A stretch of DNA of 64,000 bases. It comes from Maribellus sp. YY47 (GTDB lineage Bacteria; Bacteroidota; Bacteroidia; Bacteroidales; Prolixibacteraceae). This document shows, piece after piece, positions 1-64,000 of the stretch. The notes under the pieces were generated by a model. It ran no database searches. It was not told where the DNA came from and worked only from the letters and a program-made list of their open reading frames with translations. Numbering within the stretch: position 1 is the stretch's first letter; each line of letters starts with the position of its first letter. The position numbers and the translations under genes are program-made. The stretch lies in contig NZ_JALGYW010000002.1 of NCBI RefSeq assembly GCF_023111095.1, positions 186,001 to 250,000 of the forward strand, written 5' to 3'.

Positions 1-17
1 ATCATTTAGTTTATCGT

Positions 18-1358
18 TTACGGAAGAAAGCCAAATACCGGTTTTCCGAGGTAAACATCCATTGTTTTTTGCTTTATCGTGTATTGTAGTTTTGTTCTCA
101 GCAAGTCGCTTTTTGCCTGGGCCATAATGTTTTTCGAATCGTACAGTTCGATGACACTGATCAGTCCCTGCGCCAGTTTTTTTTCTGCCGCATCGTACGC
201 AACCTGTGCAAAATCTACCTGTTTTACCAGTTGATTGTATTCGGCCCAAAAAGATTCCAACTCCTGAGCATTTTGTGTGATCTCGTTTAAAAGTTGCTGC
301 GAAGTCTTTACCAGTTCGGTTTGCGCCCGCAAATAGTTTAGTCGGGCCTGCTTCACATCCGACCGCAATCCAAAGCGCTGAAAAACGGGAATATTCAACG
401 AAAGTCCCACCGACTGACTGGCATTATTATCCAATTGATTGCGCAACGATTCCGTATTATCCTTGCCTTTCAGTTTCGCATAATACGACGAATAACTGCC
501 CGACATGGTCAAACTGGGCCACAAGCCTCCTTTGGCAATCGAAAGATTTTTTTGTGCGGCCTGTTTGCGCAATTCTCCGGCTCTAATTGTAGGATAAAAA
601 TCCAAAGCACCGGAATAAATATCCGAAGCTGGCCTTGATTCGGTACTCGCCGGAATCATATCGGGAGAAAGTAAATCAATCTTAAAATCGCCCTCCGGAT
701 TAAGGTTCATCGCCTGTTTCAGATTAAGCACTGCTGTTTTGTAGAAATTCTGCGTTTGAATCAGTGTCAGTTCTTCTTTTGCCAGGCGCGATTCCATCTC
801 CAGCAGGTCAGACTTTGCCTTTAATCCCAAATCGACCTGCTTTTGTGTTTGTCTGAGATTCATTTCCGACAACTCTTTTTGCTCCTTTACAATTTCCATC
901 AGTCCATTGTAATAGACGGCGTTGTAATAGGCCTCCATCACCGAAAATGCGAGATCATACTTTTGCATTTTTTCATCTTCCATTCCGGCGAGATAATTCA
1001 TTTTGCGGAACGAAATGGTATTCTGACGGGTAAATCCTCTGAAGATATCAATCCCGCTGTAAAAACCCACATTGCTATATACCTGGCTGGTATTAATGTA
1101 TTCGTAGGTATCGTAATCGAGCGACTTCCCAAAATAATTGGAACCGCTCATACCAATGGAAACATAAGGTAAAAGGTTACGTTTCGACTGGTTCAGGCTT
1201 TCCCTGTTTATTTCATTTTGAATGTCACTTTTTTTGACATCCAGATTGTTGGAAACCGCATATTGAATACATTCCCCGAGTGTCCATTCTTTCTGAGAAA
1301 AAACACTTTGACTTGACAATAAAATAAGTACAATAAGTATGTATAGAATAATCTTCAT
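18..1358 (-). CDS. TolC-family outer membrane efflux protein
   Basis: Outer membrane channel of a tripartite efflux or type I export system. The 446-residue product has a Sec signal peptide (hydrophobic ILYILIVLILL, cleavage near VFSQ) and then long alpha-helical Gln/Leu-rich stretches typical of the TolC periplasmic barrel. EWTLGECIQYAVSNN is the usual TolC family opening. The open frame runs on to 1598, but I start at the ATG at 1358 because it places the signal peptide at the N-terminus; an ATG at 1376 is also possible. Partner genes (HlyD-type adaptor, transporter) would lie beyond the left edge, so this may be the first gene of an efflux operon. Substrate unknown. Confidence 0.9.
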   Translation of the reverse strand: MKIILYILIVLILLSSQSVFSQKEWTLGECIQYAVSNNLDVKKSDIQNEINRESLNQSKRNLLPYVSIGMSGSNYFGKSLDYDTYEYINTSQVYSNVGFYSGIDIFRGFTRQNTISFRKMNYLAGMEDEKMQKYDLAFSVMEAYYNAVYYNGLMEIVKEQKELSEMNLRQTQKQVDLGLKAKSDLLEMESRLAKEELTLIQTQNFYKTAVLNLKQAMNLNPEGDFKIDLLSPDMIPASTESRPASDIYSGALDFYPTIRAGELRKQAAQKNLSIAKGGLWPSLTMSGSYSSYYAKLKGKDNTESLRNQLDNNASQSVGLSLNIPVFQRFGLRSDVKQARLNYLRAQTELVKTSQQLLNEITQNAQELESFWAEYNQLVKQVDFAQVAYDAAEKKLAQGLISVIELYDSKNIMAQAKSDLLRTKLQYTIKQKTMDVYLGKPVFGFLP

Positions 1359-1646
1359 GCTGAAAAATCGTTTCATCGGCCGATTGTATGCCAAAAAGAA
1401 TGCCACCAAACATAAAACACTATAAAACAGCACATAACAAAAAACGAAATACGACCAACCTTCAAAAAATGTATAATTAATGGACAAGAAGGTGTAAAAT
1501 ATTTTTACAAAACATTGTACTTCAATTGTGCCGGAACGATCCGATTGAAACCAATTGACCTTTGCCTCCTCAGTTACTGACCGATATAATTGTTTCAACT
1601 TCAGAAAACTTAAGTCTGGTTTAAACCATCAATTCTGATGATTCGT

Positions 1647-1654
1647 TATCTTTG
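1647..1654 (+). promoter_or_regulatory. Putative -7 promoter box for the M3 peptidase
   Basis: TATCTTTG matches the Bacteroidota sigma-ABfr -7 consensus TAnnTTTG, about 55 bases before the peptidase start. No clear -33 box was confirmed. Pattern match only. Confidence 0.45.
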
Positions 1655-1708
1655 ACCGATTTAATCTGATCAACAGTTGTCACACTTTAAAGACATCAAA
1701 ACGAATTT

Positions 1709-3841
1709 ATGCAGATGAAAAAGATTTTTTATTTACCAGTTATGCTGCTGACCTTGATGACCGCATGCGGCCCGAATCAGCAGGAAAAAAACAATGATTC
1801 CATGCAAAGTAATCCATTATTACGTGAAAGCAGTTTGCCCTTTGGCGCTCCTGATTTTACTCAGCTGAAAAATGAAGATTTCAAGCCGGCCATTGAACAG
1901 GGGATGAAAGAACAAATGGCCGAAATTGAAGCCATTGCCAACAACGCTGAGCCGGCAACTTTCGAAAATACATTGGTTGCCCTCGAAAAAAGCGGGCAAA
2001 CCTTAAGCCGTGCCTATGGTGTTTTCGGCTTGCTTTCGGGCGCTAACACCAATCCCGACATCCAGCAAACCGAAGAAGAACTGGCGCCAAAGCTTGCTGC
2101 GCATAGCGACGCAATATTTTTGAACGATAATTTATTCCAGCGGGTAAAAAGCATTTACAACGAACGGGAAAGCCTCAATCTCGATGCTGAATCGCTTAAA
2201 CTGGTGGAATACTATTATCAGAAATTTGAACTTGCCGGGGCTAATTTATCAGCCGAAGACAAGGAGAAAATGAAGAAGCTAAACGAGGAAGAAGCTTCAT
2301 TGAGTACCAAATTTGGGAACCTGCTGATAGCTGCGGCTAAAAAAGGAGCCTTGGTAGTAGACAGCAAAGAACGCCTCGACGGGCTTTCGGAAGGAGAAAT
2401 CAGCGCGGCAGCCCAGCAGGCTGAAGATGCTGGCATGAGCGGACAATACATGATCACGCTGCAGAACACCACTCAGCAACCGGATCTGCAATCGCTGACC
2501 AACCGCGAAACACGTCGTCAGCTTTTCGACAACTCGTGGAACCGCGCCGAACAGGGTGACGAAAACGATACACGAAGCATCATTACCCGCATTGCTGAAA
2601 TAAGGGCAGAGCAGGCCAAAATTATGGGTTTCAAAAATTTTGCAGAATGGCAGTTACAGGACCAGATGGCAAAAACACCTGAGGCAGTAGAAGCATTACT
2701 CGGAAAATTAACTCCGGCTGCCACAGCAAAAGCCAAAGAAGAAGCTGCAGATATCCAAAAACTCATTGATAGCCAAAACGGTGGATTCGAACTCGAAGCG
2801 TGGGATTGGAATTTGTACGCAGAAAAAGTAAGGAAAGAAAAATACGACCTGGACGAGAGCCAGATCAAACCGTATTTCGAACTGAATAATGTAATGGAGA
2901 ACGGTGTTTTCTACGCCGCCACTCAACTATACGGTATTACTTTCAAGGAAAGAAAAGACATTCCGGTATACCAGGACGATGTGCGCGTTTGGGAAATCTT
3001 CGACAAAGATGGCTCATCAATGGCCTTGTTCTATACCGATTATTACAAACGCGACAACAAAGCAGGCGGTGCCTGGATGGGCAACATCACCGAACAATCG
3101 AAATTACTGGGCAACAAACCCGTGATTTACAACGTATGTAATTACTCGAAACCGGCGGCCGGAGAACCTGCTCTGCTCAGTTTCGACGATGTAACCACCA
3201 TGTTCCACGAATTTGGCCACGCCCTGCACGGTTTGTTTGCCAACCAGCAGTACCCAAGCCTTTCGGGAACGAACGTTTCCCGCGACTTTGTAGAACTTCC
3301 CTCTCAGTTTAACGAACACTGGGTGCTCTACCCTAGCGTGTTTGCGAATTTCGCCAAACATTATAAAACAGGTGAACCGATGCCACAGGAATTGGTGGAA
3401 AAGATTAAAAAATCAGCCACATTCAACCAGGGGTATGCATTTACCGAATTTTTGGCAGCTGCTGTACTTGATATGCAATGGCACACCATTACCGAAGGTC
3501 AAAAAATTGAGGATGCGGATGCCTTTGAACTGGAAGCGCTGAAAAAAACCGGAATGTACCTGAAAGAAGTACCTCCGCGTTATCGCTCGTCGTACTTCCT
3601 GCACATTTGGGGACATGGTTACGCAGCTGGTTATTATGCCTACTGCTGGGCCGAAGTTCTGGATAACGATGCCTTCGAGTGGTTCCGGGAAAACGGTGGC
3701 CTGACTCCTGAAAATGGTCAACGTTTCCGCGACATGATCCTGTCGATTGGAAATACAAAAGACCTCGCAAAAGCTTATCAGGATTTCCGTGGAAAAGAAG
3801 CCGATATTAAACCACTATTGAAAAAACGAGGTTTGATTTAA
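1709..3841 (+). CDS. M3 family metallopeptidase (Dcp/oligopeptidase-like), lipoprotein
   Basis: Zinc oligopeptidase or peptidyl-dipeptidase, probably degrading peptides in the periplasm. The 710-residue length fits the Dcp/PrlC family. The zinc motif HEFGH is at residues 500-504, with the downstream Glu ligand in the RDFVELPSQ block. The N-terminus has a hydrophobic segment ending in the lipobox LMTAC (Cys20), so the protein is predicted to be a lipoprotein. A second ATG two codons on (1715) is an equally good start. It stands alone, followed by a strong terminator. Its position between tolC and a two-component system may be incidental. Peptidyl-dipeptidase versus oligopeptidase specificity cannot be told from the sequence alone. 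Confidence 0.93.
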   Translation: MQMKKIFYLPVMLLTLMTACGPNQQEKNNDSMQSNPLLRESSLPFGAPDFTQLKNEDFKPAIEQGMKEQMAEIEAIANNAEPATFENTLVALEKSGQTLSRAYGVFGLLSGANTNPDIQQTEEELAPKLAAHSDAIFLNDNLFQRVKSIYNERESLNLDAESLKLVEYYYQKFELAGANLSAEDKEKMKKLNEEEASLSTKFGNLLIAAAKKGALVVDSKERLDGLSEGEISAAAQQAEDAGMSGQYMITLQNTTQQPDLQSLTNRETRRQLFDNSWNRAEQGDENDTRSIITRIAEIRAEQAKIMGFKNFAEWQLQDQMAKTPEAVEALLGKLTPAATAKAKEEAADIQKLIDSQNGGFELEAWDWNLYAEKVRKEKYDLDESQIKPYFELNNVMENGVFYAATQLYGITFKERKDIPVYQDDVRVWEIFDKDGSSMALFYTDYYKRDNKAGGAWMGNITEQSKLLGNKPVIYNVCNYSKPAAGEPALLSFDDVTTMFHEFGHALHGLFANQQYPSLSGTNVSRDFVELPSQFNEHWVLYPSVFANFAKHYKTGEPMPQELVEKIKKSATFNQGYAFTEFLAAAVLDMQWHTITEGQKIEDADAFELEALKKTGMYLKEVPPRYRSSYFLHIWGHGYAAGYYAYCWAEVLDNDAFEWFRENGGLTPENGQRFRDMILSIGNTKDLAKAYQDFRGKEADIKPLLKKRGLI

Positions 3842-3865
3842 TCACTTCAATTTCGAAAACATATA

Positions 3866-3902
3866 AAATCCGGTTCAGCATCGTTCTGAACCGGATTTTT
3901 TT
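3866..3902 (+). terminator. Rho-independent terminator after the M3 peptidase
   Basis: AAATCCGGTTCAG pairs with CTGAACCGGATTT across a 7-base loop, followed by a T run. Strong hairpin 25 bases after the stop codon. Confidence 0.9.
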
Positions 3903-4122
3903 CATTTATGGCATATTTCAAACCTGTCAAAGAAATTAACTTCAGGTGTAAAATATTTTGACACTCAACTGAAACTCAAACCGATACAAAACCTCATTAA
4001 AAATCCTAATCAAATGACCTACAATCGCTTATAACGCTTCCGAAATTTTTGTGTATATTTTGCATAAATTTTGAGTTTAGCTGCCTGTTAAACATTCAGA
4101 TTCAAAAAAACACCGGAAGACC

Positions 4123-5487
4123 ATGCCCAAAGGAAAATTACTGGTAGTAGACGACAACAAAAGCATTTTAAGCGCACTTGAGATTCTGCTGCAGGACGAT
4201 TTTGAAGAAATAAAAACCATCGCGAATCCCAACCAATTGCCTTCGCTGATCGAAAATGGCCAATACGACCTGGTTCTGCTTGACATGAATTTTTCGGCGG
4301 GCGTAAATACCGGAAATGAAGGTTTGTACTGGCTATCTCGCATCCAGGAACTGCGCCCCGATATGGAAGTGGTATTGTTTACTGCTTACGGCGATGTGGA
4401 ACTGGCAGTTAAAGCGCTAAAGAAAGGAGCGTCCGATTTTATTCTGAAACCCTGGGACAACGAAAAACTTCGCACCACTTTGTTGAATGTTTATAAACTT
4501 CAGCAATCGAAAAAAGAGATCAAACAGCTCAAGCGAAAAGAAAGTGCATTAAAAAGCGAGATCAACAACGACCGCTATTTTATTATCGCAGAATCGCCCC
4601 AAATGAAAGAGCTGCTGGCCCTGGTTCGGAAAGTAGCCCAAACCGATGCCAACGTGCTGATTACCGGCGACAATGGAACCGGCAAAGAGCTGATTGCCCG
4701 CGAACTGCACCGGCACTCGAAACGTGCCGGCGAAATTATGGTGAATGTTGATATGGGTGCGATTACCGAAACGCTTTTCGAAAGCGAGTTGTTTGGGCAT
4801 AAAAAAGGATCGTTTACCGACGCCCGCGAAGACCGGACCGGAAAAATCGAGAATGCCAGCAGCGGAACACTTTTTCTGGATGAGATCGGAAACCTGCCCG
4901 TTCACCTTCAACCCAAATTACTGGCTGCTTTGCAAAACCGCGAGGTTACACCCATTGGCAGCAACAAACCGGTGCCGGTGGATATCCGGCTTATTTGTGC
5001 CACCAATCAAAACCTCAATGCGATGGTAGCCGATGGTACTTTTCGTGAAGACTTGCTGTACCGCATCAATACCATTCATATTGAAATTCCGCCACTGCGC
5101 GAACGAAAAGATGATGTAATTGCTATTGCCAATTATTTCCTCAAAAAATACTGCGCCAAATACCGAAAACCCGAAATGCGTATTACAGATGCAGGACTTC
5201 GAAAACTATCTAACTACCAATGGCCTGGAAATGTGCGGGAACTACAGCACACCATCGAAAAAACAGTGATTCTTTCGGATAAAAAAGAACTTACTCCTGA
5301 TGATTTTTTCTTTAAACCGGTGATGGCCGGTGCAGGCGATATTTTTGACGGAACCATTGAAGAAATGGAGCAAAAAATGATTGTGAAAATGCTGCAAAGA
5401 ACGGGATCGAACCTCTCATCAACAGCCGAACAATTAGGAATAACCCGCCAAACACTTTACAACAAAATGAAAAAATACAAGCTTTAA
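4123..5487 (+). CDS. Sigma-54 dependent response regulator (NtrC family)
   Basis: Transcription activator for sigma-54 RNA polymerase, controlled by phosphorylation. An N-terminal receiver has the acidic pair D10/D11 and phospho-acceptor D54 in VLLDMNFSAG, with an extended loop after it. The AAA+ domain has Walker A GDNGTGKE at residues 182-189 and Walker B LFLDEIGN. The C-terminus is a Fis-type helix-turn-helix (ITRQTLYNKMKKY). The sigma-54 contact loop reads GSFTDA (residues 229-234) instead of canonical GAFTGA. The histidine kinase gene starts 3 bases after its stop, so the two form a cognate pair. The nearby tolC gene suggests an envelope or efflux regulon, but no target promoter was found. 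Confidence 0.95.
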   Translation: MPKGKLLVVDDNKSILSALEILLQDDFEEIKTIANPNQLPSLIENGQYDLVLLDMNFSAGVNTGNEGLYWLSRIQELRPDMEVVLFTAYGDVELAVKALKKGASDFILKPWDNEKLRTTLLNVYKLQQSKKEIKQLKRKESALKSEINNDRYFIIAESPQMKELLALVRKVAQTDANVLITGDNGTGKELIARELHRHSKRAGEIMVNVDMGAITETLFESELFGHKKGSFTDAREDRTGKIENASSGTLFLDEIGNLPVHLQPKLLAALQNREVTPIGSNKPVPVDIRLICATNQNLNAMVADGTFREDLLYRINTIHIEIPPLRERKDDVIAIANYFLKKYCAKYRKPEMRITDAGLRKLSNYQWPGNVRELQHTIEKTVILSDKKELTPDDFFFKPVMAGAGDIFDGTIEEMEQKMIVKMLQRTGSNLSSTAEQLGITRQTLYNKMKKYKL

Positions 5488-5490
5488 AAC

Positions 5491-6831
5491 ATGGTCAGCA
5501 GGCACATCAACCGACAAATTATTACCAGGGTTATTTTACTGACAGGAAACGCATTGCTTTTAAGCTGGGTACTTTTGGGCGCTGCGGTATATGTGCTGGT
5601 TGGATTTTTGTTTTTGGTGCTGGTTTTCCAGGTAATTGAGCTGATCAACTTTCTCAACCGTACCAACCGAAAAATAGCTTACTTTTTTGATGCCATCCGG
5701 AACGAAGATTCCACGCTAAATTTTCCGGAACATAACGGGAATAAATCATTGAATGAGCTCAATTCAAGTCTTAACAAAGTAAACGAACTGATAAAACAAA
5801 TCAAGTTTGAATTGCGCGAGCAAGAGCATTATTTCCAGACCATTTTGGAACATGTCTCAACCGGAATTATCACCTACAACGAAAAAGGCACTATTTTTCT
5901 GGCCAACTCGGCGGCCAAAAACCTGCTTGGGCACGAGCATATGACCCACATCAACCAGATCGTAAGAATCGATAAAAAGCTTTTTAATACCTTAAAAGAA
6001 CTCCAACCCGGCGACAACCGACTGGTGACTTTTAACAACAAAACCGGGGTTGTACAACTTTCGCTCAGATCGACACGGTTTAAAACCGCCACCGACAATC
6101 TTCAACTGGTGACTTTTCATGATATTAAAAATGAAATGGACACCAAAGAGTTGGAAAGCTGGATTAAACTGATTCGCGTTCTCACCCACGAAATTATGAA
6201 TACGGTAGCCCCAATCACTTCGCTGTCTCAAACAATATTGGGTTATTTTAAAAACCTGGAAGATAATGTGCCCTCCGAAAAGATAATCGCGAATTCGATA
6301 AAAGGTCTGGAAGTTATCAATGAACGCGGAACCGGGTTGATCGGTTTTGTGGATACTTACCGAAAACTGACACGCATTCCTCCGCCGGAAAAGAAAACGG
6401 TTAAAGTGGGGCAACTTATCGAAAGTATCATCACGCTGATCAAATACGAACCGCTCAGTGAGAAAGTAAAAATCGACTGGGAGTTACTTCCTGCCGACCT
6501 GGAAATTTCAGTTGATAAAAAACAGATTTCGCAGGTGATGATCAACCTGATCAAAAATTCGATGGAAGCCTTGAAAAACAACGAAGAAGGCCTCATTAAA
6601 ATAAAAGGAGAATACCATGAGAACGGACGGGCACAAATCTCAGTCACCGATAACGGGCCCGGTATTCCGGAAGATATAATGGATAAGATTTTTGTTCCGT
6701 TCTTTACAACCAAAGAATCGGGTTCCGGAATTGGGTTAAGTCTTTCGCGACAAATAATGCTTCTACACGGAGGAAGGCTAAAAGCGACTTCTCTGCCGGG
6801 AGTCCAAACCAAGTTTATATTGGAATTCTGA
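5491..6831 (+). CDS. Sensor histidine kinase, NtrY-like, partner of the upstream regulator
   Basis: Membrane histidine kinase of 446 residues. Two hydrophobic segments near residues 10-50 are separated by almost no periplasmic loop, so the signal is probably sensed in the membrane or cytoplasm. A PAS-like region follows (about 110-215), then a HisKA domain with phospho-acceptor H233 in LTHEIMNT, and an ATPase domain with N-box NLIKNSMEAL, G1 DNGPGIP and G2 GSGIGLSLS. It starts 3 bases after the response regulator and is almost certainly cotranscribed with it. No terminator is obvious after it. Confidence 0.94.
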   Translation: MVSRHINRQIITRVILLTGNALLLSWVLLGAAVYVLVGFLFLVLVFQVIELINFLNRTNRKIAYFFDAIRNEDSTLNFPEHNGNKSLNELNSSLNKVNELIKQIKFELREQEHYFQTILEHVSTGIITYNEKGTIFLANSAAKNLLGHEHMTHINQIVRIDKKLFNTLKELQPGDNRLVTFNNKTGVVQLSLRSTRFKTATDNLQLVTFHDIKNEMDTKELESWIKLIRVLTHEIMNTVAPITSLSQTILGYFKNLEDNVPSEKIIANSIKGLEVINERGTGLIGFVDTYRKLTRIPPPEKKTVKVGQLIESIITLIKYEPLSEKVKIDWELLPADLEISVDKKQISQVMINLIKNSMEALKNNEEGLIKIKGEYHENGRAQISVTDNGPGIPEDIMDKIFVPFFTTKESGSGIGLSLSRQIMLLHGGRLKATSLPGVQTKFILEF

Positions 6832-7032
6832 CATTTACAAAGGAAACAAGATACAAGCCGAAACCAATTTTCCCCCTCGGCAGGCAACTTTTTTCAAGCT
6901 CAACTTGGAAAATGTTAGCATTTTATCAAAAATACACCCAACTTGCTGACACTTCATTAAAACTTAAATCTCATTTTTCTATCTTGCACAAAAATAACAG
7001 AGGTACAAATAGACTTAATAAGATTTGCAATT

Positions 7033-8325
7033 ATGAATCCACAAGCTGCTGAGCTTAACAACATTATCCAGGAAAAAAGCGCGACTGTTTTTGAAATGCT
7101 TTCCGAAAGAGGAAAAAGTATTTTTTTCCCGAAGAAAGGAATTCTGGGACAAACAGCCGAAGCAAAAGGCACAAAAATAAATGCAACGATTGGTGCTGCC
7201 GTTGAAGACGATGGTACACCGATGCGTTTGGAATCGATTGCCTCAAAGATCAACATGGACCCGGGACTGGTATTTCCGTATGCCCCGAGTTTTGGACGCC
7301 CGGACATTCGTGCCAAGTGGAAAAGCATGATTTATGAAAAGAATCCTTCGTTAAAGGATGTTGAAATCAGCTTGCCGGTGGTTACCAATGCATTGACACA
7401 TGGTATCAGCATGGCCGGATATATGTTTTGCGATCAGCAGGACGAAGTAATTGTACCCGATCTTTTCTGGGGAAATTACAACCTGACTCTTACCAACATG
7501 TACGGTTGCGCGATCACTAAATTCAACCTGTTCAAAAACGGCGGATTTGACCTGGAAGCGTTTGAAGCCAAGTTGAATGAAGGTGGTATCGGGAAAAAAG
7601 TGGTAATTCTGAATTTCCCGAACAACCCATCGGGGTATACCCCTACTGTTGAAGAACAGGATGCCATTGTTGCAATTATAAAAGAAGCGGCTGACAAAGG
7701 CAATAAAATTGTAGCCATTACCGACGATGCTTATTTCGGACTGGTTTTCGAAGAAGGAATTGCACAGGAAAGTATTTTTGCTCCGCTTTCGCAGTTACAC
7801 GAAAATGTACTGGCAGTAAAAATAGATGGCGCCACCAAAGAAGACTATGTTTGGGGCTTCCGCGTTGGATTTATGACCTACGGAATAAAAGGAGGCGACG
7901 CTGCGCTGTACGGCGCTCTTGAGTCCAAAACGGCAGGTGCTATCCGTGGAAATATCTCGAATGCCGCCAATATTTCGCAGTCGCTGTTAATTGCTGCATT
8001 TGAAAGCGAAGAATATGCGGCACAAAAAGAAGCGAAGTATGTGATTATGAAACGCAGATACGATGCCGTTAAAGAAGCGTTGAAAGAAGAAAAATACATA
8101 GAGTATTTCGAAGCGATTCCTTATAACTCGGGCTATTTCATGTGTGTGCAGCTGGCAGAAGGTTTGGTTGGCGAAGAAGTTCGCCAGGTGCTGATCCAGA
8201 AATACAGCATTGGTGTAATCAGCCTTGGAAACATTTTACGGGTAGCTTTCTCAGCAGTTGCTGCTTCAGATGTTAAAGAAATGTTTGAAGGAATCTACAA
8301 CGCATGTAAAGATTGTAAAAAATAA
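7033..8325 (+). CDS. Class I/II aminotransferase, PLP-dependent
   Basis: Fold-type I aminotransferase of 430 residues. The probable Schiff-base lysine is K269 in the segment GATKEDYVWGFRVG, where the Arg is the usual phosphate-contacting residue. NFPNNPSGYTPT carries the conserved substrate/PLP Asn-Pro region, and TDDAYFGL supplies the PLP-binding Asp and Tyr. The amino donor cannot be assigned; aromatic or branched-chain activity is possible. A weak TATCTTGC box at 6980-6987 could be its promoter. It is monocistronic in appearance. The gap 6832-7032 before it holds nothing else recognisable. Confidence 0.88.
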   Translation: MNPQAAELNNIIQEKSATVFEMLSERGKSIFFPKKGILGQTAEAKGTKINATIGAAVEDDGTPMRLESIASKINMDPGLVFPYAPSFGRPDIRAKWKSMIYEKNPSLKDVEISLPVVTNALTHGISMAGYMFCDQQDEVIVPDLFWGNYNLTLTNMYGCAITKFNLFKNGGFDLEAFEAKLNEGGIGKKVVILNFPNNPSGYTPTVEEQDAIVAIIKEAADKGNKIVAITDDAYFGLVFEEGIAQESIFAPLSQLHENVLAVKIDGATKEDYVWGFRVGFMTYGIKGGDAALYGALESKTAGAIRGNISNAANISQSLLIAAFESEEYAAQKEAKYVIMKRRYDAVKEALKEEKYIEYFEAIPYNSGYFMCVQLAEGLVGEEVRQVLIQKYSIGVISLGNILRVAFSAVAASDVKEMFEGIYNACKDCKK

Positions 8326-8335
8326 AATATTGGCA

Positions 8336-8409
8336 CGCAGATGACGCAGATCCTTCAGATCATCATTAGCAATATTGGTGACGATCAGTTAAATCAGCGT
8401 CATCTGCGT
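8336..8409. repeat. Inverted repeat ACGCAGATGACGC / GCGTCATCTGCGT
   Basis: Arms of 13 bases (8336-8348 and 8397-8409) match perfectly as reverse complements across about 48 bases. A further partial copy of the cgcaga unit follows the left arm. The right arm runs into the end of the convergent hydrolase gene at 8400 and supplies its last two codons and stop. It looks like a small dispersed palindromic element, not a terminator, because no T run follows either arm. Confidence 0.7.
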
Positions 8410-9035
8410 TCTTTTTCAATTAGTTCTTTTAGCTGCTCAAACCTGATCATTTGCACCCCCAGTTTTTTCCAGTTTTCAAACGGAAGCGGAATATTGGGTA
8501 GTTCTTTTATGGCATCCTCCACCACATAAACCCTTTTCACCCTTTTTACCAATCCTAAAACAGCATCGTTAACACAAACATTGGTGGTAACGCCATACAC
8601 CATCACCGTTTGGGGCGAAAGCAATCTGACAATCTCGTCGGTGTATGGATTTCCTTTGAATACATCAAAAGCATCTTTACGGATGACAATTTCACGGGCT
8701 GTTTTAACGCCTTCGAGCGACGAATATTCTTTCTCCCAATCGAAGGTCAACGGATTTTGAGGGATCGTTTCAGCAACGTATTCCGCTCCAGCGGTATTAG
8801 CCATGCAGTGTTCCGGGAAAGTATGGATAAAATCGGGATTTGCAGAAAGTTCGGCTGATCCTTTGTAATGAAAGTCGGCAGTATTAACCACCCGAATATT
8901 ATGACTGGCAGCAAAATCGGTAAGCTTTTTCAATACCGGCTTTATTGTTTCTGCGCCCGGAGCATACAATTTTCCGTCGGGCTCCATAAAATCGACCTGC
9001 GTATCTACGTTCCAGAAAAGTACATCTGTTCTCAT
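8400..9035 (-). CDS. Nicotinamidase/isochorismatase-family cysteine hydrolase
   Basis: Cysteine hydrolase of 211 residues, probably converting nicotinamide to nicotinate in NAD salvage. The catalytic triad D11 (VDTQVDF), K120 (VIRKDAF) and C154 (GVTTNVCVND) is visible, as are metal-ligand candidates D54, H56 and H71 as in PncA enzymes. It is convergent with the aminotransferase. The last residues (Arg-Arg) and the TGA stop lie inside the ACGCAGATGACGC palindromic element, so the natural C-terminus may have been altered by insertion of the repeat. Other isochorismatase-fold amidases cannot be excluded. Confidence 0.85.
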   Translation of the reverse strand: MRTDVLFWNVDTQVDFMEPDGKLYAPGAETIKPVLKKLTDFAASHNIRVVNTADFHYKGSAELSANPDFIHTFPEHCMANTAGAEYVAETIPQNPLTFDWEKEYSSLEGVKTAREIVIRKDAFDVFKGNPYTDEIVRLLSPQTVMVYGVTTNVCVNDAVLGLVKRVKRVYVVEDAIKELPNIPLPFENWKKLGVQMIRFEQLKELIEKERR

Positions 9036-9087
9036 TTCAATACTGTTTTAAATACTTCCTAAAGTTATGCCGAAATTCAAATCTGAC

Positions 9088-9118
9088 CAAAAAAGAAAAC
9101 CCGGATCACAGACCCGGG
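9088..9118 (-). terminator. Terminator downstream of dsbD
   Basis: On the minus strand CCCGG and CCGGG form a GC-rich stem with an 8-9 base loop, followed by TTTTCTTTTTT. It lies just after the dsbD stop and in the gap to the next minus-strand gene. Confidence 0.85.
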
Positions 9119-9140
9119 CTTCTTACTTATTTTCTTTTCC

Positions 9141-11081
9141 TTATTCCAATCCTTTTTCAAGAAAACTTTTGAATTCGTCATCCTCAAAAGTAACTCCCAT
9201 TTGATACTCTGTCCCGTCGGGCTCTACGATCACATGGTAAGGTATACTGTTGGTTCCATATTTTGAAATCTGAATATCGAGATTTTTCTTCCCCAGGGTC
9301 TTTAACTCTTTACCGTCGGCCGAAGTCACCCAATCACTTTCGTCTAGTTTGGTGCGATCGTCGGTATATAATCCAATCACTACATATTTTTCTGACATCA
9401 TCTTCATAACATCAGGATTCAGCCAAACTGAATTTTCCATCTTTTTGCAGTTTGAACAGGCGTGTCCTTTAAACACAACCAAGGCCGGTTTGCCCTGTTC
9501 TTTTGCACAAGCCAGTCCTTGTTCATAATCAAAATACCCACTCAGTCCGTTAGGTAAATGAAGTTTATCGGCATATTTAGCCGGTCCGCACTCCGCTTGT
9601 TGCACCCGAGTATGAGCTGCAGAAGTACTGCTCCCCACCATAAAACTTTGTGTACTTGCTGGTGGAATTAAAGCAGAAATAGTACGCAGAGGCGCTCCGA
9701 ATAGTCCGGTAAACAGGTACAAAACGAACGTAAACGTTACGATCGACAAAAACAAGCGACCTACTCCAACATAAGGTAAATCACTATCGTGAGAGAATTT
9801 AATTTTACCAATGAAATACATGCCCAACAGAAAGAAAACAACAATCCAGATTGACAGGTAAATCTCACGGCTTAAAATCTCAAAGCCATAAACCTGATCA
9901 ATATTACTCAGGAACTTTAAACCGAAAGCCAGCAAGATGAAAGCGAAAACAACTTTGATGGAATTAAGCCATCCACCTGATTTTGGCAGTTTGCTCAGTG
10001 CTGACGGGAAAATCGCCAACAGGGCAAACGGAGTTCCAAAGGCCAGTCCAAAGAAAAACATCCCGATTAACGGACGTAATCCTCCGTGTTGTACCGCTTC
10101 GATGATCAAGGCTCCAATAAACGGCCCGGTACACGAAAACGATACAATTACCGTGGTAAGCGCCATAAAAAAAGCCCCGATAAGTCCCCCCTTATCAGCT
10201 TGAGAATCGGTTTTGTTAACCAGGCTGTTTGGTAATACCATCTCGAATGCTCCAAAAAATGAAATGGCAAAAACCAGAAATAGCGTAAAGAAAAGCAGGT
10301 TTGGAATCCAGTGCGTACTCAAGATACTTCCCACATTGGGTCCGAAAATTCCGATTGAAAAAAGCGCGCCGAGTAAAGTAAAAATCGCCACAATAGAAAG
10401 TCCGAAAAACACACCGGTTTTAACGGCTTTCCCCCTATTTTCGCTACCTCGCATAAAAAACGAAACCGTCATCGGAATCATTGGAAATACGCAAGGAGTT
10501 AGAATAGCCGCAAAACCTGCCAGGGCAGAAATCAAAATAAAAAGCCACAGTGATTGTCCACCGGTTGAATCAACGCCATTTGCAACGGCACCTGCATTTT
10601 TACCTTCAGCCGGAACTGCTGGTTTTGTATCCTGATTGAATTTAAACGAAAACTCACTTTCTTCGGGCGGCGTGCATGTTTCATCGTTACAACTCATAAA
10701 CAATACATACCCTTTTATCTCCACCGGATCAGACGACTTCAGTTTAATTTTCTGGGTAAGTACAGCCTTTCCACCAAAGTATCCGACATTTAGTTGAAAA
10801 GTTTCGTCGAAATGAATCTCGGGTTCGGGCACTTTTTGAATTTTCCCAACAAAATCAAACAAAGTAGAATCTTCAAAAACGAAAGTGGTAGCAATGGGAC
10901 CACCTTCCGGAAGATCGGTATCGTACAAATGCCAGCCGGCATCAATGGTTGCCTCAAAAATTAAATCAACCTCATTCCCGTTTTGCTTTGAATCAAAACT
11001 CCATTTGGTGGGATTTACGATTTGGGCCTGAGCTACTAAAGTGGTAACAAAAAGTGCGAGTACAAAAGCTATTTTCTTCAT
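9141..11081 (-). CDS. dsbD: Thiol:disulfide interchange protein DsbD
   Basis: Passes electrons from cytoplasmic thioredoxin across the inner membrane to periplasmic thiols. The 646-residue protein has a signal peptide (LVAQAQ), an N-terminal DsbD alpha-type domain with Cys pair CNDETC (about residue 132), eight or so membrane helices with the CcdA-type ILTPCVFPMIP and SCTGPF cysteines, and a C-terminal thioredoxin-like domain with C542-SN-C545. All three redox pairs are present. It is bounded by a -7 box upstream and a terminator downstream, so it is probably monocistronic. Confidence 0.95.
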   Translation of the reverse strand: MKKIAFVLALFVTTLVAQAQIVNPTKWSFDSKQNGNEVDLIFEATIDAGWHLYDTDLPEGGPIATTFVFEDSTLFDFVGKIQKVPEPEIHFDETFQLNVGYFGGKAVLTQKIKLKSSDPVEIKGYVLFMSCNDETCTPPEESEFSFKFNQDTKPAVPAEGKNAGAVANGVDSTGGQSLWLFILISALAGFAAILTPCVFPMIPMTVSFFMRGSENRGKAVKTGVFFGLSIVAIFTLLGALFSIGIFGPNVGSILSTHWIPNLLFFTLFLVFAISFFGAFEMVLPNSLVNKTDSQADKGGLIGAFFMALTTVIVSFSCTGPFIGALIIEAVQHGGLRPLIGMFFFGLAFGTPFALLAIFPSALSKLPKSGGWLNSIKVVFAFILLAFGLKFLSNIDQVYGFEILSREIYLSIWIVVFFLLGMYFIGKIKFSHDSDLPYVGVGRLFLSIVTFTFVLYLFTGLFGAPLRTISALIPPASTQSFMVGSSTSAAHTRVQQAECGPAKYADKLHLPNGLSGYFDYEQGLACAKEQGKPALVVFKGHACSNCKKMENSVWLNPDVMKMMSEKYVVIGLYTDDRTKLDESDWVTSADGKELKTLGKKNLDIQISKYGTNSIPYHVIVEPDGTEYQMGVTFEDDEFKSFLEKGLE

Positions 11082-11106
11082 ACTATGTTTTTTCTAAAAT
11101 GAATCA

Positions 11107-11114
11107 CAAAAATA
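11107..11114 (-). promoter_or_regulatory. Putative -7 box for dsbD
   Basis: Minus-strand TATTTTTG matches TAnnTTTG and would give a leader of about 20 bases before the dsbD start at 11081. Confidence 0.5.
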
Positions 11115-11247
11115 CATGCAATAATATAAATACTTCGATAAACAATTTATATTCCAATAGGTTTTTGAGCCAATTTTTGATCCAGCTTTTTCGGGCTAGA
11201 GTCAAAAAGGCATCTTAAGTTGTAAAAATGCAATAATTTCCATGAAA

Positions 11248-11275
11248 TAAAAAAAGCCGTTCAAACGAACGGCTT
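11248..11275 (-). terminator. Terminator after the RNase G gene
   Basis: AAGCCGTTC and GAACGGCTT pair around a 4-base loop, and on the minus strand a T run follows. It begins 4 bases after the rng stop codon. Confidence 0.9.
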
Positions 11276-11279
11276 CCTT

Positions 11280-12830
11280 CTATAAAATAATTTCTTCCTG
11301 ATTCTCGTCGTAAAAGTGGTATTCCAAAAAAGAATAGGCACTGTTACTCTCTATGTTCACCCACCGAAAGTATTCAAAAAACCATTGATTGCGTCTGCTT
11401 TTAAAACCTTTGGTAAGGAAAGCCGCAACATATGGATGAACTTTGATTTGCAATTTCTTTTTATTCAGCTCTTTAAGAGCGTATCGTACTTTGCCGTCGA
11501 TTTCGTCGGCAAATAAAACAGAGGGCACAATTTTACCGGTTCCGTTGCAAGTTGGACAAACTTCAGCCGTTTCTACTTTTTCTTCCGGTCTTACTCGTTG
11601 TCGCGTAATCTGCATCAGGCAGAACTTACTTAATGGCAAAATGTTGTGCTTAGTCCGGTCGTTGGCCATCACTTCGCGCATGTGATCATTCACTTTTTGG
11701 CGATTGACAGCAACGTGCATGTCGATGAAATCAATAACGATGATTCCACCCATGTCCCTCAACCGTAATTGTCGTGCTATTTCGTCACAGGCGGCCAGGT
11801 TCACTTCAAGGGCATTCGACTCCTGGTCGTTTCCGGCCCTTGCCCGGTTTCCGCTGTTAACGTCTATTACATGAAACGCTTCAGTATGTTCTACAATTAA
11901 ATAGGCACCATCTTTAAAGGAAACTGTTTTCCCGAAGGACGCTTTAATCTGTTTTTCTACTCCATAATGTTCGAAAACAGGTTGTCGTCCCTTGTAGTAC
12001 TTGACAATTTTACGTTTGTCAGGTTGAATGCTACCTATGTAATCGGCAACTTCGTCGAAAGCCGACTGATCGTTCACAATAATACTGTTAAAGTCAGGAT
12101 GATAAATGTCGCGCAGCAAAGCTGTAGTTCGGTCAATCTCACCAATAATAAGTGAAGGAGCCTGGACTTTGTGCAGCTTGTTAAATGTTGTTTCCCATTT
12201 ATCGACTAAGCGACGGAGTTCCTGATCGAGTTCGGCAACTTTTTTACCTTCAGCTACAGTACGGATAATCACCCCGTATTTCCGGGGCTTAATACTTTGA
12301 ACCAGTTTTTTCAACCGGCTTTTTTCTTCGTTGGTTTTGATTTTCTGCGACACTGAAATCTTGTCACTAAACGGCATCAAAACCAGGTTTCGGCCTGCTA
12401 TCGAAATTTCGGAAGTCAGTCTGGGACCTTTTGTCGAAATAGGTTCTTTTGCAACCTGTACCAGAATTTTCTGACCCACCTTTAAAAGCTCATTTATCTT
12501 ACCTTCCTTGTTAATATCGGGTTCGGATTGTATCCGTGAGATGGAAGAAATTTTATTTTTTCGGGACGAAGCAATTCGTAAAAACTTATTTAAAGTGGCG
12601 AATTGCGGCCCCAGGTCAAGGTAATGTAAAAAAGCATCCTTACTGTAACCTACATCAATGAACGCTGCGTTTAAACTGGGCATAATTTTTTTTACTTTCC
12701 CGAGATAAATATCCCCGACAGCAAATTTTGCCCCGCTTCTTTCTCGACTTAGTTCTACAAGCTTTTTATTTTCCTGTAAAGCAATAACAATTTCGGAAGG
12801 AGTTACATCAATTATTAAATCGCTACTCAC
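11280..12830 (-). CDS. rng: Ribonuclease G/E family endoribonuclease
   Basis: Single-strand endoribonuclease that processes rRNA and decays mRNA. The 516-residue protein has an N-terminal S1 domain (GDIYLGKVKKIMPSLNAAFIDVG), an RNase H-like/DNase I-like catalytic core with the metal-binding Asp residues in FHVIDVNSG and GGIIVIDFIDM, and the Zn-link motif CPTCNGTG. The length fits RNase G and lacks the long RNase E scaffold tail. It is the last gene of a minus-strand cluster HU - small basic protein - rng, and its leader contains an 11-bp inverted repeat. Confidence 0.95.
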   Translation of the reverse strand: MSSDLIIDVTPSEIVIALQENKKLVELSRERSGAKFAVGDIYLGKVKKIMPSLNAAFIDVGYSKDAFLHYLDLGPQFATLNKFLRIASSRKNKISSISRIQSEPDINKEGKINELLKVGQKILVQVAKEPISTKGPRLTSEISIAGRNLVLMPFSDKISVSQKIKTNEEKSRLKKLVQSIKPRKYGVIIRTVAEGKKVAELDQELRRLVDKWETTFNKLHKVQAPSLIIGEIDRTTALLRDIYHPDFNSIIVNDQSAFDEVADYIGSIQPDKRKIVKYYKGRQPVFEHYGVEKQIKASFGKTVSFKDGAYLIVEHTEAFHVIDVNSGNRARAGNDQESNALEVNLAACDEIARQLRLRDMGGIIVIDFIDMHVAVNRQKVNDHMREVMANDRTKHNILPLSKFCLMQITRQRVRPEEKVETAEVCPTCNGTGKIVPSVLFADEIDGKVRYALKELNKKKLQIKVHPYVAAFLTKGFKSRRNQWFFEYFRWVNIESNSAYSFLEYHFYDENQEEIIL

Positions 12831-12884
12831 AACCTAAATTTTAGAACGTAATTTTTATTTATTAATACTAATGTTTATAACAGA

Positions 12885-12918
12885 TTAAACCTAAGACACC
12901 AGATGCCTTAGGTTTAAC
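12885..12918 (-). promoter_or_regulatory. Hairpin in the rng leader
   Basis: TTAAACCTAAG and CTTAGGTTTAA form a perfect 11-bp inverted repeat with a loop of about 11 bases, 55-88 bases before the rng start and just after the small basic protein gene. No T run follows on the minus strand, so it is not a classical terminator. It could set the 3' end of the upstream mRNA or be a target for RNase G autoregulation; the second idea is inference. Confidence 0.6.
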
Positions 12919-12950
12919 CATATCTCACAGAGTTTTAACAAACTAAAACT

Positions 12951-13043
12951 CTATTTTTTCTTTTTGTGCCTGTTTTTACGCAATCTTTTTTTGCGCTTAT
13001 GAGTGGCCATCTTGTGTCTTTTTCTTTTCTTTCCGCTTGGCAT
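12951..13043 (-). CDS. 30-residue AURKAIP1/COX24 (mS38)-like basic protein
   Basis: Very small gene read directly from the minus strand: ATG at 13043-13041, TAG at 12953-12951. The product starts MPSGKKRKRHKMATHKRKKR and is 30 residues long with 18 Lys/Arg. This pattern is that of the AURKAIP1/COX24 domain proteins annotated in Bacteroidota, related to mitochondrial ribosomal protein mS38. A ribosomal role is therefore likely but inferred. The start codon lies 4 bases after the HU stop, so the two genes are almost certainly translated from one message, with rng downstream. Confidence 0.85.
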   Translation of the reverse strand: MPSGKKRKRHKMATHKRKKRLRKNRHKKKK

Positions 13044-13047
13044 AACT

Positions 13048-13335
13048 CTATTTTTTTACTTGGTTTTTAACTTCTGATACAAATGTTTTCGCTGGTTTGA
13101 ACGAAGGAATATTGTGAGCTGGAATAATAATAGTAGTGTTCTTAGAGATATTTCTGGCAGTTTTTTCTGCTCTTTTCTTGACCACAAAACTACCAAACCC
13201 TCTCAGGTAAACATTTTTCCCATCCACCAGTGAATCTTTTACCGTCTCCATAAAAGCTTCCACTGTTTTCTGAACAGTTACTTTTTCAATTCCAGTTTCT
13301 TTTGAAATCTCATTTACAATATCTGCCTTAGTCAT
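13048..13335 (-). CDS. HU/IHF-family DNA-binding protein
   Basis: Histone-like DNA-bending protein of 95 residues. It has the HU signature GFGSFVVKKRAEKTARN and a DNA-intercalating arm with the Pro in IIIPAHNIPSFKPAK. The length is normal. HU versus IHF subunit cannot be decided. It heads a compact minus-strand cluster with the 30-residue basic protein (4-base gap) and rng. A -7 box TATTTTTG lies 50 bases upstream. Confidence 0.93.
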   Translation of the reverse strand: MTKADIVNEISKETGIEKVTVQKTVEAFMETVKDSLVDGKNVYLRGFGSFVVKKRAEKTARNISKNTTIIIPAHNIPSFKPAKTFVSEVKNQVKK

Positions 13336-13385
13336 CTCTTAAAATATTTAATTTTCAATATATTAATCGTTTTTATTAGAGTCTG

Positions 13386-13393
13386 CAAAAATA
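13386..13393 (-). promoter_or_regulatory. Putative -7 box for the HU operon
   Basis: Minus-strand TATTTTTG, 50 bases upstream of the HU start, in an AT-rich divergent region shared with mutY. Confidence 0.5.
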
Positions 13394-13430
13394 AAAATAT
13401 TTTAAACACAGTAAAGCTTTTTATTTAAAT

Positions 13431-13438
13431 TATTTTTG
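13431..13438 (+). promoter_or_regulatory. Putative -7 box for mutY
   Basis: TATTTTTG matches the -7 consensus about 35 bases before the mutY start and diverges from the HU promoter. Confidence 0.5.
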
Positions 13439-13472
13439 TTTTAATCAAGATTTTAAGTGGGTTAGCGATAAA

Positions 13473-14525
13473 ATGCAAGAATTCAAAACAGCTCTATATA
13501 AATGGTATCATTTATACCAACGGTATTTGCCCTGGCGTCAAACCAACGATGCCTATAAAATATGGATCTCCGAAATTATACTTCAACAAACGCGGGTAGC
13601 ACAGGGAACCGACTACTACCACCGTTTCATTGAGCGGTTTCCAACGGTGACCGACCTGGCTTCTGCACATGAAGACGAGGTACTAAAATTATGGCAGGGA
13701 CTGGGCTATTATTCGCGGGCCAGAAACCTGCATGCCGCGGCAAAAACCATTGCGAACAATTATTCGGGAATTTTCCCCAACAAGTATGAAACCATCATAA
13801 AACTTAAAGGCATTGGGCCGTATACCGCCGCAGCCATCGCTTCCATAGCCTTTTCCCTTCCCTTCGCCACCATCGACGGGAATGTGTACCGTGTACTTTC
13901 GCGTTATTTTGGAATTGCAACTCCTATCGATTCAACACAAGGCAAAAAGGAGTTTACCCTGCTTGCAAACGAAGTGCTCGACAAAAACGCTCCGGGATTA
14001 CACAACCAGGCGCTCATGGAATTCGGAGCCCTGCAATGCGTTCCGAAATCACCCAAATGTTTTGAATGTCCTTTGCATTCCTCTTGTCATGCATTTGCCA
14101 ACGACCTTGTTTCCAACCTTCCGGTAAAAGAGAAAAAGACCAGGCAGTCGTTGCGCTATTTTTATTATTACCTCCTTGAAAGCGGGAGCACTATATTAAT
14201 GGAGAAACGAACCCAAAATGATATCTGGAAAAACCTTTACCAGCTGCCGCTGCTGGAATCCGATCGGGAGTTAAGTGATCAGGAAATACTCAACTGCGAG
14301 ATCCCTTTTCTTAGTCGAGGAAAGTATAATATAACTGCGGTTTCGGAAACCAGAAAACATATTTTGAGTCACCGTATTATAATGGCACGGACAATTCGCG
14401 CAGAAATTTCAGAAGAATCAGTGATTAGCAAAGCCCTCTTACGGGTAAATAAAAAAGATATTTCTAAATTTGCTGTACCTCGGTTAGTGGAACTCTTTTT
14501 AAAAGATTATAAATTAGGAGAATAA
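13473..14525 (+). CDS. mutY: A/G-specific adenine DNA glycosylase MutY
   Basis: Removes adenine mispaired with 8-oxoguanine. The 350-residue protein has the HhH-GPD fold (LKGIGPYTAAAIASIAF), catalytic Glu34 in ISEIILQQTRV, the catalytic Asp in ATIDGNVYRVLSR, and a C-x6-C-x2-C-x5-C 4Fe-4S motif (CVPKSPKCFECPLHSSC). The C-terminal NUDIX-like domain, which reads 8-oxoG, occupies residues from about 230. It begins a plus-strand run with ssb, gldE, gldD, PPTase, zwf and pgl, an order in which mutY-ssb-gldE-gldD is familiar in Bacteroidota. Confidence 0.96.
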   Translation: MQEFKTALYKWYHLYQRYLPWRQTNDAYKIWISEIILQQTRVAQGTDYYHRFIERFPTVTDLASAHEDEVLKLWQGLGYYSRARNLHAAAKTIANNYSGIFPNKYETIIKLKGIGPYTAAAIASIAFSLPFATIDGNVYRVLSRYFGIATPIDSTQGKKEFTLLANEVLDKNAPGLHNQALMEFGALQCVPKSPKCFECPLHSSCHAFANDLVSNLPVKEKKTRQSLRYFYYYLLESGSTILMEKRTQNDIWKNLYQLPLLESDRELSDQEILNCEIPFLSRGKYNITAVSETRKHILSHRIIMARTIRAEISEESVISKALLRVNKKDISKFAVPRLVELFLKDYKLGE

Positions 14526-14582
14526 ATATTGGAGATGAAAAATTCATCCGTACAATAATGTTAACCATTAAAAATTAAAATC

Positions 14583-15032
14583 ATGTCAGTAAACAAAGTT
14601 ATTCTTGTTGGAAACGTGGGCAAAGACCCGGAAGTCAGACACTTAGACAATGGTGTTGCAGTGGCCAATTTTCCATTGGCAACTTCGGAAACTTATACCG
14701 CCAAAAACGGAGAAAAAGTAACCACCACCGAATGGCACAATATTGTTTTGTGGAGAGGACTGGCCGATGTTGCAGAAAAATATGTAACCAAAGGTCGCCA
14801 GTTGTATATTGAAGGGAGAATCAGAACCCGTTCGTACGACGACAAAGACGGCAACAAGCGTTACACAACCGAAATCTACGGTGATGTTATGCAGATGCTT
14901 GGCTCAGCTTCCGGCAATCAACAGGCGGGTGCCGATAACAACTCAAATGTATCTCAGTCCCCATCCAATTCTCCACAGGTTAGTCAGCCCGATATTGAAG
15001 AACCCGAAGGAGACGAGGATTTACCGTTTTAA
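14583..15032 (+). CDS. ssb: Single-stranded DNA-binding protein
   Basis: Binds ssDNA during replication and repair. The 149-residue protein has an OB fold (VNKVILVGNVGKDPEVRH, then TTEWHNIVLWRGLADVAEKY), a low-complexity Gln/Asn/Ser linker at about 110-138, and the acidic tail DEDLPF that binds partner proteins. Standard length and complete. It lies 57 bases after mutY and 15 bases before gldE. Confidence 0.96.
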   Translation: MSVNKVILVGNVGKDPEVRHLDNGVAVANFPLATSETYTAKNGEKVTTTEWHNIVLWRGLADVAEKYVTKGRQLYIEGRIRTRSYDDKDGNKRYTTEIYGDVMQMLGSASGNQQAGADNNSNVSQSPSNSPQVSQPDIEEPEGDEDLPF

Positions 15033-15047
15033 TTAAATTAACTGATT

Positions 15048-16367
15048 TTGGAAACAGAACCGCCGCTTGCTTCCACCCTTTTTGAAGGCTGGAACGTTGA
15101 ATTTCACCCTCTGACTCCGGGAATTTTTGTTGCACTGATTATCGTGTTGTTGTTATTGTTGAGCTCGGCAATGATCAGCGGATCGGAAGTGGCTTACTTT
15201 TCGCTAAGCGCTACCGAAAAAGAGAAGCTAAAAAAGAAAAGCAAGACCAATCAACGCGTTTTGGATAATCTCGCAAACCCGGAACGTCTGCTGGCCACCA
15301 TATTGGTAACCAATAATTTTGTAAATGTTGGAATTATCATTTTAACCGCATACATCTCCAACAACCTGGTTACGTTTGTTAAAGCTCCGATGCTGGAATT
15401 TGTTTTCCAGGTGGTTCTGATCACTTTCTTTCTTTTACTTTTTGGCGAAATTTTCCCAAAAGTTTACGCCACACATTTTGCCTTGCGCTTTGCCAAAACA
15501 ATGGCCCTGCCTTTGCAAACATTAGCAAAATTGTTCCGGCCCTTAAACGCCTTGCTTATTTATTCGACTGGTTTTGTGAACCGCAGATTACAAAAGCACC
15601 ACAAAAATTTGTCGATGGACGATATTTCGCAGGCGCTGGAACTGACTTCAGAACACGAGCTCTCCGAAGAAAAAGACATCCTGGAGGGAATCGTAAAGTT
15701 TGGGAACAAGGATGTTAGCGAAATCATGAAACCTCGGGTTGACGTGGTGGCCATCGACATCAAAACAGAATTTGATGAAGTGATCCGGATCATCATCGAA
15801 TCGGGCTATTCGCGAATTCCGGTGTACATCGACAGTTTTGATAATGTCAGCGGAATTCTGTACATCAAAGACATTTTACCTCACAGTCATAAAACAAACG
15901 TGTTTAAGTGGCAAACGCTTATCCGTCCGCCGTTTTATGTACCTGACACCAAAAAAATCAGTTCGCTGCTGGAAGAGTTCCAGAAAACAAAAGTTCACCT
16001 CGCTGTAGTAGTGGATGAATACGGTGGAACTTCAGGAATCGTCACCCTCGAAGATATTCTGGAAGAAATTGTGGGCGACATTACCGACGAATTTGACGAA
16101 GAGGAAAAGTTCTTCACTCAAATCAACGATAAAACCTATGTTTTTGATGCCAAGGTTTTACTCGGCGATTTTTACCGGATCACCGAAACCGACGATACCT
16201 TGTTTGACGAAGTAAAAGGAGATGCAGATACGCTGGCGGGCCTGATACTCGAATTAAGGGGCGAAATTCCGAAAGTGAACGAAGAAATCAAATGCAAACA
16301 ATTTACGTTCACCATTAAAGAAGTGGACAACCGCCGGATCAAACAAATCAAGGTTGCGATTAAATAA
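15048..16367 (+). CDS. gldE: GldE-like gliding motility protein (DUF21-CBS-CorC)
   Basis: Membrane protein of the HlyC/CorC type assigned to gliding motility by position directly before gldD. It has about four transmembrane segments in the DUF21 domain (residues 25-180), two CBS domains (about 205-330) and a C-terminal CorC/HlyC transporter-associated domain ending near 430. The start is a TTG (15048-15050): the peptide METEPPLAS fits the family's N-terminus, while the first in-frame ATG would cut into the first membrane helix. It may be an ion transporter; the biochemical role in gliding is not known from the sequence. Confidence 0.88.
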   Translation: METEPPLASTLFEGWNVEFHPLTPGIFVALIIVLLLLLSSAMISGSEVAYFSLSATEKEKLKKKSKTNQRVLDNLANPERLLATILVTNNFVNVGIIILTAYISNNLVTFVKAPMLEFVFQVVLITFFLLLFGEIFPKVYATHFALRFAKTMALPLQTLAKLFRPLNALLIYSTGFVNRRLQKHHKNLSMDDISQALELTSEHELSEEKDILEGIVKFGNKDVSEIMKPRVDVVAIDIKTEFDEVIRIIIESGYSRIPVYIDSFDNVSGILYIKDILPHSHKTNVFKWQTLIRPPFYVPDTKKISSLLEEFQKTKVHLAVVVDEYGGTSGIVTLEDILEEIVGDITDEFDEEEKFFTQINDKTYVFDAKVLLGDFYRITETDDTLFDEVKGDADTLAGLILELRGEIPKVNEEIKCKQFTFTIKEVDNRRIKQIKVAIK

Positions 16368-16406
16368 ACCTTGTCTTTACTACGTTTTACACCAAAATCA
16401 ATCAGC

Positions 16407-16991
16407 ATGAGGATTTGGAGGATTCTATTACTCGTAATGATATTTGCAGGATGCAGGGAAACATATACGCCAAAACCAAGAGGATTTTTCCGCATCGATT
16501 TCCCGCAAAAAAGCTATTCCCAAATACTCGGAAATTATCCGTATTCGTTTGATATTCCGGATTACTCCTCCATTCAACACGATTCCAGAAATCCGGATCA
16601 ACCGTATTGGATAAATGTAGAAATACCGGAAAACAAAGCAGAGTTTCATATTTCTTATTACGATCTGAAAAAAAACGGTAAAACCAACCGTGAATTTTTG
16701 ATCGAGTTAATGGAAGAAACCCGGCGACTCGCCTACGAACACTCGATTAAGGCAAGCGCTATCGATGAGCGGATATTTATTAATAACGCCGAAAATGTTT
16801 ATGGCACCATTTACCAGATTCGGGGCAATGCCGCTTCGCCGATGCAATTTTTTCTGACCGACAGCACGCAACATTTTTTGCGTGGCGCATTCTATATTCG
16901 CGAGGTACCTGACATCGATTCGCTTCGCCCGGTTATCGATTTCCTGGAACCCGATGTTATTCGTTTGATTGAAACCACAAGCTGGAAGTAA
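16407..16991 (+). CDS. gldD: Gliding motility lipoprotein GldD
   Basis: Lipoprotein needed for Bacteroidota gliding and type IX secretion in model species. The 194-residue product starts at the ATG at 16407, which gives a clean lipoprotein signal (RILLLVMIFAGC, acylated Cys at residue 16). A TTG 12 codons upstream is open but would bury the signal. The segment after the Cys, TYTPKPRGFFRIDFP, is the typical GldD pattern. Its TAA overlaps the next ATG by one base, so it is coupled to the PPTase. Confidence 0.9.
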   Translation: MRIWRILLLVMIFAGCRETYTPKPRGFFRIDFPQKSYSQILGNYPYSFDIPDYSSIQHDSRNPDQPYWINVEIPENKAEFHISYYDLKKNGKTNREFLIELMEETRRLAYEHSIKASAIDERIFINNAENVYGTIYQIRGNAASPMQFFLTDSTQHFLRGAFYIREVPDIDSLRPVIDFLEPDVIRLIETTSWK

Positions 16992-17629
16992 TGCCCTTTA
17001 TCAGAACCATTGAAAACAAGGATGGGAAAATCGGGATTTGGCAGCTCGCCGAAACACCCGAGATTTTGCTGTCACGACTGGCGCTTTCTGAGGATGAAAC
17101 CACTCAATACAGTCAGTTAAAAGCAGAAAAACGCCAGAAGGAATTCCTTACTACGCGCATTTTATTATCCGCGTTGAAAAACGGCAAACAGGAAATCTGC
17201 TATACGTCATTAGGAAAACCTTATTTACCGGAGGAAATAACCAACATCAGCATCTCACACTCGGCCAATTATGCCGTTGTTTTCCTTTCGGATAAAAAAA
17301 TAGGAATTGATATTGAGCAATGCGACAGAAACATGAATCGTGTGGCTGACCGGTTTCTTAGCCAAAAGGAAAAAGCGCTGATTGAAAAACTCGACAATCC
17401 ACAATTTGCCCGAGTACTTTTCTGGGCTGCCAAGGAAGCCATTTTTAAATGCACCGATGCACACGGCATCAATTTCAGGGAACAAATTCTTATCGATACT
17501 TTTGTTCCGGGCCGCGAAGGCAGTTTTACGGCCACACTGCAACTCACCGAAAGAAACTACAAATACCTTCTGTACTATTTTCCCCTCGAAAACAATGTAC
17601 TGGTATATTGTGTTGAACAAGAAATTTAA
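16991..17629 (+). CDS. 4'-phosphopantetheinyl transferase family protein
   Basis: Transfers phosphopantetheine from CoA to carrier proteins. The 212-residue protein shows the two hallmark motifs of the superfamily: IGIDIEQCD, with Mg-binding Asp and Glu, and FWAAKEAIFKC, with the catalytic Glu and Lys. Size and motif layout fit the Sfp/EntD/Gsp type more than the small AcpS trimer. Its ATG overlaps the gldD stop by one base and zwf follows 5 bases after its end, so it is part of the ssb-pgl transcription unit. The carrier target is unknown. Confidence 0.9.
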   Translation: MPFIRTIENKDGKIGIWQLAETPEILLSRLALSEDETTQYSQLKAEKRQKEFLTTRILLSALKNGKQEICYTSLGKPYLPEEITNISISHSANYAVVFLSDKKIGIDIEQCDRNMNRVADRFLSQKEKALIEKLDNPQFARVLFWAAKEAIFKCTDAHGINFREQILIDTFVPGREGSFTATLQLTERNYKYLLYYFPLENNVLVYCVEQEI

Positions 17630-17634
17630 GTGAC

Positions 17635-19131
17635 ATGAAACAAGTAGAGAATCAAATCCTGATCATATTTGGCGCTTCGGGCGACCTCACCAAACGCAAA
17701 CTAATCCCCGCTCTTTACGAATTGTACAAACGCAAATTATTGCCTGAAAAATTCGCAGTACTGGGAGCATCGCGTTCGAAGTTAAGCGATGACGAATTCA
17801 GGGATCGTGCCGATGAATTTCTGGAAAACCATGATTCAATCGATGATTTCAAAAAGATGCTCTATTACCAATCGGTTCAAAACAATACGCCCGATGATTT
17901 TATTCCGCTAAAAAACCGCCTGGATGAGATTGCCGACACCAATGGCATTGATAAAAACTATGTCTTTTATCTTTCCACGCCTCCGTCGCTGTATTCGGTC
18001 ATTCCAAAGTTTCTTTGTAAAAACGGGCTTTCAAAATCGGACCAGCATTTTCGCCGCCTGATTGTTGAAAAACCATTTGGTACTGACCTCGACTCGGCAA
18101 AAGAATTAAATGTTCAGCTGCTGAATTATTTTGCAGAAGAACAGATTTACCGAATCGATCATTACCTGGGAAAAGAGACCGTACAAAATATGTTGGTGAC
18201 TCGGTTTTCGAACGGAATTTTTGAACCGTTGTGGAACCGCCGCTACATTGAGCGGGTGGAAATTACTTCGGCCGAGAGTCTGGGTGTGGAAAGCCGTGGC
18301 GGTTACTACGATCATTCCGGGGCTTTGCGCGACATGGTTCAGAATCATTTATTGCAGGTTGCCGGATTTGTGGCCATGGAACCACCCGTAGTGGTGGAAG
18401 CCGATGCGATTCGTAACGAAATTCTGAAAGTATTTCAGTCGATACGCCCCATCCGCGAAAACGAAGTGTCAAAATATGTGATTCGCGGACAGTATACTGC
18501 TTCCACCATCAAAGGGGAAGCGGCTGCAGCTTACCGCGACGAAGAGGGAGTTGACCGGCTTTCGAGAACAGAAACATTTGTGGCGCTGAAGTTTTTTATC
18601 GATAACTGGCGTTGGGCCGGCGTTCCGTTCCTGATCAGAACAGGGAAAAAACTTCCCACACGTGTTACCGAAATTGTAATCACCTTCCGGAAGGTTCCGC
18701 ATCATTTGTTTGGCAACAACACCGATCAGCACAACCATAACCAATTGATCATAAGGATTCAACCCGACGAGGGAATTTTGCTGAAATTCGGAATGAAAAC
18801 ACCGGGTGCAGGCTTCAATGTTCAAACCGTAAACATGGATTTTCATTATTCCGATTTGGCCAATACCACCGTTCCGGCTGCCTACGAACGCCTTTTGCTC
18901 GACTGCATGACAGGAGATGCAACGCTTTATGCCCGGGGCGATGCAGTTGAACAAGCATGGAAATTTGTGCAGCCGATAATCAACGCCTGGAAAACAAATC
19001 CCGAAATTCCGATTTACGGATATCCGGCCGGAACATGGGGACCAGAGGAAGCAGAGCACCTGATAATCAACGGATCGTGGAGATATCCCTGTAAAAATCT
19101 GACCAACGACGGATTGTATTGTGAACTTTAA
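17635..19131 (+). CDS. zwf: Glucose-6-phosphate 1-dehydrogenase
   Basis: First step of the oxidative pentose phosphate pathway, producing NADPH and 6-phosphogluconolactone. The 498-residue protein has the N-terminal dinucleotide motif GASGDLTKRKLIPALYEL and the active-site signature RIDHYLGKE containing the catalytic His-Lys region. Length is standard. pgl follows 36 bases later and performs the next step. A gnd gene, often beside zwf in this phylum, is not in the window. Confidence 0.97.
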   Translation: MKQVENQILIIFGASGDLTKRKLIPALYELYKRKLLPEKFAVLGASRSKLSDDEFRDRADEFLENHDSIDDFKKMLYYQSVQNNTPDDFIPLKNRLDEIADTNGIDKNYVFYLSTPPSLYSVIPKFLCKNGLSKSDQHFRRLIVEKPFGTDLDSAKELNVQLLNYFAEEQIYRIDHYLGKETVQNMLVTRFSNGIFEPLWNRRYIERVEITSAESLGVESRGGYYDHSGALRDMVQNHLLQVAGFVAMEPPVVVEADAIRNEILKVFQSIRPIRENEVSKYVIRGQYTASTIKGEAAAAYRDEEGVDRLSRTETFVALKFFIDNWRWAGVPFLIRTGKKLPTRVTEIVITFRKVPHHLFGNNTDQHNHNQLIIRIQPDEGILLKFGMKTPGAGFNVQTVNMDFHYSDLANTTVPAAYERLLLDCMTGDATLYARGDAVEQAWKFVQPIINAWKTNPEIPIYGYPAGTWGPEEAEHLIINGSWRYPCKNLTNDGLYCEL

Positions 19132-19167
19132 TTTTTATCTTTCAACATCAACAGATATTTAACGGAC

Positions 19168-19899
19168 ATGACAAAAGAAACGGAAGTAAAAATCTTCAAG
19201 AATCCGAAGAAGGTGTACAATGCCATTGCCAAAAGTATCATCCAGCTTACTTCTGATTCAACTCAGAAAAACTTCGATATCGCACTTTCAGGCGGGAACT
19301 CGCCAAAGGGTTTGTTTGAAAAGATCAGTGAAAAATACAAAGACGAAATTCCGTGGGACCGTATTCATTTGTGGTGGGGAGATGAACGTTGCGTACCTCC
19401 AACTTCGGAACAAAGTAACTACAAAATGACGTTGGATTACCTGATCTCGCACATTGATATTCCGGAGAAAAACATTCACCGGATTCACGGAGAGGAAGAT
19501 CCCGAACTGGAAGCTCTCCGTTATTCCAACGAGATTGACGACACACTAAACTCAAGAGGAAAAGAACCTGTTTTTGATTTGATCATTCTCGGATTGGGTG
19601 ACGACGGACATACCGCATCGATATTTCCCGATCAGCTTGAATTATTTGATCACCCTGAAAATTGTGCCGTAGCCGAGCATCCGCTCACGGGCCAAAAGCG
19701 GATTACCTTAACCGGGCATGTGCTGAACAATGCAAACCGGATTTACTTTTTGGTTACCGGAGAAAATAAAGCCATGCGGGTTTCGGAAATCATGAACGAC
19801 AATGAGGCCGCCAAATTGCTTCCGGCGTATTACATCTCTCCCGTTAACGGAGATTTGACTTGGTTTCTGGATGAAGCAGCGGCTTCGCTGATTTCCTAG
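19168..19899 (+). CDS. pgl: 6-phosphogluconolactonase (SOL/DevB type)
   Basis: Hydrolyses 6-phosphogluconolactone from Zwf. The 243-residue protein carries the family blocks LSGGNSPKGLF, WWGDERCVPP, and GLGDDGHTASIFP. It is the end of the plus-strand run that starts at mutY/ssb. Its TAG stop overlaps the TAG of the convergent hydrolase gene, the two sharing the palindrome CTAG. Confidence 0.95.
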   Translation: MTKETEVKIFKNPKKVYNAIAKSIIQLTSDSTQKNFDIALSGGNSPKGLFEKISEKYKDEIPWDRIHLWWGDERCVPPTSEQSNYKMTLDYLISHIDIPEKNIHRIHGEEDPELEALRYSNEIDDTLNSRGKEPVFDLIILGLGDDGHTASIFPDQLELFDHPENCAVAEHPLTGQKRITLTGHVLNNANRIYFLVTGENKAMRVSEIMNDNEAAKLLPAYYISPVNGDLTWFLDEAAASLIS

Positions 19900-20903
19900 T
19901 TTACCGAAACCATACCCAGCACATCTTCTCCAAATTTGATGGTTTCGGCAATTACTTCATCCACGCAGCCCGAGGTTAGTTCGCATCCAATAACATGACC
20001 TCCGGCTTCAGGAAAAGCTCTTTTTACCTTATCCGATGAAAGGGTGCCCAGCTGATCAAACATGGTAAGCATGGCATCTACCCTTACCGTTTGATCCTGA
20101 TGCTCTTCATCTTTATAGTAGTATCCGAGAAAAACCGGCGCTGTTACGTTTTTATACGTTTCATTGTTCATGGTTGCCTTCACCAGCTGCTCAAGATACA
20201 TCACGGCCTCCAGCCGGTATTTACAATTCCAGTACTGACAATCTTTCGAATTAAAATCTTCGCTGGTAATCCGGTATTTGCTTCCGGTAACTTTTCGCCC
20301 GATTTGCAGGCCCCAGTGTTTGGGCAGAATCCAAACAGTGTTATCGTTAATCCGGATATTCGGAGAATACAGAATGAGTCCATCCACATATTCCGGAAAG
20401 TCGGCAGCCAGTTTCAATCCTAAGGTTCCACCGGTTGATGTGCTCATAATGATCACCTTTTTCCCTAAGCTGCGTGCAATCATCAACGCTTCTTTTGCCG
20501 ATTCCCATAAATGATCAGGCGTCATATTTAGTAAAGCATCTTCGGTTTCCAAACCATGATCGTATAAACGGGGCGCATACAAATTACATCCAAACCTGCG
20601 GGCAAATTCCACATTTGACGGGTACCCTTCGTACCACGACGCGGAAAATCCATGCAGATACAATAAACAGTAATCGGTGCGTTCCTTCACCGAATCATTC
20701 GCCCAAATAATCCGGGATTCGTTGTCCGGTTTAATCGTGAAAGCAGCTTCCTTTTTCTGAATATAATCTTCCATCGTTGAAAGACTGGCAGATATGGATG
20801 GGAGATCTTTTTTCAATTCAGGCCTGGAAGGTTTTGGGCCCAGAAAATAAACAACCACTAAAAAAACGATAAGTATTCCGACAATGCGTTTGATGCGTCT
20901 CAT
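19896..20903 (-). CDS. Alpha/beta hydrolase, membrane-anchored
   Basis: Serine hydrolase of unknown substrate. The chosen start (ATG at 20903) gives 335 residues beginning with a basic segment and one transmembrane anchor (IVGILIVFLVVVYFLG). The oxyanion HGFSASW motif, nucleophile motif STSTGG (Ser near residue 155) and a C-terminal GGH for the catalytic His are visible, so the fold is complete. The frame is open to 21065, but that extension runs into the degenerate repeat flank and lacks support. It converges on pgl with overlapping stops. A TATCTTTC sequence at 20925-20932 (minus) is a 7/8 match to a -7 box. Confidence 0.82.
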   Translation of the reverse strand: MRRIKRIVGILIVFLVVVYFLGPKPSRPELKKDLPSISASLSTMEDYIQKKEAAFTIKPDNESRIIWANDSVKERTDYCLLYLHGFSASWYEGYPSNVEFARRFGCNLYAPRLYDHGLETEDALLNMTPDHLWESAKEALMIARSLGKKVIIMSTSTGGTLGLKLAADFPEYVDGLILYSPNIRINDNTVWILPKHWGLQIGRKVTGSKYRITSEDFNSKDCQYWNCKYRLEAVMYLEQLVKATMNNETYKNVTAPVFLGYYYKDEEHQDQTVRVDAMLTMFDQLGTLSSDKVKRAFPEAGGHVIGCELTSGCVDEVIAETIKFGEDVLGMVSVN

Positions 20904-21084
20904 AACTATGAATCCTAAATTTGATGAAAGATACAAGAGTTCCTTCATATATCTTTTGCAAAAAGCAGAAAAAGAATTAAAACTGTCACGATAAGAAAAG
21001 GCAGTAGCCCCTTGAAAAGCACGAGAAAATATTTGATTAGGCCGAATAGTGTCAGTGTCTTCCAATAGCGGGCCTGACTATCAC

Positions 21085-21460
21085 CCCGTTTTTGCCCAAA
21101 CACTCTGGCTTACTGTCTCTAAATCCTCCCACAGTTTTGCAATTGCCCTGAAAACTTTCCCGGAGGCCTGTCGCAAACCTGTAAAGGGCAAAAAATTCTA
21201 TTGATTGCCTCCCGCAGTCTTGCAAGGTGCAAAAATATGTTGTGAAAGCCTTCGCGCAGCTGTGTAAGTATGAATAATAGTGCTGGTTGGCTCCCCGGGG
21301 TTCTGTAAATGGCAAAAAATTTTTGTTGCACCCCCTTCGCACAACTGCAACATGGGTCCAATTTTTCTCAACCCGGTGCAGCACAACTGCGGCAGCGGAA
21401 TAAAATTTATGGCTCCCGGTCGGTAAAATTGTTGCGGGGCAATTTCATAAATATTTTACC
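21085..21460. repeat. Degenerate tandem array, period about 42 bp
   Basis: At least eight diverged units. The anchor tgYaa (or tgcgg) falls at 21138, 21180, 21221, 21263, 21304, 21346, 21388 and 21433, giving steps of 42, 41, 42, 41, 42, 42 and 45 bases. Each unit has a GC-rich block like CCTCCCGCAG, then TTGCAA, then an A/T-rich block like GCAAAAAATTT. It fills the gap between dinB and the hydrolase. No convincing gene lies in it; open frames there only show the repeat as 14-residue periodicity. Confidence 0.75.
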
Positions 21461-21518
21461 TCTTTTTCAGGGGAGGATATAACAAAAGCCCGGTGACAAC
21501 CAGTATGGAGTTATTTGA

Positions 21519-22604
21519 TTAAAACTCAATCACCAGCTGAACAGCTTTGGGAGTAATGTCGTCGGTTATAAAGTTCGACAAAGTAAGTCCCAATAAGCGA
21601 ATGCCTTTTGTAAAACCACCTTCAACGCGGAGTAGTTTTTTGCTTTCGTCGATAAAAACACTTTTCGAATGATAGCAGGGCTCCAACGTTTTACTACGGG
21701 TGTGTTGTTCAAAATCGGCATATTTAAATTTAAGCGTGAGGGTTTTGGCTTTCACCTGCGACCGGCTGGCTCTTTCCCAAACTTTGTCCGCTATTTTTAA
21801 AAGCTCGGCCTCCAGTTCTTCTTCGCGGTAAAGGTCGGTTGAAAATGTATCTTCGGCTCCAACTGATTTTCTTTCGCGTGAGGGTTCCACCTCCCGGTGA
21901 TCTTCTCCCCGGCAGATCTCGTAATAGTAATTCCCGGCTTTTCCAAACATCCGCACAAGCTCCAGCCGATCGATCTTTTTTAAATCGCGTCCAAACCAAA
22001 TTCCGAGTTTATTGAGTTTTTCTGCCGTAACTTTTCCAATTCCGTAAAATTTCTTTACCTCCAGGTTATCAATAAAATCCATAGCCTGCTCGGGTGTGAC
22101 CACAAAAATACCGTTGGGTTTATTGACATCGGAGGCTACTTTGGCCAGAAACTTATTGTACGACACACCGGCTGAAGCCGTCAATCCGGTTTCCTCAAAA
22201 ATCTGCTTTTTGATTTGTCGGGCAATTAATGTGGCTGATGGCTTTCCTTTTTTTGCATAAGTAACATCGAGGTAGGCTTCGTCCAGCGAAAGCGGTTCAA
22301 CCAGGTCGGTATATTCATAAAAAATATTCCTGATTTGATGCGATATTTCTTTATAGCGTTCAAAGCGGGGGGGAACAAAAATAAGAGTTGGGCACTTCCG
22401 TAGCGCAACTTTTGACGACATGGCCGAGCGAACACCATATTTCCGGGCCTCGTAGCTGGCTGCAGCAATCACTCCCCGGTCGCCTTTTCCGCCTACCACT
22501 ACTGGTTTCCCTTTTAAATCGGGCTGATCATGCTGTTCCACAGATGCATAAAACGCATCCATATCGATGTGTATAATCTTTTTTATGTTGCCGGTCTGCT
22601 CCAT
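21519..22604 (-). CDS. dinB: DNA polymerase IV (Y-family)
   Basis: Error-prone translesion polymerase of 361 residues. It begins close to the family signature IIHIDMDAFYASVEQ, holds the second catalytic acidic pair in PLSLDEAYLDVT, and has a helix-hairpin-helix thumb (FYGIGKVTAEKLNKLGI) and a little-finger domain. The start at 22604 is preferred over an upstream ATG at 22640, which lies inside the terminator of the ompA-like gene. No C-terminal beta-clamp motif could be confirmed. It is followed by the 42-bp array. Confidence 0.94.
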   Translation of the reverse strand: MEQTGNIKKIIHIDMDAFYASVEQHDQPDLKGKPVVVGGKGDRGVIAAASYEARKYGVRSAMSSKVALRKCPTLIFVPPRFERYKEISHQIRNIFYEYTDLVEPLSLDEAYLDVTYAKKGKPSATLIARQIKKQIFEETGLTASAGVSYNKFLAKVASDVNKPNGIFVVTPEQAMDFIDNLEVKKFYGIGKVTAEKLNKLGIWFGRDLKKIDRLELVRMFGKAGNYYYEICRGEDHREVEPSRERKSVGAEDTFSTDLYREEELEAELLKIADKVWERASRSQVKAKTLTLKFKYADFEQHTRSKTLEPCYHSKSVFIDESKKLLRVEGGFTKGIRLLGLTLSNFITDDITPKAVQLVIEF

Positions 22605-22622
22605 TCTTGTCAAAAATAGCAC

Positions 22623-22653
22623 AAAAAAAGAGCTGTCCACGCATGAACAGCTC
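22623..22653 (-). terminator. Terminator after the OmpA/PD40 gene
   Basis: On the minus strand GAGCTGT and ACAGCTC pair around a 10-base loop and are followed by seven T residues. It separates the OmpA-like gene from dinB. Confidence 0.88.
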
Positions 22654-22677
22654 CAAGAAAGATCAGTATAATTTATC

Positions 22678-24216
22678 CTAATTCTTTTCCAGTATTATAA
22701 ATTCGGTACGACGGTTTTTGCGGTGTTCTGCTGCTGAGCAAGGTACACCATCGTCGCATTTGTTAACCAACTGAGTTTCGCCATAACCTTTGGCAATGAT
22801 ACGGTCGGCAGAAATTCCCTTACTTACGATGTAAGCCACTGCCGAATCAGAACGTTTCTGGCTCAAAATCTCGTTGTATGCATCGCTACCACGACAGTCG
22901 GTATGTGAGCCTAATTCAGCTTTCCATCCCGGATTGTCTTTCATTATTTTCACCAGTTTATCGAGTTCCACTTCCGATTCCGGCAAAATATTCCATTTAT
23001 CAAAGTCGTAATAGATATTCTCCAATACAATTTTTTCTCTCACTTTTTCAACCCATAGAGTTTCTTTGATTACCCCAAAAGGTTTCCCAACAGTTGTAAG
23101 CGATTTGGAATCGTTCACATACCCGTCCATATCGGTTTTTGCAGTGTATGTAGTTTCTTTTGCCAGCTCTGTCTTAAATACACCTGCTGAAGCTGTTAGC
23201 CAGTTATTATCGAGTTGAACTTTAGCATCCGGAACAATTTCATTTGTTTTCCGATCTTTTACAACCAGTTCAAGTTCGTATTTGCCCAGTTTGGTGATCA
23301 ACACTTTATAAATGTCGTCGCTACCTTCTCCACCCGATTTATCCGAAGTATAATATCCAACCTCTTCTGTTGGGTGAATAACAAAAGCGAAATCATCGCC
23401 ATCTGAATTCAATTCACTTATGGCATTGGGTTCCATAATCTTATCGCCCATTAAACCGGCAGCATACAAATCAAGGTCGTCGCCACTTCCTCTTCCGTTC
23501 GAAGCAAAAATAAGTAGTTTATCCTTGTAGATAAAGGGGAACATATCGTCGCCCGAAGTGTTGATTTTATCTCCCAGGTTAATCATTTCGCCCCAAGTAC
23601 CATTCTGACGAACAGCCATGTAAATATCTGTTCCTCCAAGTCCTTTGTCCGGAATATCGGAAGCAAAGTAAAGTGTATCTCCGGTTGATGTTACCGAAGG
23701 ATGTCCAACGGAATAGGTAGGATCATTAAAAGGCAATTCCCCTACTTTCGTCCATACGCCGCCTTGATTTTTGGCAATAATTACTTTCAGGCGAATGTCC
23801 GCTTTTTGATAAACCTTGTTGCGAACTTCCGGGTTTTCAAAATTGCTTAAGGTTACAAACAACTCACCGGTGGCTGCACAATACGAAACAGGCCCGGCAT
23901 GATAGCCCTCGCTAATGTCGGCCATTTCCACTTTTTTGTCTCCAATAACATTTCCCTTCGCATCGGTAGCGGAAGAATATAGATTGTAGTAAATCTTTTT
24001 CTTGGTTCCACTGTTCAGCATTTCAATTTCTTCAGCGGTATAAGCAGAGTACCACAATTCATTTTGAACGAAAGCCGGACCAAAATCGCTTTGGGAGGTG
24101 TTTAAATTTGTCTTTTCACTTTTTAGCTCAACCATTTTCTCAAAATACATGCATTTATTCTGAGCGGTTAACATAAGCGGGGCAATCCCCACTAAAAAAA
24201 GTAGTAATTTTTTCAT
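22678..24216 (-). CDS. OmpA-family protein with PD40 beta-propeller repeats
   Basis: Outer membrane/peptidoglycan-associated protein of 512 residues. It has a signal peptide (LLLFLVGIAPLMLTAQ), WD40-like PD40 repeats (GDTLYFASDIPDKGLGGTDIY, DKLLIFASNGRGSGDDLDLY) at about 160-330, a carboxypeptidase-regulatory-like domain (about 325-395), and a C-terminal OmpA domain with the peptidoglycan-binding pattern HTDCRGSDAYNEILSQKRS and NRRTEF. This architecture is common in Bacteroidota, often near type IX secretion components, but no such partner is adjacent. The 150-base gap upstream holds no recognised promoter box. Confidence 0.9.
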   Translation of the reverse strand: MKKLLLFLVGIAPLMLTAQNKCMYFEKMVELKSEKTNLNTSQSDFGPAFVQNELWYSAYTAEEIEMLNSGTKKKIYYNLYSSATDAKGNVIGDKKVEMADISEGYHAGPVSYCAATGELFVTLSNFENPEVRNKVYQKADIRLKVIIAKNQGGVWTKVGELPFNDPTYSVGHPSVTSTGDTLYFASDIPDKGLGGTDIYMAVRQNGTWGEMINLGDKINTSGDDMFPFIYKDKLLIFASNGRGSGDDLDLYAAGLMGDKIMEPNAISELNSDGDDFAFVIHPTEEVGYYTSDKSGGEGSDDIYKVLITKLGKYELELVVKDRKTNEIVPDAKVQLDNNWLTASAGVFKTELAKETTYTAKTDMDGYVNDSKSLTTVGKPFGVIKETLWVEKVREKIVLENIYYDFDKWNILPESEVELDKLVKIMKDNPGWKAELGSHTDCRGSDAYNEILSQKRSDSAVAYIVSKGISADRIIAKGYGETQLVNKCDDGVPCSAAEHRKNRRTEFIILEKN

Positions 24217-24366
24217 GATCGATTGAATTTAGGATTTAATGAAATCATACTAACATAATAATATTAAGAATACCTATATGGCTTCTTAATACGACCCTTA
24301 TTTATCTATCTGCAAAGAAAATGATTGCATTTAGTGGAAGCAAGTTAGGGGATTTTACTTAATTAA

Positions 24367-25776
24367 TCAAGGCTTTTTCCTCAGCAATACTACATTTTCG
24401 ACGTGATGAGTGTGTGGAAACATGTCTACAGGTTGGATTTTCTCAATTTGGTAAAATTCGTCCAAAATTGCGATATCTCTTGCCTGCGTTGCAGGGTTGC
24501 AACTAACATAAACAATTCGTTCGGGCGCCATCCTGAGTATGGTCAAAACAACGTCGGCATGCATACCTGCGCGGGGAGGATCGGTTATAACCACTTCGGG
24601 CTTGCCATTTTCTTTAACAAAATCATCGTTTAACACATCTTTCATATCACCGGCATAAAACGATGTATTATTTATGTTATTAAAAGATGCATTAACCTTT
24701 GCGTCCTCAATCGCCTCCGGAACATACTCAATTCCCACTACTTTTCGTGCATTTCGGGCAACAAAGTTTGCAATTGTTCCTGTTCCGGTATATAAATCAT
24801 AAACCGTTTCTTCCCCGGTTAAACCAGCAAAATCGCGGGTTACTTTATATAGGTTATAGGCTTGTTCCGAATTGGTTTGATAGAAACTTTTAGCCCCGAT
24901 TTTAAACTGAAGGCCTTCCATTTCTTCCAAAATATATTCCCTACCCGCAAACACCTCTATTTCCTGGTCGGTAATGGTATCGTTCCCCTTGGGATTGATC
25001 ACGTAAAGTAAAGAGGTTATTTCAGGGAATTTTTCGCTTAATGTATTTAACAGCTTTTCCCTCTTTTCCCGATCTTCGAAATAAAACGTTAAGATGATCA
25101 TCAGTTCACCCGTTGAGGCAGTACGGACGATCATGGTGCGTAAAAAGCCTTTCTGCTCTTTAATATCAAAAAAGCTCAGGTTATTTTCAATCGCATAGTC
25201 GTACACAAAGTTGCGAATCTTATTGGATGGATCAGGCTGCAGCCAGCATTTATCGATCTTGATTACTTTATCATACAATCCGGGCACATGAAAACCGAGT
25301 GCATTTGAGTTTTGAATTTCATGACCATTTTCGACCTCATCGTAGGTAAGCCAACGTTTATTGGAGAACGTAAATTCCATTTTATTCCGGTAAAACCGGT
25401 TTTTCTCAGATCCTAAAATTGGAGTTACTTCGGGGATTTTCAACCGCCCAATACGAGTTAACTGATCGCTTACCTGCTTTTGCTTGTAAAAAAGCTGTTT
25501 ATCATAGGGCAGCATTTGCCATTTGCATCCGCCACAAACACCAAAGTGCTCACAAAAAGCATCGATCCGATCTTCTGAATAGGCTTTATATTCTCTGATA
25601 AAAGCTTCCGAATATCGTTTCCTTTTTTTTGTAACCTGCAAATCAACTACGTCTCCGGGAATTGCCATCGATGTAAAAACCACCATCTCACCTACCCGCG
25701 CCAATGCCTTACCTTCTGCACCTATGTCCTCTATCCGAACGTTCTCGTAAAAGGGCTTTTTCTTGTTTCTTCCCAC
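24367..25776 (-). CDS. rlmD: 23S rRNA (uracil-5)-methyltransferase RlmD
   Basis: SAM-dependent methylation of a 23S rRNA uridine (RumA/TrmA family). The protein has an N-terminal TRAM domain, an Fe-S cysteine set including CEHFGVCGGCKWQ, the SAM motif DLYTGTGTIANF, DPPRAGM, and the nucleophile Cys in YVSCNPATQARD. I start at GTG 25776 (469 residues) because a -7 box sits at 25793-25800, downstream of the first in-frame ATG at 25821, which would therefore be outside the transcript. Numbering of the target uridine is inferred from the family. Confidence 0.92.
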   Translation of the reverse strand: MGRNKKKPFYENVRIEDIGAEGKALARVGEMVVFTSMAIPGDVVDLQVTKKRKRYSEAFIREYKAYSEDRIDAFCEHFGVCGGCKWQMLPYDKQLFYKQKQVSDQLTRIGRLKIPEVTPILGSEKNRFYRNKMEFTFSNKRWLTYDEVENGHEIQNSNALGFHVPGLYDKVIKIDKCWLQPDPSNKIRNFVYDYAIENNLSFFDIKEQKGFLRTMIVRTASTGELMIILTFYFEDREKREKLLNTLSEKFPEITSLLYVINPKGNDTITDQEIEVFAGREYILEEMEGLQFKIGAKSFYQTNSEQAYNLYKVTRDFAGLTGEETVYDLYTGTGTIANFVARNARKVVGIEYVPEAIEDAKVNASFNNINNTSFYAGDMKDVLNDDFVKENGKPEVVITDPPRAGMHADVVLTILRMAPERIVYVSCNPATQARDIAILDEFYQIEKIQPVDMFPHTHHVENVVLLRKKP

Positions 25777-25792
25777 CTCTATAAATTTTGTG

Positions 25793-25800
25793 CAAATATA
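25793..25800 (-). promoter_or_regulatory. -7 box for rlmD, deciding its start
   Basis: Minus-strand TATATTTG is a full match to TAnnTTTG. It leaves a short leader before GTG 25776 and excludes the ATG at 25821. Confidence 0.6.
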
Positions 25801-25840
25801 ATTCAATCTTACACATAGCATTATGATTGCCGCAAGTTAT

Positions 25841-25870
25841 GATTCCCAAATAAACTTTAGGATTCCCAAA
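25841..25870. repeat. Direct repeat GATTCCCAAA, two copies 20 bp apart
   Basis: Identical decamers at 25841-25850 and 25861-25870 lie on one DNA face two helical turns apart, about 45-70 bases upstream of the rlmD -7 box and about 80-105 before the RNA promoter. They could be an operator; nothing else supports this. Confidence 0.4.
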
Positions 25871-25947
25871 ATGAAAAAACAGACCTTATTAATGCCTGTA
25901 AAAGCATTTTTATGTTTCATTTATATTTCGCGTAACAATCATTTAAT

Positions 25948-25955
25948 TATATTTG
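25948..25955 (+). promoter_or_regulatory. -7 box for the structured RNA
   Basis: TATATTTG, embedded in AATTATATTTGC, is a full -7 match and nearly the same as the box of the following ABC-F gene (GATTATATTTGC). Confidence 0.55.
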
Positions 25956-25959
25956 CTAT

Positions 25960-26127
25960 TGATTTAATGGTTGGTTTTATTTTCAATAAGTAAAACTGAA
26001 TAGGGGAAAGCGACTTCTGTATTTATGATTGGTTTTGTGTTTAGGGGTTTGTAAATTATCAATCATCTTCAAAAAGCGTCCATAGTGCTTTCCCCTTCCT
26101 TTTTTTACCCGAGAGGGTATTTTTTTT
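25960..26127 (+). ncRNA. Probable free-standing structured RNA (6S-like candidate)
   Basis: A transcript of about 165 bases between its own -7 box (25948-25955) and a terminator (26107-26127). A 9-bp terminal helix GGGGAAAGC (26003-26011) / GCTTTCCCC (26087-26095) is extended by ACT/AGT with one bulge. It encloses a large internal loop and a 7-bp inner helix ATGATTG (26025-26031) / CAATCAT (26060-26066) with a 28-base apical loop. A 5' hairpin TATTGA/TCAATA may form at 25957-25988. A long interrupted rod of this size resembles 6S RNA, but I cannot confirm the family. It lacks the SRP, tmRNA and RNase P hallmarks I know. An attenuator for ABC-F is the alternative, though that gene has its own promoter. 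Confidence 0.55.
26107..26127 (+). terminator. Terminator of the structured RNA
   Basis: ACCC-GAGA-GGGT tetraloop hairpin followed by ATTTTTTTT. A T-rich run (26096-26106) also follows the main helix of the RNA. Confidence 0.7.
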
Positions 26128-26164
26128 GCCCTTAATCTACTCCTTCATTTCTGACACGATTGAT

Positions 26165-26172
26165 TATATTTG
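26165..26172 (+). promoter_or_regulatory. -7 box for the ABC-F gene
   Basis: TATATTTG lies 19 bases before the ATG at 26191. It excludes a TTG start at 26170 that falls inside the box. Confidence 0.6.
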
Positions 26173-26190
26173 CGCGATTCAGTTACGATT

Positions 26191-28137
26191 ATGATTTCTT
26201 TAGATAAAATAAATTTAAGTTTTGGTGGTTTTGAACTTTTCAAAGAGATTAGTTTTTTGATTAATCCCAAAGACCGTATCGGGTTGATCGGAAAGAACGG
26301 AGCAGGAAAAACTACTTTACTCAAGATTATTAGCGGAATAAACTCTCCGACTTCAGGCAGCGTTGGCATTTCGAAGGATGTTACCATTGGCTATCTGCCA
26401 CAGCAAATGAAGGTTTCGGATACCCGCACATTAAAAGACGAAGCGACGCAGGCTTTTAAAGAGATCCTTCAACTGGAAAAGCAAATTGCTCAGCTCAACA
26501 ACGAAATAGCCGAAAGCTCCGATTATCATTCAAGCGAATACCTTAGCAAACTCGATAAAGTAACCGAGTTGCACGAGCGTTTTCAGCTTCTGGGAGGCGA
26601 TAACTACGAAGCAGAACTCGAACGTACCTTGCTGGGATTGGGTTTTGAACGTTCTGATTTTGGACGTTCGACATCTGAATTTAGCGGAGGATGGAGAATG
26701 CGTGTTGAACTAGCCAAACTTCTGCTTCAGAAACCGGATGTATTTTTGCTCGACGAGCCCACCAACCACCTCGATATTGAATCGATTCAATGGCTCGAAG
26801 ATTTTCTGAAAGACTACAAAGGAGCAGTTGTTCTGGTATCGCACGACAAAACCTTTCTGAACGCGGTTTGTAACAGGACCATCGAGATATCGCTCGGCAA
26901 AATTCTGGACCAAAAGATGAATTACTCATCCTTTTTAACCTGGAAGGAAGAACAAAAGAAAATCAATCTTGCGGCCTACCAGAACCAGCAAAAATTGATT
27001 GAGGACACCGAAAAATTTATCGAAAGGTTTCGCTACAAAGCATCGAAAGCAGTACAAGTACAATCGCGTATCAAACAACTGGATAAAATCGACCGGCTTG
27101 AAATTGAAGAAGAAGATAATTCAGCATTAAAACTAAACTTTCCACCGGCACCGCGTTCCGGGAAAGTGGTGGTTTCGGCTAAACATATTACAAAAGCATA
27201 CGGATCGCATCTGGTTCTTGACGATATTGACTTAAACATCGAGCTGGGCGAGAAAGTCGCGTTTGTTGGCCGGAACGGTGAAGGAAAAACCACATTGGCC
27301 CGGATCATCATGAATGAACTGGACCATCAGGGACACATGCAACTCGGACACAATGTTAAAATAGGGTATTTTGCACAAAACCAGGCACAATTACTCAACG
27401 AGGAACTCACCATTTTTGAAACGATCGACGAAATAGCAGTGGGAGATATTCGGACAAAGATCCGGGACATACTGGCTGCATTTTTATTTAAGGGAGAAGA
27501 CATCGACAAGAAAGTAAAAGTGTTGAGCGGTGGTGAAAAATCACGACTGGCGATGATTCGTCTAATGTTGGAACCGGTCAACTTCCTGATACTCGATGAG
27601 CCGACCAACCACCTCGACATCCGATCGAAAGAGATTCTAAAAAATGCACTTGCCAACTTTACCGGAACGGTATTGGTTGTTTCGCACGACCGCGATTTCC
27701 TGGATGGCCTGGTAAACTGCATCTATGAATTCAGAAATAAAAAAGCCAAACAACACCTGGGCGGTATCTTTGATTTCCTGTACCGAAAAAAGATGGAATC
27801 GATGAGAGAACTGGAAGCAAAAAGTAATGCTTCCAAAACCAATAATTCCATTCAAAAAGAAAAAGGGAAAAACGAACTCAGCTTTGAAGAACAAAAAGAA
27901 ATAAGCCGAAACATTTCCCGGTTCGAAAAACAGGTGCAGGATGCCGAACAACGTATTTCGGACCTGGAAGGAGAGATTGAAGAAATGGACAAAGTCCTAT
28001 CCTCTTCGGCACAAATCAACGACCACAGCCTTTTTGACAAATACGAAGATTTAAAAAAGAAGCTAGAAGAAATGATGCACGAATGGGAGAATACAAACGA
28101 AGAACTGGAAGCCTGGAAAATCAAAAAAACCTGGTAA
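26191..28137 (+). CDS. ABC-F family ATPase (ribosome-associated type)
   Basis: Soluble duplicated ABC ATPase without membrane domains, of the translation-factor/ribosome-protection group. In 648 residues there are two ABC modules: Walker A GKNGAGKTT and GRNGEGKTT, signatures FSGGWRMRVELAKLL and LSGGEKSRLAMIRLM, Walker B VFLLDEPTNHLD and FLILDEPTNHLD. Between them lies the charged P-site tRNA-interaction linker (about 240-330), and a coiled C-terminal domain runs from about 540. The ATG at 26191 is chosen by the promoter box. Resemblance is to YdiF/Uup-like members; an antibiotic role cannot be claimed. rlmB follows 44 bases downstream. Confidence 0.93.
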   Translation: MISLDKINLSFGGFELFKEISFLINPKDRIGLIGKNGAGKTTLLKIISGINSPTSGSVGISKDVTIGYLPQQMKVSDTRTLKDEATQAFKEILQLEKQIAQLNNEIAESSDYHSSEYLSKLDKVTELHERFQLLGGDNYEAELERTLLGLGFERSDFGRSTSEFSGGWRMRVELAKLLLQKPDVFLLDEPTNHLDIESIQWLEDFLKDYKGAVVLVSHDKTFLNAVCNRTIEISLGKILDQKMNYSSFLTWKEEQKKINLAAYQNQQKLIEDTEKFIERFRYKASKAVQVQSRIKQLDKIDRLEIEEEDNSALKLNFPPAPRSGKVVVSAKHITKAYGSHLVLDDIDLNIELGEKVAFVGRNGEGKTTLARIIMNELDHQGHMQLGHNVKIGYFAQNQAQLLNEELTIFETIDEIAVGDIRTKIRDILAAFLFKGEDIDKKVKVLSGGEKSRLAMIRLMLEPVNFLILDEPTNHLDIRSKEILKNALANFTGTVLVVSHDRDFLDGLVNCIYEFRNKKAKQHLGGIFDFLYRKKMESMRELEAKSNASKTNNSIQKEKGKNELSFEEQKEISRNISRFEKQVQDAEQRISDLEGEIEEMDKVLSSSAQINDHSLFDKYEDLKKKLEEMMHEWENTNEELEAWKIKKTW

Positions 28138-28181
28138 CTTTCAAAAACGTTTCTGGTAACAATTCAAATTAAACGGTAAAA

Positions 28182-28916
28182 ATGAATAACGAAGACTTTC
28201 TATTTGGAACACGCGCAGTAATTGAAGCGATAAAAACCGGTAAAACCATCGATAAGGTTTTGATCAAAAAAGGGCTGAAAAACGAACTCTTTTCAGAATT
28301 GATGCAACTGCTTAAAGAAAACAATATCGCTTCCCAATTCGTTCCGATTGAGAAGATCAACCGCTATACCCGAAAAAACCATCAGGGCGTAATTGCATTG
28401 CTCTCTCCCATCGAATTCGACAACCTAGATTATGTGCTTCCCGGCATTTTTGACACCGGAGAAACGCCGCTGATCCTGGTACTCGACCAAATTACCGATG
28501 TGAGAAATTTTGGAGCCATCGCCCGTTCTGCCGAATGTGCGGGAGTGCACACCATCATTATACCGGAAAAAGGAATGGCCCGCATTGGCGCCGATGCCGT
28601 AAAAACCTCAGCCGGAGCTATCCACCACCTGCCCATCTGCAAAGTGCCTCACCTTGAAAAAGCGGTACGGTTTTTAAAAGACTCAGGAATACGCATTGTT
28701 GCAGCCACCGAAAAAGGCGACAAAAACTATACTTCGGGAGATTTCACCGGGCCGCTTGCAATCGTTATGGGATCTGAAGACACGGGAATCTCTCCGAATA
28801 TTTTGAAGTTAACCGACGAACAATTAAAAATTCCGATTCTTGGTAAAATTGAATCATTGAATGTCTCTGTTTCAGCGGCATTAATGATTTACGAGGCGGT
28901 AAGACAACGAAACTAA
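28182..28916 (+). CDS. rlmB: 23S rRNA 2'-O-ribose methyltransferase RlmB (TrmH family)
   Basis: SPOUT methyltransferase acting on a 23S rRNA guanosine. The 244-residue protein has an N-terminal substrate-binding domain opening with LFGTRAVIEAI and the SPOUT knot motifs LDQITDVRNFGAIARSAE, GPLAIVMGSEDTGIS and SLNVSVSAALMIYEAV. Probably cotranscribed with the ABC-F gene (44-base gap), both being ribosome-related. Its stop overlaps the stop of the convergent Lrp gene by three bases. Confidence 0.93.
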   Translation: MNNEDFLFGTRAVIEAIKTGKTIDKVLIKKGLKNELFSELMQLLKENNIASQFVPIEKINRYTRKNHQGVIALLSPIEFDNLDYVLPGIFDTGETPLILVLDQITDVRNFGAIARSAECAGVHTIIIPEKGMARIGADAVKTSAGAIHHLPICKVPHLEKAVRFLKDSGIRIVAATEKGDKNYTSGDFTGPLAIVMGSEDTGISPNILKLTDEQLKIPILGKIESLNVSVSAALMIYEAVRQRN

Positions 28917-29380
28917 ATATTTACCGGAATGGTACGTTTAAAGGATTCTTCGAGCGAAATAAAGGTTTCGGTGCTGGCAACTCCCTGAATTTTCTGAATC
29001 TGTCCACTGAGGATTGATTTCAGGTGCTCATTGTCTTTTGCATAAACTTTGATAAATATTGCATAAGCGCCTGTGGTGTAGTGGCATTCCGTAATCTCTG
29101 AAATCTGCTCGAGCTCCTTTACCACTTCGGTGAACAATCCGCCTTTTTCCAGGAAAATCCCGATATAAGTACAGGTTTTAAAATCCACTTTCTTGGGATC
29201 AATATGATAGCCCGACCCCACAATTACGCCTAAATCGACCATCCGGTTTACCCGCTGGTGAACAGCGGCCCTTGAAATACCTACCTCTTTTGCAACATCC
29301 TTGAAAGGGATCCTCGCATTTTTCGTTATAATATCAAGAATCTTAAGATCCCAATCATCCAAATTATTCCGCAAAGTCAT
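28913..29380 (-). CDS. Lrp/AsnC family transcriptional regulator (first copy)
   Basis: Amino acid-responsive regulator of 155 residues. An N-terminal winged HTH (ITKNARIPFKDVAKEVGISRAAVHQRVNRM) is followed by a RAM/AsnC ligand-binding domain (ECHYTTGAYAIFIKV, TETFISLEESFKR). It diverges from the ammonium transporter and is clearly paralogous to the regulator on the other side of that gene. A -7 box lies 18 bases upstream. Nitrogen or amino acid sensing is inferred from context. Confidence 0.93.
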   Translation of the reverse strand: MTLRNNLDDWDLKILDIITKNARIPFKDVAKEVGISRAAVHQRVNRMVDLGVIVGSGYHIDPKKVDFKTCTYIGIFLEKGGLFTEVVKELEQISEITECHYTTGAYAIFIKVYAKDNEHLKSILSGQIQKIQGVASTETFISLEESFKRTIPVNI

Positions 29381-29397
29381 ATCTTACAATTTTCCAT

Positions 29398-29405
29398 CAA
29401 AAATA
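29398..29405 (-). promoter_or_regulatory. Putative -7 box for the first Lrp gene
   Basis: Minus-strand TATTTTTG with an 18-base leader before the start at 29380. Confidence 0.5.
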
Positions 29406-29714
29406 TCAAAAAAATAACATTATTTCAAAGTCATTCCTCCTATTTACCACTAAAGTAACAAAATGAAAATAATTAAATCAATTCGGAGAAAACACACATT
29501 ATATTATCAATTTATTAAAAAACACCCGGTATTTCTTTCTTTTTTCTACCTTATTATTCACATTTTAAACCATTTAAATATATTTATATCGATTTTATAT
29601 CAAACAGGCAGATATTCTAAACTTAATTACGAACAAGTCAGTCACAAATATTCAGTTCGTCAGAAATATGTAAAATTCGCACGACTGGATGGTGACTGTT
29701 AAAATTTTTTCACG
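29406..29714. other. AT-rich divergent gap between lrp and amt
   Basis: About 310 bases with very high A+T. A 79-codon open frame at 29463-29702 has no recognisable motif and is probably chance. An inverted repeat CAGTCAC (29639-29645) / GTGACTG (29692-29698) encloses 46 bases just before the amt start and could fold in its leader. No full TAnnTTTG box was found for amt. Confidence 0.4.
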
Positions 29715-31049
29715 ATGAAAAACAAAGCAAATTGGTGGCTCATCCTTGGATTATTGATCGTCACAGCCCTCGTTGGTGTATTCATTCCCACAGGATTAGC
29801 AGAACAAGACTACACGAACTTAAACGCCGGCGACACCGCATGGATGCTCACCGCAACAGGCTTGGTCCTTTTAATGACTCCCGGGCTTGCCTTCTTTTAC
29901 GGAGGTATGATTCAGTCGCGGAATATTATTTCAACGATGCTTCAGAGTTATATTGCAATGGGCATTGTGAGTGTGCTTTGGGTAGTCGTTGGATTTAGTA
30001 TTGCATTTGGCGACAGTGTTGGCCCCGAAGGTTTTGGGTTATTCGGAAATCCCATAACCTACTTTATGTTTCGGGGCGTTGGAGGCGGAACCAATCCCGA
30101 CCTGGCCCCCACTTTCCCGTTTGCCGTTTTTGCTATGTTTCAGTTGAAATTTGCGATCATCACACCGGCGCTGATTACGGGATCTTTTGCAGGCCGTGTC
30201 CGCTTTAGGGCCTACATGTTGTTTATGTGCCTGTTTATCATATTCGTATATGCTCCGCTCGCCCACTGGACCTGGCATCCCAACGGATTCCTGCGTAACT
30301 GGGGTGTACTTGACTTTGCCGGAGGAACCGTAGTGCATATGTCTGCCGGATTTGCAGCACTTGCCGGAGCCATCTTCCTGGGCCGCAGAAAAGATGCCAA
30401 CAAAGAATTCAAACCGGCCAACATTCCTTATATTTTGCTGGGCGCCGGAATGCTTTGGTTCGGATGGTTTGGCTTTAACGCGGGATCGGCACTGGCAGCT
30501 AATTCAGTGGCTGCTTCAGCGCTGGTAAACACAAATACAGCTTCGGCTGCTGCTATGTTAACCTGGATTTTTTACGATGCTGCCCAAGGGAAAAAACCAT
30601 CGGCAGTGGGTGCAGCCATCGGCTTGGTTGTAGGACTGGTAGCCATTACTCCGGCTGCAGGATTTGTGAGCGTCGGCGCCAGTATTTTTATCGGGGTTGT
30701 CGCAGCAATGATCAGTAACTACGCGATTACCCTTCGAACAAAATCAAAACTCGACGATACACTGGATGTTTTCCCGGCACACGGAATGGGAGGTATTACC
30801 GGTATGATATTGACCGCAGTTTTTGCCAACGAAGTCGGATTGATTCACGGCGAAATAACCACTTTCCTCTATCATTTGCTTGCATTGGTCATAGTGGGAG
30901 TGTTTACGTTTGGAGGCTCGTTACTTTTATATAAAGTAACCGATCTCATCGTGCCCATGCGCATTTCTCCGCACGGAGAGAAAATCGGACTCGATTTAAG
31001 TCAACACGAAGAGTCGTACAACTTTGTATACGCAGAAGAACAACATTGA
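29715..31049 (+). CDS. amt: Ammonium transporter (Amt/MEP/Rh family)
   Basis: Inner membrane ammonium channel of 444 residues. An N-terminal hydrophobic segment may be a signal peptide, followed by about 11 membrane helices with Amt patterns such as TPGLAFFYGGMIQSRN and GGTVVHMSAGFAAL, and the pore His in FPAHGMGGITG. Length is standard. No PII (glnK) gene is next to it; instead it lies between two Lrp/AsnC regulator genes and ends in a bidirectional terminator. Confidence 0.95.
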   Translation: MKNKANWWLILGLLIVTALVGVFIPTGLAEQDYTNLNAGDTAWMLTATGLVLLMTPGLAFFYGGMIQSRNIISTMLQSYIAMGIVSVLWVVVGFSIAFGDSVGPEGFGLFGNPITYFMFRGVGGGTNPDLAPTFPFAVFAMFQLKFAIITPALITGSFAGRVRFRAYMLFMCLFIIFVYAPLAHWTWHPNGFLRNWGVLDFAGGTVVHMSAGFAALAGAIFLGRRKDANKEFKPANIPYILLGAGMLWFGWFGFNAGSALAANSVAASALVNTNTASAAAMLTWIFYDAAQGKKPSAVGAAIGLVVGLVAITPAAGFVSVGASIFIGVVAAMISNYAITLRTKSKLDDTLDVFPAHGMGGITGMILTAVFANEVGLIHGEITTFLYHLLALVIVGVFTFGGSLLLYKVTDLIVPMRISPHGEKIGLDLSQHEESYNFVYAEEQH

Positions 31050-31053
31050 CAAT

Positions 31054-31082
31054 AAAAAAGGCCGTTAATAACGGCCTTTTTT
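31054..31082. terminator. Bidirectional terminator between amt and second lrp
   Basis: GGCCGTTA / TAACGGCC-type hairpin with an A run before and a T run after, so it works on both strands. It begins 4 bases after amt and ends 1 base before the convergent Lrp stop. Confidence 0.92.
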
Positions 31083-31083
31083 A

Positions 31084-31569
31084 TTATTTTATCGGAACTT
31101 GTCGTTTAAAATCCATCTCGAGCGATATAAAGGTCTCGGTTCGAGCAATCCCCTCAATGTTCTGAAGATCATCATCAATCAGACGTTTCAAATGCTTGTT
31201 GGTTTTTGTTTGAATTTTGATGAAAATAGCATACGCTCCAGTAGTATAATGACATTCAACTACTTCAGGAATCTCCCTGAGCGCCTGTACAACCTGAGTA
31301 TGAAATCTGGCCTTGTCCAGGTAAATTCCCATATAAGCACAAGTATTGTATCCAAGTTTCTGTGGGCTAACAATAAATTCACTACCATGCACCACGCCTA
31401 TGTTCAATAAGCGCTGAACGCGTTGATGAATGGCTGCTCCTGACACGCCGCATTCACGGGCAACTTCAAGAAAGGGAATTCGGGCATTTTTTGTAATGAG
31501 CTTTAGTATCTTCTCATCCAACTCATCAATATCAGCTGGCTTTTCTTCTAAATAATCGTTCGACTTCAT
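31084..31569 (-). CDS. Lrp/AsnC family transcriptional regulator (second copy)
   Basis: 161 residues with the same layout as the copy at 28913-29380: HTH (ITKNARIPFLEVARECGVSG, AAIHQRVQRL) and RAM domain (ECHYTTGAYAIFIKI, RTETFISLEMDFKRQ). By eye about half of the positions are shared with the first copy, so the two are paralogs flanking amt. It has a slightly longer, acidic N-terminus. It converges on amt across a shared terminator. Confidence 0.93.
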   Translation of the reverse strand: MKSNDYLEEKPADIDELDEKILKLITKNARIPFLEVARECGVSGAAIHQRVQRLLNIGVVHGSEFIVSPQKLGYNTCAYMGIYLDKARFHTQVVQALREIPEVVECHYTTGAYAIFIKIQTKTNKHLKRLIDDDLQNIEGIARTETFISLEMDFKRQVPIK

Positions 31570-31605
31570 TTCCTAAAAAATCAGATTAGGTTATAAATTA
31601 TTGCG

Positions 31606-31613
31606 CAAATGTA
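31606..31613 (-). promoter_or_regulatory. Putative -7 box for the second Lrp gene
   Basis: Minus-strand TACATTTG, full match to TAnnTTTG, 37 bases before the start at 31569. Confidence 0.5.
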
Positions 31614-31709
31614 CGTAATTATTACAATTAATAAGTAACACTGCTATTAAACATACAATTCTACGACAGTTCGTAAGTTACTGAACAAAAGATAAGTAAC
31701 CCCGTCCTT

Positions 31710-33038
31710 TTATGCCGGGGAATATTTGTTTGCTATTTTTGATATATCGGCACCAGACAACTCCTGAAAAATCCGCAATTCAAATTCCGGAACAACGGCA
31801 AATACATGATCAAATATATCAGCCTGAATTGCCTCGTATTTGGCCCATTCCTGTTCTTTCGAAAAAACATAAATTTCGATCGGTAATCCTTTTTCGGTAG
31901 GCTGAAGTTGACGCACCAGAAATGTCATCTCCTGATGCACGCTCGGATGCTGGCGAAGATATACTTCGAGGTATTTTCTGAAAATCCCGACATTGGTCTG
32001 GTGACGACCACTAATATAGTCTTCGTCTTTTAAATTCTTTTGCTTATTATATTCACGTAGTTCTTTCTCTTTTTCGAGCACATACCCCCGAATCAGGTCA
32101 AATTTCTCAAACCTGCTTAGCATCTCCTCATCACAAAACCTGATTGAATTTACGTCGATAAGTACCGATCGCTTTATTCGTCTCCCTCCCGATTCTTCCA
32201 TTCCTTTCCAGTTACTAAACGACTCTGAAACCAAACTATAAGTAGGAATGGTTGCAATGGTTTTATCCCAATTCTGAACCTTAACCGTATTGAGCGTAAT
32301 GTCGATTACCGTTCCGTCGGCATTATGTTTCGGAACCGTAACCCAGTCGCCAAGCTTTACCATATTATTGGCCGACAACTGAATGGATGCCACAAATCCG
32401 AGTATGGTGTCTTTAAAAATCAATAACAGCACCGCAGCCATGGTTCCCAGTCCGATCACCAAATCCCACGGATCTTTTTTGAAAAGATAAGCGATCATCA
32501 GAATTCCGGCCATTCCGTATATAAAAATCTTAATCAGCTGAATGTAGCCTTTTATCGGCCGTGTTGCTGCGTATTGAGTAGTATTATAGATACCAAGAAT
32601 GGAATTCAGCAACGCATTGATCAAATACACCCCGATACCAATCAGGTACAACTTCGACAGCGTGATCAACACCTCATCCAAAAAAGGATAGAAATCTTTT
32701 GCTATAAGTTCCGTATTTAACGCCAACGATGGATTTAGCTGTATAGCTGTCTCCGGTCCGGCAAAATTGGCGGAATAAAAAAAGATTAAAGCCGGAACCA
32801 AATTGGCAACTGCCTTAAATACTTTATTTTCTACCAGAATATCATCCCAGGTGGTCTCTGTTTTTTCGGCAACCCGGTGCATCACATAAACCATAAATTT
32901 CCGGGAAATAAAATAAGCAATAAATGCTATCAGCGAAATAAAAAGAAAAGTAGCCAGCGCAGCCAAAGGCTTGGCAAAGCTCTCCATACCGTTGATCAAA
33001 CGGAATTCATCGAGTAAAAATCGGTAGAAATATTGCAT
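31710..33038 (-). CDS. Mechanosensitive ion channel, MscS family
   Basis: Inner membrane tension-gated channel of 442 residues, longer than minimal MscS and similar to YbdG-type channels. Four to five hydrophobic segments fill the first 210 residues. The pore/beta region follows (LLLIFKDTILGFVASIQLS, then LGDWVTVPKHNADGTVIDITL and IPTYSLVSESFSNW), and a cytoplasmic domain completes it. Its stop codon lies inside a small CCCCG/CGGGG hairpin (31700-31720), without a T run. It diverges from the M64 peptidase gene. Confidence 0.9.
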   Translation of the reverse strand: MQYFYRFLLDEFRLINGMESFAKPLAALATFLFISLIAFIAYFISRKFMVYVMHRVAEKTETTWDDILVENKVFKAVANLVPALIFFYSANFAGPETAIQLNPSLALNTELIAKDFYPFLDEVLITLSKLYLIGIGVYLINALLNSILGIYNTTQYAATRPIKGYIQLIKIFIYGMAGILMIAYLFKKDPWDLVIGLGTMAAVLLLIFKDTILGFVASIQLSANNMVKLGDWVTVPKHNADGTVIDITLNTVKVQNWDKTIATIPTYSLVSESFSNWKGMEESGGRRIKRSVLIDVNSIRFCDEEMLSRFEKFDLIRGYVLEKEKELREYNKQKNLKDEDYISGRHQTNVGIFRKYLEVYLRQHPSVHQEMTFLVRQLQPTEKGLPIEIYVFSKEQEWAKYEAIQADIFDHVFAVVPEFELRIFQELSGADISKIANKYSPA

Positions 33039-33092
33039 GACGTTTGGATTACAATTAATACTTTAGCTCACAAAATTAAAAAATGCTGTATT

Positions 33093-34367
33093 ATGAAACG
33101 GTTAATCCTGTGGCTTTTTATGATAATTCCTATTTTCCTGAATGCACAAATCGAATTCAAAAACTATTTCACAGATCATTCGCTTCGTTTTGATTTTCTT
33201 TTAGGGGGCAATTCAAAAACAGCAACCATTTATCCCGAAGCGATGAAACAGGAGCCCTTCTGGGCTGGGAATAAAAACCACCTGGTTGATGAATTTAATT
33301 ACGGAACCTATCGTTACCGGGTTTTTGATGCAGCCAGCAACCAACTCATCTTTTCCAAAGGATTTAGCACCCTGTTTCAGGAGTGGCAAACCACAGCCGA
33401 AGCCAAACAAAACAATAAGACTTTTTACCAGGCCGCCATCTTCCCTTTCCCGAAAAATAAAGTACGGCTCGAAATCGATGCCCGGCAATGGGACGGCAGC
33501 TTTCAGAATCTGTTCGCTGAAGAGATCGATCCAAAAGACTATTTTATTTTAAACGAAAATACCGCAGAATTTGAAGTTAAAGCGATCTTACAAAATGGCG
33601 ATCCCGACAAAAAAGTTGATCTGGTAATCCTGGCTGAGGGCTATACCCAAAAAGAAAAGCAAAAATTCCTTGACGATGCACAACGTGTTACCGATATGCT
33701 GTTTGAAGCGGAACCATTCCATTCGGAGCAAAAAAATTTCAATGTCAATGCGGTGTTTACACCATCGCAGGAATCGGGTACCGATGTGCCGGGCGAAAAG
33801 ATTTACCGCAAAACAGCCTTTAATTCCAGTTTCTATACATTCGATGTTCCCCGCTACCTGACAACTACCGACATGAAATCGATTTACGATGCCGCATCAG
33901 CAGTTCCATACGACCATGTTTATGCACTGGTTAATACAGAGCGTTACGGTGGTGGAGGCTTTTACAATTTCCTGAGTGTATGCACTTCCGACAACGAACT
34001 CACCCAAGAGGTTTTTATTCATGAATTTGGACACGGATTTGCAGGATTGGGAGACGAATACTACACCTCCAGTGTTGCCTACGAAGATTTTTACAATCTG
34101 AAAATCGAACCCTGGGAACCCAACCTGACCACCCTGGTGGATTTCGACAAGAAATGGAAATCCATGCTGGAAAAATCAACACCGGTTCCGACACCCAGAG
34201 AGGCAAAATACTTCAAAACCGTTGGAGTTTACGAAGGCGGAGGGTATCTGGATAAAGGCATCTACAGTCCGTATATCGATTGCCGCATGAAAAGCAACGA
34301 AGCCAAAGGTTTTTGCCCGGTTTGCCAGGAAGCCATCCGGAAAGTGATTCGGTCTCATGTTGAATAA
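33093..34367 (+). CDS. M64 family metallopeptidase (IgA-peptidase-like), secreted
   Basis: Zinc peptidase of 424 residues, predicted to be exported. The ATG at 33093 gives a signal peptide (LILWLFMIIPIFLNAQ); an upstream ATG at 33033 lies in the divergent gap next to the MscS start and adds no signal. An N-terminal beta-rich M64 domain covers about 20-130 and the zinc motif HEFGHGFAGLGDEYY is at about 310-324. C-terminal cysteines (CRM, CPVCQEA) are typical of the family. A strong terminator follows. IgA specificity is not implied by family membership. Confidence 0.9.
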   Translation: MKRLILWLFMIIPIFLNAQIEFKNYFTDHSLRFDFLLGGNSKTATIYPEAMKQEPFWAGNKNHLVDEFNYGTYRYRVFDAASNQLIFSKGFSTLFQEWQTTAEAKQNNKTFYQAAIFPFPKNKVRLEIDARQWDGSFQNLFAEEIDPKDYFILNENTAEFEVKAILQNGDPDKKVDLVILAEGYTQKEKQKFLDDAQRVTDMLFEAEPFHSEQKNFNVNAVFTPSQESGTDVPGEKIYRKTAFNSSFYTFDVPRYLTTTDMKSIYDAASAVPYDHVYALVNTERYGGGGFYNFLSVCTSDNELTQEVFIHEFGHGFAGLGDEYYTSSVAYEDFYNLKIEPWEPNLTTLVDFDKKWKSMLEKSTPVPTPREAKYFKTVGVYEGGGYLDKGIYSPYIDCRMKSNEAKGFCPVCQEAIRKVIRSHVE

Positions 34368-34384
34368 TTGAAACACATCGCATA

Positions 34385-34425
34385 GAAAACAAAAGCGGCC
34401 GGAAAATCCGGCCGCTTTTGTTTTC
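34385..34425. terminator. Bidirectional terminator, 19-bp perfect stem
   Basis: GAAAACAAAAGCGGCCGGA (34385-34403) and its exact reverse complement (34407-34425) flank a 3-base AAA loop. It serves the M64 gene on the plus strand and the DUF6249 gene on the minus strand. Confidence 0.93.
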
Positions 34426-34444
34426 TGTTTCTTTTACATCCCAC

Positions 34445-34774
34445 TTATACTCTTTTCTTCTCCATTAGCTTGTTGGTAACGAGGTAAGCTACAATCAAAC
34501 CTACACCACCACAAACCAGGATCGCCGTAAAGTAAGCAACCACGTCCTCAATAACACCCGCCAGCAGAGATCCTGCTACTACTCCAAGACCTAACGCAAT
34601 GAGGAAAATCCCCCATTTTACAAGTGCATACTGTGAACATTCTCCTTTGAAAATTCCGGCATCCATTCCTTTTTCCACTAAAGCCAAACGTTCTTTTGTC
34701 CGTGTTGTCCAGTATACATAAAGAATAGCGAAGATTGCCAGAAAAAATCCGATTGGTACTAAAATTCCTTCCAT
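34445..34774 (-). CDS. DUF6249-type small membrane protein
   Basis: 109 residues with three hydrophobic segments (about 5-22, 52-72, 78-98), and a cytoplasmic stretch with RTKERLALVEKGMDAGIF between the first two. This matches the DUF6249 membrane proteins often found next to ECF sigma factors in Bacteroidota; here an ECF sigma operon starts 200 bases away on the opposite strand. Function unknown; a role with the sigma factor's regulon is inference. Confidence 0.75.
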   Translation of the reverse strand: MEGILVPIGFFLAIFAILYVYWTTRTKERLALVEKGMDAGIFKGECSQYALVKWGIFLIALGLGVVAGSLLAGVIEDVVAYFTAILVCGGVGLIVAYLVTNKLMEKKRV

Positions 34775-34976
34775 GGTATTTGTTTTTAAATTGTTTTTAT
34801 TTCGTTTTCGCCATTATGACGCAGCCTTTTTTGATCGGTTACACATTCAGCAAAAAAATATTGAAGATTCCTGAAATTGCCAACAGTATTATTATACAGC
34901 ATAGCAAAAAGTAACTACACAAAAAATTTTCTCCGTAAATTGTAACCAGCCTTAAAGAATTACGTCAAAGCCACAG

Positions 34977-35543
34977 ATGGAGCAAAAAGACGATATCTAT
35001 TACATTGAAAAAGTGTTGGCGGGTCAAACCAACTACTATTCATACATTGTTGAAAGATACCAGGATGTTGTCTTCTCCATTGCGTTAAAAGTTCTTAGAA
35101 ATCGTGAAGATGCCCAGGAAATGGCGCAGGAAACTTTTATTAAGGCTTACAAGTCGCTGAGTTCATTCAAAGGGTCGGCAAAATTTTCGACATGGCTTTA
35201 CCGGATTACTTACAACAACTGTATTTCGGAACTGCGAAAACGAAAAGTACATTTTGCTTCTACCGATGATATTGAAATAAAAGACGAAGCGGAAGAGCTC
35301 AATCTGGATGGCATTCCGGAGGAAAACCGGGCCAGGGTGATTAAAGATGCGATGGATCGCCTGCCGGAAGACGAGTACACTTTAATACTCCTGTACTATT
35401 TCGAGGATCAGTCGGTTGAAGAAATAAGCAAAGTGGCACAACTTTCTGAAAGCAATACAAAAGTGAAACTTTTCAGAGCCAGAAAGAAGCTGTACACGAT
35501 TTTAAATGAAATGATGAAGGACGAATTATATACAATATTATGA
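34977..35543 (+). CDS. ECF-type RNA polymerase sigma factor
   Basis: Alternative sigma factor of 188 residues. Region 2 contains QDVVFSIALKVLRNREDAQEMAQETF and WLYRITYNNCISELRKRK, and region 4 contains YEEDQSVEEISKV-like helices (EDQSVEEISKVAQLSESNTK, VKLFRARKKLY). The stop overlaps the ATG of the next gene (ATGA), so the membrane protein downstream is translationally coupled and is the likely anti-sigma partner. A TAAATTGT sequence upstream is a 7/8 match to a -7 box. Confidence 0.93.
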   Translation: MEQKDDIYYIEKVLAGQTNYYSYIVERYQDVVFSIALKVLRNREDAQEMAQETFIKAYKSLSSFKGSAKFSTWLYRITYNNCISELRKRKVHFASTDDIEIKDEAEELNLDGIPEENRARVIKDAMDRLPEDEYTLILLYYFEDQSVEEISKVAQLSESNTKVKLFRARKKLYTILNEMMKDELYTIL

Positions 35544-35938
35544 GCGAACTGGAAGACATAAAATTAAAAGCACTGCTTCAGCAAATGAAATTGGAAAAAC
35601 CAGGTCCGAATTTTTCGGCAATGGTCATGAACAGTATTTTCGAGGAAAGCAATGCACTGGAACAGATCAAGGCGCAAAGGATTCTGGGCAAAGGTTTCTG
35701 GATTATTCTGATGCTGTTTGTATTATTGACGCTCGTGGTTTATGCCATGAGCAATGCTGGGGTACAAACCGATGGAAAACTGGAACAACTGGTGCCGGGA
35801 ATGGAAAATGGAATTCAGTCGTTTATTAACAGTATGGGCACTGTCCCGCTTAGTGTGGCAGGTATACTTATCGCTTCGTCCGTACTGCTGTTCATCGACC
35901 GTGTTATCAGCGCCAACACGAAATTATTTACCCGATAA
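35540..35938 (+). CDS. Putative anti-sigma-like membrane protein
   Basis: 132 residues, not matched to a named family. The N-terminal 50 residues are cytoplasmic and charged (LEDIKLKALLQQMKLEKPGP), then two transmembrane helices (about 56-74 and 105-123). ATGA overlap with the sigma gene points to an anti-sigma or sigma-associated role. There is no HxxxCxxC zinc motif of ZAS-type anti-sigma factors, so the assignment rests on position only. Confidence 0.6.
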   Translation: MSELEDIKLKALLQQMKLEKPGPNFSAMVMNSIFEESNALEQIKAQRILGKGFWIILMLFVLLTLVVYAMSNAGVQTDGKLEQLVPGMENGIQSFINSMGTVPLSVAGILIASSVLLFIDRVISANTKLFTR

Positions 35939-35960
35939 AAATTAAACTGAATACTGATAG

Positions 35961-35986
35961 ATCCCGGTGTGCAGCCGGGATTTTTT
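35961..35986 (+). terminator. Terminator after the sigma operon
   Basis: ATCCCGG / CCGGGAT stem with a 7-base loop followed by TTTTTATT. Its T run touches the stop of the convergent lysoplasmalogenase gene. Confidence 0.88.
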
Positions 35987-36665
35987 ATTCGTATTGCTTT
36001 AGAATTCCGGTCATAATCAAATACTGCGCTGCAATATAGGTTGACATAACCAGCAAACCGTCGAAAGGAATTTCAACTAAAAAACGATTAACCGCTATTA
36101 GTGTATCGGATGTAATAAACAAAAGCGATCCGGTAAAAACCAGCGTAAAGCTTATCGGATGACCGTTTCCATAACGATTTAATGCAGTAGATGCCATAAT
36201 TAAAATGGCTGCCAAATAGAACAAAACCGCCACTTTCAAAACGGGATCAAGCTCCGGAAACAAAATAATATACACGATCAAACCAAAAGCAATGTAAGGA
36301 ATCATCCATGCCGGCTTTTTCTTCAGAAACGATTTTTTACCCGAAATTTCGATGGTACGGAGAAACAGGAAGGCGTAAAATACCTGTGCCGCCAGAAAAC
36401 CGGCAATTCCAAGAATAAAGAACATTTCGCTTTTGGCCGAAAACATCAGCAGAACATCTCCGATCCAGGAAGCCAGGAAAGCTAATCCCGCCAATTTCAC
36501 AACCGTTTTGTCCATTCCCTTTGCATGCAAAAAGAAATACCCCGCGATCCAGATCATGATCAGCGGTTTAAAAATTAACTGACTGTTGTTTAACGAAATA
36601 AAGTGACCCAAAAGATCGCCGGCAACGATAACCGCAAACAAAAAGTGAAGCAGAAACTTTTTCAT
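35985..36665 (-). CDS. Lysoplasmalogenase (YhhN/TMEM86 family)
   Basis: Polytopic membrane protein of 226 residues with about eight hydrophobic helices and the YhhN family Asp residues in SWIGDVLLMF and TSDTLIAVNRF. The family hydrolyses vinyl-ether lysophospholipids in animals; the bacterial substrate is uncertain. A 7-bp inverted repeat CATCGAA/TTCGATG (36663-36683) includes the start codon. It is followed, on the other strand, by the sigma operon's terminator. Confidence 0.85.
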   Translation of the reverse strand: MKKFLLHFLFAVIVAGDLLGHFISLNNSQLIFKPLIMIWIAGYFFLHAKGMDKTVVKLAGLAFLASWIGDVLLMFSAKSEMFFILGIAGFLAAQVFYAFLFLRTIEISGKKSFLKKKPAWMIPYIAFGLIVYIILFPELDPVLKVAVLFYLAAILIMASTALNRYGNGHPISFTLVFTGSLLFITSDTLIAVNRFLVEIPFDGLLVMSTYIAAQYLIMTGILKQYE

Positions 36666-36747
36666 CGAAGTGTTTATTCGATGCTAAATTTAAAGTTTTC
36701 AGCTTAAAAAGAAAATAAAAGCGAATTTTTGACTGGATAAGGCTGCG

Positions 36748-37713
36748 CTAATAAACTGCCTCTTCCATCAGGTAGTCTTTCACATAGCAGGCCACACCGT
36801 CTTCCAGTTCCATAAAAGGCTTGTTGTAGCCAACATCACGCAGCTTTTGGATTTCGGCTTCGGTATAATACTGATACCGGCCACGCAAATCAACCGGGGT
36901 ATCAACAAACGAAATCACCGGATACATTTTCATGCTCGAGAAAACCGATGTGGTAAGATCGTAAAACGAACGCGCCTTACCGGTTCCCACATTGTATATT
37001 CCTGAATTGTCCTGATTTTCCATAAAGAACATCATCACATCAGCAATGTCTTCCACATAAACAAAATCGCGGCTTTGTTCGCCATCTTTGTAGGCTTTAT
37101 GATGCGAACGAAAAAGTTGCATCTTCCCGGTTTCCTGTATGGTTTTAAAGGCATGCAATACCACCGAGGCCATTCTGCCCTTATGGTACTCATTCGGGCC
37201 ATACACATTAAAAAATTTCATGCCTGCCCAGAAAGGTGGTGTACGAAACTGTTTGAGCGCCCAAACGTCAAAATCGTGCTTCGACCAGCCGTACAAATTC
37301 AACGGGCGTAAATCCCTTATCTTCAAATGCGAATCCGAAAATCCCTCCTCGCCGTTTCCATAAGTGGCTGCCGACGAAGCATACAGCAGTGGCACCTGAA
37401 TTTCGGAACAAATATTCCAGAGGCGTTGAGAATAAATGAGGTTTAATTGCTGGTACAATTCGGGCTCCTGCCCAACCGTGTCGGTACGGCCTCCCATATG
37501 AAAAATAAAATCGACGTCTTTAGCGTGCTTGATCAACCATTGAAAAAAGTCGTCGCGATCGACAAATTTCCTGTATTTCTTTTGAAGTAAATTGAGGTCT
37601 TTCAGGGGGTCATCAAACTTGTCAACAAGAATCAGATCTGTGTATCCGGCCTTATTTAATTTTCCGACCAAATAACTGCCTATAAATCCGGCTGCGCCTG
37701 TAACAACTATCAT
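36748..37713 (-). CDS. rfaD: ADP-L-glycero-D-manno-heptose-6-epimerase
   Basis: Epimerises ADP-heptose for the inner core of LPS. The 321-residue protein is an extended SDR enzyme with the N-terminal NAD(P) motif VTGAAGFIGSYLVGKL, active-site YGWSK, the Ser in YASSAATYG, and the RDFVYVEDIADVMMFF block typical of RfaD. The family assignment is good, but related nucleotide-sugar epimerases share most motifs. The 254-base gap upstream (37714-37967) holds nothing recognisable. Confidence 0.85.
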   Translation of the reverse strand: MIVVTGAAGFIGSYLVGKLNKAGYTDLILVDKFDDPLKDLNLLQKKYRKFVDRDDFFQWLIKHAKDVDFIFHMGGRTDTVGQEPELYQQLNLIYSQRLWNICSEIQVPLLYASSAATYGNGEEGFSDSHLKIRDLRPLNLYGWSKHDFDVWALKQFRTPPFWAGMKFFNVYGPNEYHKGRMASVVLHAFKTIQETGKMQLFRSHHKAYKDGEQSRDFVYVEDIADVMMFFMENQDNSGIYNVGTGKARSFYDLTTSVFSSMKMYPVISFVDTPVDLRGRYQYYTEAEIQKLRDVGYNKPFMELEDGVACYVKDYLMEEAVY

Positions 37714-37967
37714 TTATTTTCGAGGTTTTGTTTGTACAGCAAAAACGCTATGCGCTGAAAATTTGGCTCAATCATAGAACTTCTGCATGTCCTTTTTATT
37801 GTACGTCGGGTAAAATAAATTCAACTTTTTCTATTCCACAATAATTATCTCAGGAATCTGTCGAAATTACGGATATTTAAAAGCTGCTTGATATTGCCGG
37901 CAAAGAGCAATAAATTTTGAGTCGAACAAGAGCAACAAAGCTCATTTGGCACCAACTTTCCTTTTAG

Positions 37968-38654
37968 TTAATTTACAGGAACCGAAATCTTCTGCAGAAC
38001 TGATATGACCGAGTTTTTCAAATTTTCGAGTGCCAGTGGGATATTCCATTTTGAGGAATCCCGGGGTTCCACATAGTTCGAGATGCTCCGAATCTGAAAA
38101 CAATCGACACCCATCCAGCGGCAAACATAAAAAACCGCAGCGCCTTCCGCAGTCTCGATATGTGCCGAGAATTTTGACTTAATCTCGGCAATGGTAGTTT
38201 CCCTTCCGACGCTTTTATTGGAGGTGATTCCGCGCACTTTCGGAAATTTACTACAACACTCCGAATCACTGGTTTTTAAAAATCCGTTTTCAAACGGAAA
38301 TTCATTGATGTCAATAAATCCCGATTCAAACAGTGTCAGGAACTCCGACTGTTTTTCAATCCCCAAATCTGCAAACTCATCAGAAACCACATTCACGGTT
38401 TCTCCGATTTTTAATTCGCGGGTTAAACTGCGGGCCAGGCCAATATTAATCACTTTGTCGTAATGATTGTCTTTGAGAACATTGGTTAAGTGAAATGTCG
38501 TGAAAGTAGTTCCTATACCTGTTATCAGAATATCAACTGCCACATCGTGCCATCTGTATTGCTTAAACAGATGGCTCTGTTCGTCCATTTTTTCAAGCTC
38601 GTCAACCAGGAGTTTCACTTCCATCCAGCCGCTTGCCACCAGTAAAATCTTCAT
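37968..38654 (-). CDS. mqnB: Futalosine hydrolase MqnB
   Basis: Removes hypoxanthine from futalosine in the alternative menaquinone pathway. The 228-residue protein is in the MTAN/nucleoside phosphorylase fold. It has [13 protein letters not shown] and the MqnB-type end [18 protein letters not shown], which separates it from MtnN. I start at ATG 38654 (MKILLVASG), the usual beginning; an in-frame ATG at 38678 would add eight residues. Other futalosine genes are not in the window. It diverges from folE. Confidence 0.87.
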
Positions 38655-38759
38655 AATTTCTCTGTTATCAGTTTTCATCTAAAAGGAAAAGCGTTTATGC
38701 ATTCATACTGTTTTTATGAAAAAAAGTTAATCTTTGTAGCAACTTTAACAGGAAAAATC

Positions 38760-39383
38760 ATGTGTTCACCGAAATCTGACAGCTCAAACGGATACGAAAG
38801 AATTGACATGTACAACGAAGAAAGTATCGAGCAGCTTTCCGGTCATTACGAAAAAATACTTCAGCTAATTGGCGAAGATCCAACCCGCGAAGGCCTGAAC
38901 AAAACGCCCGAGCGAGTGGCCAAAGCCATGCAGTTTCTTCTACAGGGTTACAAAACAGATCCGGTCGAAATCTTGCAATCGGCCATGTTCAAGGAGGACT
39001 ACCGGCAGATGGTTATTGTTAAAGACATTGAAATTTATTCGATGTGCGAACACCACCTGCTCCCGTTTTTCGGGAAAGCACATGTGGCCTATATTCCTAA
39101 CGGAACCATCACCGGACTGAGTAAAATAGCACGTGTAGTAGATGTTTTTGCACGCCGGCTGCAAGTGCAGGAACGACTGACCTTGCAGATCAAGGAATGT
39201 ATTCAGAAAACGCTAAACCCGCTCGGGGTCGCCGTTGTTATTGAAGCCCAGCACCTGTGTATGCAAATGCGCGGAATTCAAAAACAACATTCGATTACCA
39301 CCACTTCTGATTTTACAGGGGCTTTTGAAAAAGTTGCTACCCGCGAAGAATTTATTAAGCTGATCAGCTCCAAGCTTAGTTAA
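38760..39383 (+). CDS. folE: GTP cyclohydrolase I
   Basis: Makes dihydroneopterin triphosphate for folate or pterin synthesis. The 207-residue protein has [20 protein letters not shown], zinc ligands in [20 protein letters not shown] and in [10 protein letters not shown], and the active-site [13 protein letters not shown]. The ATG at 38760 is chosen; an upstream ATG (38697) lies before a TAATCTTTG box at 38728-38736 that is close to the -7 consensus. Its TAA overlaps the stop of the convergent lactonase. Confidence 0.95.
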
Positions 39384-40498
39384 TAGAATTCGACACAAAC
39401 AGGCGATGGCAATTGAATCTCCTTGCCGGAGTATTTTATGCTCCCGTCTTGTTGATTTACGTTGAATACCGTGATGTTTCCGCTGCGCTGATTCGCTACC
39501 AGTAACCAGTTGCCATCGGGAGTAATTCCAAAATTCCGCGGCCAGTTCCCTTCCACCGAAACCGTTTCCAGCATTTTCAGCGACTGGTCCTTTTCATTTA
39601 CCTCGAAAACAGCCACCGAATTGTCGCCACGATTGGAACCGTACAAGTATTTTCCGTCGTTTGAAATATGAATGTCGGCACAATAGCTTTCGCCTTTAAA
39701 CCCGGCAGGAAGCGTTGAAATTTCCTGCACCACTTTCCATTCATTGTTTTTCTTCCGCAACACCGAAACCGTCGAATTCAATTCACTGATTACATAAATC
39801 ACTTCTCCATTGGGATGAAACTCAAAATGACGCGGGCCCGCTCCGGGTGTCATTTTAACAAACTTTTGCCCCGATTGCTTAAGTTGCCCGTCTTTCAAAT
39901 GAAAAATATTGAGTTGATCAGTACCAAGATCTGCATTAAACACCTCATCGGTAAAAGGTGAAAATTTCGAAGAATGTGCGTGCGACTCTCCCTGCCTACT
40001 TTTATCTGCCCCCGAGCCTTCGTTTTGAATGACAGTGCTGCTCTCTCCCAGACTACCATCCTGTTTAACCGGGAAAAGCGCAACCGAACCACTCGAATAA
40101 TTTGACACAATAATGTATTTACCATCCTTCGATATTCCAACGTGACAGGGATTCGTTCCATGCGAAGACTGTTTGTTCAGAAAATGAAGGTCGCCTTTTT
40201 CATCGACATGAAATGCCGAAACTCCGCCTGCTTTTCCTCCCTGCATGGTGGTTATTTCGGCCACCGAATACAAATATTTTTTATCGGGCGACAGCACCAC
40301 AAACGAAGGATTATCCAGGGCTTTAAAGGTACGTTCCAAACTGATTTCCCCGGTTTGGGTATCAAGGCTGCACAGGTAAATTCCCTCTCCTCCTTCACGG
40401 GTATAAGTGCCTACATAAAACTTTTGCAGTTTATTATCTTTACTATACATGAAGGTCGGAATCAACATGCTCAGTACCATTAAAATTATTTTTGACAT
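39380..40498 (-). CDS. Seven-bladed lactonase-family protein, exported
   Basis: Beta-propeller protein of 372 residues (PF10282-type lactonase, related to YbhE 6-phosphogluconolactonase). It has a signal peptide ([15 protein letters not shown]), and propeller blades such as [39 protein letters not shown] and [19 protein letters not shown] signal peptide makes a cytosolic 6-phosphogluconolactonase role unlikely, and the window already has a SOL-type pgl beside zwf. The real substrate is unknown. Confidence 0.85.
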
Positions 40499-40546
40499 CT
40501 TTCTTTAATTAACTAAATTGAACCCACTAATATAAAACGAAACACC

Positions 40547-40783
40547 ATGCAAAAACCGGTTATTGCTCAAAAAGCTCCCAAAATGCTAACACTCGAACCC
40601 GGAACTTACTACTGGTGCGCTTGCGGAAGAAGTCAAAATCAACCCTTCTGCGACGGATCTCACCGGGTAACCGAATTTACTCCACTTGCCTTCACTATCG
40701 ATGTGAAAAAAGATGTTTGGCTTTGCCAGTGTAAACATTCGTCGAACAAGCCCTATTGCGACGGCACCCACAGAACGCTTTAA
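40547..40783 (+). CDS. CDGSH iron-sulfur protein, double motif
   Basis: 78 residues with two CDGSH-type [2Fe-2S] motifs: CACGRSQNQPFCDGSH and CQCKHSSNKPYCDGTH, each giving 3 Cys and 1 His ligand. Tandem-motif MitoNEET-like proteins of this size are common in bacteria. Redox or Fe-S transfer roles are inferred. It converges with the flavin reductase-rubredoxin gene 18 bases away and could belong to the same redox context, but it is on the opposite strand. Confidence 0.92.
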   Translation: MQKPVIAQKAPKMLTLEPGTYYWCACGRSQNQPFCDGSHRVTEFTPLAFTIDVKKDVWLCQCKHSSNKPYCDGTHRTL

Positions 40784-40801
40784 CACAGCAATAGCAAACC
40801 A

Positions 40802-41545
40802 TCAGTAAGTTTTCTTAAAATAGTCTTTGCTTGCGTTGCAAATCGGACATTTATATTCTTCGGGAACATCTTCCCAGGGCGTTCCCGGAGGTATACCCAC
40901 AGTAGGATCTCCTTGTTCAGGATCGTACTGATATCCACAAATGGTACAGGTAAATATACTGTCGCTATCGCCTGATTCGCCTTGCGCTTCTTCCGTTTTT
41001 TCCTCAACGGGTTCAGGCTCGGGCTCGTCACCCAGCTTTTCCCGCTCAATATAGGTTGGCGCATTTTGCGGAGCCAGCATCTTGTATTTCTTATGATAGT
41101 AATCGTACGTAAGAGGCTCTTCATTCGAAATAAGTTCACCATCAACTACCTCGGCAATAATCAGCATATGACTTCCAACATCCACACTTTCCAGCACTTT
41201 GCAGTCGAACCAGGCCACCGACGAATCCAGCACAATCGGAGCACCGGTTTTGGCGGTAATCGTCTCCACGCCCTGAAACTTATCAATTTCCGATCCCGAC
41301 ATAAATCCAAATTTTCCGATCAGAGAAGTTTCCACTTCCTTTCTCAACACCGAAAGCGAAAATCGTTTACTGTCCAGTATTTTCTGAGTTGAATAATTAT
41401 TCTTGTGGCTGCTGATGGCTATTTTAGAAGGATTGGAGGTAATTTGAAAGGCAGTATTTCCAACATACCCGGCCTTCTCGCCATCATGCTCGGTTGCAAT
41501 AATGTAAAGCCCGTACGATAATTTATGAAACGCTCTGTAATTCAT
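40802..41545 (-). CDS. Flavin reductase-rubredoxin fusion (high-molecular-weight rubredoxin)
   Basis: 247 residues in two modules. Residues 1-160 are a flavin reductase-like FMN-binding domain (GLYIIATEHDGEKAGYVGNTA, FGFMSGSEIDKF). An acidic Glu/Pro linker follows at about 165-192, and residues 195-247 are a rubredoxin with CTICG and CPICN Fe ligands and WEDVPEEYKCP. This is the layout of Hrb, which passes electrons from NAD(P)H to flavodiiron oxygen or NO reductases in anaerobes such as Moorella. No flavodiiron gene is in the window. The linker is strongly acidic. Confidence 0.9.
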   Translation of the reverse strand: MNYRAFHKLSYGLYIIATEHDGEKAGYVGNTAFQITSNPSKIAISSHKNNYSTQKILDSKRFSLSVLRKEVETSLIGKFGFMSGSEIDKFQGVETITAKTGAPIVLDSSVAWFDCKVLESVDVGSHMLIIAEVVDGELISNEEPLTYDYYHKKYKMLAPQNAPTYIEREKLGDEPEPEPVEEKTEEAQGESGDSDSIFTCTICGYQYDPEQGDPTVGIPPGTPWEDVPEEYKCPICNASKDYFKKTY

Positions 41546-41661
41546 TTATTTCTGATTTTCAAAATTCAATTTATAGTCAATAAAAATAAGAATTGATTTT
41601 GTACTTTTAACAGAACAATTCATTTATATCCTTTTTATTCAGAAACCTAACGTAACAAACC

Positions 41662-42738
41662 ATGAGCAGATTCCTTTGCTTCCTGTCTCTATTCCTGACA
41701 ATTACCGTCAGTGGCTATTCTCAGTCGGAGGAGGTACAAAACGACATCCAATCGCTTCTCAAAAGTCAGCAAAACATCACACACTCGTTCTCGCAGCTAG
41801 CCAAACAAATCGACGATGTGCTTTGGTATAACCGTGTGGGCGACATTGCAGTGGTGGACAAACTGTACATTTACGGGCCGCCCAAATGGAAAGAGGAAAA
41901 TCCCACAGCCAAAGGTGCGGGCAACCCCGTGAAATTCTGGACCTACGTTTTCTTTCCCAAAAACATCGATCCGAACAAAAAGTATCCGCTCATTGTGCTG
42001 CCTCACGGAGGAGTTCACGGCGACTTTACCACCTACTACAGCCATATTGTTCGTGAACTTATTAGCCAGGGATATGTTATTGTAGCGCCCGAATACAGGG
42101 GAAGTACCGGTTACGGGAAAGCCCATTACGAAAAAATAGATTACGGAGGGCTGGAAGTTGAGGATGTTTACTACAGCAGAAATTACATGATCGAGAATTA
42201 CGGTTTCGTGGATGAAAAACGTGTTGGAATAATTGGATGGAGTCATGGAGGATTAATTACCCTGATGAACATTTTTGATCATCCCGATGATTACCAGGTG
42301 GCTTTTGCCGGTGTTCCGGTAAGCGATCTCATTGCGAGAATGGGTTACCACGACCAAAGTTACCGGGACCTTTATGAGGCTGAATACCATATTGGGAAAA
42401 GCGCCAACGATAATGTTGCCGAATACCGCCGCCGGTCGCCCGTGTGGAATACGCATAAATTTAAAGGAACACCCCTGCTGATTCACACCAATACCAACGA
42501 CGAAGATGTGAATGTGCTGGAAGTGGAGCATTTGATCAAGTCGCTGAAAGCAGAAGGCCGACCATTTGAATACGAGATATTTGAAAACATTCCGGGAGGA
42601 CATTCTTTTGACAGAATGGATACCAAAACCGCCAAAGAAATCCGCTTAAAAATTTACGCCCATTTGGCCAAACAATTAAAACCTGAGAAACCGATAAAAA
42701 ACGTAAACGAGCTTCAAAAAGCGGGATACAGATTTTAG
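41662..42738 (+). CDS. Exported alpha/beta hydrolase, prolyl oligopeptidase (S9) type
   Basis: 358 residues with a signal peptide (LCFLSLFLTITVSGYSQ). The hydrolase domain shows PHGGVHGDF (oxyanion hole), nucleophile Ser in IGWSHGGLITL, the Asp in NTNDEDVNV and the His in PGGHSF, so the catalytic triad is complete. The S9 N-terminal propeller is missing, so it is a short peptidase- or esterase-like member acting outside the cytoplasm. It diverges from the rubredoxin fusion and is followed by a long hairpin. Confidence 0.85.
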   Translation: MSRFLCFLSLFLTITVSGYSQSEEVQNDIQSLLKSQQNITHSFSQLAKQIDDVLWYNRVGDIAVVDKLYIYGPPKWKEENPTAKGAGNPVKFWTYVFFPKNIDPNKKYPLIVLPHGGVHGDFTTYYSHIVRELISQGYVIVAPEYRGSTGYGKAHYEKIDYGGLEVEDVYYSRNYMIENYGFVDEKRVGIIGWSHGGLITLMNIFDHPDDYQVAFAGVPVSDLIARMGYHDQSYRDLYEAEYHIGKSANDNVAEYRRRSPVWNTHKFKGTPLLIHTNTNDEDVNVLEVEHLIKSLKAEGRPFEYEIFENIPGGHSFDRMDTKTAKEIRLKIYAHLAKQLKPEKPIKNVNELQKAGYRF

Positions 42739-42751
42739 AAAAGCGCTCCAA

Positions 42752-42811
42752 TGTCCGGAAATTTAATTTTAATATGGGAATCATGCCGTGATATTTTCCA
42801 AATATCGGACA
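42752..42811. promoter_or_regulatory. Extended hairpin upstream of the orphan regulator
   Basis: TGTCCG (42752-42757) and CGGACA (42806-42811) enclose a nested inverted repeat GGAATCA-TGCCG-TGATATTTTCC. The whole can fold into an interrupted stem of about 60 bases, 13 bases after the hydrolase stop and about 58 before the regulator start. No T run on either side, so it is not a classical terminator. Confidence 0.45.
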
Positions 42812-42868
42812 AAATGCTTGCGTAAACATAATTTTTACATACCTTTATTCTGCTCTAAATACGACTAA

Positions 42869-44227
42869 ATGACCAACCAGAAATTAAAAAGCCAATACAA
42901 GGTTTTTATTGTAGAAGACAACGAACTCTATGCACGGGTTCTTAAAAAGCAATTAACCGACGACAACCTAAAAGTTAAAGTGTTTCACAACGGCACTGAC
43001 TTTATCAATGCACTTCAGGAAGCCCCTGATGTTGTAACCCTCGATTATACGCTGCCCGACATGACCGGGAAGGAAGTGTTGGAGAAAATCCAAAAAGAAC
43101 TCCCCAGCGCCAACGTGATTGTCATCTCTGCCCAGGAAAGTATCGCCACCGCCATTGAGATGATGAAAATGGGCGCCTACGATTATATAATGAAAGCGCC
43201 CGACACCCGGGAACGCCTGAGTAATGTTATCAACAATATCTATAAAACTGATCAGCTAAAAAGTGAAAACGAAATTCTGAAAGACGCTGTAAAAGAAAAA
43301 TACAATTTCAGAAGCCTGATCAAAGGAAACAGCCGCGAGATCGATCATGTTTTTGAATTGATGAACAAAGCGACTCAAACCAACATTTCTGTTTCCATTT
43401 CGGGTGAAACCGGAACAGGTAAAGAACTGGTGGCCAAAGGCATTCACTTTAATTCGAGAAGAAATGCCAAACCGTTTGTTGCCGTAAACGTTTCAGCCAT
43501 TCCCGACGGATTGATAGAGAGTGAACTTTTCGGACATGAGAAGGGTGCTTTTACAGGTGCTGACTTCCGGAAAATAGGAAAATTTGAATTGGCCAACGGC
43601 GGTACGCTTTTCCTCGATGAAATTGCCGACCTAAACCTGAACCTGCAGGCAAAGCTGTTACGTGTGCTCCAGGAACGGGAATTGGTCCGTTTGGGGGGGA
43701 ATGAAACCATTCCACTCGACGTGCGCATTATTACGGCAACCCATAAAAACCTCGCAGCGCTTGCAGCCGAAGATCGATTCAGACAAGACCTTTACTACCG
43801 TTTGCTCGGGCTACCGATTGAAATTCCACCACTACGGCAACGGGGTAACGATAAAATACTTCTGGCGAAATTTTTTGTAGATGAGTTTTGCCGCGAAAAC
43901 GAGCTGGAGCCCAAAACCATATCGGACGAAGCCAAACAAATGCTTCTTACCTATCATTACCCGGGAAACATCAGGGAATTAAAGGCGATTATGGAACTAG
44001 CCTGTGTAATGTGCAGCCGCGACGTTATTAAACCCAATCATTTAAATATGAATGTGGACGAAAATGTACAAAACCTGCTGGCCGCCGAAAAAACTCTGGA
44101 AGAATACAACAACGATATTGTGAAGTATTTCCTGAACAAATACAACCAAAACGTTCGCCTGGTGGCCAACAAGCTGGGCATCGGGAAATCAACCATTTAC
44201 CGCATGCTCCAAAAAGACATGAATTAA
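42869..44227 (+). CDS. Sigma-54 dependent response regulator, orphan
   Basis: 452-residue NtrC-type activator. Receiver with acidic ED and phospho-acceptor D59 in VVTLDYTLPDM, AAA+ domain with GETGTGKE, canonical GAFTGA at 226-231 and GGTLFLDEIAD, and a C-terminal Fis HTH (VRLVANKLGIGKSTIYRML). Unlike the regulator at 4123 it keeps GAFTGA. No kinase gene is adjacent. Target promoters unknown. A terminator follows. Confidence 0.95.
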   Translation: MTNQKLKSQYKVFIVEDNELYARVLKKQLTDDNLKVKVFHNGTDFINALQEAPDVVTLDYTLPDMTGKEVLEKIQKELPSANVIVISAQESIATAIEMMKMGAYDYIMKAPDTRERLSNVINNIYKTDQLKSENEILKDAVKEKYNFRSLIKGNSREIDHVFELMNKATQTNISVSISGETGTGKELVAKGIHFNSRRNAKPFVAVNVSAIPDGLIESELFGHEKGAFTGADFRKIGKFELANGGTLFLDEIADLNLNLQAKLLRVLQERELVRLGGNETIPLDVRIITATHKNLAALAAEDRFRQDLYYRLLGLPIEIPPLRQRGNDKILLAKFFVDEFCRENELEPKTISDEAKQMLLTYHYPGNIRELKAIMELACVMCSRDVIKPNHLNMNVDENVQNLLAAEKTLEEYNNDIVKYFLNKYNQNVRLVANKLGIGKSTIYRMLQKDMN

Positions 44228-44250
44228 GCTGAAAATTGAGATAAAAAGAA

Positions 44251-44285
44251 ATCCCGATCCGCCAGTTGACAGATCGGGATTTTTT
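44251..44285 (+). terminator. Terminator after the orphan regulator
   Basis: ATCCCGATC / GATCGGGAT 9-bp stem with a 12-base loop, then TTTTT. Precedes the convergent fabD end. Confidence 0.9.
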
Positions 44286-44303
44286 ATGTATCGACTTAAG
44301 ATC

Positions 44304-45191
44304 TTAAGCTTCGAAAGCGTTAACTCCAATGGTTTCCATGTTACGATCCACTTTTTTCACCAGGCCCTGAAGCACTTTACCCGGACCGATTTCAGTAAAT
44401 GAAGTAGCGCCGTCGGCAATCATGTTCTGAACAATCTGAGTCCATTTTACCGGTGCGGTCAACTGCGCGATCAGGTTTTCCTTGATCACTGCAGGATCAG
44501 ACACCGGCTGTGCATTTACGTTCTGGTAAACCGGACAAACAGGTGCGCTAAAAGAGGTAGCTTCAATGGCAGCCGCCAGTTCTTCGCGGGCAGGCTCCAT
44601 TAGTGGTGAGTGAAAAGCGCCACCAACCACAAGTTTCAATGCACGTTTTGCTCCTTTATCGGTCAATAAAGCACAAGCTTTATCAATACCTTCTTCCGAA
44701 CCGGAAATAACCAGCTGACCGGGACAGTTGTAGTTAGCCGGAACCACCACATCGTCGATCGAAGCACAAACTTCTTCCACAACAGCATCTTCCAGACCTA
44801 CAATAGCAGCCATTGTCGACGGCTCCAGTTCACAGGCTTTCTGCATCGCCATAGCACGCTGGGAAACCAGTTTCAAACCATCTTCAAAAGTCAGTGTTCC
44901 GTTGGCAACCAGTGCTGAGAACTCTCCCAATGAGTGACCTGCCACCATATCGGGCGCAAAATCTTTCATCGATTTAGCCAACAAAACCGAATGCAGGAAA
45001 ATGGCAGGTTGTGTAACCTTGGTTTGTTTCAGGTCTTCCACATCGCCTTCAAACATAATTTTGGTAATATCGAATCCCAGAATATCGTTCGCTTTTTCAA
45101 ACAGGGCTTTTGCTTCAGCAGAATTCTCGTACAAATCCTTTCCCATTCCCGGGTACTGAGCTCCCTGTCCGGGAAAAACATATGCTTTCAT
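44304..45191 (-). CDS. fabD: Malonyl-CoA:ACP transacylase FabD
   Basis: Loads malonyl groups onto ACP for fatty acid synthesis. The 295-residue protein has VFPGQGAQYPGMGKDLY, the active-site GHSLGEFSALVA (Ser near residue 88) and a catalytic His in GGAFHSPLM. Standard length. It stands alone, away from other fab genes. A full -7 box lies 26-33 bases upstream of its ATG. Confidence 0.95.
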   Translation of the reverse strand: MKAYVFPGQGAQYPGMGKDLYENSAEAKALFEKANDILGFDITKIMFEGDVEDLKQTKVTQPAIFLHSVLLAKSMKDFAPDMVAGHSLGEFSALVANGTLTFEDGLKLVSQRAMAMQKACELEPSTMAAIVGLEDAVVEEVCASIDDVVVPANYNCPGQLVISGSEEGIDKACALLTDKGAKRALKLVVGGAFHSPLMEPAREELAAAIEATSFSAPVCPVYQNVNAQPVSDPAVIKENLIAQLTAPVKWTQIVQNMIADGATSFTEIGPGKVLQGLVKKVDRNMETIGVNAFEA

Positions 45192-45216
45192 AATTTTGAG
45201 TTTATTAATTCCGGCG

Positions 45217-45224
45217 CAAATTTA
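45217..45224 (-). promoter_or_regulatory. Putative -7 box for fabD
   Basis: Minus-strand TAAATTTG, full match to TAnnTTTG, with a leader of about 20 bases. Confidence 0.55.
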
Positions 45225-45348
45225 ATCGAAAATCAAAGAACGCGTTTTAAATGACACTTATTCAACCAGATTTGATAAAAAATTAGGTTAGTTTTTCGAA
45301 AATTGTGTTGAACGGTTCGATTGTTATGAAACCAGCATCTAAAAACCA

Positions 45349-45973
45349 AATATCAGCGGTGCGCTGCACCATTTCCTGTGATGTGATATTCAGGCTACAA
45401 ATATTTTAGGTGCTGCACCTTTCAATGAATGCAATTTCTTTAGCAACAGCGCTGCGAAATATTTATAGACCGAAAGCATTGTGGAAAACAAAGGTGTTTC
45501 GCACCGTGATGTTGGTCGTTAAACATTATTTTGCATTTTTAAGAATCCAGAGGATTCAAATGTGTGTAGCTGAAAAATTCGCCCAACGAACATCCGACTC
45601 CGGCCGGAGTCGAACATAGAACAAACGCATTTTTTCTACAGACATTTAATCCCGCCGGGATTTTGCTATTTGTCCCAGGCCTGTTCTTCTTATAAACGAT
45701 AATATCAGCGGTGCGCTGCACCTGAGTTTGTGTTTTCCTATTTATCAAACTACAAATATTCTTGATGCGCTGCACCATTTCCTGTGATGTGATATTCAGG
45801 CTACAAATATTTTAGGCGCTGCTCCTTTCAATGAATGCAATTTCTTTGGTAGCAACGCTGCGAAATATTTATAGACCGAACGCATTGTGGTTAATGAAGA
45901 TCCGGCGTACCGAAACATAATTCTTCAAAAAAACAGAAACGAATTTCGATTCCCGGGTTTTCGGTTCGGGAAT
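45349..45973. repeat. Palindrome mosaic with an internal 124-bp direct repeat
   Basis: The fabD-VTT gap (about 790 bases) has no recognisable gene. A 124-bp segment occurs twice, 45361-45484 and 45767-45890, nearly identical. Several short palindromes of different sequence are dotted along it: GGTGCGCTGCACC (45358-45370, 45710-45722), AGGTGCTGCACCT (45408-45420), GGTGTTTCGCACC (45493-45505), GAATCCAGAGGATTC (45543-45557), CGACTCCGGCCGGAGTCG (45595-45612), AATCCCGCCGGGATT (45648-45662), ATTCCCG/CGGGAAT (45949-45973). CTACAAATATT or its complement recurs near them. The stretch 45225-45348 shows nothing. Confidence 0.8.
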
Positions 45974-45985
45974 AAAACACCGGAC

Positions 45986-46540
45986 TCATTGGAAAAACAA
46001 ACTGAGCATAAAATATTTTAGCATAAGACCCAACAAACTATACATAAAAAAATTCCGGAAGCGGTATTTCAACATGCCGGCAGCCACCGAAATAACAGAT
46101 GATGAGAGCGGAAACAAATTAAAAATGAAGATGGTGAGGTTACCATATTTCAAAATGTATTTTTCAGCCTTTAAAATTCGCTTTTCACCTACAAGATTAT
46201 TAATCACTGCAGAACTGACTGATACCCCGATCAGATAGTCGACGATTTGCGCACTGATAGCCGTACCGATCGCTATGGTAATCATCTCCCATAAGTTAAA
46301 AAACTTCAGGTAATAAATGAAGGCAACCTCAACCGGCATCAATAAAAAGAACAGATAGCCAGAGAAATGAATGAGTGCAAAAGAAAGCAAGCTCTGACTT
46401 TTCCCTTCATACCATTCTTTCCCAAGAGTAAAGGAAACAATCAGAATGGCTGTCAGTGACGTTAAAAGCAACAACACCATCCGAATCCCTTTCTTCTTGT
46501 CTATTTTCCGCTCTGTGCACATTTCGAAAACCAGTTTCAA
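45986..46540 (-). CDS. VTT/DedA-like (SNARE-associated Golgi) membrane protein
   Basis: 184 residues with about five hydrophobic segments. The core FLLMPVEVAFIYYLKFFNLW, IGTAISAQIVDYLIG and FIFNLFPLSSSVISVAAGML resembles the VTT/DedA fold, where re-entrant loops carry the Glu and Pro residues. DedA proteins flip phospholipids or undecaprenyl phosphate; the role here is not assigned. ATG at 46522 is an alternative start. It lies alone between two repeat-rich gaps separating fabD from glmS. Confidence 0.65.
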   Translation of the reverse strand: MKLVFEMCTERKIDKKKGIRMVLLLLTSLTAILIVSFTLGKEWYEGKSQSLLSFALIHFSGYLFFLLMPVEVAFIYYLKFFNLWEMITIAIGTAISAQIVDYLIGVSVSSAVINNLVGEKRILKAEKYILKYGNLTIFIFNLFPLSSSVISVAAGMLKYRFRNFFMYSLLGLMLKYFMLSLFFQ

Positions 46541-46623
46541 GCTTTTCTACATTTTTTACGATAAAGACCAAAAGATGTAGTAAAAAGAGAAGGATATTTT
46601 TGGAGGTTCGAAGTAAGCGACTC

Positions 46624-46730
46624 CACCTACCCCTTGCATAAAGCGTGGGGGTGCTTTCCTGTCGATTACAACGATCGTGAAAATGACATTACAAATGTCA
46701 GTATCATTGGCCCCTCGTTACAAACGAGGG
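46624..46730. repeat. Cluster of small palindromes with a TACAA core
   Basis: Between the VTT gene and glmS: a CCACC...GGGGGTG hairpin (46623-46653), an imperfect GATTACAACGATC, then TGACATTACAAATGTCA (46684-46700) and CCCTCGTTACAAACGAGGG (46712-46730). The last three share a TACAA loop with different arms. They resemble REP-like elements, but no RAYT transposase gene is in the window. No gene in the gap 46541-46740. Confidence 0.65.
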
Positions 46731-46740
46731 ACAGAATCAG

Positions 46741-48579
46741 CTACTCTACGGTAACGCTCTTCGCCAGGTTTCGGGGCTGATCCACATTACAGCCTTTTAG
46801 CAAAGCAATATGATAAGCCAGCAATTGCAGCGGAATTACCGCCAGCAAAGGAGCCAGTGCCGGATGCGATTTGGGAATCTCAATTACATCGTTGGCCAAC
46901 GACTTGAGACCGGTGTCGCCTTCCGTTACAATGGCGACGACATTCCCTTTCCGGGCTTTTACTTCCTGGATATTGCTCACCACTTTTTCGTAATAAGCAT
47001 CCTGCGGGGCAACCACAACCACCGGCAGGTTGTCGTCGACCAATGCAATCGGACCGTGTTTCATTTCGCCGGCCGCATACCCTTCAGCATGAACATAAGA
47101 GATTTCCTTTAGTTTGAGCGCACCTTCCAACGCCACAGGAAAAAGATAACCACGACCGAGGTAAAGCGCATTCACCGCTTCGTAATATTTCTCTGCAATG
47201 GCTTTTATTTTCTCATTGCTTTCGAGAATAACTCTCCCTTTCCCGGGTATCTGAGCTAATTCTTTCACCAGTTGCCGGTATTCCTTCGGACCGACGGTTC
47301 CCTTTTGTTGTGCCAGCTTTAATGCGATCATCGTCAAAACAGTAACCTGTGCTGTAAATGCTTTTGTTGATGCCACTCCAATTTCGGCTCCTGCATGCGT
47401 ATAAACACCGGCATCGGTTTCGCGCGCCAGCGACGAGCCTACCACGTTACAAATACCAAGAACGGTGGCTCTCTTTTCTTTTGCCAGACGAAGCGCCGCC
47501 AATGTATCGGCAGTCTCCCCGCTTTGGCTGATCAGAATCACCACATCTTTTTCGCGAATAATTGGTTTGCGGTAGCGAAATTCAGAGGCATATTCCACTT
47601 CCACCGGCACCTGCGCATATTCCTCGATCAGGTATTCGCCGATGAGTGCGGCGTGCCACGATGTTCCGCATCCGATGATGATGATGCGGTCGGCCTGCTC
47701 CAGTTTTGGAAACACTTCCAGCAAACCACCCAACACAATCTCAGAATAATCATCGCGCAGTCGTCCCCGAAAAGTTTCTTCAATGGTAAGCGGCTGCTCG
47801 TAAATTTCCTTCAACATAAAATGTTCGAACTCACCTTTGTCGAGATTACCTATTTCAAGATCGAGATTTGATATCTTTAGTGAAACGGGGTTATTTTGGA
47901 CATTCTTTAGTGTAAATCCATCGCTCTGCAAAATCGCAATATCTTCATCGTTCAGGTAAATCACCTGGCTGGTGTATTCAGCAATCGGCGAAGCGTCGCT
48001 GGCTATAAAATACTCGTTTGCACCAAGTCCAACTACCAGCGGACTCCCCTTTCGCGCCACCACAATTTTGCATTTTTCGTTGGTACACAAAACGGCAATT
48101 CCGTACGCTCCCACCACTTTTGAAAGCGCCAGCTGCACGGCAGCCTCTGAAGTCATTCTGTCATCCTGACTGTAAAAATACTCGATCAGGTTGGCGAGTA
48201 CTTCCGTATCGGTTTCACTTTTGAACACATAACCATGTTCCGACAAATCGCTTTTGAGTTTCGCATAGTTTTCGATAATTCCATTGTGCACCAAAGAAAA
48301 CAAGCCATTCATTGAGGTATGCGGATGTGCATTAACGTCGTTTGGCTCGCCGTGGGTTGCCCAGCGGGTGTGTCCAATCCCCACGTTCCCCAGCCGGCTT
48401 TCCTCCGCCACAAACTCCTCCAGATCGGCAACTTTCCCTTTCTTTTTGAAGTTCTCCAGCGTTCCGTTCAGAAGTGCAATCCCCGCAGAATCATAGCCTC
48501 TGTATTCGAGCTGCTTTAATCCTTTTATCAGTATAGGAAATGCCTCACGATTTCCAATATATCCAACGATTCCACACAT
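46741..48579 (-). CDS. glmS: Glutamine-fructose-6-phosphate aminotransferase
   Basis: Makes glucosamine-6-phosphate for cell wall and LPS precursors. The 612-residue protein starts MCGIVGYIG with the catalytic Cys2 of the class II glutaminase domain, then two SIS sugar-isomerase domains (IGCGTSWHAALIGEY, ISQSGETADTLAAL, GRGYLFPVALEGALKLKE) and the C-terminal DQPRNLAKSVTVE. Full length. No glmS ribozyme is expected in this phylum and none was seen. Confidence 0.97.
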   Translation of the reverse strand: MCGIVGYIGNREAFPILIKGLKQLEYRGYDSAGIALLNGTLENFKKKGKVADLEEFVAEESRLGNVGIGHTRWATHGEPNDVNAHPHTSMNGLFSLVHNGIIENYAKLKSDLSEHGYVFKSETDTEVLANLIEYFYSQDDRMTSEAAVQLALSKVVGAYGIAVLCTNEKCKIVVARKGSPLVVGLGANEYFIASDASPIAEYTSQVIYLNDEDIAILQSDGFTLKNVQNNPVSLKISNLDLEIGNLDKGEFEHFMLKEIYEQPLTIEETFRGRLRDDYSEIVLGGLLEVFPKLEQADRIIIIGCGTSWHAALIGEYLIEEYAQVPVEVEYASEFRYRKPIIREKDVVILISQSGETADTLAALRLAKEKRATVLGICNVVGSSLARETDAGVYTHAGAEIGVASTKAFTAQVTVLTMIALKLAQQKGTVGPKEYRQLVKELAQIPGKGRVILESNEKIKAIAEKYYEAVNALYLGRGYLFPVALEGALKLKEISYVHAEGYAAGEMKHGPIALVDDNLPVVVVAPQDAYYEKVVSNIQEVKARKGNVVAIVTEGDTGLKSLANDVIEIPKSHPALAPLLAVIPLQLLAYHIALLKGCNVDQPRNLAKSVTVE

Positions 48580-48686
48580 GTTCCTGAGTTTAAAGTTTAA
48601 TGTTCAGAGTTTTCAGTATTAGTCGCAGTTTTCAGGTTTCTATCATTTAAGCATTCAGGCATTAAAGCAATTTCGCATTCCTTCCT
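48580..48686. repeat. Low-complexity short-unit repeat between DUF4954 and glmS
   Basis: The gap holds two simple-sequence tracts: AAAGTTTAATGTTCAGAGTT-like heptamers (48590-48620) and a GCATT-spaced run (gcattcaggcattaaagc and gcattcc, about 48650-48680). Looks like a decayed short tandem repeat. No gene. Confidence 0.5.
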
Positions 48687-50708
48687 TCAATCCCTCTGTC
48701 CTTCTTTAACCGTAAGTTTGCTCATCATATCCATCATCTCCTTGCCGAGCGCCTCCTTTTTCTCCATGTGCTGACGAATGGCCTGCACCGTATTATTGCT
48801 TTCGAATTCGCCACGCACTTCAGCAAAATCAAGTTCGCGTGCTCCGTTTTGTCCATCTACTCCGAAGCCTGTCATTTTCGACATCGAGAACTCCTTTTTT
48901 GCATCTTCATAGAGATACTGATCAATTCCCAACACACTGCTCTTCCATTTTTCAACTACCGCAATCACATCGTCAGCGTCGAAAAGATCAACGGCTTTTC
49001 CATAAAACTTATCGAGCACATCGGCAGCCCACGTCCACTCGTAGTTATAATAGTTTTTATGAAGCCCGGCCAGTGCGGCATTTACTTCTTCGAGCGACTG
49101 AATAACTCCCAGTTCCACATTTGTAAGCAACTGATCGAGGGCCTCAAACGGACACAGCATTCCTGATAGATCCACCCAATATCCCTGTCCATAACGGGTA
49201 TCGGGCTGTAATGCCTTTCTGATATCGTTGTTATCTTTTAGTTTGTTTCCCTTTAAACGCGTTATTAATGAATTCCCTAAGAATTTCCAGATAGCCATTT
49301 CATACAACTCAATTCCGCGATCAAGTGCATGCTTTTCAATCTTCATTCGTTGATAGCGATACGAAGCCTCATCTCCTCCTGATTGCCGAATATCCAAAAG
49401 CTTCTCCCTGCCAACAATCATTTTTCGCACCGTGTAAGGACTGAGCAAATTGAAATTGATAAAATCGAGCAGGTTCGAATCGGTTCGCTTGTCTCGCTTT
49501 GGCCATTTCTGCGTATCGCGAATCGTACCGATACTTTTCAGGTTGATTCCGGGTACCAGAATACTCTCGTCCTTGCTTTCGATCAGGTACGAAAAAGGAA
49601 ATTCGGTGGTATCACAATGTTTGTAATGACGCCCCATTACCAGCGAAAAAGCTCCGATATGCGACGGCCACAGCAAATAAGAATCGCTGGTGGTTTTGCC
49701 TCCCCGCTCCAGTATTCCCTGATGGATCGGCCCCAGTTTGTACATGTGATTACTTTGGTTCGAGCCACTTCCTGCATTCAGAAAAGAAAACATACCAGCA
49801 ATGAGCAAGGTCGATTTGTGATGGGTAACCGTGTATGGCCCCGCAAAAATGGAACATGCCTCGCCATGAAAGCCCTGACAATTGGCAAAAAACAATGAAT
49901 TCTCGGCGGAATAATGCTTGTCGAGTACACATCCCTGTCCGATAAAACATTTCGAAACCAGTGTAGCGTCGGTAACCCGCGATCCGGAACTGACAATAAA
50001 GTCTTCCATGATCACGCCTTCGCCAATCACAACCGGAGCCTCAAAGTTACTGTTGACGCTTCCGTTTTTTAGCTTTTTGGCGCCATCGATCACGGTGGCC
50101 GTTCCGGTTTTTACATTCAGAATGGTATTGCTGTTCAGTAATTTTGAATGCGCGCCAATCACCCCCATTTCATCACTGACAAATTCGGTATAGTTTTCCA
50201 CCATCCTTTTTAGCGAGTTCACCAATGCAGGGCGATGCCGGTACAAAGCCATCATATAGGCCACATGCGCCGACAAATAATCATAAATCGGAATTTCGCG
50301 CCCGCCGCCTTCATTGATGGCTTCGACTACGGTTCCGTTTCCAAACGACGACCTTCCGTCGACAGCCAGCGTGGTAATATTATGAATAATAACATTTTCG
50401 CCGATACGGTAATTGGCAATGTAACTTCGAACATTGTGGATAAGCGCATTTTTACCCACCTCGCAGTTATGCAACCACGCATTGTAAATACCGGTTTTAA
50501 AGGTGATACCTCCAAATAATTTCACCGATCCCGTAAAACTGTTTAACCGGATCCGACCTGTAAACTTGGTATTCTCAATACAATTGGGAATAAAATCTTC
50601 AGCGACCTTTATTAGACTCCAGTCGGTAGACGAACATCCCTGATGCACCAACTGTCCAATTTCTTCGTCGAGTAAGTTTCTGAATTTTGTTTTGGTGTCC
50701 TGAATCAT
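48687..50708 (-). CDS. DUF4954 family protein with left-handed beta-helix
   Basis: 673 residues, unknown function. The middle (about 40-330) has hexapeptide-like repeats (KNALIHNVRSYIANYRIGEN, VIIHNITTLAVDGRSSFGNG, PVVIGEGVIMEDFIV), as in the LbetaH acyltransferase/nucleotidyltransferase C-terminal helix. The C-terminal half is helical and charged. The start at 50708 (MIQDTKTKFRN) is chosen because the promoter box at 50730-50737 overlaps the ATG at 50732. Sugar-nucleotide-like binding is only an inference from the helix. glmS lies downstream, so cotranscription is possible. Confidence 0.82.
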   Translation of the reverse strand: MIQDTKTKFRNLLDEEIGQLVHQGCSSTDWSLIKVAEDFIPNCIENTKFTGRIRLNSFTGSVKLFGGITFKTGIYNAWLHNCEVGKNALIHNVRSYIANYRIGENVIIHNITTLAVDGRSSFGNGTVVEAINEGGGREIPIYDYLSAHVAYMMALYRHRPALVNSLKRMVENYTEFVSDEMGVIGAHSKLLNSNTILNVKTGTATVIDGAKKLKNGSVNSNFEAPVVIGEGVIMEDFIVSSGSRVTDATLVSKCFIGQGCVLDKHYSAENSLFFANCQGFHGEACSIFAGPYTVTHHKSTLLIAGMFSFLNAGSGSNQSNHMYKLGPIHQGILERGGKTTSDSYLLWPSHIGAFSLVMGRHYKHCDTTEFPFSYLIESKDESILVPGINLKSIGTIRDTQKWPKRDKRTDSNLLDFINFNLLSPYTVRKMIVGREKLLDIRQSGGDEASYRYQRMKIEKHALDRGIELYEMAIWKFLGNSLITRLKGNKLKDNNDIRKALQPDTRYGQGYWVDLSGMLCPFEALDQLLTNVELGVIQSLEEVNAALAGLHKNYYNYEWTWAADVLDKFYGKAVDLFDADDVIAVVEKWKSSVLGIDQYLYEDAKKEFSMSKMTGFGVDGQNGARELDFAEVRGEFESNNTVQAIRQHMEKKEALGKEMMDMMSKLTVKEGQRD

Positions 50709-50745
50709 AAGGTTGACTTTATTGCCGGTCAAAGTTAAACCTTAT
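50707..50745 (-). promoter_or_regulatory. Promoter and inverted repeat at the DUF4954 start
   Basis: ATAAGGTTGACTTT (50707-50720) and AAAGTTAAACCTTAT (50731-50745) are inverted with one base offset. The minus-strand -7 box TAACTTTG (50730-50737) lies in one arm and the start codon in the other. The repeat could be an operator or an RNA hairpin covering the start. Confidence 0.5.
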
Positions 50746-51014
50746 GATTTCTACCCAACAACAAAAACCTAACACATCCACAACTAAAAAACACAAAAAC
50801 ATAACACATATATTACATTAAATTAATTATTAATGCATTACACAAAATAAATACACGACATTTAATCATACAAAATAAGATTAACCCTAATATAGATGCG
50901 CATAAAAGATTGAGGCAGATTAGTTCAATCTCCTCCAGCATTCAATCATTTCAATCTAAAACCAGTTGAAACGTTTTCCCAAATGACACCCGAATATTGA
51001 CGTTAAGACCAGAA
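50746..51014. other. AT-rich gap upstream of DUF4954
   Basis: Very AT-rich from about 50800 to 50900 (attacattaaattaattatt), which fits an upstream promoter region. No gene, repeat family or terminator was recognised. Confidence 0.4.
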
Positions 51015-51995
51015 TCAAAGCTGCAGAAGATAATTCGACAAACGAACAGAAGTACCCAGCTTTAATTTTTTGCGAAGCCGAACGCGCGCTATTTCTACGC
51101 TCTTGGGTGTAAGGTTAAGTAATCCGGCAATTTCCTTACTTGAAAGGCCCAAGCGAACATACGAACACAAGCGTTTGTCTTTCATCGAAATATTGGAATG
51201 CCTTGCCTGCAATCGCTCCATAAACCCGGGATGAACTTTTTCCACCTGGTTTTCGATGGTATTCCAGTCAATCTTTTCTCTGGCATTTTCATCCAGCATT
51301 CCGAGCAACTCTATCAAATAGTGCTGAAGATTATCGGTGTCTTCTTTATTCGCTTTTTGAAGAATATTTCGCGCTTTGTTTAGCAACTCATTTTTTTGCG
51401 ACAGCTGCAACAGAAAAGAAACCAGTTCCCTGTCTTTCAGATCGAGCTGGCTTTGCAAACGTTGTTTATTTCGCTGATCAAATTCCTTTCCGCGCTCCAG
51501 GTCAGAAATATGCCCCATCGCACGTTTTAAACGCGTAATGTCCTGCACCGATGCCCGAATACCAAGATACTTTCCCAGCTTATCATACACTCCCCGAACA
51601 TTGATCACACACCAGCGCAACTGTTTGGTTCTTGTCAAAATCCGGAATTCGAGCGAAGGATTAACCAATGACTGATTTAACGCTCCTGAGAGAAAATGCT
51701 GATATTTTTCACGATCGGGCTCATAAACCAACATGGTGCTAATTCCTTCAGACTGGATAATTTCGTTGGAAGTAAAACCGGTGAGATCGTAGCACGAAGG
51801 AGAAGAATACTTGATTGCCCCGTCGGGTTCGAACCATAATTCCCAGGCAAATGCAAAATCAGAAATTTGCTGGTAAAACTGCCTTTTCTCCTTTTCATCC
51901 TGAAGCTGAAGATGCGTATCTTCCAATTGAATCTTCAAATCTGAAAGTTCATTTTCCAGAGTTTTCAAACGAGCGGTATTTTGCTTTTTATCCAA
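51015..51995 (-). CDS. PAS domain regulator with LuxR-type helix-turn-helix
   Basis: 326-residue soluble regulator. N-terminal coiled coil (about 5-45), PAS fold with PAC (about 48-165; DGAIKYSSPSCYDLTGFTS, LGIRASVQDITRLK), a helical linker (170-250), and a C-terminal LuxR/GerE HTH (LGLSSKEIAGLLNLTPKSVE, IARVRLRKKLKL). There is no receiver and no transmembrane helix, so it senses a cytoplasmic signal or acts under a partner protein. Such regulators occur in Bacteroidota; targets unknown. Confidence 0.88.
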   Translation of the reverse strand: MDKKQNTARLKTLENELSDLKIQLEDTHLQLQDEKEKRQFYQQISDFAFAWELWFEPDGAIKYSSPSCYDLTGFTSNEIIQSEGISTMLVYEPDREKYQHFLSGALNQSLVNPSLEFRILTRTKQLRWCVINVRGVYDKLGKYLGIRASVQDITRLKRAMGHISDLERGKEFDQRNKQRLQSQLDLKDRELVSFLLQLSQKNELLNKARNILQKANKEDTDNLQHYLIELLGMLDENAREKIDWNTIENQVEKVHPGFMERLQARHSNISMKDKRLCSYVRLGLSSKEIAGLLNLTPKSVEIARVRLRKKLKLGTSVRLSNYLLQL

Positions 51996-52145
51996 GGCGA
52001 TGTGATTTAGTGATCAATGCCGGATTAAAAATACTACGCCCAAACAGGAAAAACAAACATTCTATGTTAGGTTTTTGCACCTAACACCAACACTGAGATA
52101 TGTAGAGGTAAAAAGTGGAATTGTTTTCTTGTCTTCTGACCCAGC

Positions 52146-52622
52146 CTAATACTCCGTCTTATCATTTTTAGCTTTCCAATGCTCAAATACGTGAAGGCCT
52201 TCGTCCCTAATAATGTTCTCGAAATCGACTTTGCGATCATCGATCTTAAGTTCGAGTTCATCGTAAATAAACTGATCATCGAAATTAGCTGAAGCGGCGT
52301 CTTCGCGGTTACAGGCGTAAAATACTTTTTGGGGCCGCGCCCAATAAATAGCCCCTAAACACATCGGGCAAGGCTCGCAGGAAGTGTAAATCACACAATC
52401 ATCGAGTTGAAACGATTTCAGTTTTTTACAGGCCTCACGAATGGCTATAATCTCAGCATGCGCCGTCGGATCGTTATCCGAAGTAACCCGATTAAAACCT
52501 TCGGCAATAATTTCTCCATCTTTAACAACCACTGCTCCAAAAGGACCCCCGGAATTGGTTTTCATTCCCTTTTCTGCCAACAAAATGGCAGCCCGCATAA
52601 ACTTTTTGTGTGTTTCACTCAT
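52146..52622 (-). CDS. Nucleoside/guanine deaminase (CDA fold)
   Basis: Zinc deaminase of 158 residues. Zinc ligands: His in HAEIIAI, with catalytic Glu next to it, and two Cys in SCEPCPMCLGA. The C-terminal FYACNREDAASANFDDQFIYDEL region resembles GuaD guanine deaminases more than tRNA-specific TadA. Complete. A -7 box lies 29 bases upstream. A tRNA or other purine substrate cannot be excluded. Confidence 0.85.
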   Translation of the reverse strand: MSETHKKFMRAAILLAEKGMKTNSGGPFGAVVVKDGEIIAEGFNRVTSDNDPTAHAEIIAIREACKKLKSFQLDDCVIYTSCEPCPMCLGAIYWARPQKVFYACNREDAASANFDDQFIYDELELKIDDRKVDFENIIRDEGLHVFEHWKAKNDKTEY

Positions 52623-52650
52623 AGTTCTTCCTATTTTCCAGCAAAGCTTT

Positions 52651-52658
52651 CAAAAGTA
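52651..52658 (-). promoter_or_regulatory. Putative -7 box for the deaminase gene
   Basis: Minus-strand TACTTTTG, full match to TAnnTTTG. It lies between the deaminase start and the NDH-2 stop. Confidence 0.5.
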
Positions 52659-52705
52659 ACATTCAGGAAATGAAAATACAAATGCAATGGATTTCTTCGG
52701 AAAGC

Positions 52706-53998
52706 TTACTCCGATTTGTCCCGGCCTCTGGGAACCTGGCGAATAATCAAACGCAGCGACTGGTCGTACGTCATGTAACTCCAGAGCCAGTTGATAAAAA
52801 TAACCAGCCGGTTTTTTACCCCCACAATCGACATCAGGTGCACAAACATCCACACCATCCAGGCCACAAAACCCGAAAACCGCAATTTGGGAAGGTCAAC
52901 TACCGCTCGGTTTCGACCAACAGTCGCCATCGAGCCTTTGTCGTGATATCGAAATCCTGTCAATTCCGTTTTATTATGAAGATTCACGAGGTTTTGAGCC
53001 AACAAAGAAGCCTGTTGGAGCGCCACCTGCGCCACCTGCGGATGCCCGTTCGGATACGCTTCAGTTTCCATATAAGCAATATCACCTATGGCAAAAATAT
53101 CGTCAGCATCGTCCACCTGGTTAAAATCGTTCACCTTGATCCGGTTCCCACGAACAATCAGGTCGGGGTTGATTCCTTCGGGCATCTGACCTTTTACTCC
53201 TGCCGCCCAAATCAAAGTATTGGCCTGAAAACTTTCCTTGTCTTCCAGATCAACCTGTTTCCCGTCGTAGTTTAGAACTTTATGCTCCAGTTTTACTTCA
53301 ACACCCAATTCGGCAAGGTAATTAAATGCCTTTTCGCCGGCTTTGGCGCTCATCCCATTCAACAGCTGATGACTGGCCTCAACCAGCGTAATGGTCATCT
53401 GTCTGAAATCCATTTCGGGATAATCTTTGGGAAGCACAAAATTTTTCATTTCGGCCAGTGCACCGCATACCTCAACACCCGTTGGTCCGCCACCTACTAC
53501 CACCACGTTCAGCATGCGTTTTCGCTCTTCCTCATCACTAAGCGTCACCGCTTTTTCAAAATTACTGAGTATGGTATTTCGCAGAAAAAGCGCTTCGGAC
53601 ACCGACTTCATGGGAAGACTGTTTTTGGCAAAGCTTTGCATCCCAAAGAAATTGGTCGTAGCGCCTGTAGCAATCACCAGGTAATCGTACATTACGGTTC
53701 CCAAACTGGTTTCCAGCATTTTTTCTTCCGTCCGAATTTTATTTACTTCGGCCACACGGATAAAAACGTTTTTTACATTCTGGAAAACCTTTCGTAGCGG
53801 GAAAGATATGGAACTGGGCTCCAAACCCGAAGTCGCCACCTGGTAAAACAAAGGTTGAAACTGATGATAGTTATTCCGGTCGAATAACACCACCTGGAAA
53901 TTCTGTTTATACAGTTTCCGCGCCAGGCGTAAACCGGCAAATCCTGCACCAATAATCACTACTCTAGGCTGCTCTGTTCTTGGTATATTAACTGGCAT
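52706..53998 (-). CDS. ndh: NAD(P)/FAD-dependent oxidoreductase, type II NADH dehydrogenase
   Basis: Non-proton-pumping NADH:quinone oxidoreductase, 430 residues. FAD motif VIIGAGFAGLRLARKL, NAD motif VVVVGGGPTGVEVCGAL, and FAIGDIAYME, plus the NDH-2 pattern NNYHQFQPLFYQVATSGLEP. The C-terminal hydrophobic stretch (FVAWMVWMFVHLMSIVG) likely anchors it at the inner membrane. It would feed electrons to menaquinone. Complete and monocistronic in appearance. Confidence 0.9.
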   Translation of the reverse strand: MPVNIPRTEQPRVVIIGAGFAGLRLARKLYKQNFQVVLFDRNNYHQFQPLFYQVATSGLEPSSISFPLRKVFQNVKNVFIRVAEVNKIRTEEKMLETSLGTVMYDYLVIATGATTNFFGMQSFAKNSLPMKSVSEALFLRNTILSNFEKAVTLSDEEERKRMLNVVVVGGGPTGVEVCGALAEMKNFVLPKDYPEMDFRQMTITLVEASHQLLNGMSAKAGEKAFNYLAELGVEVKLEHKVLNYDGKQVDLEDKESFQANTLIWAAGVKGQMPEGINPDLIVRGNRIKVNDFNQVDDADDIFAIGDIAYMETEAYPNGHPQVAQVALQQASLLAQNLVNLHNKTELTGFRYHDKGSMATVGRNRAVVDLPKLRFSGFVAWMVWMFVHLMSIVGVKNRLVIFINWLWSYMTYDQSLRLIIRQVPRGRDKSE

Positions 53999-54130
53999 TG
54001 ATAAATCATTTTACCCTCAAAACAATCCCTTTTCCTGAATGTTTGCCCGGCAATGTGGAAACAACAATTTCTTCACATTACCCCAATATAATTGGCTGTT
54101 TTACCAAAAATGTTATTACCCGAAAAGCAA

Positions 54131-57100
54131 TCACTCATCCCTTAACCCTGTCACCAGCGTTTTCTTTTGCAGCGAAAACCAGCTAAGTCCAAAAATCCAA
54201 ACGATTCCGTTCAGCAAGATCATTCCTGTGACCAGTGCAACCGTGCTAAACGATGCATCGGAATGGGTGGATAAAAACGATGGAAGTGTAGCCACCACTG
54301 CGGTGATAAAACCGATCAGAACTCCGGTAAACAGCAAAATCAAATACTCAGAAGTGATTATTCTGAAAATGGGCCGGTTGCTGAAACCAATGGCCTGCAT
54401 TACCGAAATTTCGCGACGACGTTCCAACAGGGTACGCGCCAAAATCACAGCCAAACCGATGGTACCCAGGATCAATCCAAGTGCTCCCAGTGCCAGAAAT
54501 ATCGACAAGTAGGTATTCGTTACCGAATAAAACTCCACCAGGCGTTTAGCGGTGGATTCCATTTCCCAGCCGTAATCGCGAAAAACAGACTGCAGCTCAT
54601 CGCCGATTTTTTGCTGATCTTCCGTTTTCCCGTCAATCAGGAAATTATGCGAGCCGCTGTTACTGGGGTAGTTTTTTAGAAAGTTTGGATTGGAGATCAA
54701 CACGTAGCCCTGAAATATGGAAGGAGTAGTTCCAGCAATCAGTTTTAGTTTGAGTGTATCGCCCAACTCATTTTGATACAGTAAAACGTCGCCAACTTTC
54801 TTTCCAAGCCCCCACTGAATAACGGTTTGATCGGCAATGGCAGGAATGGTACCGTCATCAAAAGTTTCATTCAACGCCATCCACGGATCTTTCTCTCCCA
54901 GCTCCTTCAATTTGGCAGCAAATGAAAAACGCCCCTGCAGAACTTCCGCGTCAAGCCCCAAAATAGCGGGTTGCGAAATACGGTTCAGGTTCAGACAACT
55001 GGCATCGTCGCCCTCTACTTTTCGCAGTTGAACAGCAGTAAACTCCTCAAAAATGCCTTCTTCTGCCCTTTTCTCCGGATTGTTGATATCGAACAAAACG
55101 GGCATGGTTGTTTCGGCAAAATACAGGAATCCTCCCGTTCCGCTTGTCTTATTCTGAGCGTTGGCAAACAGATCGAGCTTGTTTGAACCGGTTGATACCA
55201 CGATAAAAGTTCCAAGTGCAAATAAAATCACAACAGTTAACGACCGGGCCTTGTTTCGGGAAAGATTAAGTTGCGCCAAGCGTCCCAGCCAGAGTTCGTT
55301 CTTTCGGCGTTTTTCCAATCCTTTAATAAAACTTCCGAATAATAAAAGCAAGCCAATCAGCAGCAATCCTCCGACAGCAAAAAACAGCGAAGCATTCATT
55401 TGCGGCGATACAAATACCTGGTAAATGAAAAGAGCGACCGAAGCAAGCAACGAAACGATCATCAAAACATTCCATCCCAGTTCTTTTATCCGACTTTTGG
55501 AAGCTGACGTTTGTTTCTGGAGTTCAGCTGTTTTCTGTTTCTGAAAACGGGAAACCGATATATAAATCGCAGCAAGCGACACCAGTAAACTAATTACAAG
55601 TCCCAGAACCACCGTAGCCGGGTAAATCTTTATCAGCAAAACGTCGGTTCTGACAATGTCGTACCACAAGGTATTGAGGATCCTAAAAACCAGCTTTGTA
55701 TAGAAAATCGAGATCACCGTTCCCAGAATTCCACCTAACAATGCAACTGCAAAACCTTCCCACAAATAAAAACCACGCACCTGTTTTTGTCTGAAGCCCA
55801 GCGCATCTAACAGCCCAACTTGTGCAGAGCGATTTTCAAGGTTTAGACGAAACAACAGCGAAGTCAAAACTATTCCGGCAATCAACAGGAAGAAACTCAG
55901 ACCAATAAAGAGTCCGCTAAAATCAGTACCGTTTTTTGCTGCACTCACCCCTTTTTCACGAATCGGTTCAACCGACATTCCCAAATCGGCAGGTGTAATA
56001 TTCTCGGCAAATACCTGTTTGTATGTCGCCTCATCAAAAACGTTTGCAGAATAGCGCACAGCCGTATAATTTCCAAAACGGTTCGACCACATTTCCAGCG
56101 CCTTGTTTAACGAGATATAAGCTTTCGGAGCCCCTTTGTATTCATCCCAGTAAAGTTCATCTTTATCTCGAATGGCATCCAGATTAATCGGTACGCCGGC
56201 TTCCCACTCACGGCAATGCCCGGCATCCGAAAGACCGGGCAGGTTGGGCATTCGGGTTTCATCGGCCCATCCCGGCACCATCGGGACAATCTTTGTCAGA
56301 ACAAAATCTGATTCTTTTTCAACCAATTTGCGTAAAGGGCCAATTTGCCAGTATTTTAGGCGAATCGAATCACCAATTTCTGCGCCCAAATCATCGGCTG
56401 CCCATTGATTGAAAATGATGCCATTTTCATCAAGTCCATCGACTAAAGTGGAAACGAAAGAATATGGGATGCCAACTACGGACTTCATACTATGGGCTTC
56501 ATACTTTGAAATTTCATTTACAAAATACGTCAACATCGGTTGTGCGCTCGGAAGTTTCTGTAAAGTTTCAGCCACCTTGTCTTCCATAAAAACACGTTCG
56601 GTTGATATCTCCACCTCATCAGTTGCTTCAATATTTTTTAGCTGAAGTCCTGCATCGGCGGGTGTCAGACAATGTTTTACCGACTTCAAAACCTCGTCTG
56701 TTCCCAGATCGGTAGTTATCAGTATCTGGTTGGTTTTCCCGTGGAATTCCATCAGGCGATTTAAACGGTCGATGGAAAGAAAAATATTATAGGGTGCTGT
56801 TTGTGAGTTTTTCAGACTAAACCGCCCCAGCTCTTCCTTTTGAACAATATTTTTAATGGTCGCACGCAACGAAACGCTTGTCTCTTCAGCAGAAATAAAC
56901 GGCGCGTTCAACGGAATCAAACTGGCTTTTTTGATGCGCACCAGCAAATTTTCACCTTCTTTTACAGCCAGCCGTTCAGCCAGATTTTTGCTGATAGCGA
57001 TTTCATTATTTTGCAATTCGGAAAAGATCTTTGTATTTGATATCTTCTCAAAAGATTGGTCAACACCTATCACCTGCACCTTGTTGGCACGCCGTTGACC

Positions 57101-57403
57101 GCCATCGGCTACGGCAACACCTTCGAGCAACAACACAGGTGCTGCCTGAATCTGAGCGTTGTCAGCTTCCAATTCTGAAGCCATTTCCTGCCTGAAATAA
57201 CGTTCCACCACCGAAACCAGGTGCGTGGTTTCACCCAGCCGGTAAAAGGTGGCCTGCTCCAGACTGTAACGCACCGAGTCGCCAATCACCAGCGAGCCGG
57301 TTAAAACCATGGTACTCACCACTACTCCCAGCGCCACCAGCAGGTTGGCTTTGAAATAGTGTAAAAACGTTTTTATTATGTATTGCAGTCGTGTCATGTT
57401 CAC
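54131..57403 (-). CDS. Large ABC transporter permease with FtsX domains
   Basis: 1090-residue permease with one N-terminal helix, a MacB-like periplasmic core (about 40-490), six helices about 500-730, a second periplasmic region, and three C-terminal helices with the FtsX pattern RRREISVMQAIGF. This duplicated FtsX layout resembles YbbP/LolCE-type exporters that use the energy of a LolD-like ATPase. The ATPase gene follows 87 bases upstream on the same strand, with two palindromic repeats in the gap. Substrate unknown; lipoprotein, lipid or peptide export are all possible. Confidence 0.87.
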   Translation of the reverse strand: MNMTRLQYIIKTFLHYFKANLLVALGVVVSTMVLTGSLVIGDSVRYSLEQATFYRLGETTHLVSVVERYFRQEMASELEADNAQIQAAPVLLLEGVAVADGGQRRANKVQVIGVDQSFEKISNTKIFSELQNNEIAISKNLAERLAVKEGENLLVRIKKASLIPLNAPFISAEETSVSLRATIKNIVQKEELGRFSLKNSQTAPYNIFLSIDRLNRLMEFHGKTNQILITTDLGTDEVLKSVKHCLTPADAGLQLKNIEATDEVEISTERVFMEDKVAETLQKLPSAQPMLTYFVNEISKYEAHSMKSVVGIPYSFVSTLVDGLDENGIIFNQWAADDLGAEIGDSIRLKYWQIGPLRKLVEKESDFVLTKIVPMVPGWADETRMPNLPGLSDAGHCREWEAGVPINLDAIRDKDELYWDEYKGAPKAYISLNKALEMWSNRFGNYTAVRYSANVFDEATYKQVFAENITPADLGMSVEPIREKGVSAAKNGTDFSGLFIGLSFFLLIAGIVLTSLLFRLNLENRSAQVGLLDALGFRQKQVRGFYLWEGFAVALLGGILGTVISIFYTKLVFRILNTLWYDIVRTDVLLIKIYPATVVLGLVISLLVSLAAIYISVSRFQKQKTAELQKQTSASKSRIKELGWNVLMIVSLLASVALFIYQVFVSPQMNASLFFAVGGLLLIGLLLLFGSFIKGLEKRRKNELWLGRLAQLNLSRNKARSLTVVILFALGTFIVVSTGSNKLDLFANAQNKTSGTGGFLYFAETTMPVLFDINNPEKRAEEGIFEEFTAVQLRKVEGDDASCLNLNRISQPAILGLDAEVLQGRFSFAAKLKELGEKDPWMALNETFDDGTIPAIADQTVIQWGLGKKVGDVLLYQNELGDTLKLKLIAGTTPSIFQGYVLISNPNFLKNYPSNSGSHNFLIDGKTEDQQKIGDELQSVFRDYGWEMESTAKRLVEFYSVTNTYLSIFLALGALGLILGTIGLAVILARTLLERRREISVMQAIGFSNRPIFRIITSEYLILLFTGVLIGFITAVVATLPSFLSTHSDASFSTVALVTGMILLNGIVWIFGLSWFSLQKKTLVTGLRDE

Positions 57404-57408
57404 CCCTC

Positions 57409-57489
57409 CGGCTTCGCCGCACTCCCCTCAAAGAGGGGAGAATATTCTTTTTCCAATTCTTTTTTCGTCATTCCCGCGAAAGCGGGAAT
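57409..57489. repeat. Three palindromes in the permease-ATPase gap
   Basis: CGGCTTCGCCG (57409-57419), CTCCCCTCAAAGAGGGGAG (57422-57440) and ATTCCCGCGAAAGCGGGAAT (57470-57489). The last fits the pattern ATTCCC-N8-GGGAAT of the neisserial dRS3 repeat and ends 1 base before the stop of the ATPase gene. Intrinsic terminators would need a T run, which is absent. Confidence 0.75.
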
Positions 57490-57490
57490 C

Positions 57491-58168
57491 TTATGAACTT
57501 AATTGCCCATTCTTTAATACAAACTTCTTATCCATCTGCTCTGCCAAAACAGCCGAGTGGGTCACCGTAACCAAAGCAACACCCTCATCATCACTTAACT
57601 TTTTCAGCAAATCGGTTAATGCGGCGGCATTTTCTTCATCAAGAGCACCGGTAGGTTCATCTGCCAGAATTAGCTTGGGTTTTTTGATCAGTGCCCGGAC
57701 AACTGCAGTCCGCTGGCATTCTCCACCCGACATCTCCGATGGTTTTTGATGGCGCTGCTCCCAAATCCCTACTTTTTTGATCAGGTATTCCGCCCAGTCT
57801 TTTTGCTCTTTTGTGATTTTACTTCCCTGAGGCAAAAGTGGAAGCAGTACATTCTCCCGCAAACTCAGCTGAGGCATTAAATGGTGCATCTGAAAAACAA
57901 ATCCCAAATGTTTGTTTCGAAAAGTTGCCAGTTCGTTTTTTGAATATCCGGTGATGTCCTTTCCTTCAAAGAGAACCTTGCCAGCTTCGGGTTGATCAAG
58001 TGCACCGATAAGGTTAAGCAGCGTTGTTTTGCCCGATCCACTCGGCCCAGCAATAGCCACTTTTTCTCCTTGATTCAATTCAAAGTGTAAATCTTTCAGC
58101 ACGGCCCGGTAACTATGCGTACCCGGTTCGCCGTAGCCTTTGGTTATGTTTTGTAATTGTAGCAGCAT
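57491..58168 (-). CDS. ABC transporter ATP-binding protein (LolD/MacB-like)
   Basis: 225-residue ATPase, partner of the FtsX permease downstream. Walker A GPSGSGKTT (about 40-48), Q-loop FQMHHLMPQLSLREN, signature MSGGECQRTAVVRALI, Walker B LILADEPTGALDEENA. Belongs to the MacB/LolD family. It lies in one directional run with the glycosyltransferase and PQQ-like propeller genes upstream. Its 3' end is bordered by dRS3-like and other palindromes. Confidence 0.93.
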   Translation of the reverse strand: MLLQLQNITKGYGEPGTHSYRAVLKDLHFELNQGEKVAIAGPSGSGKTTLLNLIGALDQPEAGKVLFEGKDITGYSKNELATFRNKHLGFVFQMHHLMPQLSLRENVLLPLLPQGSKITKEQKDWAEYLIKKVGIWEQRHQKPSEMSGGECQRTAVVRALIKKPKLILADEPTGALDEENAAALTDLLKKLSDDEGVALVTVTHSAVLAEQMDKKFVLKNGQLSS

Positions 58169-58183
58169 TTTATCTTTGTGTTC

Positions 58184-58257
58184 CTCTGTGCCTTCTCTGT
58201 GTACTCTGTGGTACTTCCCTTTCTAAACCACTGAGAACACTGAGGTTTCACAGAGAT
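58184..58257. repeat. CTCTGTG / CACAGAG inverted repeat
   Basis: CTCTGTG units (58185-58210) face ACCACTGAG...CACTGAGG...CACAGAG (58228-58255) as imperfect inverted arms. The element fills the gap between the glycosyltransferase stop and the ATPase start. A relative lies at 60719-60759. Confidence 0.6.
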
Positions 58258-59543
58258 TATTTCTTCAGACTTTCGTATAAAGTTATAATTTCTTTGGCGT
58301 GATTATGAATATTAAACTTTTTAAGGGTTCCCTCGTAACCTTTCCGGCTTAGTTCTTCCAGCTTGTCAGGGTTTGATAACAGATCGGTCCATGTTTCACT
58401 TAACTTTTGCGGTGTATTGGGCATGTAAGTCACCCCGCCACCTGAGAGTTTAACAATTTCGGGGAAAGCGCCCAGAGCAGGCTGCACTACAGGTACTCCT
58501 GAAGCCATCGATTCAATCAGGTACATACCGAAAGCTTCACCGATGCGCACCGGCACCGAGATCAGCGAAACTCTTTTGAAGAAATCGTTTACTTCTTTGC
58601 CCTCGAAATCAGGAAGCACTTCCAGCGAATCAAGAAGATTATGTGCTTTCAATTTCCTCCTTTGTTCTTTATTGAATTTGGCATCATCGCCGGTCGATCC
58701 CCCTGTCGCAATCAGCTTTACATCTTCAAACCCAGGTTTCTTTTTTAGCTCAATAAAGGCATCCACCACAATGTCAAAACCGTCTTTGTAGCACATGCGG
58801 GAAATGTAGCCTACATTTCTTTCTTTGCCTTTCGTGGAAACATATTGGTAATCTTCCACGTCCACCCCCAAATGAATCGTTTTTACTTTTTCATCCGGCA
58901 AATTCATTCGTTTTTTCATCACGCCTGCAAAAAAGTCGCTTACCGAAACCAGCACATCTACGTCGTTTGCCCGCTCGTGCATCAGATCCCATATTTTCTT
59001 CTGAAATTTCGGTTGCATCGGGTCAATCCAAACATCTTCGTCCTGAAGCGTGCAAAGAACGGGAACTCCGATTTTCTCTTTTAGCCGGCGGGCCAGTCCC
59101 AAAAGCAAAGCATTTGAAATATGAATAATATCGGGCTGACAATGTTCCGCAATCCAGTTCACCATGTGGTCGAGTTCGTCTTTTTGCGCACCTTCTTCAC
59201 CCAAAAGCATTGAAACGGTCATGTCTTCCAGGCCTTTGGCATTGGTTGAGCCGGCCATAGAAGCGGCCAACTTCATCATGGGTTTCGAATTAAGCATGCG
59301 ATCGAACCAGGCAGGAGCTTTTCGAAAAATGGGATACACCTGTTTCAGGTAAGTGCTGATAGCACCATAAAAAATCGGAACTTCCGAAATGTCATGCTCA
59401 TCAGCAAACAAGGGAAGATACATGGGAATCTTTGTCACTTTGTGGCCTTCGGCACGCAGCGCGTTAAAATATTTGCTGTCGCGCAAACAGTTTCCGCAAT
59501 AAAAACTTCCTCCCGAACCAGGTATGATCTGAATGATGTTCAT
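58257..59543 (-). CDS. Glycosyltransferase family 4 (GT-B)
   Basis: 428 residues. N-terminal glycine-rich loop IIPGSGGSFYCGNCLRDS, donor-binding region SRMCYKDGFDIVVDAF and E-x7-E pattern in IGEAFGMYLIESMASGVPVV. GT4 enzymes transfer sugars from nucleotide donors to lipids or polysaccharides in the cytoplasm. Acceptor unknown. It sits between a PQQ-like propeller gene and the ABC exporter, so a role in envelope glycan assembly is inferred. Confidence 0.88.
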   Translation of the reverse strand: MNIIQIIPGSGGSFYCGNCLRDSKYFNALRAEGHKVTKIPMYLPLFADEHDISEVPIFYGAISTYLKQVYPIFRKAPAWFDRMLNSKPMMKLAASMAGSTNAKGLEDMTVSMLLGEEGAQKDELDHMVNWIAEHCQPDIIHISNALLLGLARRLKEKIGVPVLCTLQDEDVWIDPMQPKFQKKIWDLMHERANDVDVLVSVSDFFAGVMKKRMNLPDEKVKTIHLGVDVEDYQYVSTKGKERNVGYISRMCYKDGFDIVVDAFIELKKKPGFEDVKLIATGGSTGDDAKFNKEQRRKLKAHNLLDSLEVLPDFEGKEVNDFFKRVSLISVPVRIGEAFGMYLIESMASGVPVVQPALGAFPEIVKLSGGGVTYMPNTPQKLSETWTDLLSNPDKLEELSRKGYEGTLKKFNIHNHAKEIITLYESLKK

Positions 59544-59559
59544 TTCTTAAGCGTTTGAA

Positions 59560-59595
59560 GACCGGAGTCGGAAGCCGGAAGCTGACCGGTCAACT
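59560..59595. repeat. GGAAG-type short tandem run
   Basis: Repeated units of the form accgga-gtcgga-agccgga-agctgaccgg in the 53-base gap between the propeller and glycosyltransferase genes. It is a decayed 6-8 base tandem repeat. Confidence 0.45.
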
Positions 59596-59596
59596 A

Positions 59597-60706
59597 TTAT
59601 TTTCCAAAACAATATACATTTCCGTCGTATGCCCCCACAAAAATCCTCCCTGCTGCCACGGCCGGATTACTGACGATCTGGCTGCCAATTTCATAACTCC
59701 AAACCAACGAGCCGTCTGAAAGGTTCACCATGGCCAGGTCGCCCCTCATGTTTCCAATGATCACCTTATCTTTTACCACTACGGGTGAAGCGTCCACCTG
59801 TCGGCCGGTGTTGTATTCCCACAACTTTTTCCCCGAGTTTTTATCGAAACAATACAAAAACTTGTTGTAGTTGGCCGTTAACACTTTGTCGCCAATTAAC
59901 GACGGAGAAGCAATAAATTGCAGGTGTGTTTTATCATCTTTCCAAACCCAGGTGGTTTTATCCGTTTTAATGTCCACCTGAAAAAAGCGGCCATCGTAAT
60001 CGCCAATGTAAGCTTTCCCGTCCTCAACCGCGACAGAACCTGCCACATAGGTCGCCACATCGATCTTTTTATCCAGCTTTCCGGTAGCCACATCCACAAT
60101 GTGCAGAAACCCGTCGCAGCCGCCAAACATGGCTTTTCCGTTGGCACTCGCCGCCGCGCCGTTAATGTAGTTATCAGATTCGTATTTCCACTTCAGCTCA
60201 CCAGTCTTTCCATCAACACAATGCAAAAAGAAATCATAGCTTCCTACAAAAACAAACGTGGATTTACCATCGCTCCACCAGTTGGGTGATCCAACGATCT
60301 GGTTTTCACATTCGTACTCCCACAGCTTTTCGCCGGAATCCAGATTCAGAGCCAGCAACATTCCGTCCAGGTTGCCTACATAAACCGTTTTATCAAGAAT
60401 TAAAGCAGGTGCTTCAATCGAATTACTGGTTTCAACTTTCCACAACAGTTTTCCTTTTGTATCCAGACAATACACAAAACCGTCGGTAGAACCAACCACC
60501 ACTTTCCCATCGGCGACTACAGGAGAGGATTTTATATTATCGCCGGTTTGGAAAGTCCATAATAATTTGGGCGAATCGGGAACAGAAGTCTTCGAAACAC
60601 CTGTTAGGTGTGTCTCGCCACGGAAAATTGGCCACGAATCAGAAGGTTGGGCGATTGCCCGCACTACGAACAAAAGAATAATATTTAGAAATAGTATTTT
60701 TTTCAT
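59597..60706 (-). CDS. PQQ-like beta-propeller repeat protein, exported
   Basis: 369 residues with a signal peptide (ILFLNIILLFVVRAIAQ) and about seven propeller blades of the PQQ/BamB kind: LLWTFQTGDNIKSSPVVADG, VVVGSTDGFVYCLDTKGKLLW, KLWEYECENQIVGSPNW, and similar to the end. Such proteins bind partners in the periplasm or carry PQQ; PQQ binding is not shown here. In an operon-like run with the GT4 and ABC genes. Confidence 0.88.
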   Translation of the reverse strand: MKKILFLNIILLFVVRAIAQPSDSWPIFRGETHLTGVSKTSVPDSPKLLWTFQTGDNIKSSPVVADGKVVVGSTDGFVYCLDTKGKLLWKVETSNSIEAPALILDKTVYVGNLDGMLLALNLDSGEKLWEYECENQIVGSPNWWSDGKSTFVFVGSYDFFLHCVDGKTGELKWKYESDNYINGAAASANGKAMFGGCDGFLHIVDVATGKLDKKIDVATYVAGSVAVEDGKAYIGDYDGRFFQVDIKTDKTTWVWKDDKTHLQFIASPSLIGDKVLTANYNKFLYCFDKNSGKKLWEYNTGRQVDASPVVVKDKVIIGNMRGDLAMVNLSDGSLVWSYEIGSQIVSNPAVAAGRIFVGAYDGNVYCFGK

Positions 60707-60718
60707 GCTTTTCTTTTT

Positions 60719-60759
60719 ACCACTGAAAACACAGAGAAGACACTGAGTTTCACCGAGAG
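60719..60759. repeat. CACTGAG/CACAGAG element overlapping a gene end
   Basis: accactgaaaacacagag and acactgagtttcaccgagag repeat the CACTGAG and CACAGAG words found at 58184-58257. The stop codon of the Fe-S flavoprotein gene (60750-60752) lies inside it. Confidence 0.6.
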
Positions 60760-62303
60760 TTTTTCAAACTGATCGCTCCTGTTGGACAACCAGCAGCTAC
60801 TTTTTCGGCGGTTTCTGTTAACCCTTTTTCAAGTTCTTCATTGAACGGAACACCAATTTCCACATCAAAACCGCGGCCAATGTATGTGAATCCGAATCTC
60901 TCGGTATATTTCTCAGTAAGGCGAACACAAATTCCACACTTGATACACTTTTGTGCCTCATAAACCACCGATCCGTGATTCATCAGCTTTGTCATGCTGC
61001 GGCGCTCGCTGGTTTTAAACCGTTTTTGATCGGCCTTATACTGGTCTGAATAAATCCTTAGCTTGCAATCATCAATCGCGCGGCAATCGCAATGCAGACA
61101 ACGCTTTGCTTCTGCTATCGCTTCCTCCTTTGAAAAACCCGAATAACCACCTTTCTCCGGAAATGTTCTTTTCCCTTCCACCGATTCTTTTAAATACTCA
61201 GCATATTCGGCGGCTACCAGCTTTCCAACTCTGGAATTAAACAAGCGCGGCTCTCCTTTAGGCGACTCACCGTTTAAATACTGCAACACCGAAAATGCCA
61301 CTTCCTTTCCCTGACCAACAGAACGAACCGCCAAACGCGACGAGCGTAAAACATTTCCAATAGCGAATACTTTTTCGTCGGAAGTCTGATAAGAATCTTT
61401 GTTGGCAACAATTCCTTTGGGTGTTGCATTCAAATTGAATTTTTCAGAGGATTCAGAAACCGTTCCGCTTGCCAAAACAATCGCATCAAAATCAGTTTTC
61501 AACGTCTCGAACATTTCAGCGTTGATCTCCTTTCCGCCCAAAAACTCAACACCCGTATTCAGAATCGCTTCAATTTCCTTATCCAGTACTTCTTTTGGAA
61601 GAACTTCGTCGTTAATCTCAGTCCGGAGCAATCCTCCTGCTTTTTCATTCTTATCAAACAAACTAATCTGAACGCCCTTTAGCTGAAGGTAGTACGCTGC
61701 AGCCAATCCTGCAGGACCTGCACCAATTACGGCAACTTTCTTTCCTGTTTTTTTAACAGGAATAATTTTAGGTTGAATGCCTTCATCGCCGACAAAACGT
61801 TTCAACAGACAAATAGAAACCGGTTGATCCACCGTTTTACGATGACAGGCTCCCTCGCAAGGCGCCGGACAAATCCGGCCCAAAACGGCCGGCAGAACAA
61901 TGTCGCGTTTCACTATTTCCAGCGACTCGTCAAACTTCCCTGCGGCTATCAAACGATTCATCAAAGGAATATTCATGTGCGCGGGACACGCCACCTGACA
62001 AGGAGCTTCACAATCGCCGGTATGCTCGCTTAACAAAAGTTCAAGCGCCATTTTCCGCGATTCAGACACCTCTTCCTCATCGGTAACAATGTCCATTCCC
62101 TCCAGCGCCTTTACCGAGCACGAAGGCAGTAATCTCCCGGTTGAGCGGTCTTTCACCATGCACAACATGCACGATGTAAAATGCTCCAGCTCATCGTGCC
62201 AGCACAAATTAGGTATATCGATGCCCAGTTGCTGCGCCGCCTTCATTACCGAAGTGCCTTCTTCAATCTGAATTTCCTTGTTATTTATTTTGAGTTTGAT
62301 CAT
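60750..62303 (-). CDS. Multi-cofactor Fe-S flavoprotein (GltD/NfnB-like with 2Fe-2S and ferredoxin domains)
   Basis: 517 residues. N-terminal 2Fe-2S domain with NLCWHDE and SCMLC, as in NuoG or HydA N-termini; then a GltD/NfnB-like Fe-S region (CEAPCQVACPAHMNIP, CPAPCEGACHRKTVDQP); a FAD/NAD module with VIGAGPAGLAAAYYL (about 200); and C-terminal ferredoxin-like cysteines CIKCGIC and CPTGAI. It would couple NAD(P)H, FAD and Fe-S carriers, perhaps as a subunit of a bifurcating or hydrogenase-type complex. The start at 62303 excludes ten residues encoded by a repeat. The C-terminal residues Asn-Ser-Arg and the stop fall in another repeat. Confidence 0.83.
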   Translation of the reverse strand: MIKLKINNKEIQIEEGTSVMKAAQQLGIDIPNLCWHDELEHFTSCMLCMVKDRSTGRLLPSCSVKALEGMDIVTDEEEVSESRKMALELLLSEHTGDCEAPCQVACPAHMNIPLMNRLIAAGKFDESLEIVKRDIVLPAVLGRICPAPCEGACHRKTVDQPVSICLLKRFVGDEGIQPKIIPVKKTGKKVAVIGAGPAGLAAAYYLQLKGVQISLFDKNEKAGGLLRTEINDEVLPKEVLDKEIEAILNTGVEFLGGKEINAEMFETLKTDFDAIVLASGTVSESSEKFNLNATPKGIVANKDSYQTSDEKVFAIGNVLRSSRLAVRSVGQGKEVAFSVLQYLNGESPKGEPRLFNSRVGKLVAAEYAEYLKESVEGKRTFPEKGGYSGFSKEEAIAEAKRCLHCDCRAIDDCKLRIYSDQYKADQKRFKTSERRSMTKLMNHGSVVYEAQKCIKCGICVRLTEKYTERFGFTYIGRGFDVEIGVPFNEELEKGLTETAEKVAAGCPTGAISLKNSR

Positions 62304-62310
62304 CTTTTTC

Positions 62311-62334
62311 TCGCAAAGGCGCAAAACCGCCAAG
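62311..62334. repeat. CGCAAAGGCGCAAAACCGCC element
   Basis: CGCAAAGGCGCAAAACCGCC repeat directly upstream of the flavoprotein start. It is a dispersed short-unit repeat of the kind written CGCAAAGACGC in many genomes. Confidence 0.6.
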
Positions 62335-62412
62335 TCTAATTATGCTCTTTTTCGTATTTCAACTTCAACCTTCCTTCGATTATGATCAGGATGACGTTCT
62401 CTCAACTTTGAA

Positions 62413-63489
62413 CTATTTCACATGCTTCTTCAAAACCGGGTAAAGCTGGTCCGCCAGCTGTACAAAACCAAAATCAGTCAGGTGAACGCCGTCAACTGTT
62501 GCTTCCTGACTGTGCCCGATTAGATCATCCGCTTTTACATAATAGATATTCCGGTCGCCTTTCTTTTTCTGTGCATCGAAGATTTGTTTCAGGGTAATGT
62601 TCTTATCCACTACTGCCTGATGCACGCTTTGATCGAAATACATGTGCGGATACAATATATTCTCAACCATAATTATGGGTGTTGCCGGCTTTTTCTCTCT
62701 TATGATTTCCAGGAACCGGACATACTTTTCCTTCATTAAATCGGCAGTAACATTGGGCAAACAGTCAATGACAAAACACGATGCATCGATGGTTGCCATT
62801 GCTTCAGCTACCTCGTAATCGAGTTTGCCGTTTCCGCTAAAACCAAGATTGATGATCTCGCGATCCAGCATGCGGGACAAAATATTTGGATAGGACATTC
62901 CGGCCCGTGAAGCGCATCCTCCCTGTGTAATGCTGGTTCCGTAAAACACAACCGGCTTCCCCGTTTGAGGCGAATTCACCTCCGGCACTTTTATATTTGC
63001 TGAAGGAAGCACTCCAATCTCCAATTGGGCAAGGCCATCGTACAACGGAAGGTACAACATATACTCTTTTTCACCTTCCGGCATATTTTGAATGATCACT
63101 ACCTGCGAGGTTTTCCCGGTAGGACGAGCAGAATTCACAAACTGCCACTTGCCGTTTTCCAGGCAATACAAATCAAGTCCCTTGATTCCCGTCATCGTAA
63201 AATGATTCATAACCACATCTCCGGTAACTTCCCATTTGGCACCAATTGCCGTTGAGTTGGTCCGGAAACGAATCGCCAGTCCACTGCTGTTTTTAGATAA
63301 ATTCCAAACCGGAGGACGGGTTACATCCTGCAAAGTGGCAGGTAAGCGCTCGTAACGGTTTTGGGTATCTTCAAATCCCTTTCCAATAACTGGCAAAGTG
63401 GAAGCGTCCACGTATTTCAGGCTGTCGGCGGTAATGGCCATTGCAGCCATGGGGAAAACTACTATCAGAAATATCAATAAATGTCTCAT
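62413..63489 (-). CDS. SGNH/GDSL hydrolase with GxDLY N-terminal domain
   Basis: Exported esterase of 358 residues with a signal peptide (LIFLIVVFPMAAMA). Residues about 25-160 form the GxDLY-type domain (KGLDLYC). The hydrolase domain has block I YGTSITQGG with the catalytic Ser, the Gly and Asn oxyanion blocks (LGFSGNGKLD, CLPNVT), and block V DGVHLTDFG with Asp and His. It lies between two redox genes of one run but has no redox motif. Substrate unknown; carbohydrate or lipid ester cleavage is likely. Confidence 0.86.
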   Translation of the reverse strand: MRHLLIFLIVVFPMAAMAITADSLKYVDASTLPVIGKGFEDTQNRYERLPATLQDVTRPPVWNLSKNSSGLAIRFRTNSTAIGAKWEVTGDVVMNHFTMTGIKGLDLYCLENGKWQFVNSARPTGKTSQVVIIQNMPEGEKEYMLYLPLYDGLAQLEIGVLPSANIKVPEVNSPQTGKPVVFYGTSITQGGCASRAGMSYPNILSRMLDREIINLGFSGNGKLDYEVAEAMATIDASCFVIDCLPNVTADLMKEKYVRFLEIIREKKPATPIIMVENILYPHMYFDQSVHQAVVDKNITLKQIFDAQKKKGDRNIYYVKADDLIGHSQEATVDGVHLTDFGFVQLADQLYPVLKKHVK

Positions 63490-63507
63490 GTTATACTTTT
63501 AAAAATT

Positions 63508-64000
63508 TTATTTCACGTCAATTGCATCAACCGGACAGGCGGCTCTGCAAGCATCGCATTTAATACACAGTTCGGTATTGATGCTGTGCTTTTCGTGCGG
63601 GGTGAACGGAATCGCGTCAACCGGGCATTTCTGCACACATTTGGTACATCCGATACAATTATCGTTGACCGAATAGGTGATCAAATCGGCACATTTCCCG
63701 GTCGGACAAACACCGTTGATATGCGCTTCGTATTCGTCGCGGAAATATTTCAATGTACTCAACACCGGATTCGGGGCTGTTCTTCCCAAACCGCACAAAC
63801 TTCCTTTTTTAGTCCACTCTGCCAGTTTTTCCAGCTCTTCAATATCGCCTTGTTTCCCTTTTCCTTTCGTGATGTTTTCGAGGATATCCAGCATTCGGCG
63901 CGTACCCACCCGGCAAAAAGTACATTTTCCGCATGATTCTTCCTGTGTAAACGACAGGAAATAGCGGGCAATATCAACCATACAATCGGTTTCGTCGAGC
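63508..64000 (-). CDS. NuoF/HndC-like NADH-binding subunit, C-terminal part (cut by window edge)
   Basis: The reading frame continues beyond 64000, so only the C-terminal part (163 codons) is seen. It begins with ...LDETDCMVDIARYFLSFT and continues with the 4Fe-4S motif ESCGKCTFCRVGT, the C-terminal NuoF domain (KKGSLCGLGRTAPNPVLS), then two 4Fe-4S ferredoxin motifs: CIGCTKCVQKCPVDAI and CIKCDACRAACPVDAI. The ferredoxin tail points to HydB/HndC of NAD-dependent hydrogenases or related complexes, not to respiratory NuoF. The Fe-S flavoprotein two genes downstream is a plausible partner. Confidence 0.88.
   Translation of the reverse strand, partial: LDETDCMVDIARYFLSFTQEESCGKCTFCRVGTRRMLDILENITKGKGKQGDIEELEKLAEWTKKGSLCGLGRTAPNPVLSTLKYFRDEYEAHINGVCPTGKCADLITYSVNDNCIGCTKCVQKCPVDAIPFTPHEKHSINTELCIKCDACRAACPVDAIDVK

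What the first reader, a model, noticed from the sequence alone, without database searches (positions are those of the whole stretch)
25948..26127. A free-standing structured RNA between rlmD and the ABC-F gene
Seen: a full -7 box, a 9-bp GGGGAAAGC/GCTTTCCCC closing helix, a 7-bp inner helix, a long internal loop, and a tetraloop terminator with a T run, all in about 170 bases with no coding frame. The next gene has its own -7 box after the terminator. Size and rod-like shape suggest 6S RNA or an unknown sRNA; the family is not proven.
Basis: partly seen in the sequence, partly recalled or inferred. Interest (0 to 1): 0.7.

Follow-up and report, generated by a model that had tools for sequence, protein, structure and literature searches.

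The report
Multicopy small RNA with sigma-54 promoters
The spot is very probably a free-standing small RNA gene, one of five copies of a family scattered through this bacterium's genome, and many copies of the family appear to be switched on by a specialised (sigma-54) promoter and a shared control element, a combination that would make it a new, testable regulatory RNA system.

Summary
In detail: window 25948-26127 has a -7 box, a ten-pair closing helix (P1), an inner helix (P2), a T run and a second terminator hairpin. No test run here supports 6S RNA. The 101-nt core is one of five copies in this genome and is found in 35 of 37 genomes of its genus and 53 of 140 of its family, Prolixibacteraceae, 1-6 copies each, without an Rfam match. 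P1 is supported by covariation: 10 of 10 pairs show compensatory changes over 86 distinct copies. The unexpected part is upstream: 53 of 63 copies outside two sigma-70-like classes have a sigma-54-type -24/-12 element, with a palindrome TTCCCAnnnTGGGAA 68-70 bp before it in 46 of 54. The window's own site (beside rlmD) keeps the palindrome but has a housekeeping -7 box; the same site in two other genera is sigma-54-type, so the promoter type was exchanged, once on the rlmD tree. Best reading: a multicopy trans-acting sRNA family, Qrr-like in control. Transcription, activator and targets are not shown; three seed searches found no enrichment beyond composition.

The parts
25843..25857 (+). distal upstream half-palindrome (TTCCCAAATAAACTT), 20 bp before the main one
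   Evidence: sequence; a similar second site about 20 bp further out is listed for several orthologues, and sigma-54 copies show a second, weaker peak at 87-89 bp
25863..25877 (+). upstream palindrome TTCCCAnnnTGGGAA (putative activator site), here 10 of 12 (TTCCCAAAATGAAAA)
   Evidence: at -136 to -140 from P1 in 28 of 28 class A copies examined; 12 of 12 in 20 of them
25948..25955 (+). -7 box TATATTTG of the RNA gene (housekeeping sigma type of Bacteroidota; motif recalled)
   Evidence: TAnnTTTG in all 26 distinct class A sequences
25961..25998 (+). 5' extension of this locus class: predicted unpaired GATTTAATGGTT, then a hairpin (about 25973-25982/25988-25997); predicted 5' end 25961
   Evidence: first 22 nt identical in 26 of 26 distinct class A sequences (12 of these nt were used to define the class; all 38 copies at the rlmD site are either this class or sigma-54-type); hairpin predicted in 17 of 17 distinct extensions
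26002..26011 (+). P1 closing helix, 5' strand
   Evidence: 10 of 10 pairs with compensatory changes
26026..26033 (+). P2 inner helix, 5' strand
   Evidence: 99.0% of cells paired, one-sided changes only
26043..26054 (+). highly conserved apical loop AGGGGTTTGTAA
26058..26065 (+). P2 inner helix, 3' strand
26071..26081 (+). highly conserved unpaired AAAAAGCGTCC on the 3' side of the internal loop
   Evidence: a few diverged copies differ
26087..26096 (+). P1 closing helix, 3' strand
26097..26106 (+). T-rich tail after P1 (first terminator-like end, shared by the family)
   Evidence: 8 or more T in the 13 nt after P1 in 85 of 103 copies, mean 8.9; background 4.4
26106..26127 (+). second terminator hairpin with tetraloop and T8
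   Evidence: also visible in most class A sequences printed, absent in some such as L030, L041, L172

Best explanation
It is the rlmD-side member of a multicopy family of free-standing small RNA genes. Each gene would make an RNA of about 100-150 nt (this one about 165 nt with its 5' extension) that ends in its own closing helix plus T run. Many family members are read by sigma-54 RNA polymerase and switched on together by one enhancer-binding activator at a palindrome 68-70 bp before the -24 element; the window copy has exchanged its core promoter for a housekeeping one and gives a basal supply. The RNA then acts in trans, most likely by base pairing of its conserved unpaired segments (apical loop, AAAAAGCGUCC and, in this class, the invariant 5' end) with mRNAs, so that copy number and activator set the dose. 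Shown in silico: the family, P1, the promoter elements and their spacing, the two promoter types at one site. Inferred: transcription, use of sigma-54 and of one activator, the direction of the exchange, and above all action in trans by base pairing (that last step at about 0.5).
For: Five copies in the own genome, 35 of 37 genus genomes, 53 of 140 family genomes. Compensatory changes in 10 of 10 P1 pairs. T-rich tail always sought on the same side and present in 85 of 103 copies. Sigma-54 score p<=0.05 against shuffles in 53 of 63 copies outside classes A and D, 0 of 28 in A, 0 of 14 in D. Palindrome to -24 distance 68-70 bp in 46 of 54 copies. In 1.41 Mb (both strands together) of fetched stretches the joint element occurs 51 times, 44 of them at copies of the RNA. 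Sigma-54 gene over cut-off in 131 of 140 family genomes, this one included. The rlmD site holds 38 copies over six genera; sigma-54-type in g26 and g183, -7 box in the other four; the latter form one clade at 95/96.
Against: No expression data. No target: complements of the apical loop and of AAAAAGCGTCC are not enriched in this genome (21 vs 19 and 10 vs 43 for the reversed control; 5 and 4 of these hits are the RNA itself). A third complement gave 37 vs 7, but Markov expectations from fetched genus DNA, scaled to this genome, are about 33-37, and only one of 25 non-self hits looked at lies just before a plausible start. 10 of 63 copies miss p<=0.05 for sigma-54 (two of these ten are the weak hits L192 and L220). 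The single sigma-54 element is not very specific: 554 of 6240 random 85-nt windows pass the cut-off of 11. A sigma-54-type activator should not by itself drive a housekeeping promoter, yet class A keeps the palindrome. The window's own palindrome is decayed. Class D copies lack the palindrome. rpoN is nearly universal in the family, so its presence does not discriminate. The activator is not identified. The sigma-54 consensus was recalled.
Confidence: 0.66

Rival explanations
1. The RNA works by binding and sequestering a protein (as CsrB, CrcZ or 6S types do) rather than by pairing with mRNA; the conserved loop and 3' segment are the protein site, and several copies raise the sponge dose.
For: The unpaired segments stay close to constant across copies whose P1 has changed, as expected of a protein site; no mRNA complement was found enriched.
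Against: No repeated binding motif was noticed inside the core RNA, as sponges usually have (recalled; not searched systematically). In class A the motif ATGRTTGGTTTT does occur twice, once in the extension.
Confidence: 0.27
2. A short DNA element (MITE or REP-like) with terminal inverted repeats that spreads by transposition, without an RNA function.
For: Dispersed, near-identical copies bounded by an inverted repeat; lineage-specific extra copies.
Against: The ends vary with compensation while the inside stays nearly fixed, the reverse of what recognised transposon ends would do; promoter elements and T runs lie on set sides; sites are shared between species and genera. Target-site duplications were not searched for.
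Confidence: 0.03
3. A cis-acting leader or terminator of the ABC-F gene (or of rlmD).
For: It lies 5' of the ABC-F gene on the same strand in the window and in 15 of 21 genus copies with enough DNA.
Against: A terminator hairpin and a separate -7 box lie between; the RNA stays with rlmD where ABC-F is not behind it (5 of 5 g26 copies with DNA, 6 of 21 genus copies); other copies sit beside genes without a common theme in the eight proteins scanned.
Confidence: 0.03
4. A divergent 6S RNA of this bacterial family.
For: Closing helix, wide internal loop and terminal stem give a rod; no RF00013 match elsewhere in this genome.
Against: No 6S family among the matches at E<=10; 1-6 copies per genome, many behind sigma-54-type promoters; stems of 10 and 8 pairs are short for 6S (recalled). 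RF00013 misses the Bacteroides control too, so its silence is weak.
Confidence: 0.03

Closest known systems
Qrr small RNAs of Vibrio (sigma-54 and LuxO)
   Same: related sRNA genes under sigma-54 promoters with upstream activator sites (PMC10162802: passages seen; other Qrr papers: listing and abstract starts only)
   Different: no sequence or structure relation tested or claimed; other phylum; here one locus has a housekeeping-type promoter; activator and targets unknown
FopS/GibS paralogous sRNAs of Bacteroides (RbpB ligands)
   Same: multicopy sRNA family in Bacteroidales (14 FopS members in B. thetaiotaomicron; PMC11697453: outline and passages seen)
   Different: FopS has a single-stranded 5' stretch then a terminator hairpin, and canonical sigma-ABfr promoters; here the core is closed by P1 and many copies have sigma-54-type promoters; sequences were not compared directly
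Rfp36 of Flavobacterium psychrophilum
   Same: a putative regulatory RNA tabulated under sigma-54-type (SM4) promoters in Bacteroidota (PMC9723704: passages seen)
   Different: one RNA in a table; no family, structure or enhancer described in the passages I saw; sequence not compared
6S RNA
   Same: rod with closing stem and internal loop
   Different: no model match, several copies per genome, short stems

Membership tests
6S RNA | match to a 6S covariance model | tested here: not met
   (no 6S family among the matches); own genome none, though the Bacteroides control is missed too
6S RNA | binds housekeeping polymerase and templates pRNA | not testable with these tools
   needs biochemistry
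6S RNA | one or two copies per genome (recalled) | tested here: not met
   5 copies in own genome, up to 6 in relatives
FopS/GibS | single-stranded 5' seed region followed by one terminator hairpin | tested here: not met
   core enclosed by P1; FopS architecture from passages. The class A 5' extension does begin unpaired
FopS/GibS | canonical sigma-ABfr promoters | tested here: inconclusive
   class A has a -7 box, but 53 of 63 copies outside classes A and D are sigma-54-type
FopS/GibS | sequence relation to FopS members | not tested
   no FopS sequence was fetched; I did not check that FopS is in this Rfam copy (one search lists no such match)
FopS/GibS | bound by RbpB | not testable with these tools
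   needs CLIP or gel shift
sigma-54-dependent sRNA genes (works like Qrr) | -24/-12 element before the RNA | tested here: met
   53 of 63 copies outside classes A and D at p<=0.05; NOT met by the window copy, the other 27 class A copies or the 14 class D copies
sigma-54-dependent sRNA genes (works like Qrr) | upstream activator sites | tested here: met
   palindrome 68-70 bp upstream of -24 in 46 of 54; 44 of 51 joint elements are at copies
sigma-54-dependent sRNA genes (works like Qrr) | rpoN in the genome | tested here: met
   own genome G000:C43:225115-225588; 131 of 140 family genomes over cut-off
sigma-54-dependent sRNA genes (works like Qrr) | identified enhancer-binding protein | not tested
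sigma-54-dependent sRNA genes (works like Qrr) | pairs with target mRNAs | tested here: inconclusive
   three complement searches without enrichment beyond composition
MITE/REP-like DNA element | terminal repeats fixed in sequence | tested here: not met
   P1 strands vary with compensation
MITE/REP-like DNA element | target-site duplications | not tested
   not searched

The most novel reading that the evidence does not exclude
One enhancer-binding activator addresses both sigma-54 promoters and a housekeeping promoter of the same sRNA family: at the ancestral rlmD site the -24/-12 core was replaced by a TAnnTTTG box while the palindrome and its distance to the predicted RNA start (about 95-98 bp, my arithmetic) stayed the same, so the family became a two-sigma regulon under one DNA signal.
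Probability: 0.2. Interest if true: 0.8.

Novelty: new variant of a known kind. Interest (0 to 1): 0.6.

Why it matters
It gives a structured, multicopy RNA family of Prolixibacteraceae without a match in the Rfam copy searched, with a promoter and enhancer map ready for test. Paralogous sRNAs in Bacteroidota are known from Bacteroides; a family whose copies share a sigma-54-type enhancer architecture did not turn up in four searches of the held open-access library (listings only, apart from passages of PMC9723704). The two promoter classes at one conserved site, with the activator site kept, are a natural experiment on how regulons change sigma factor.

Tried and rejected
Rfam at gathering threshold over the window: 0 matches; at E<=10 over 25800-26260: two chance-level matches (CRISPR-DR21 on +, RAGATH-35 on -).

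Seeds: TTACAAACCC 21 hits vs 19 for the reversed control, 5 of the 21 being the RNA itself; GGACGCTTTT 10 vs 43, 4 of the 10 self. Of the 16 non-self TTACAAACCC hits, three lie within 80 nt before a start (a fourth start lies inside a longer frame): too few to claim. AAAACCAAYCA 37 vs 7 looked promising; of the 30 loci given, 5 are the RNA itself, 12 of the other 25 lie inside an open sense frame and one lies just before a plausible start. In 1.08 Mb of fetched genus DNA it occurs 6 times against Markov expectations of 3.5-4.0, which scaled to this genome gives about 33-37: composition explains it.

Distant homologues: model R2 over 393 genomes of the order gave 12 genomes at E<=0.05, four of the own family and eight others at E 0.002-0.04; the six of these eight that became loci lack the exact core strings GGGTTTGTAA and AAAGCGTCC, so I count them as chance. 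R2 over 70 of the 80 ABC-F loci: no match. The 30-base match in G060 was not confirmed by R1.

Rows dropped or not given: one search listed 128 rows at E<=1; the 23 above E 0.001 (mostly antisense echoes of true copies) were dropped. Searches were not given eight near-identical rlmD-site loci (L004, L006, L014, L015, L016, L018, L020, L023), and several copies listed were never fetched; so the 104-105 copies analysed are a part of those listed. Two weak hits (L192, L220) are in the 105 but not in A6; L220 lacks the core, L192 has a different P1 and a partly similar core. The tree used 30 of 38 rlmD rows (eight near copies dropped) and six of the 11 outgroup rows found.

Concerted evolution: identity to the own genome's rlmD copy exceeds the mean of other genomes in 39 of 44 paralogues, but it is strictly the highest in only 2: suggestive at most. 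Neighbour genes of copies: eight proteins scanned, no common theme.

Full report
WHAT IS THERE. The fold beats 199 of 200 dinucleotide shuffles. No ORF of 40 aa or more overlaps 26000-26127. The ABC-F scan returned Maribellus and Draconibacterium as nearest.

A FAMILY. A nucleotide search of 61 genomes (own plus 60 relatives) found the same site and, in many of them, further sites with about 73-99% identity, mostly over the P1-to-P1 unit. A covariance model (R1, 18 seed sequences) finds 1-6 copies in 35 of 37 genus genomes and none in 24 genomes of other families; 53 of 140 genomes and 7 of 23 genera of the family (genus g189 only weakly, E about 0.001); and only family members (3 genomes) among 247 genomes of the order. 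Searches of over 40 genomes used stricter filters that lose weak matches. This genome has five copies: C12 (the window), C51, C1, C17, C31. A second model (R2, 104 copies) gave no convincing hit outside the family in 393 order genomes.

STRUCTURE. On 104 copies (86 distinct) P1 has 10 of 10 pairs with changes on both sides, 98.0% of P1+P2 cells pair, and none of 500 shuffles reaches the observed values. P1 ranges from GGGGAAAGC/GCTTTCCCC to GGGTAGAAC/GTTCTACCC, AGGGTGGGAA/TTCCCACCCT and AAAGATTAGA/TCTAATCTTT. P2 is kept by sequence with one-sided changes only. The apical loop AGGGGTTTGTAA and the unpaired AAAAAGCGTCC are highly conserved, though a few diverged copies depart from the latter. 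A structural clamp with conserved loops is what an RNA gene would show, and the opposite of a mobile element with fixed ends. A T-rich tail follows P1 in 85 of 103 copies.

PROMOTERS. Copies fall in three groups by upstream sequence. Class A is the rlmD site with TAnnTTTG and a 22-nt 5' end GATTTAATGGTTGGTTTTATTT that is identical in 26 of 26 distinct sequences (12 of the 22 define the class), leading into a hairpin in 17 of 17 extensions folded. Class D has a GTAACTTG-type box (11 or 14 copies by two patterns). Most of the rest carry TGG-N8-TTG[C/G/T], the spacing of sigma-54 -24/-12 elements. With weights from the recalled consensus, 53 of 63 such copies beat shuffles at p<=0.05 (40 at p<=0.01), against 0 of 28 class A and 0 of 14 class D. 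The single element is not very specific: 554 of 6240 random 85-nt windows reach the cut-off of 11. The pair is: a palindrome TTCCCAnnnTGGGAA, found by k-mer and dyad enrichment, sits 68-70 bp before the -24 element in 46 of 54 copies with score 11 or more, with a weaker second peak about 20 bp further out. The joint element occurs 51 times in 1.41 Mb (both strands together) of fetched DNA, 44 times at copies of the RNA. By locus cluster, 19 of 28 genomic sites have at least one copy with a score of 11 or more, one of the 19 being the weak hit L192. Among ten palindromes with up to one mismatch in this genome (the reversed control gives eight, so the palindrome alone is not enriched), only the one at the C31 copy has a sigma-54-type element at the family distance. 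Copies are related by descent, so these counts are not independent events.

A PROMOTER EXCHANGE. Flanking genes put 38 copies in one site beside rlmD, over six genera. In g26 (6 of 6 copies) and g183 (4 of 4 at this site) the promoter is of sigma-54 type with the palindrome; in the own genus, g182, g188 and g194 it is TAnnTTTG, and the palindrome is still there at -136 to -140 from P1 in 28 of 28 (20 perfect; the window and L003 lowest at 10 of 12). On an rlmD tree of 30 such rows and six outgroups the TAnnTTTG copies form one clade (95/96), with the sigma-54-type copies outside it. The branch that joins g26 to them has 84/87, below the tool's star, so sigma-54 as the ancestral state is likely, not certain. 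From palindrome to predicted start is about 95-96 bp in the sigma-54 form and about 98 bp in class A (my arithmetic; no mapped starts).

NOT A LEADER. Of 21 genus copies at the rlmD site with enough DNA behind them, six have no ABC-F gene there (L012, L013, L017, L019, L022, L029), nor have 5 of 5 such g26 copies. In nine loci the ABC-F gene lies upstream of a class D copy, on the opposite strand.

MECHANISM. My best reading is a dose-controlled trans-acting sRNA family: a basal copy at rlmD and a set of inducible copies under sigma-54 and one activator. The closest working parallel is Qrr in Vibrio (PMC10162802, passages). Within Bacteroidales the closest kind is FopS (PMC11697453, outline and passages), whose architecture and promoters differ. 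A sigma-54-type promoter before a putative RNA, Rfp36, is tabulated in Flavobacterium psychrophilum (PMC9723704, passages). Whether the RNA pairs with mRNA or holds a protein is open: three complement searches showed nothing beyond composition.

LIMITS. No expression data; the sigma-54 consensus and the Bacteroidota -7 box are recalled; A6 was fitted to the model; the analysed copies are a part of those listed; literature negatives rest in one open-access library. On re-checking I corrected several counts; none called for a change of odds.

Noticed in passing
L194, L200, L202, L205, L208, L219, L224, L225, L228: In these nine loci the ABC-F gene lies upstream of a class D copy on the opposite strand (in L200 as the second gene): the RNA seems to travel or re-arise with it.
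   Followed up: partly
window 25966-25980 and 26025-26036: The motif ATGRTTGGTTTT occurs twice in the window RNA; the 5' copy (AUGGUUGG) could pair with the P2 3' strand and compete with P2, a possible strand exchange (read from the sequence; not computed).
   Followed up: no
L193:4266-4342 -, L195:4218-4296 -, L127:4448-4524 -: Weak antisense matches to R1 (19-20 bits, E 0.19-0.33) at similar places beside copies of one locus cluster, perhaps a decayed divergent copy or chance.
   Followed up: no
L118:4995-5300 and L221:1898-2472: Genome G026 carries a tandem pair and a divergent pair of copies within a few hundred bases.
   Followed up: no
L115:5064-5834: Two copies 670 bp apart with identical upstream 75 bases: a recent duplication that includes the promoter.
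   Followed up: no
L216:5490 +: A palindrome plus sigma-54-type element at the family spacing without a copy of the RNA (scores 10 and 12.4): a candidate further target of the activator, one of seven such places.
   Followed up: no
L192:4068-4169 -: Genus g189 has a weak match with a wholly different closing helix (ATCCACGACA/TGTCGTGGAT) and a partly similar core; a possible distant relative.
   Followed up: partly
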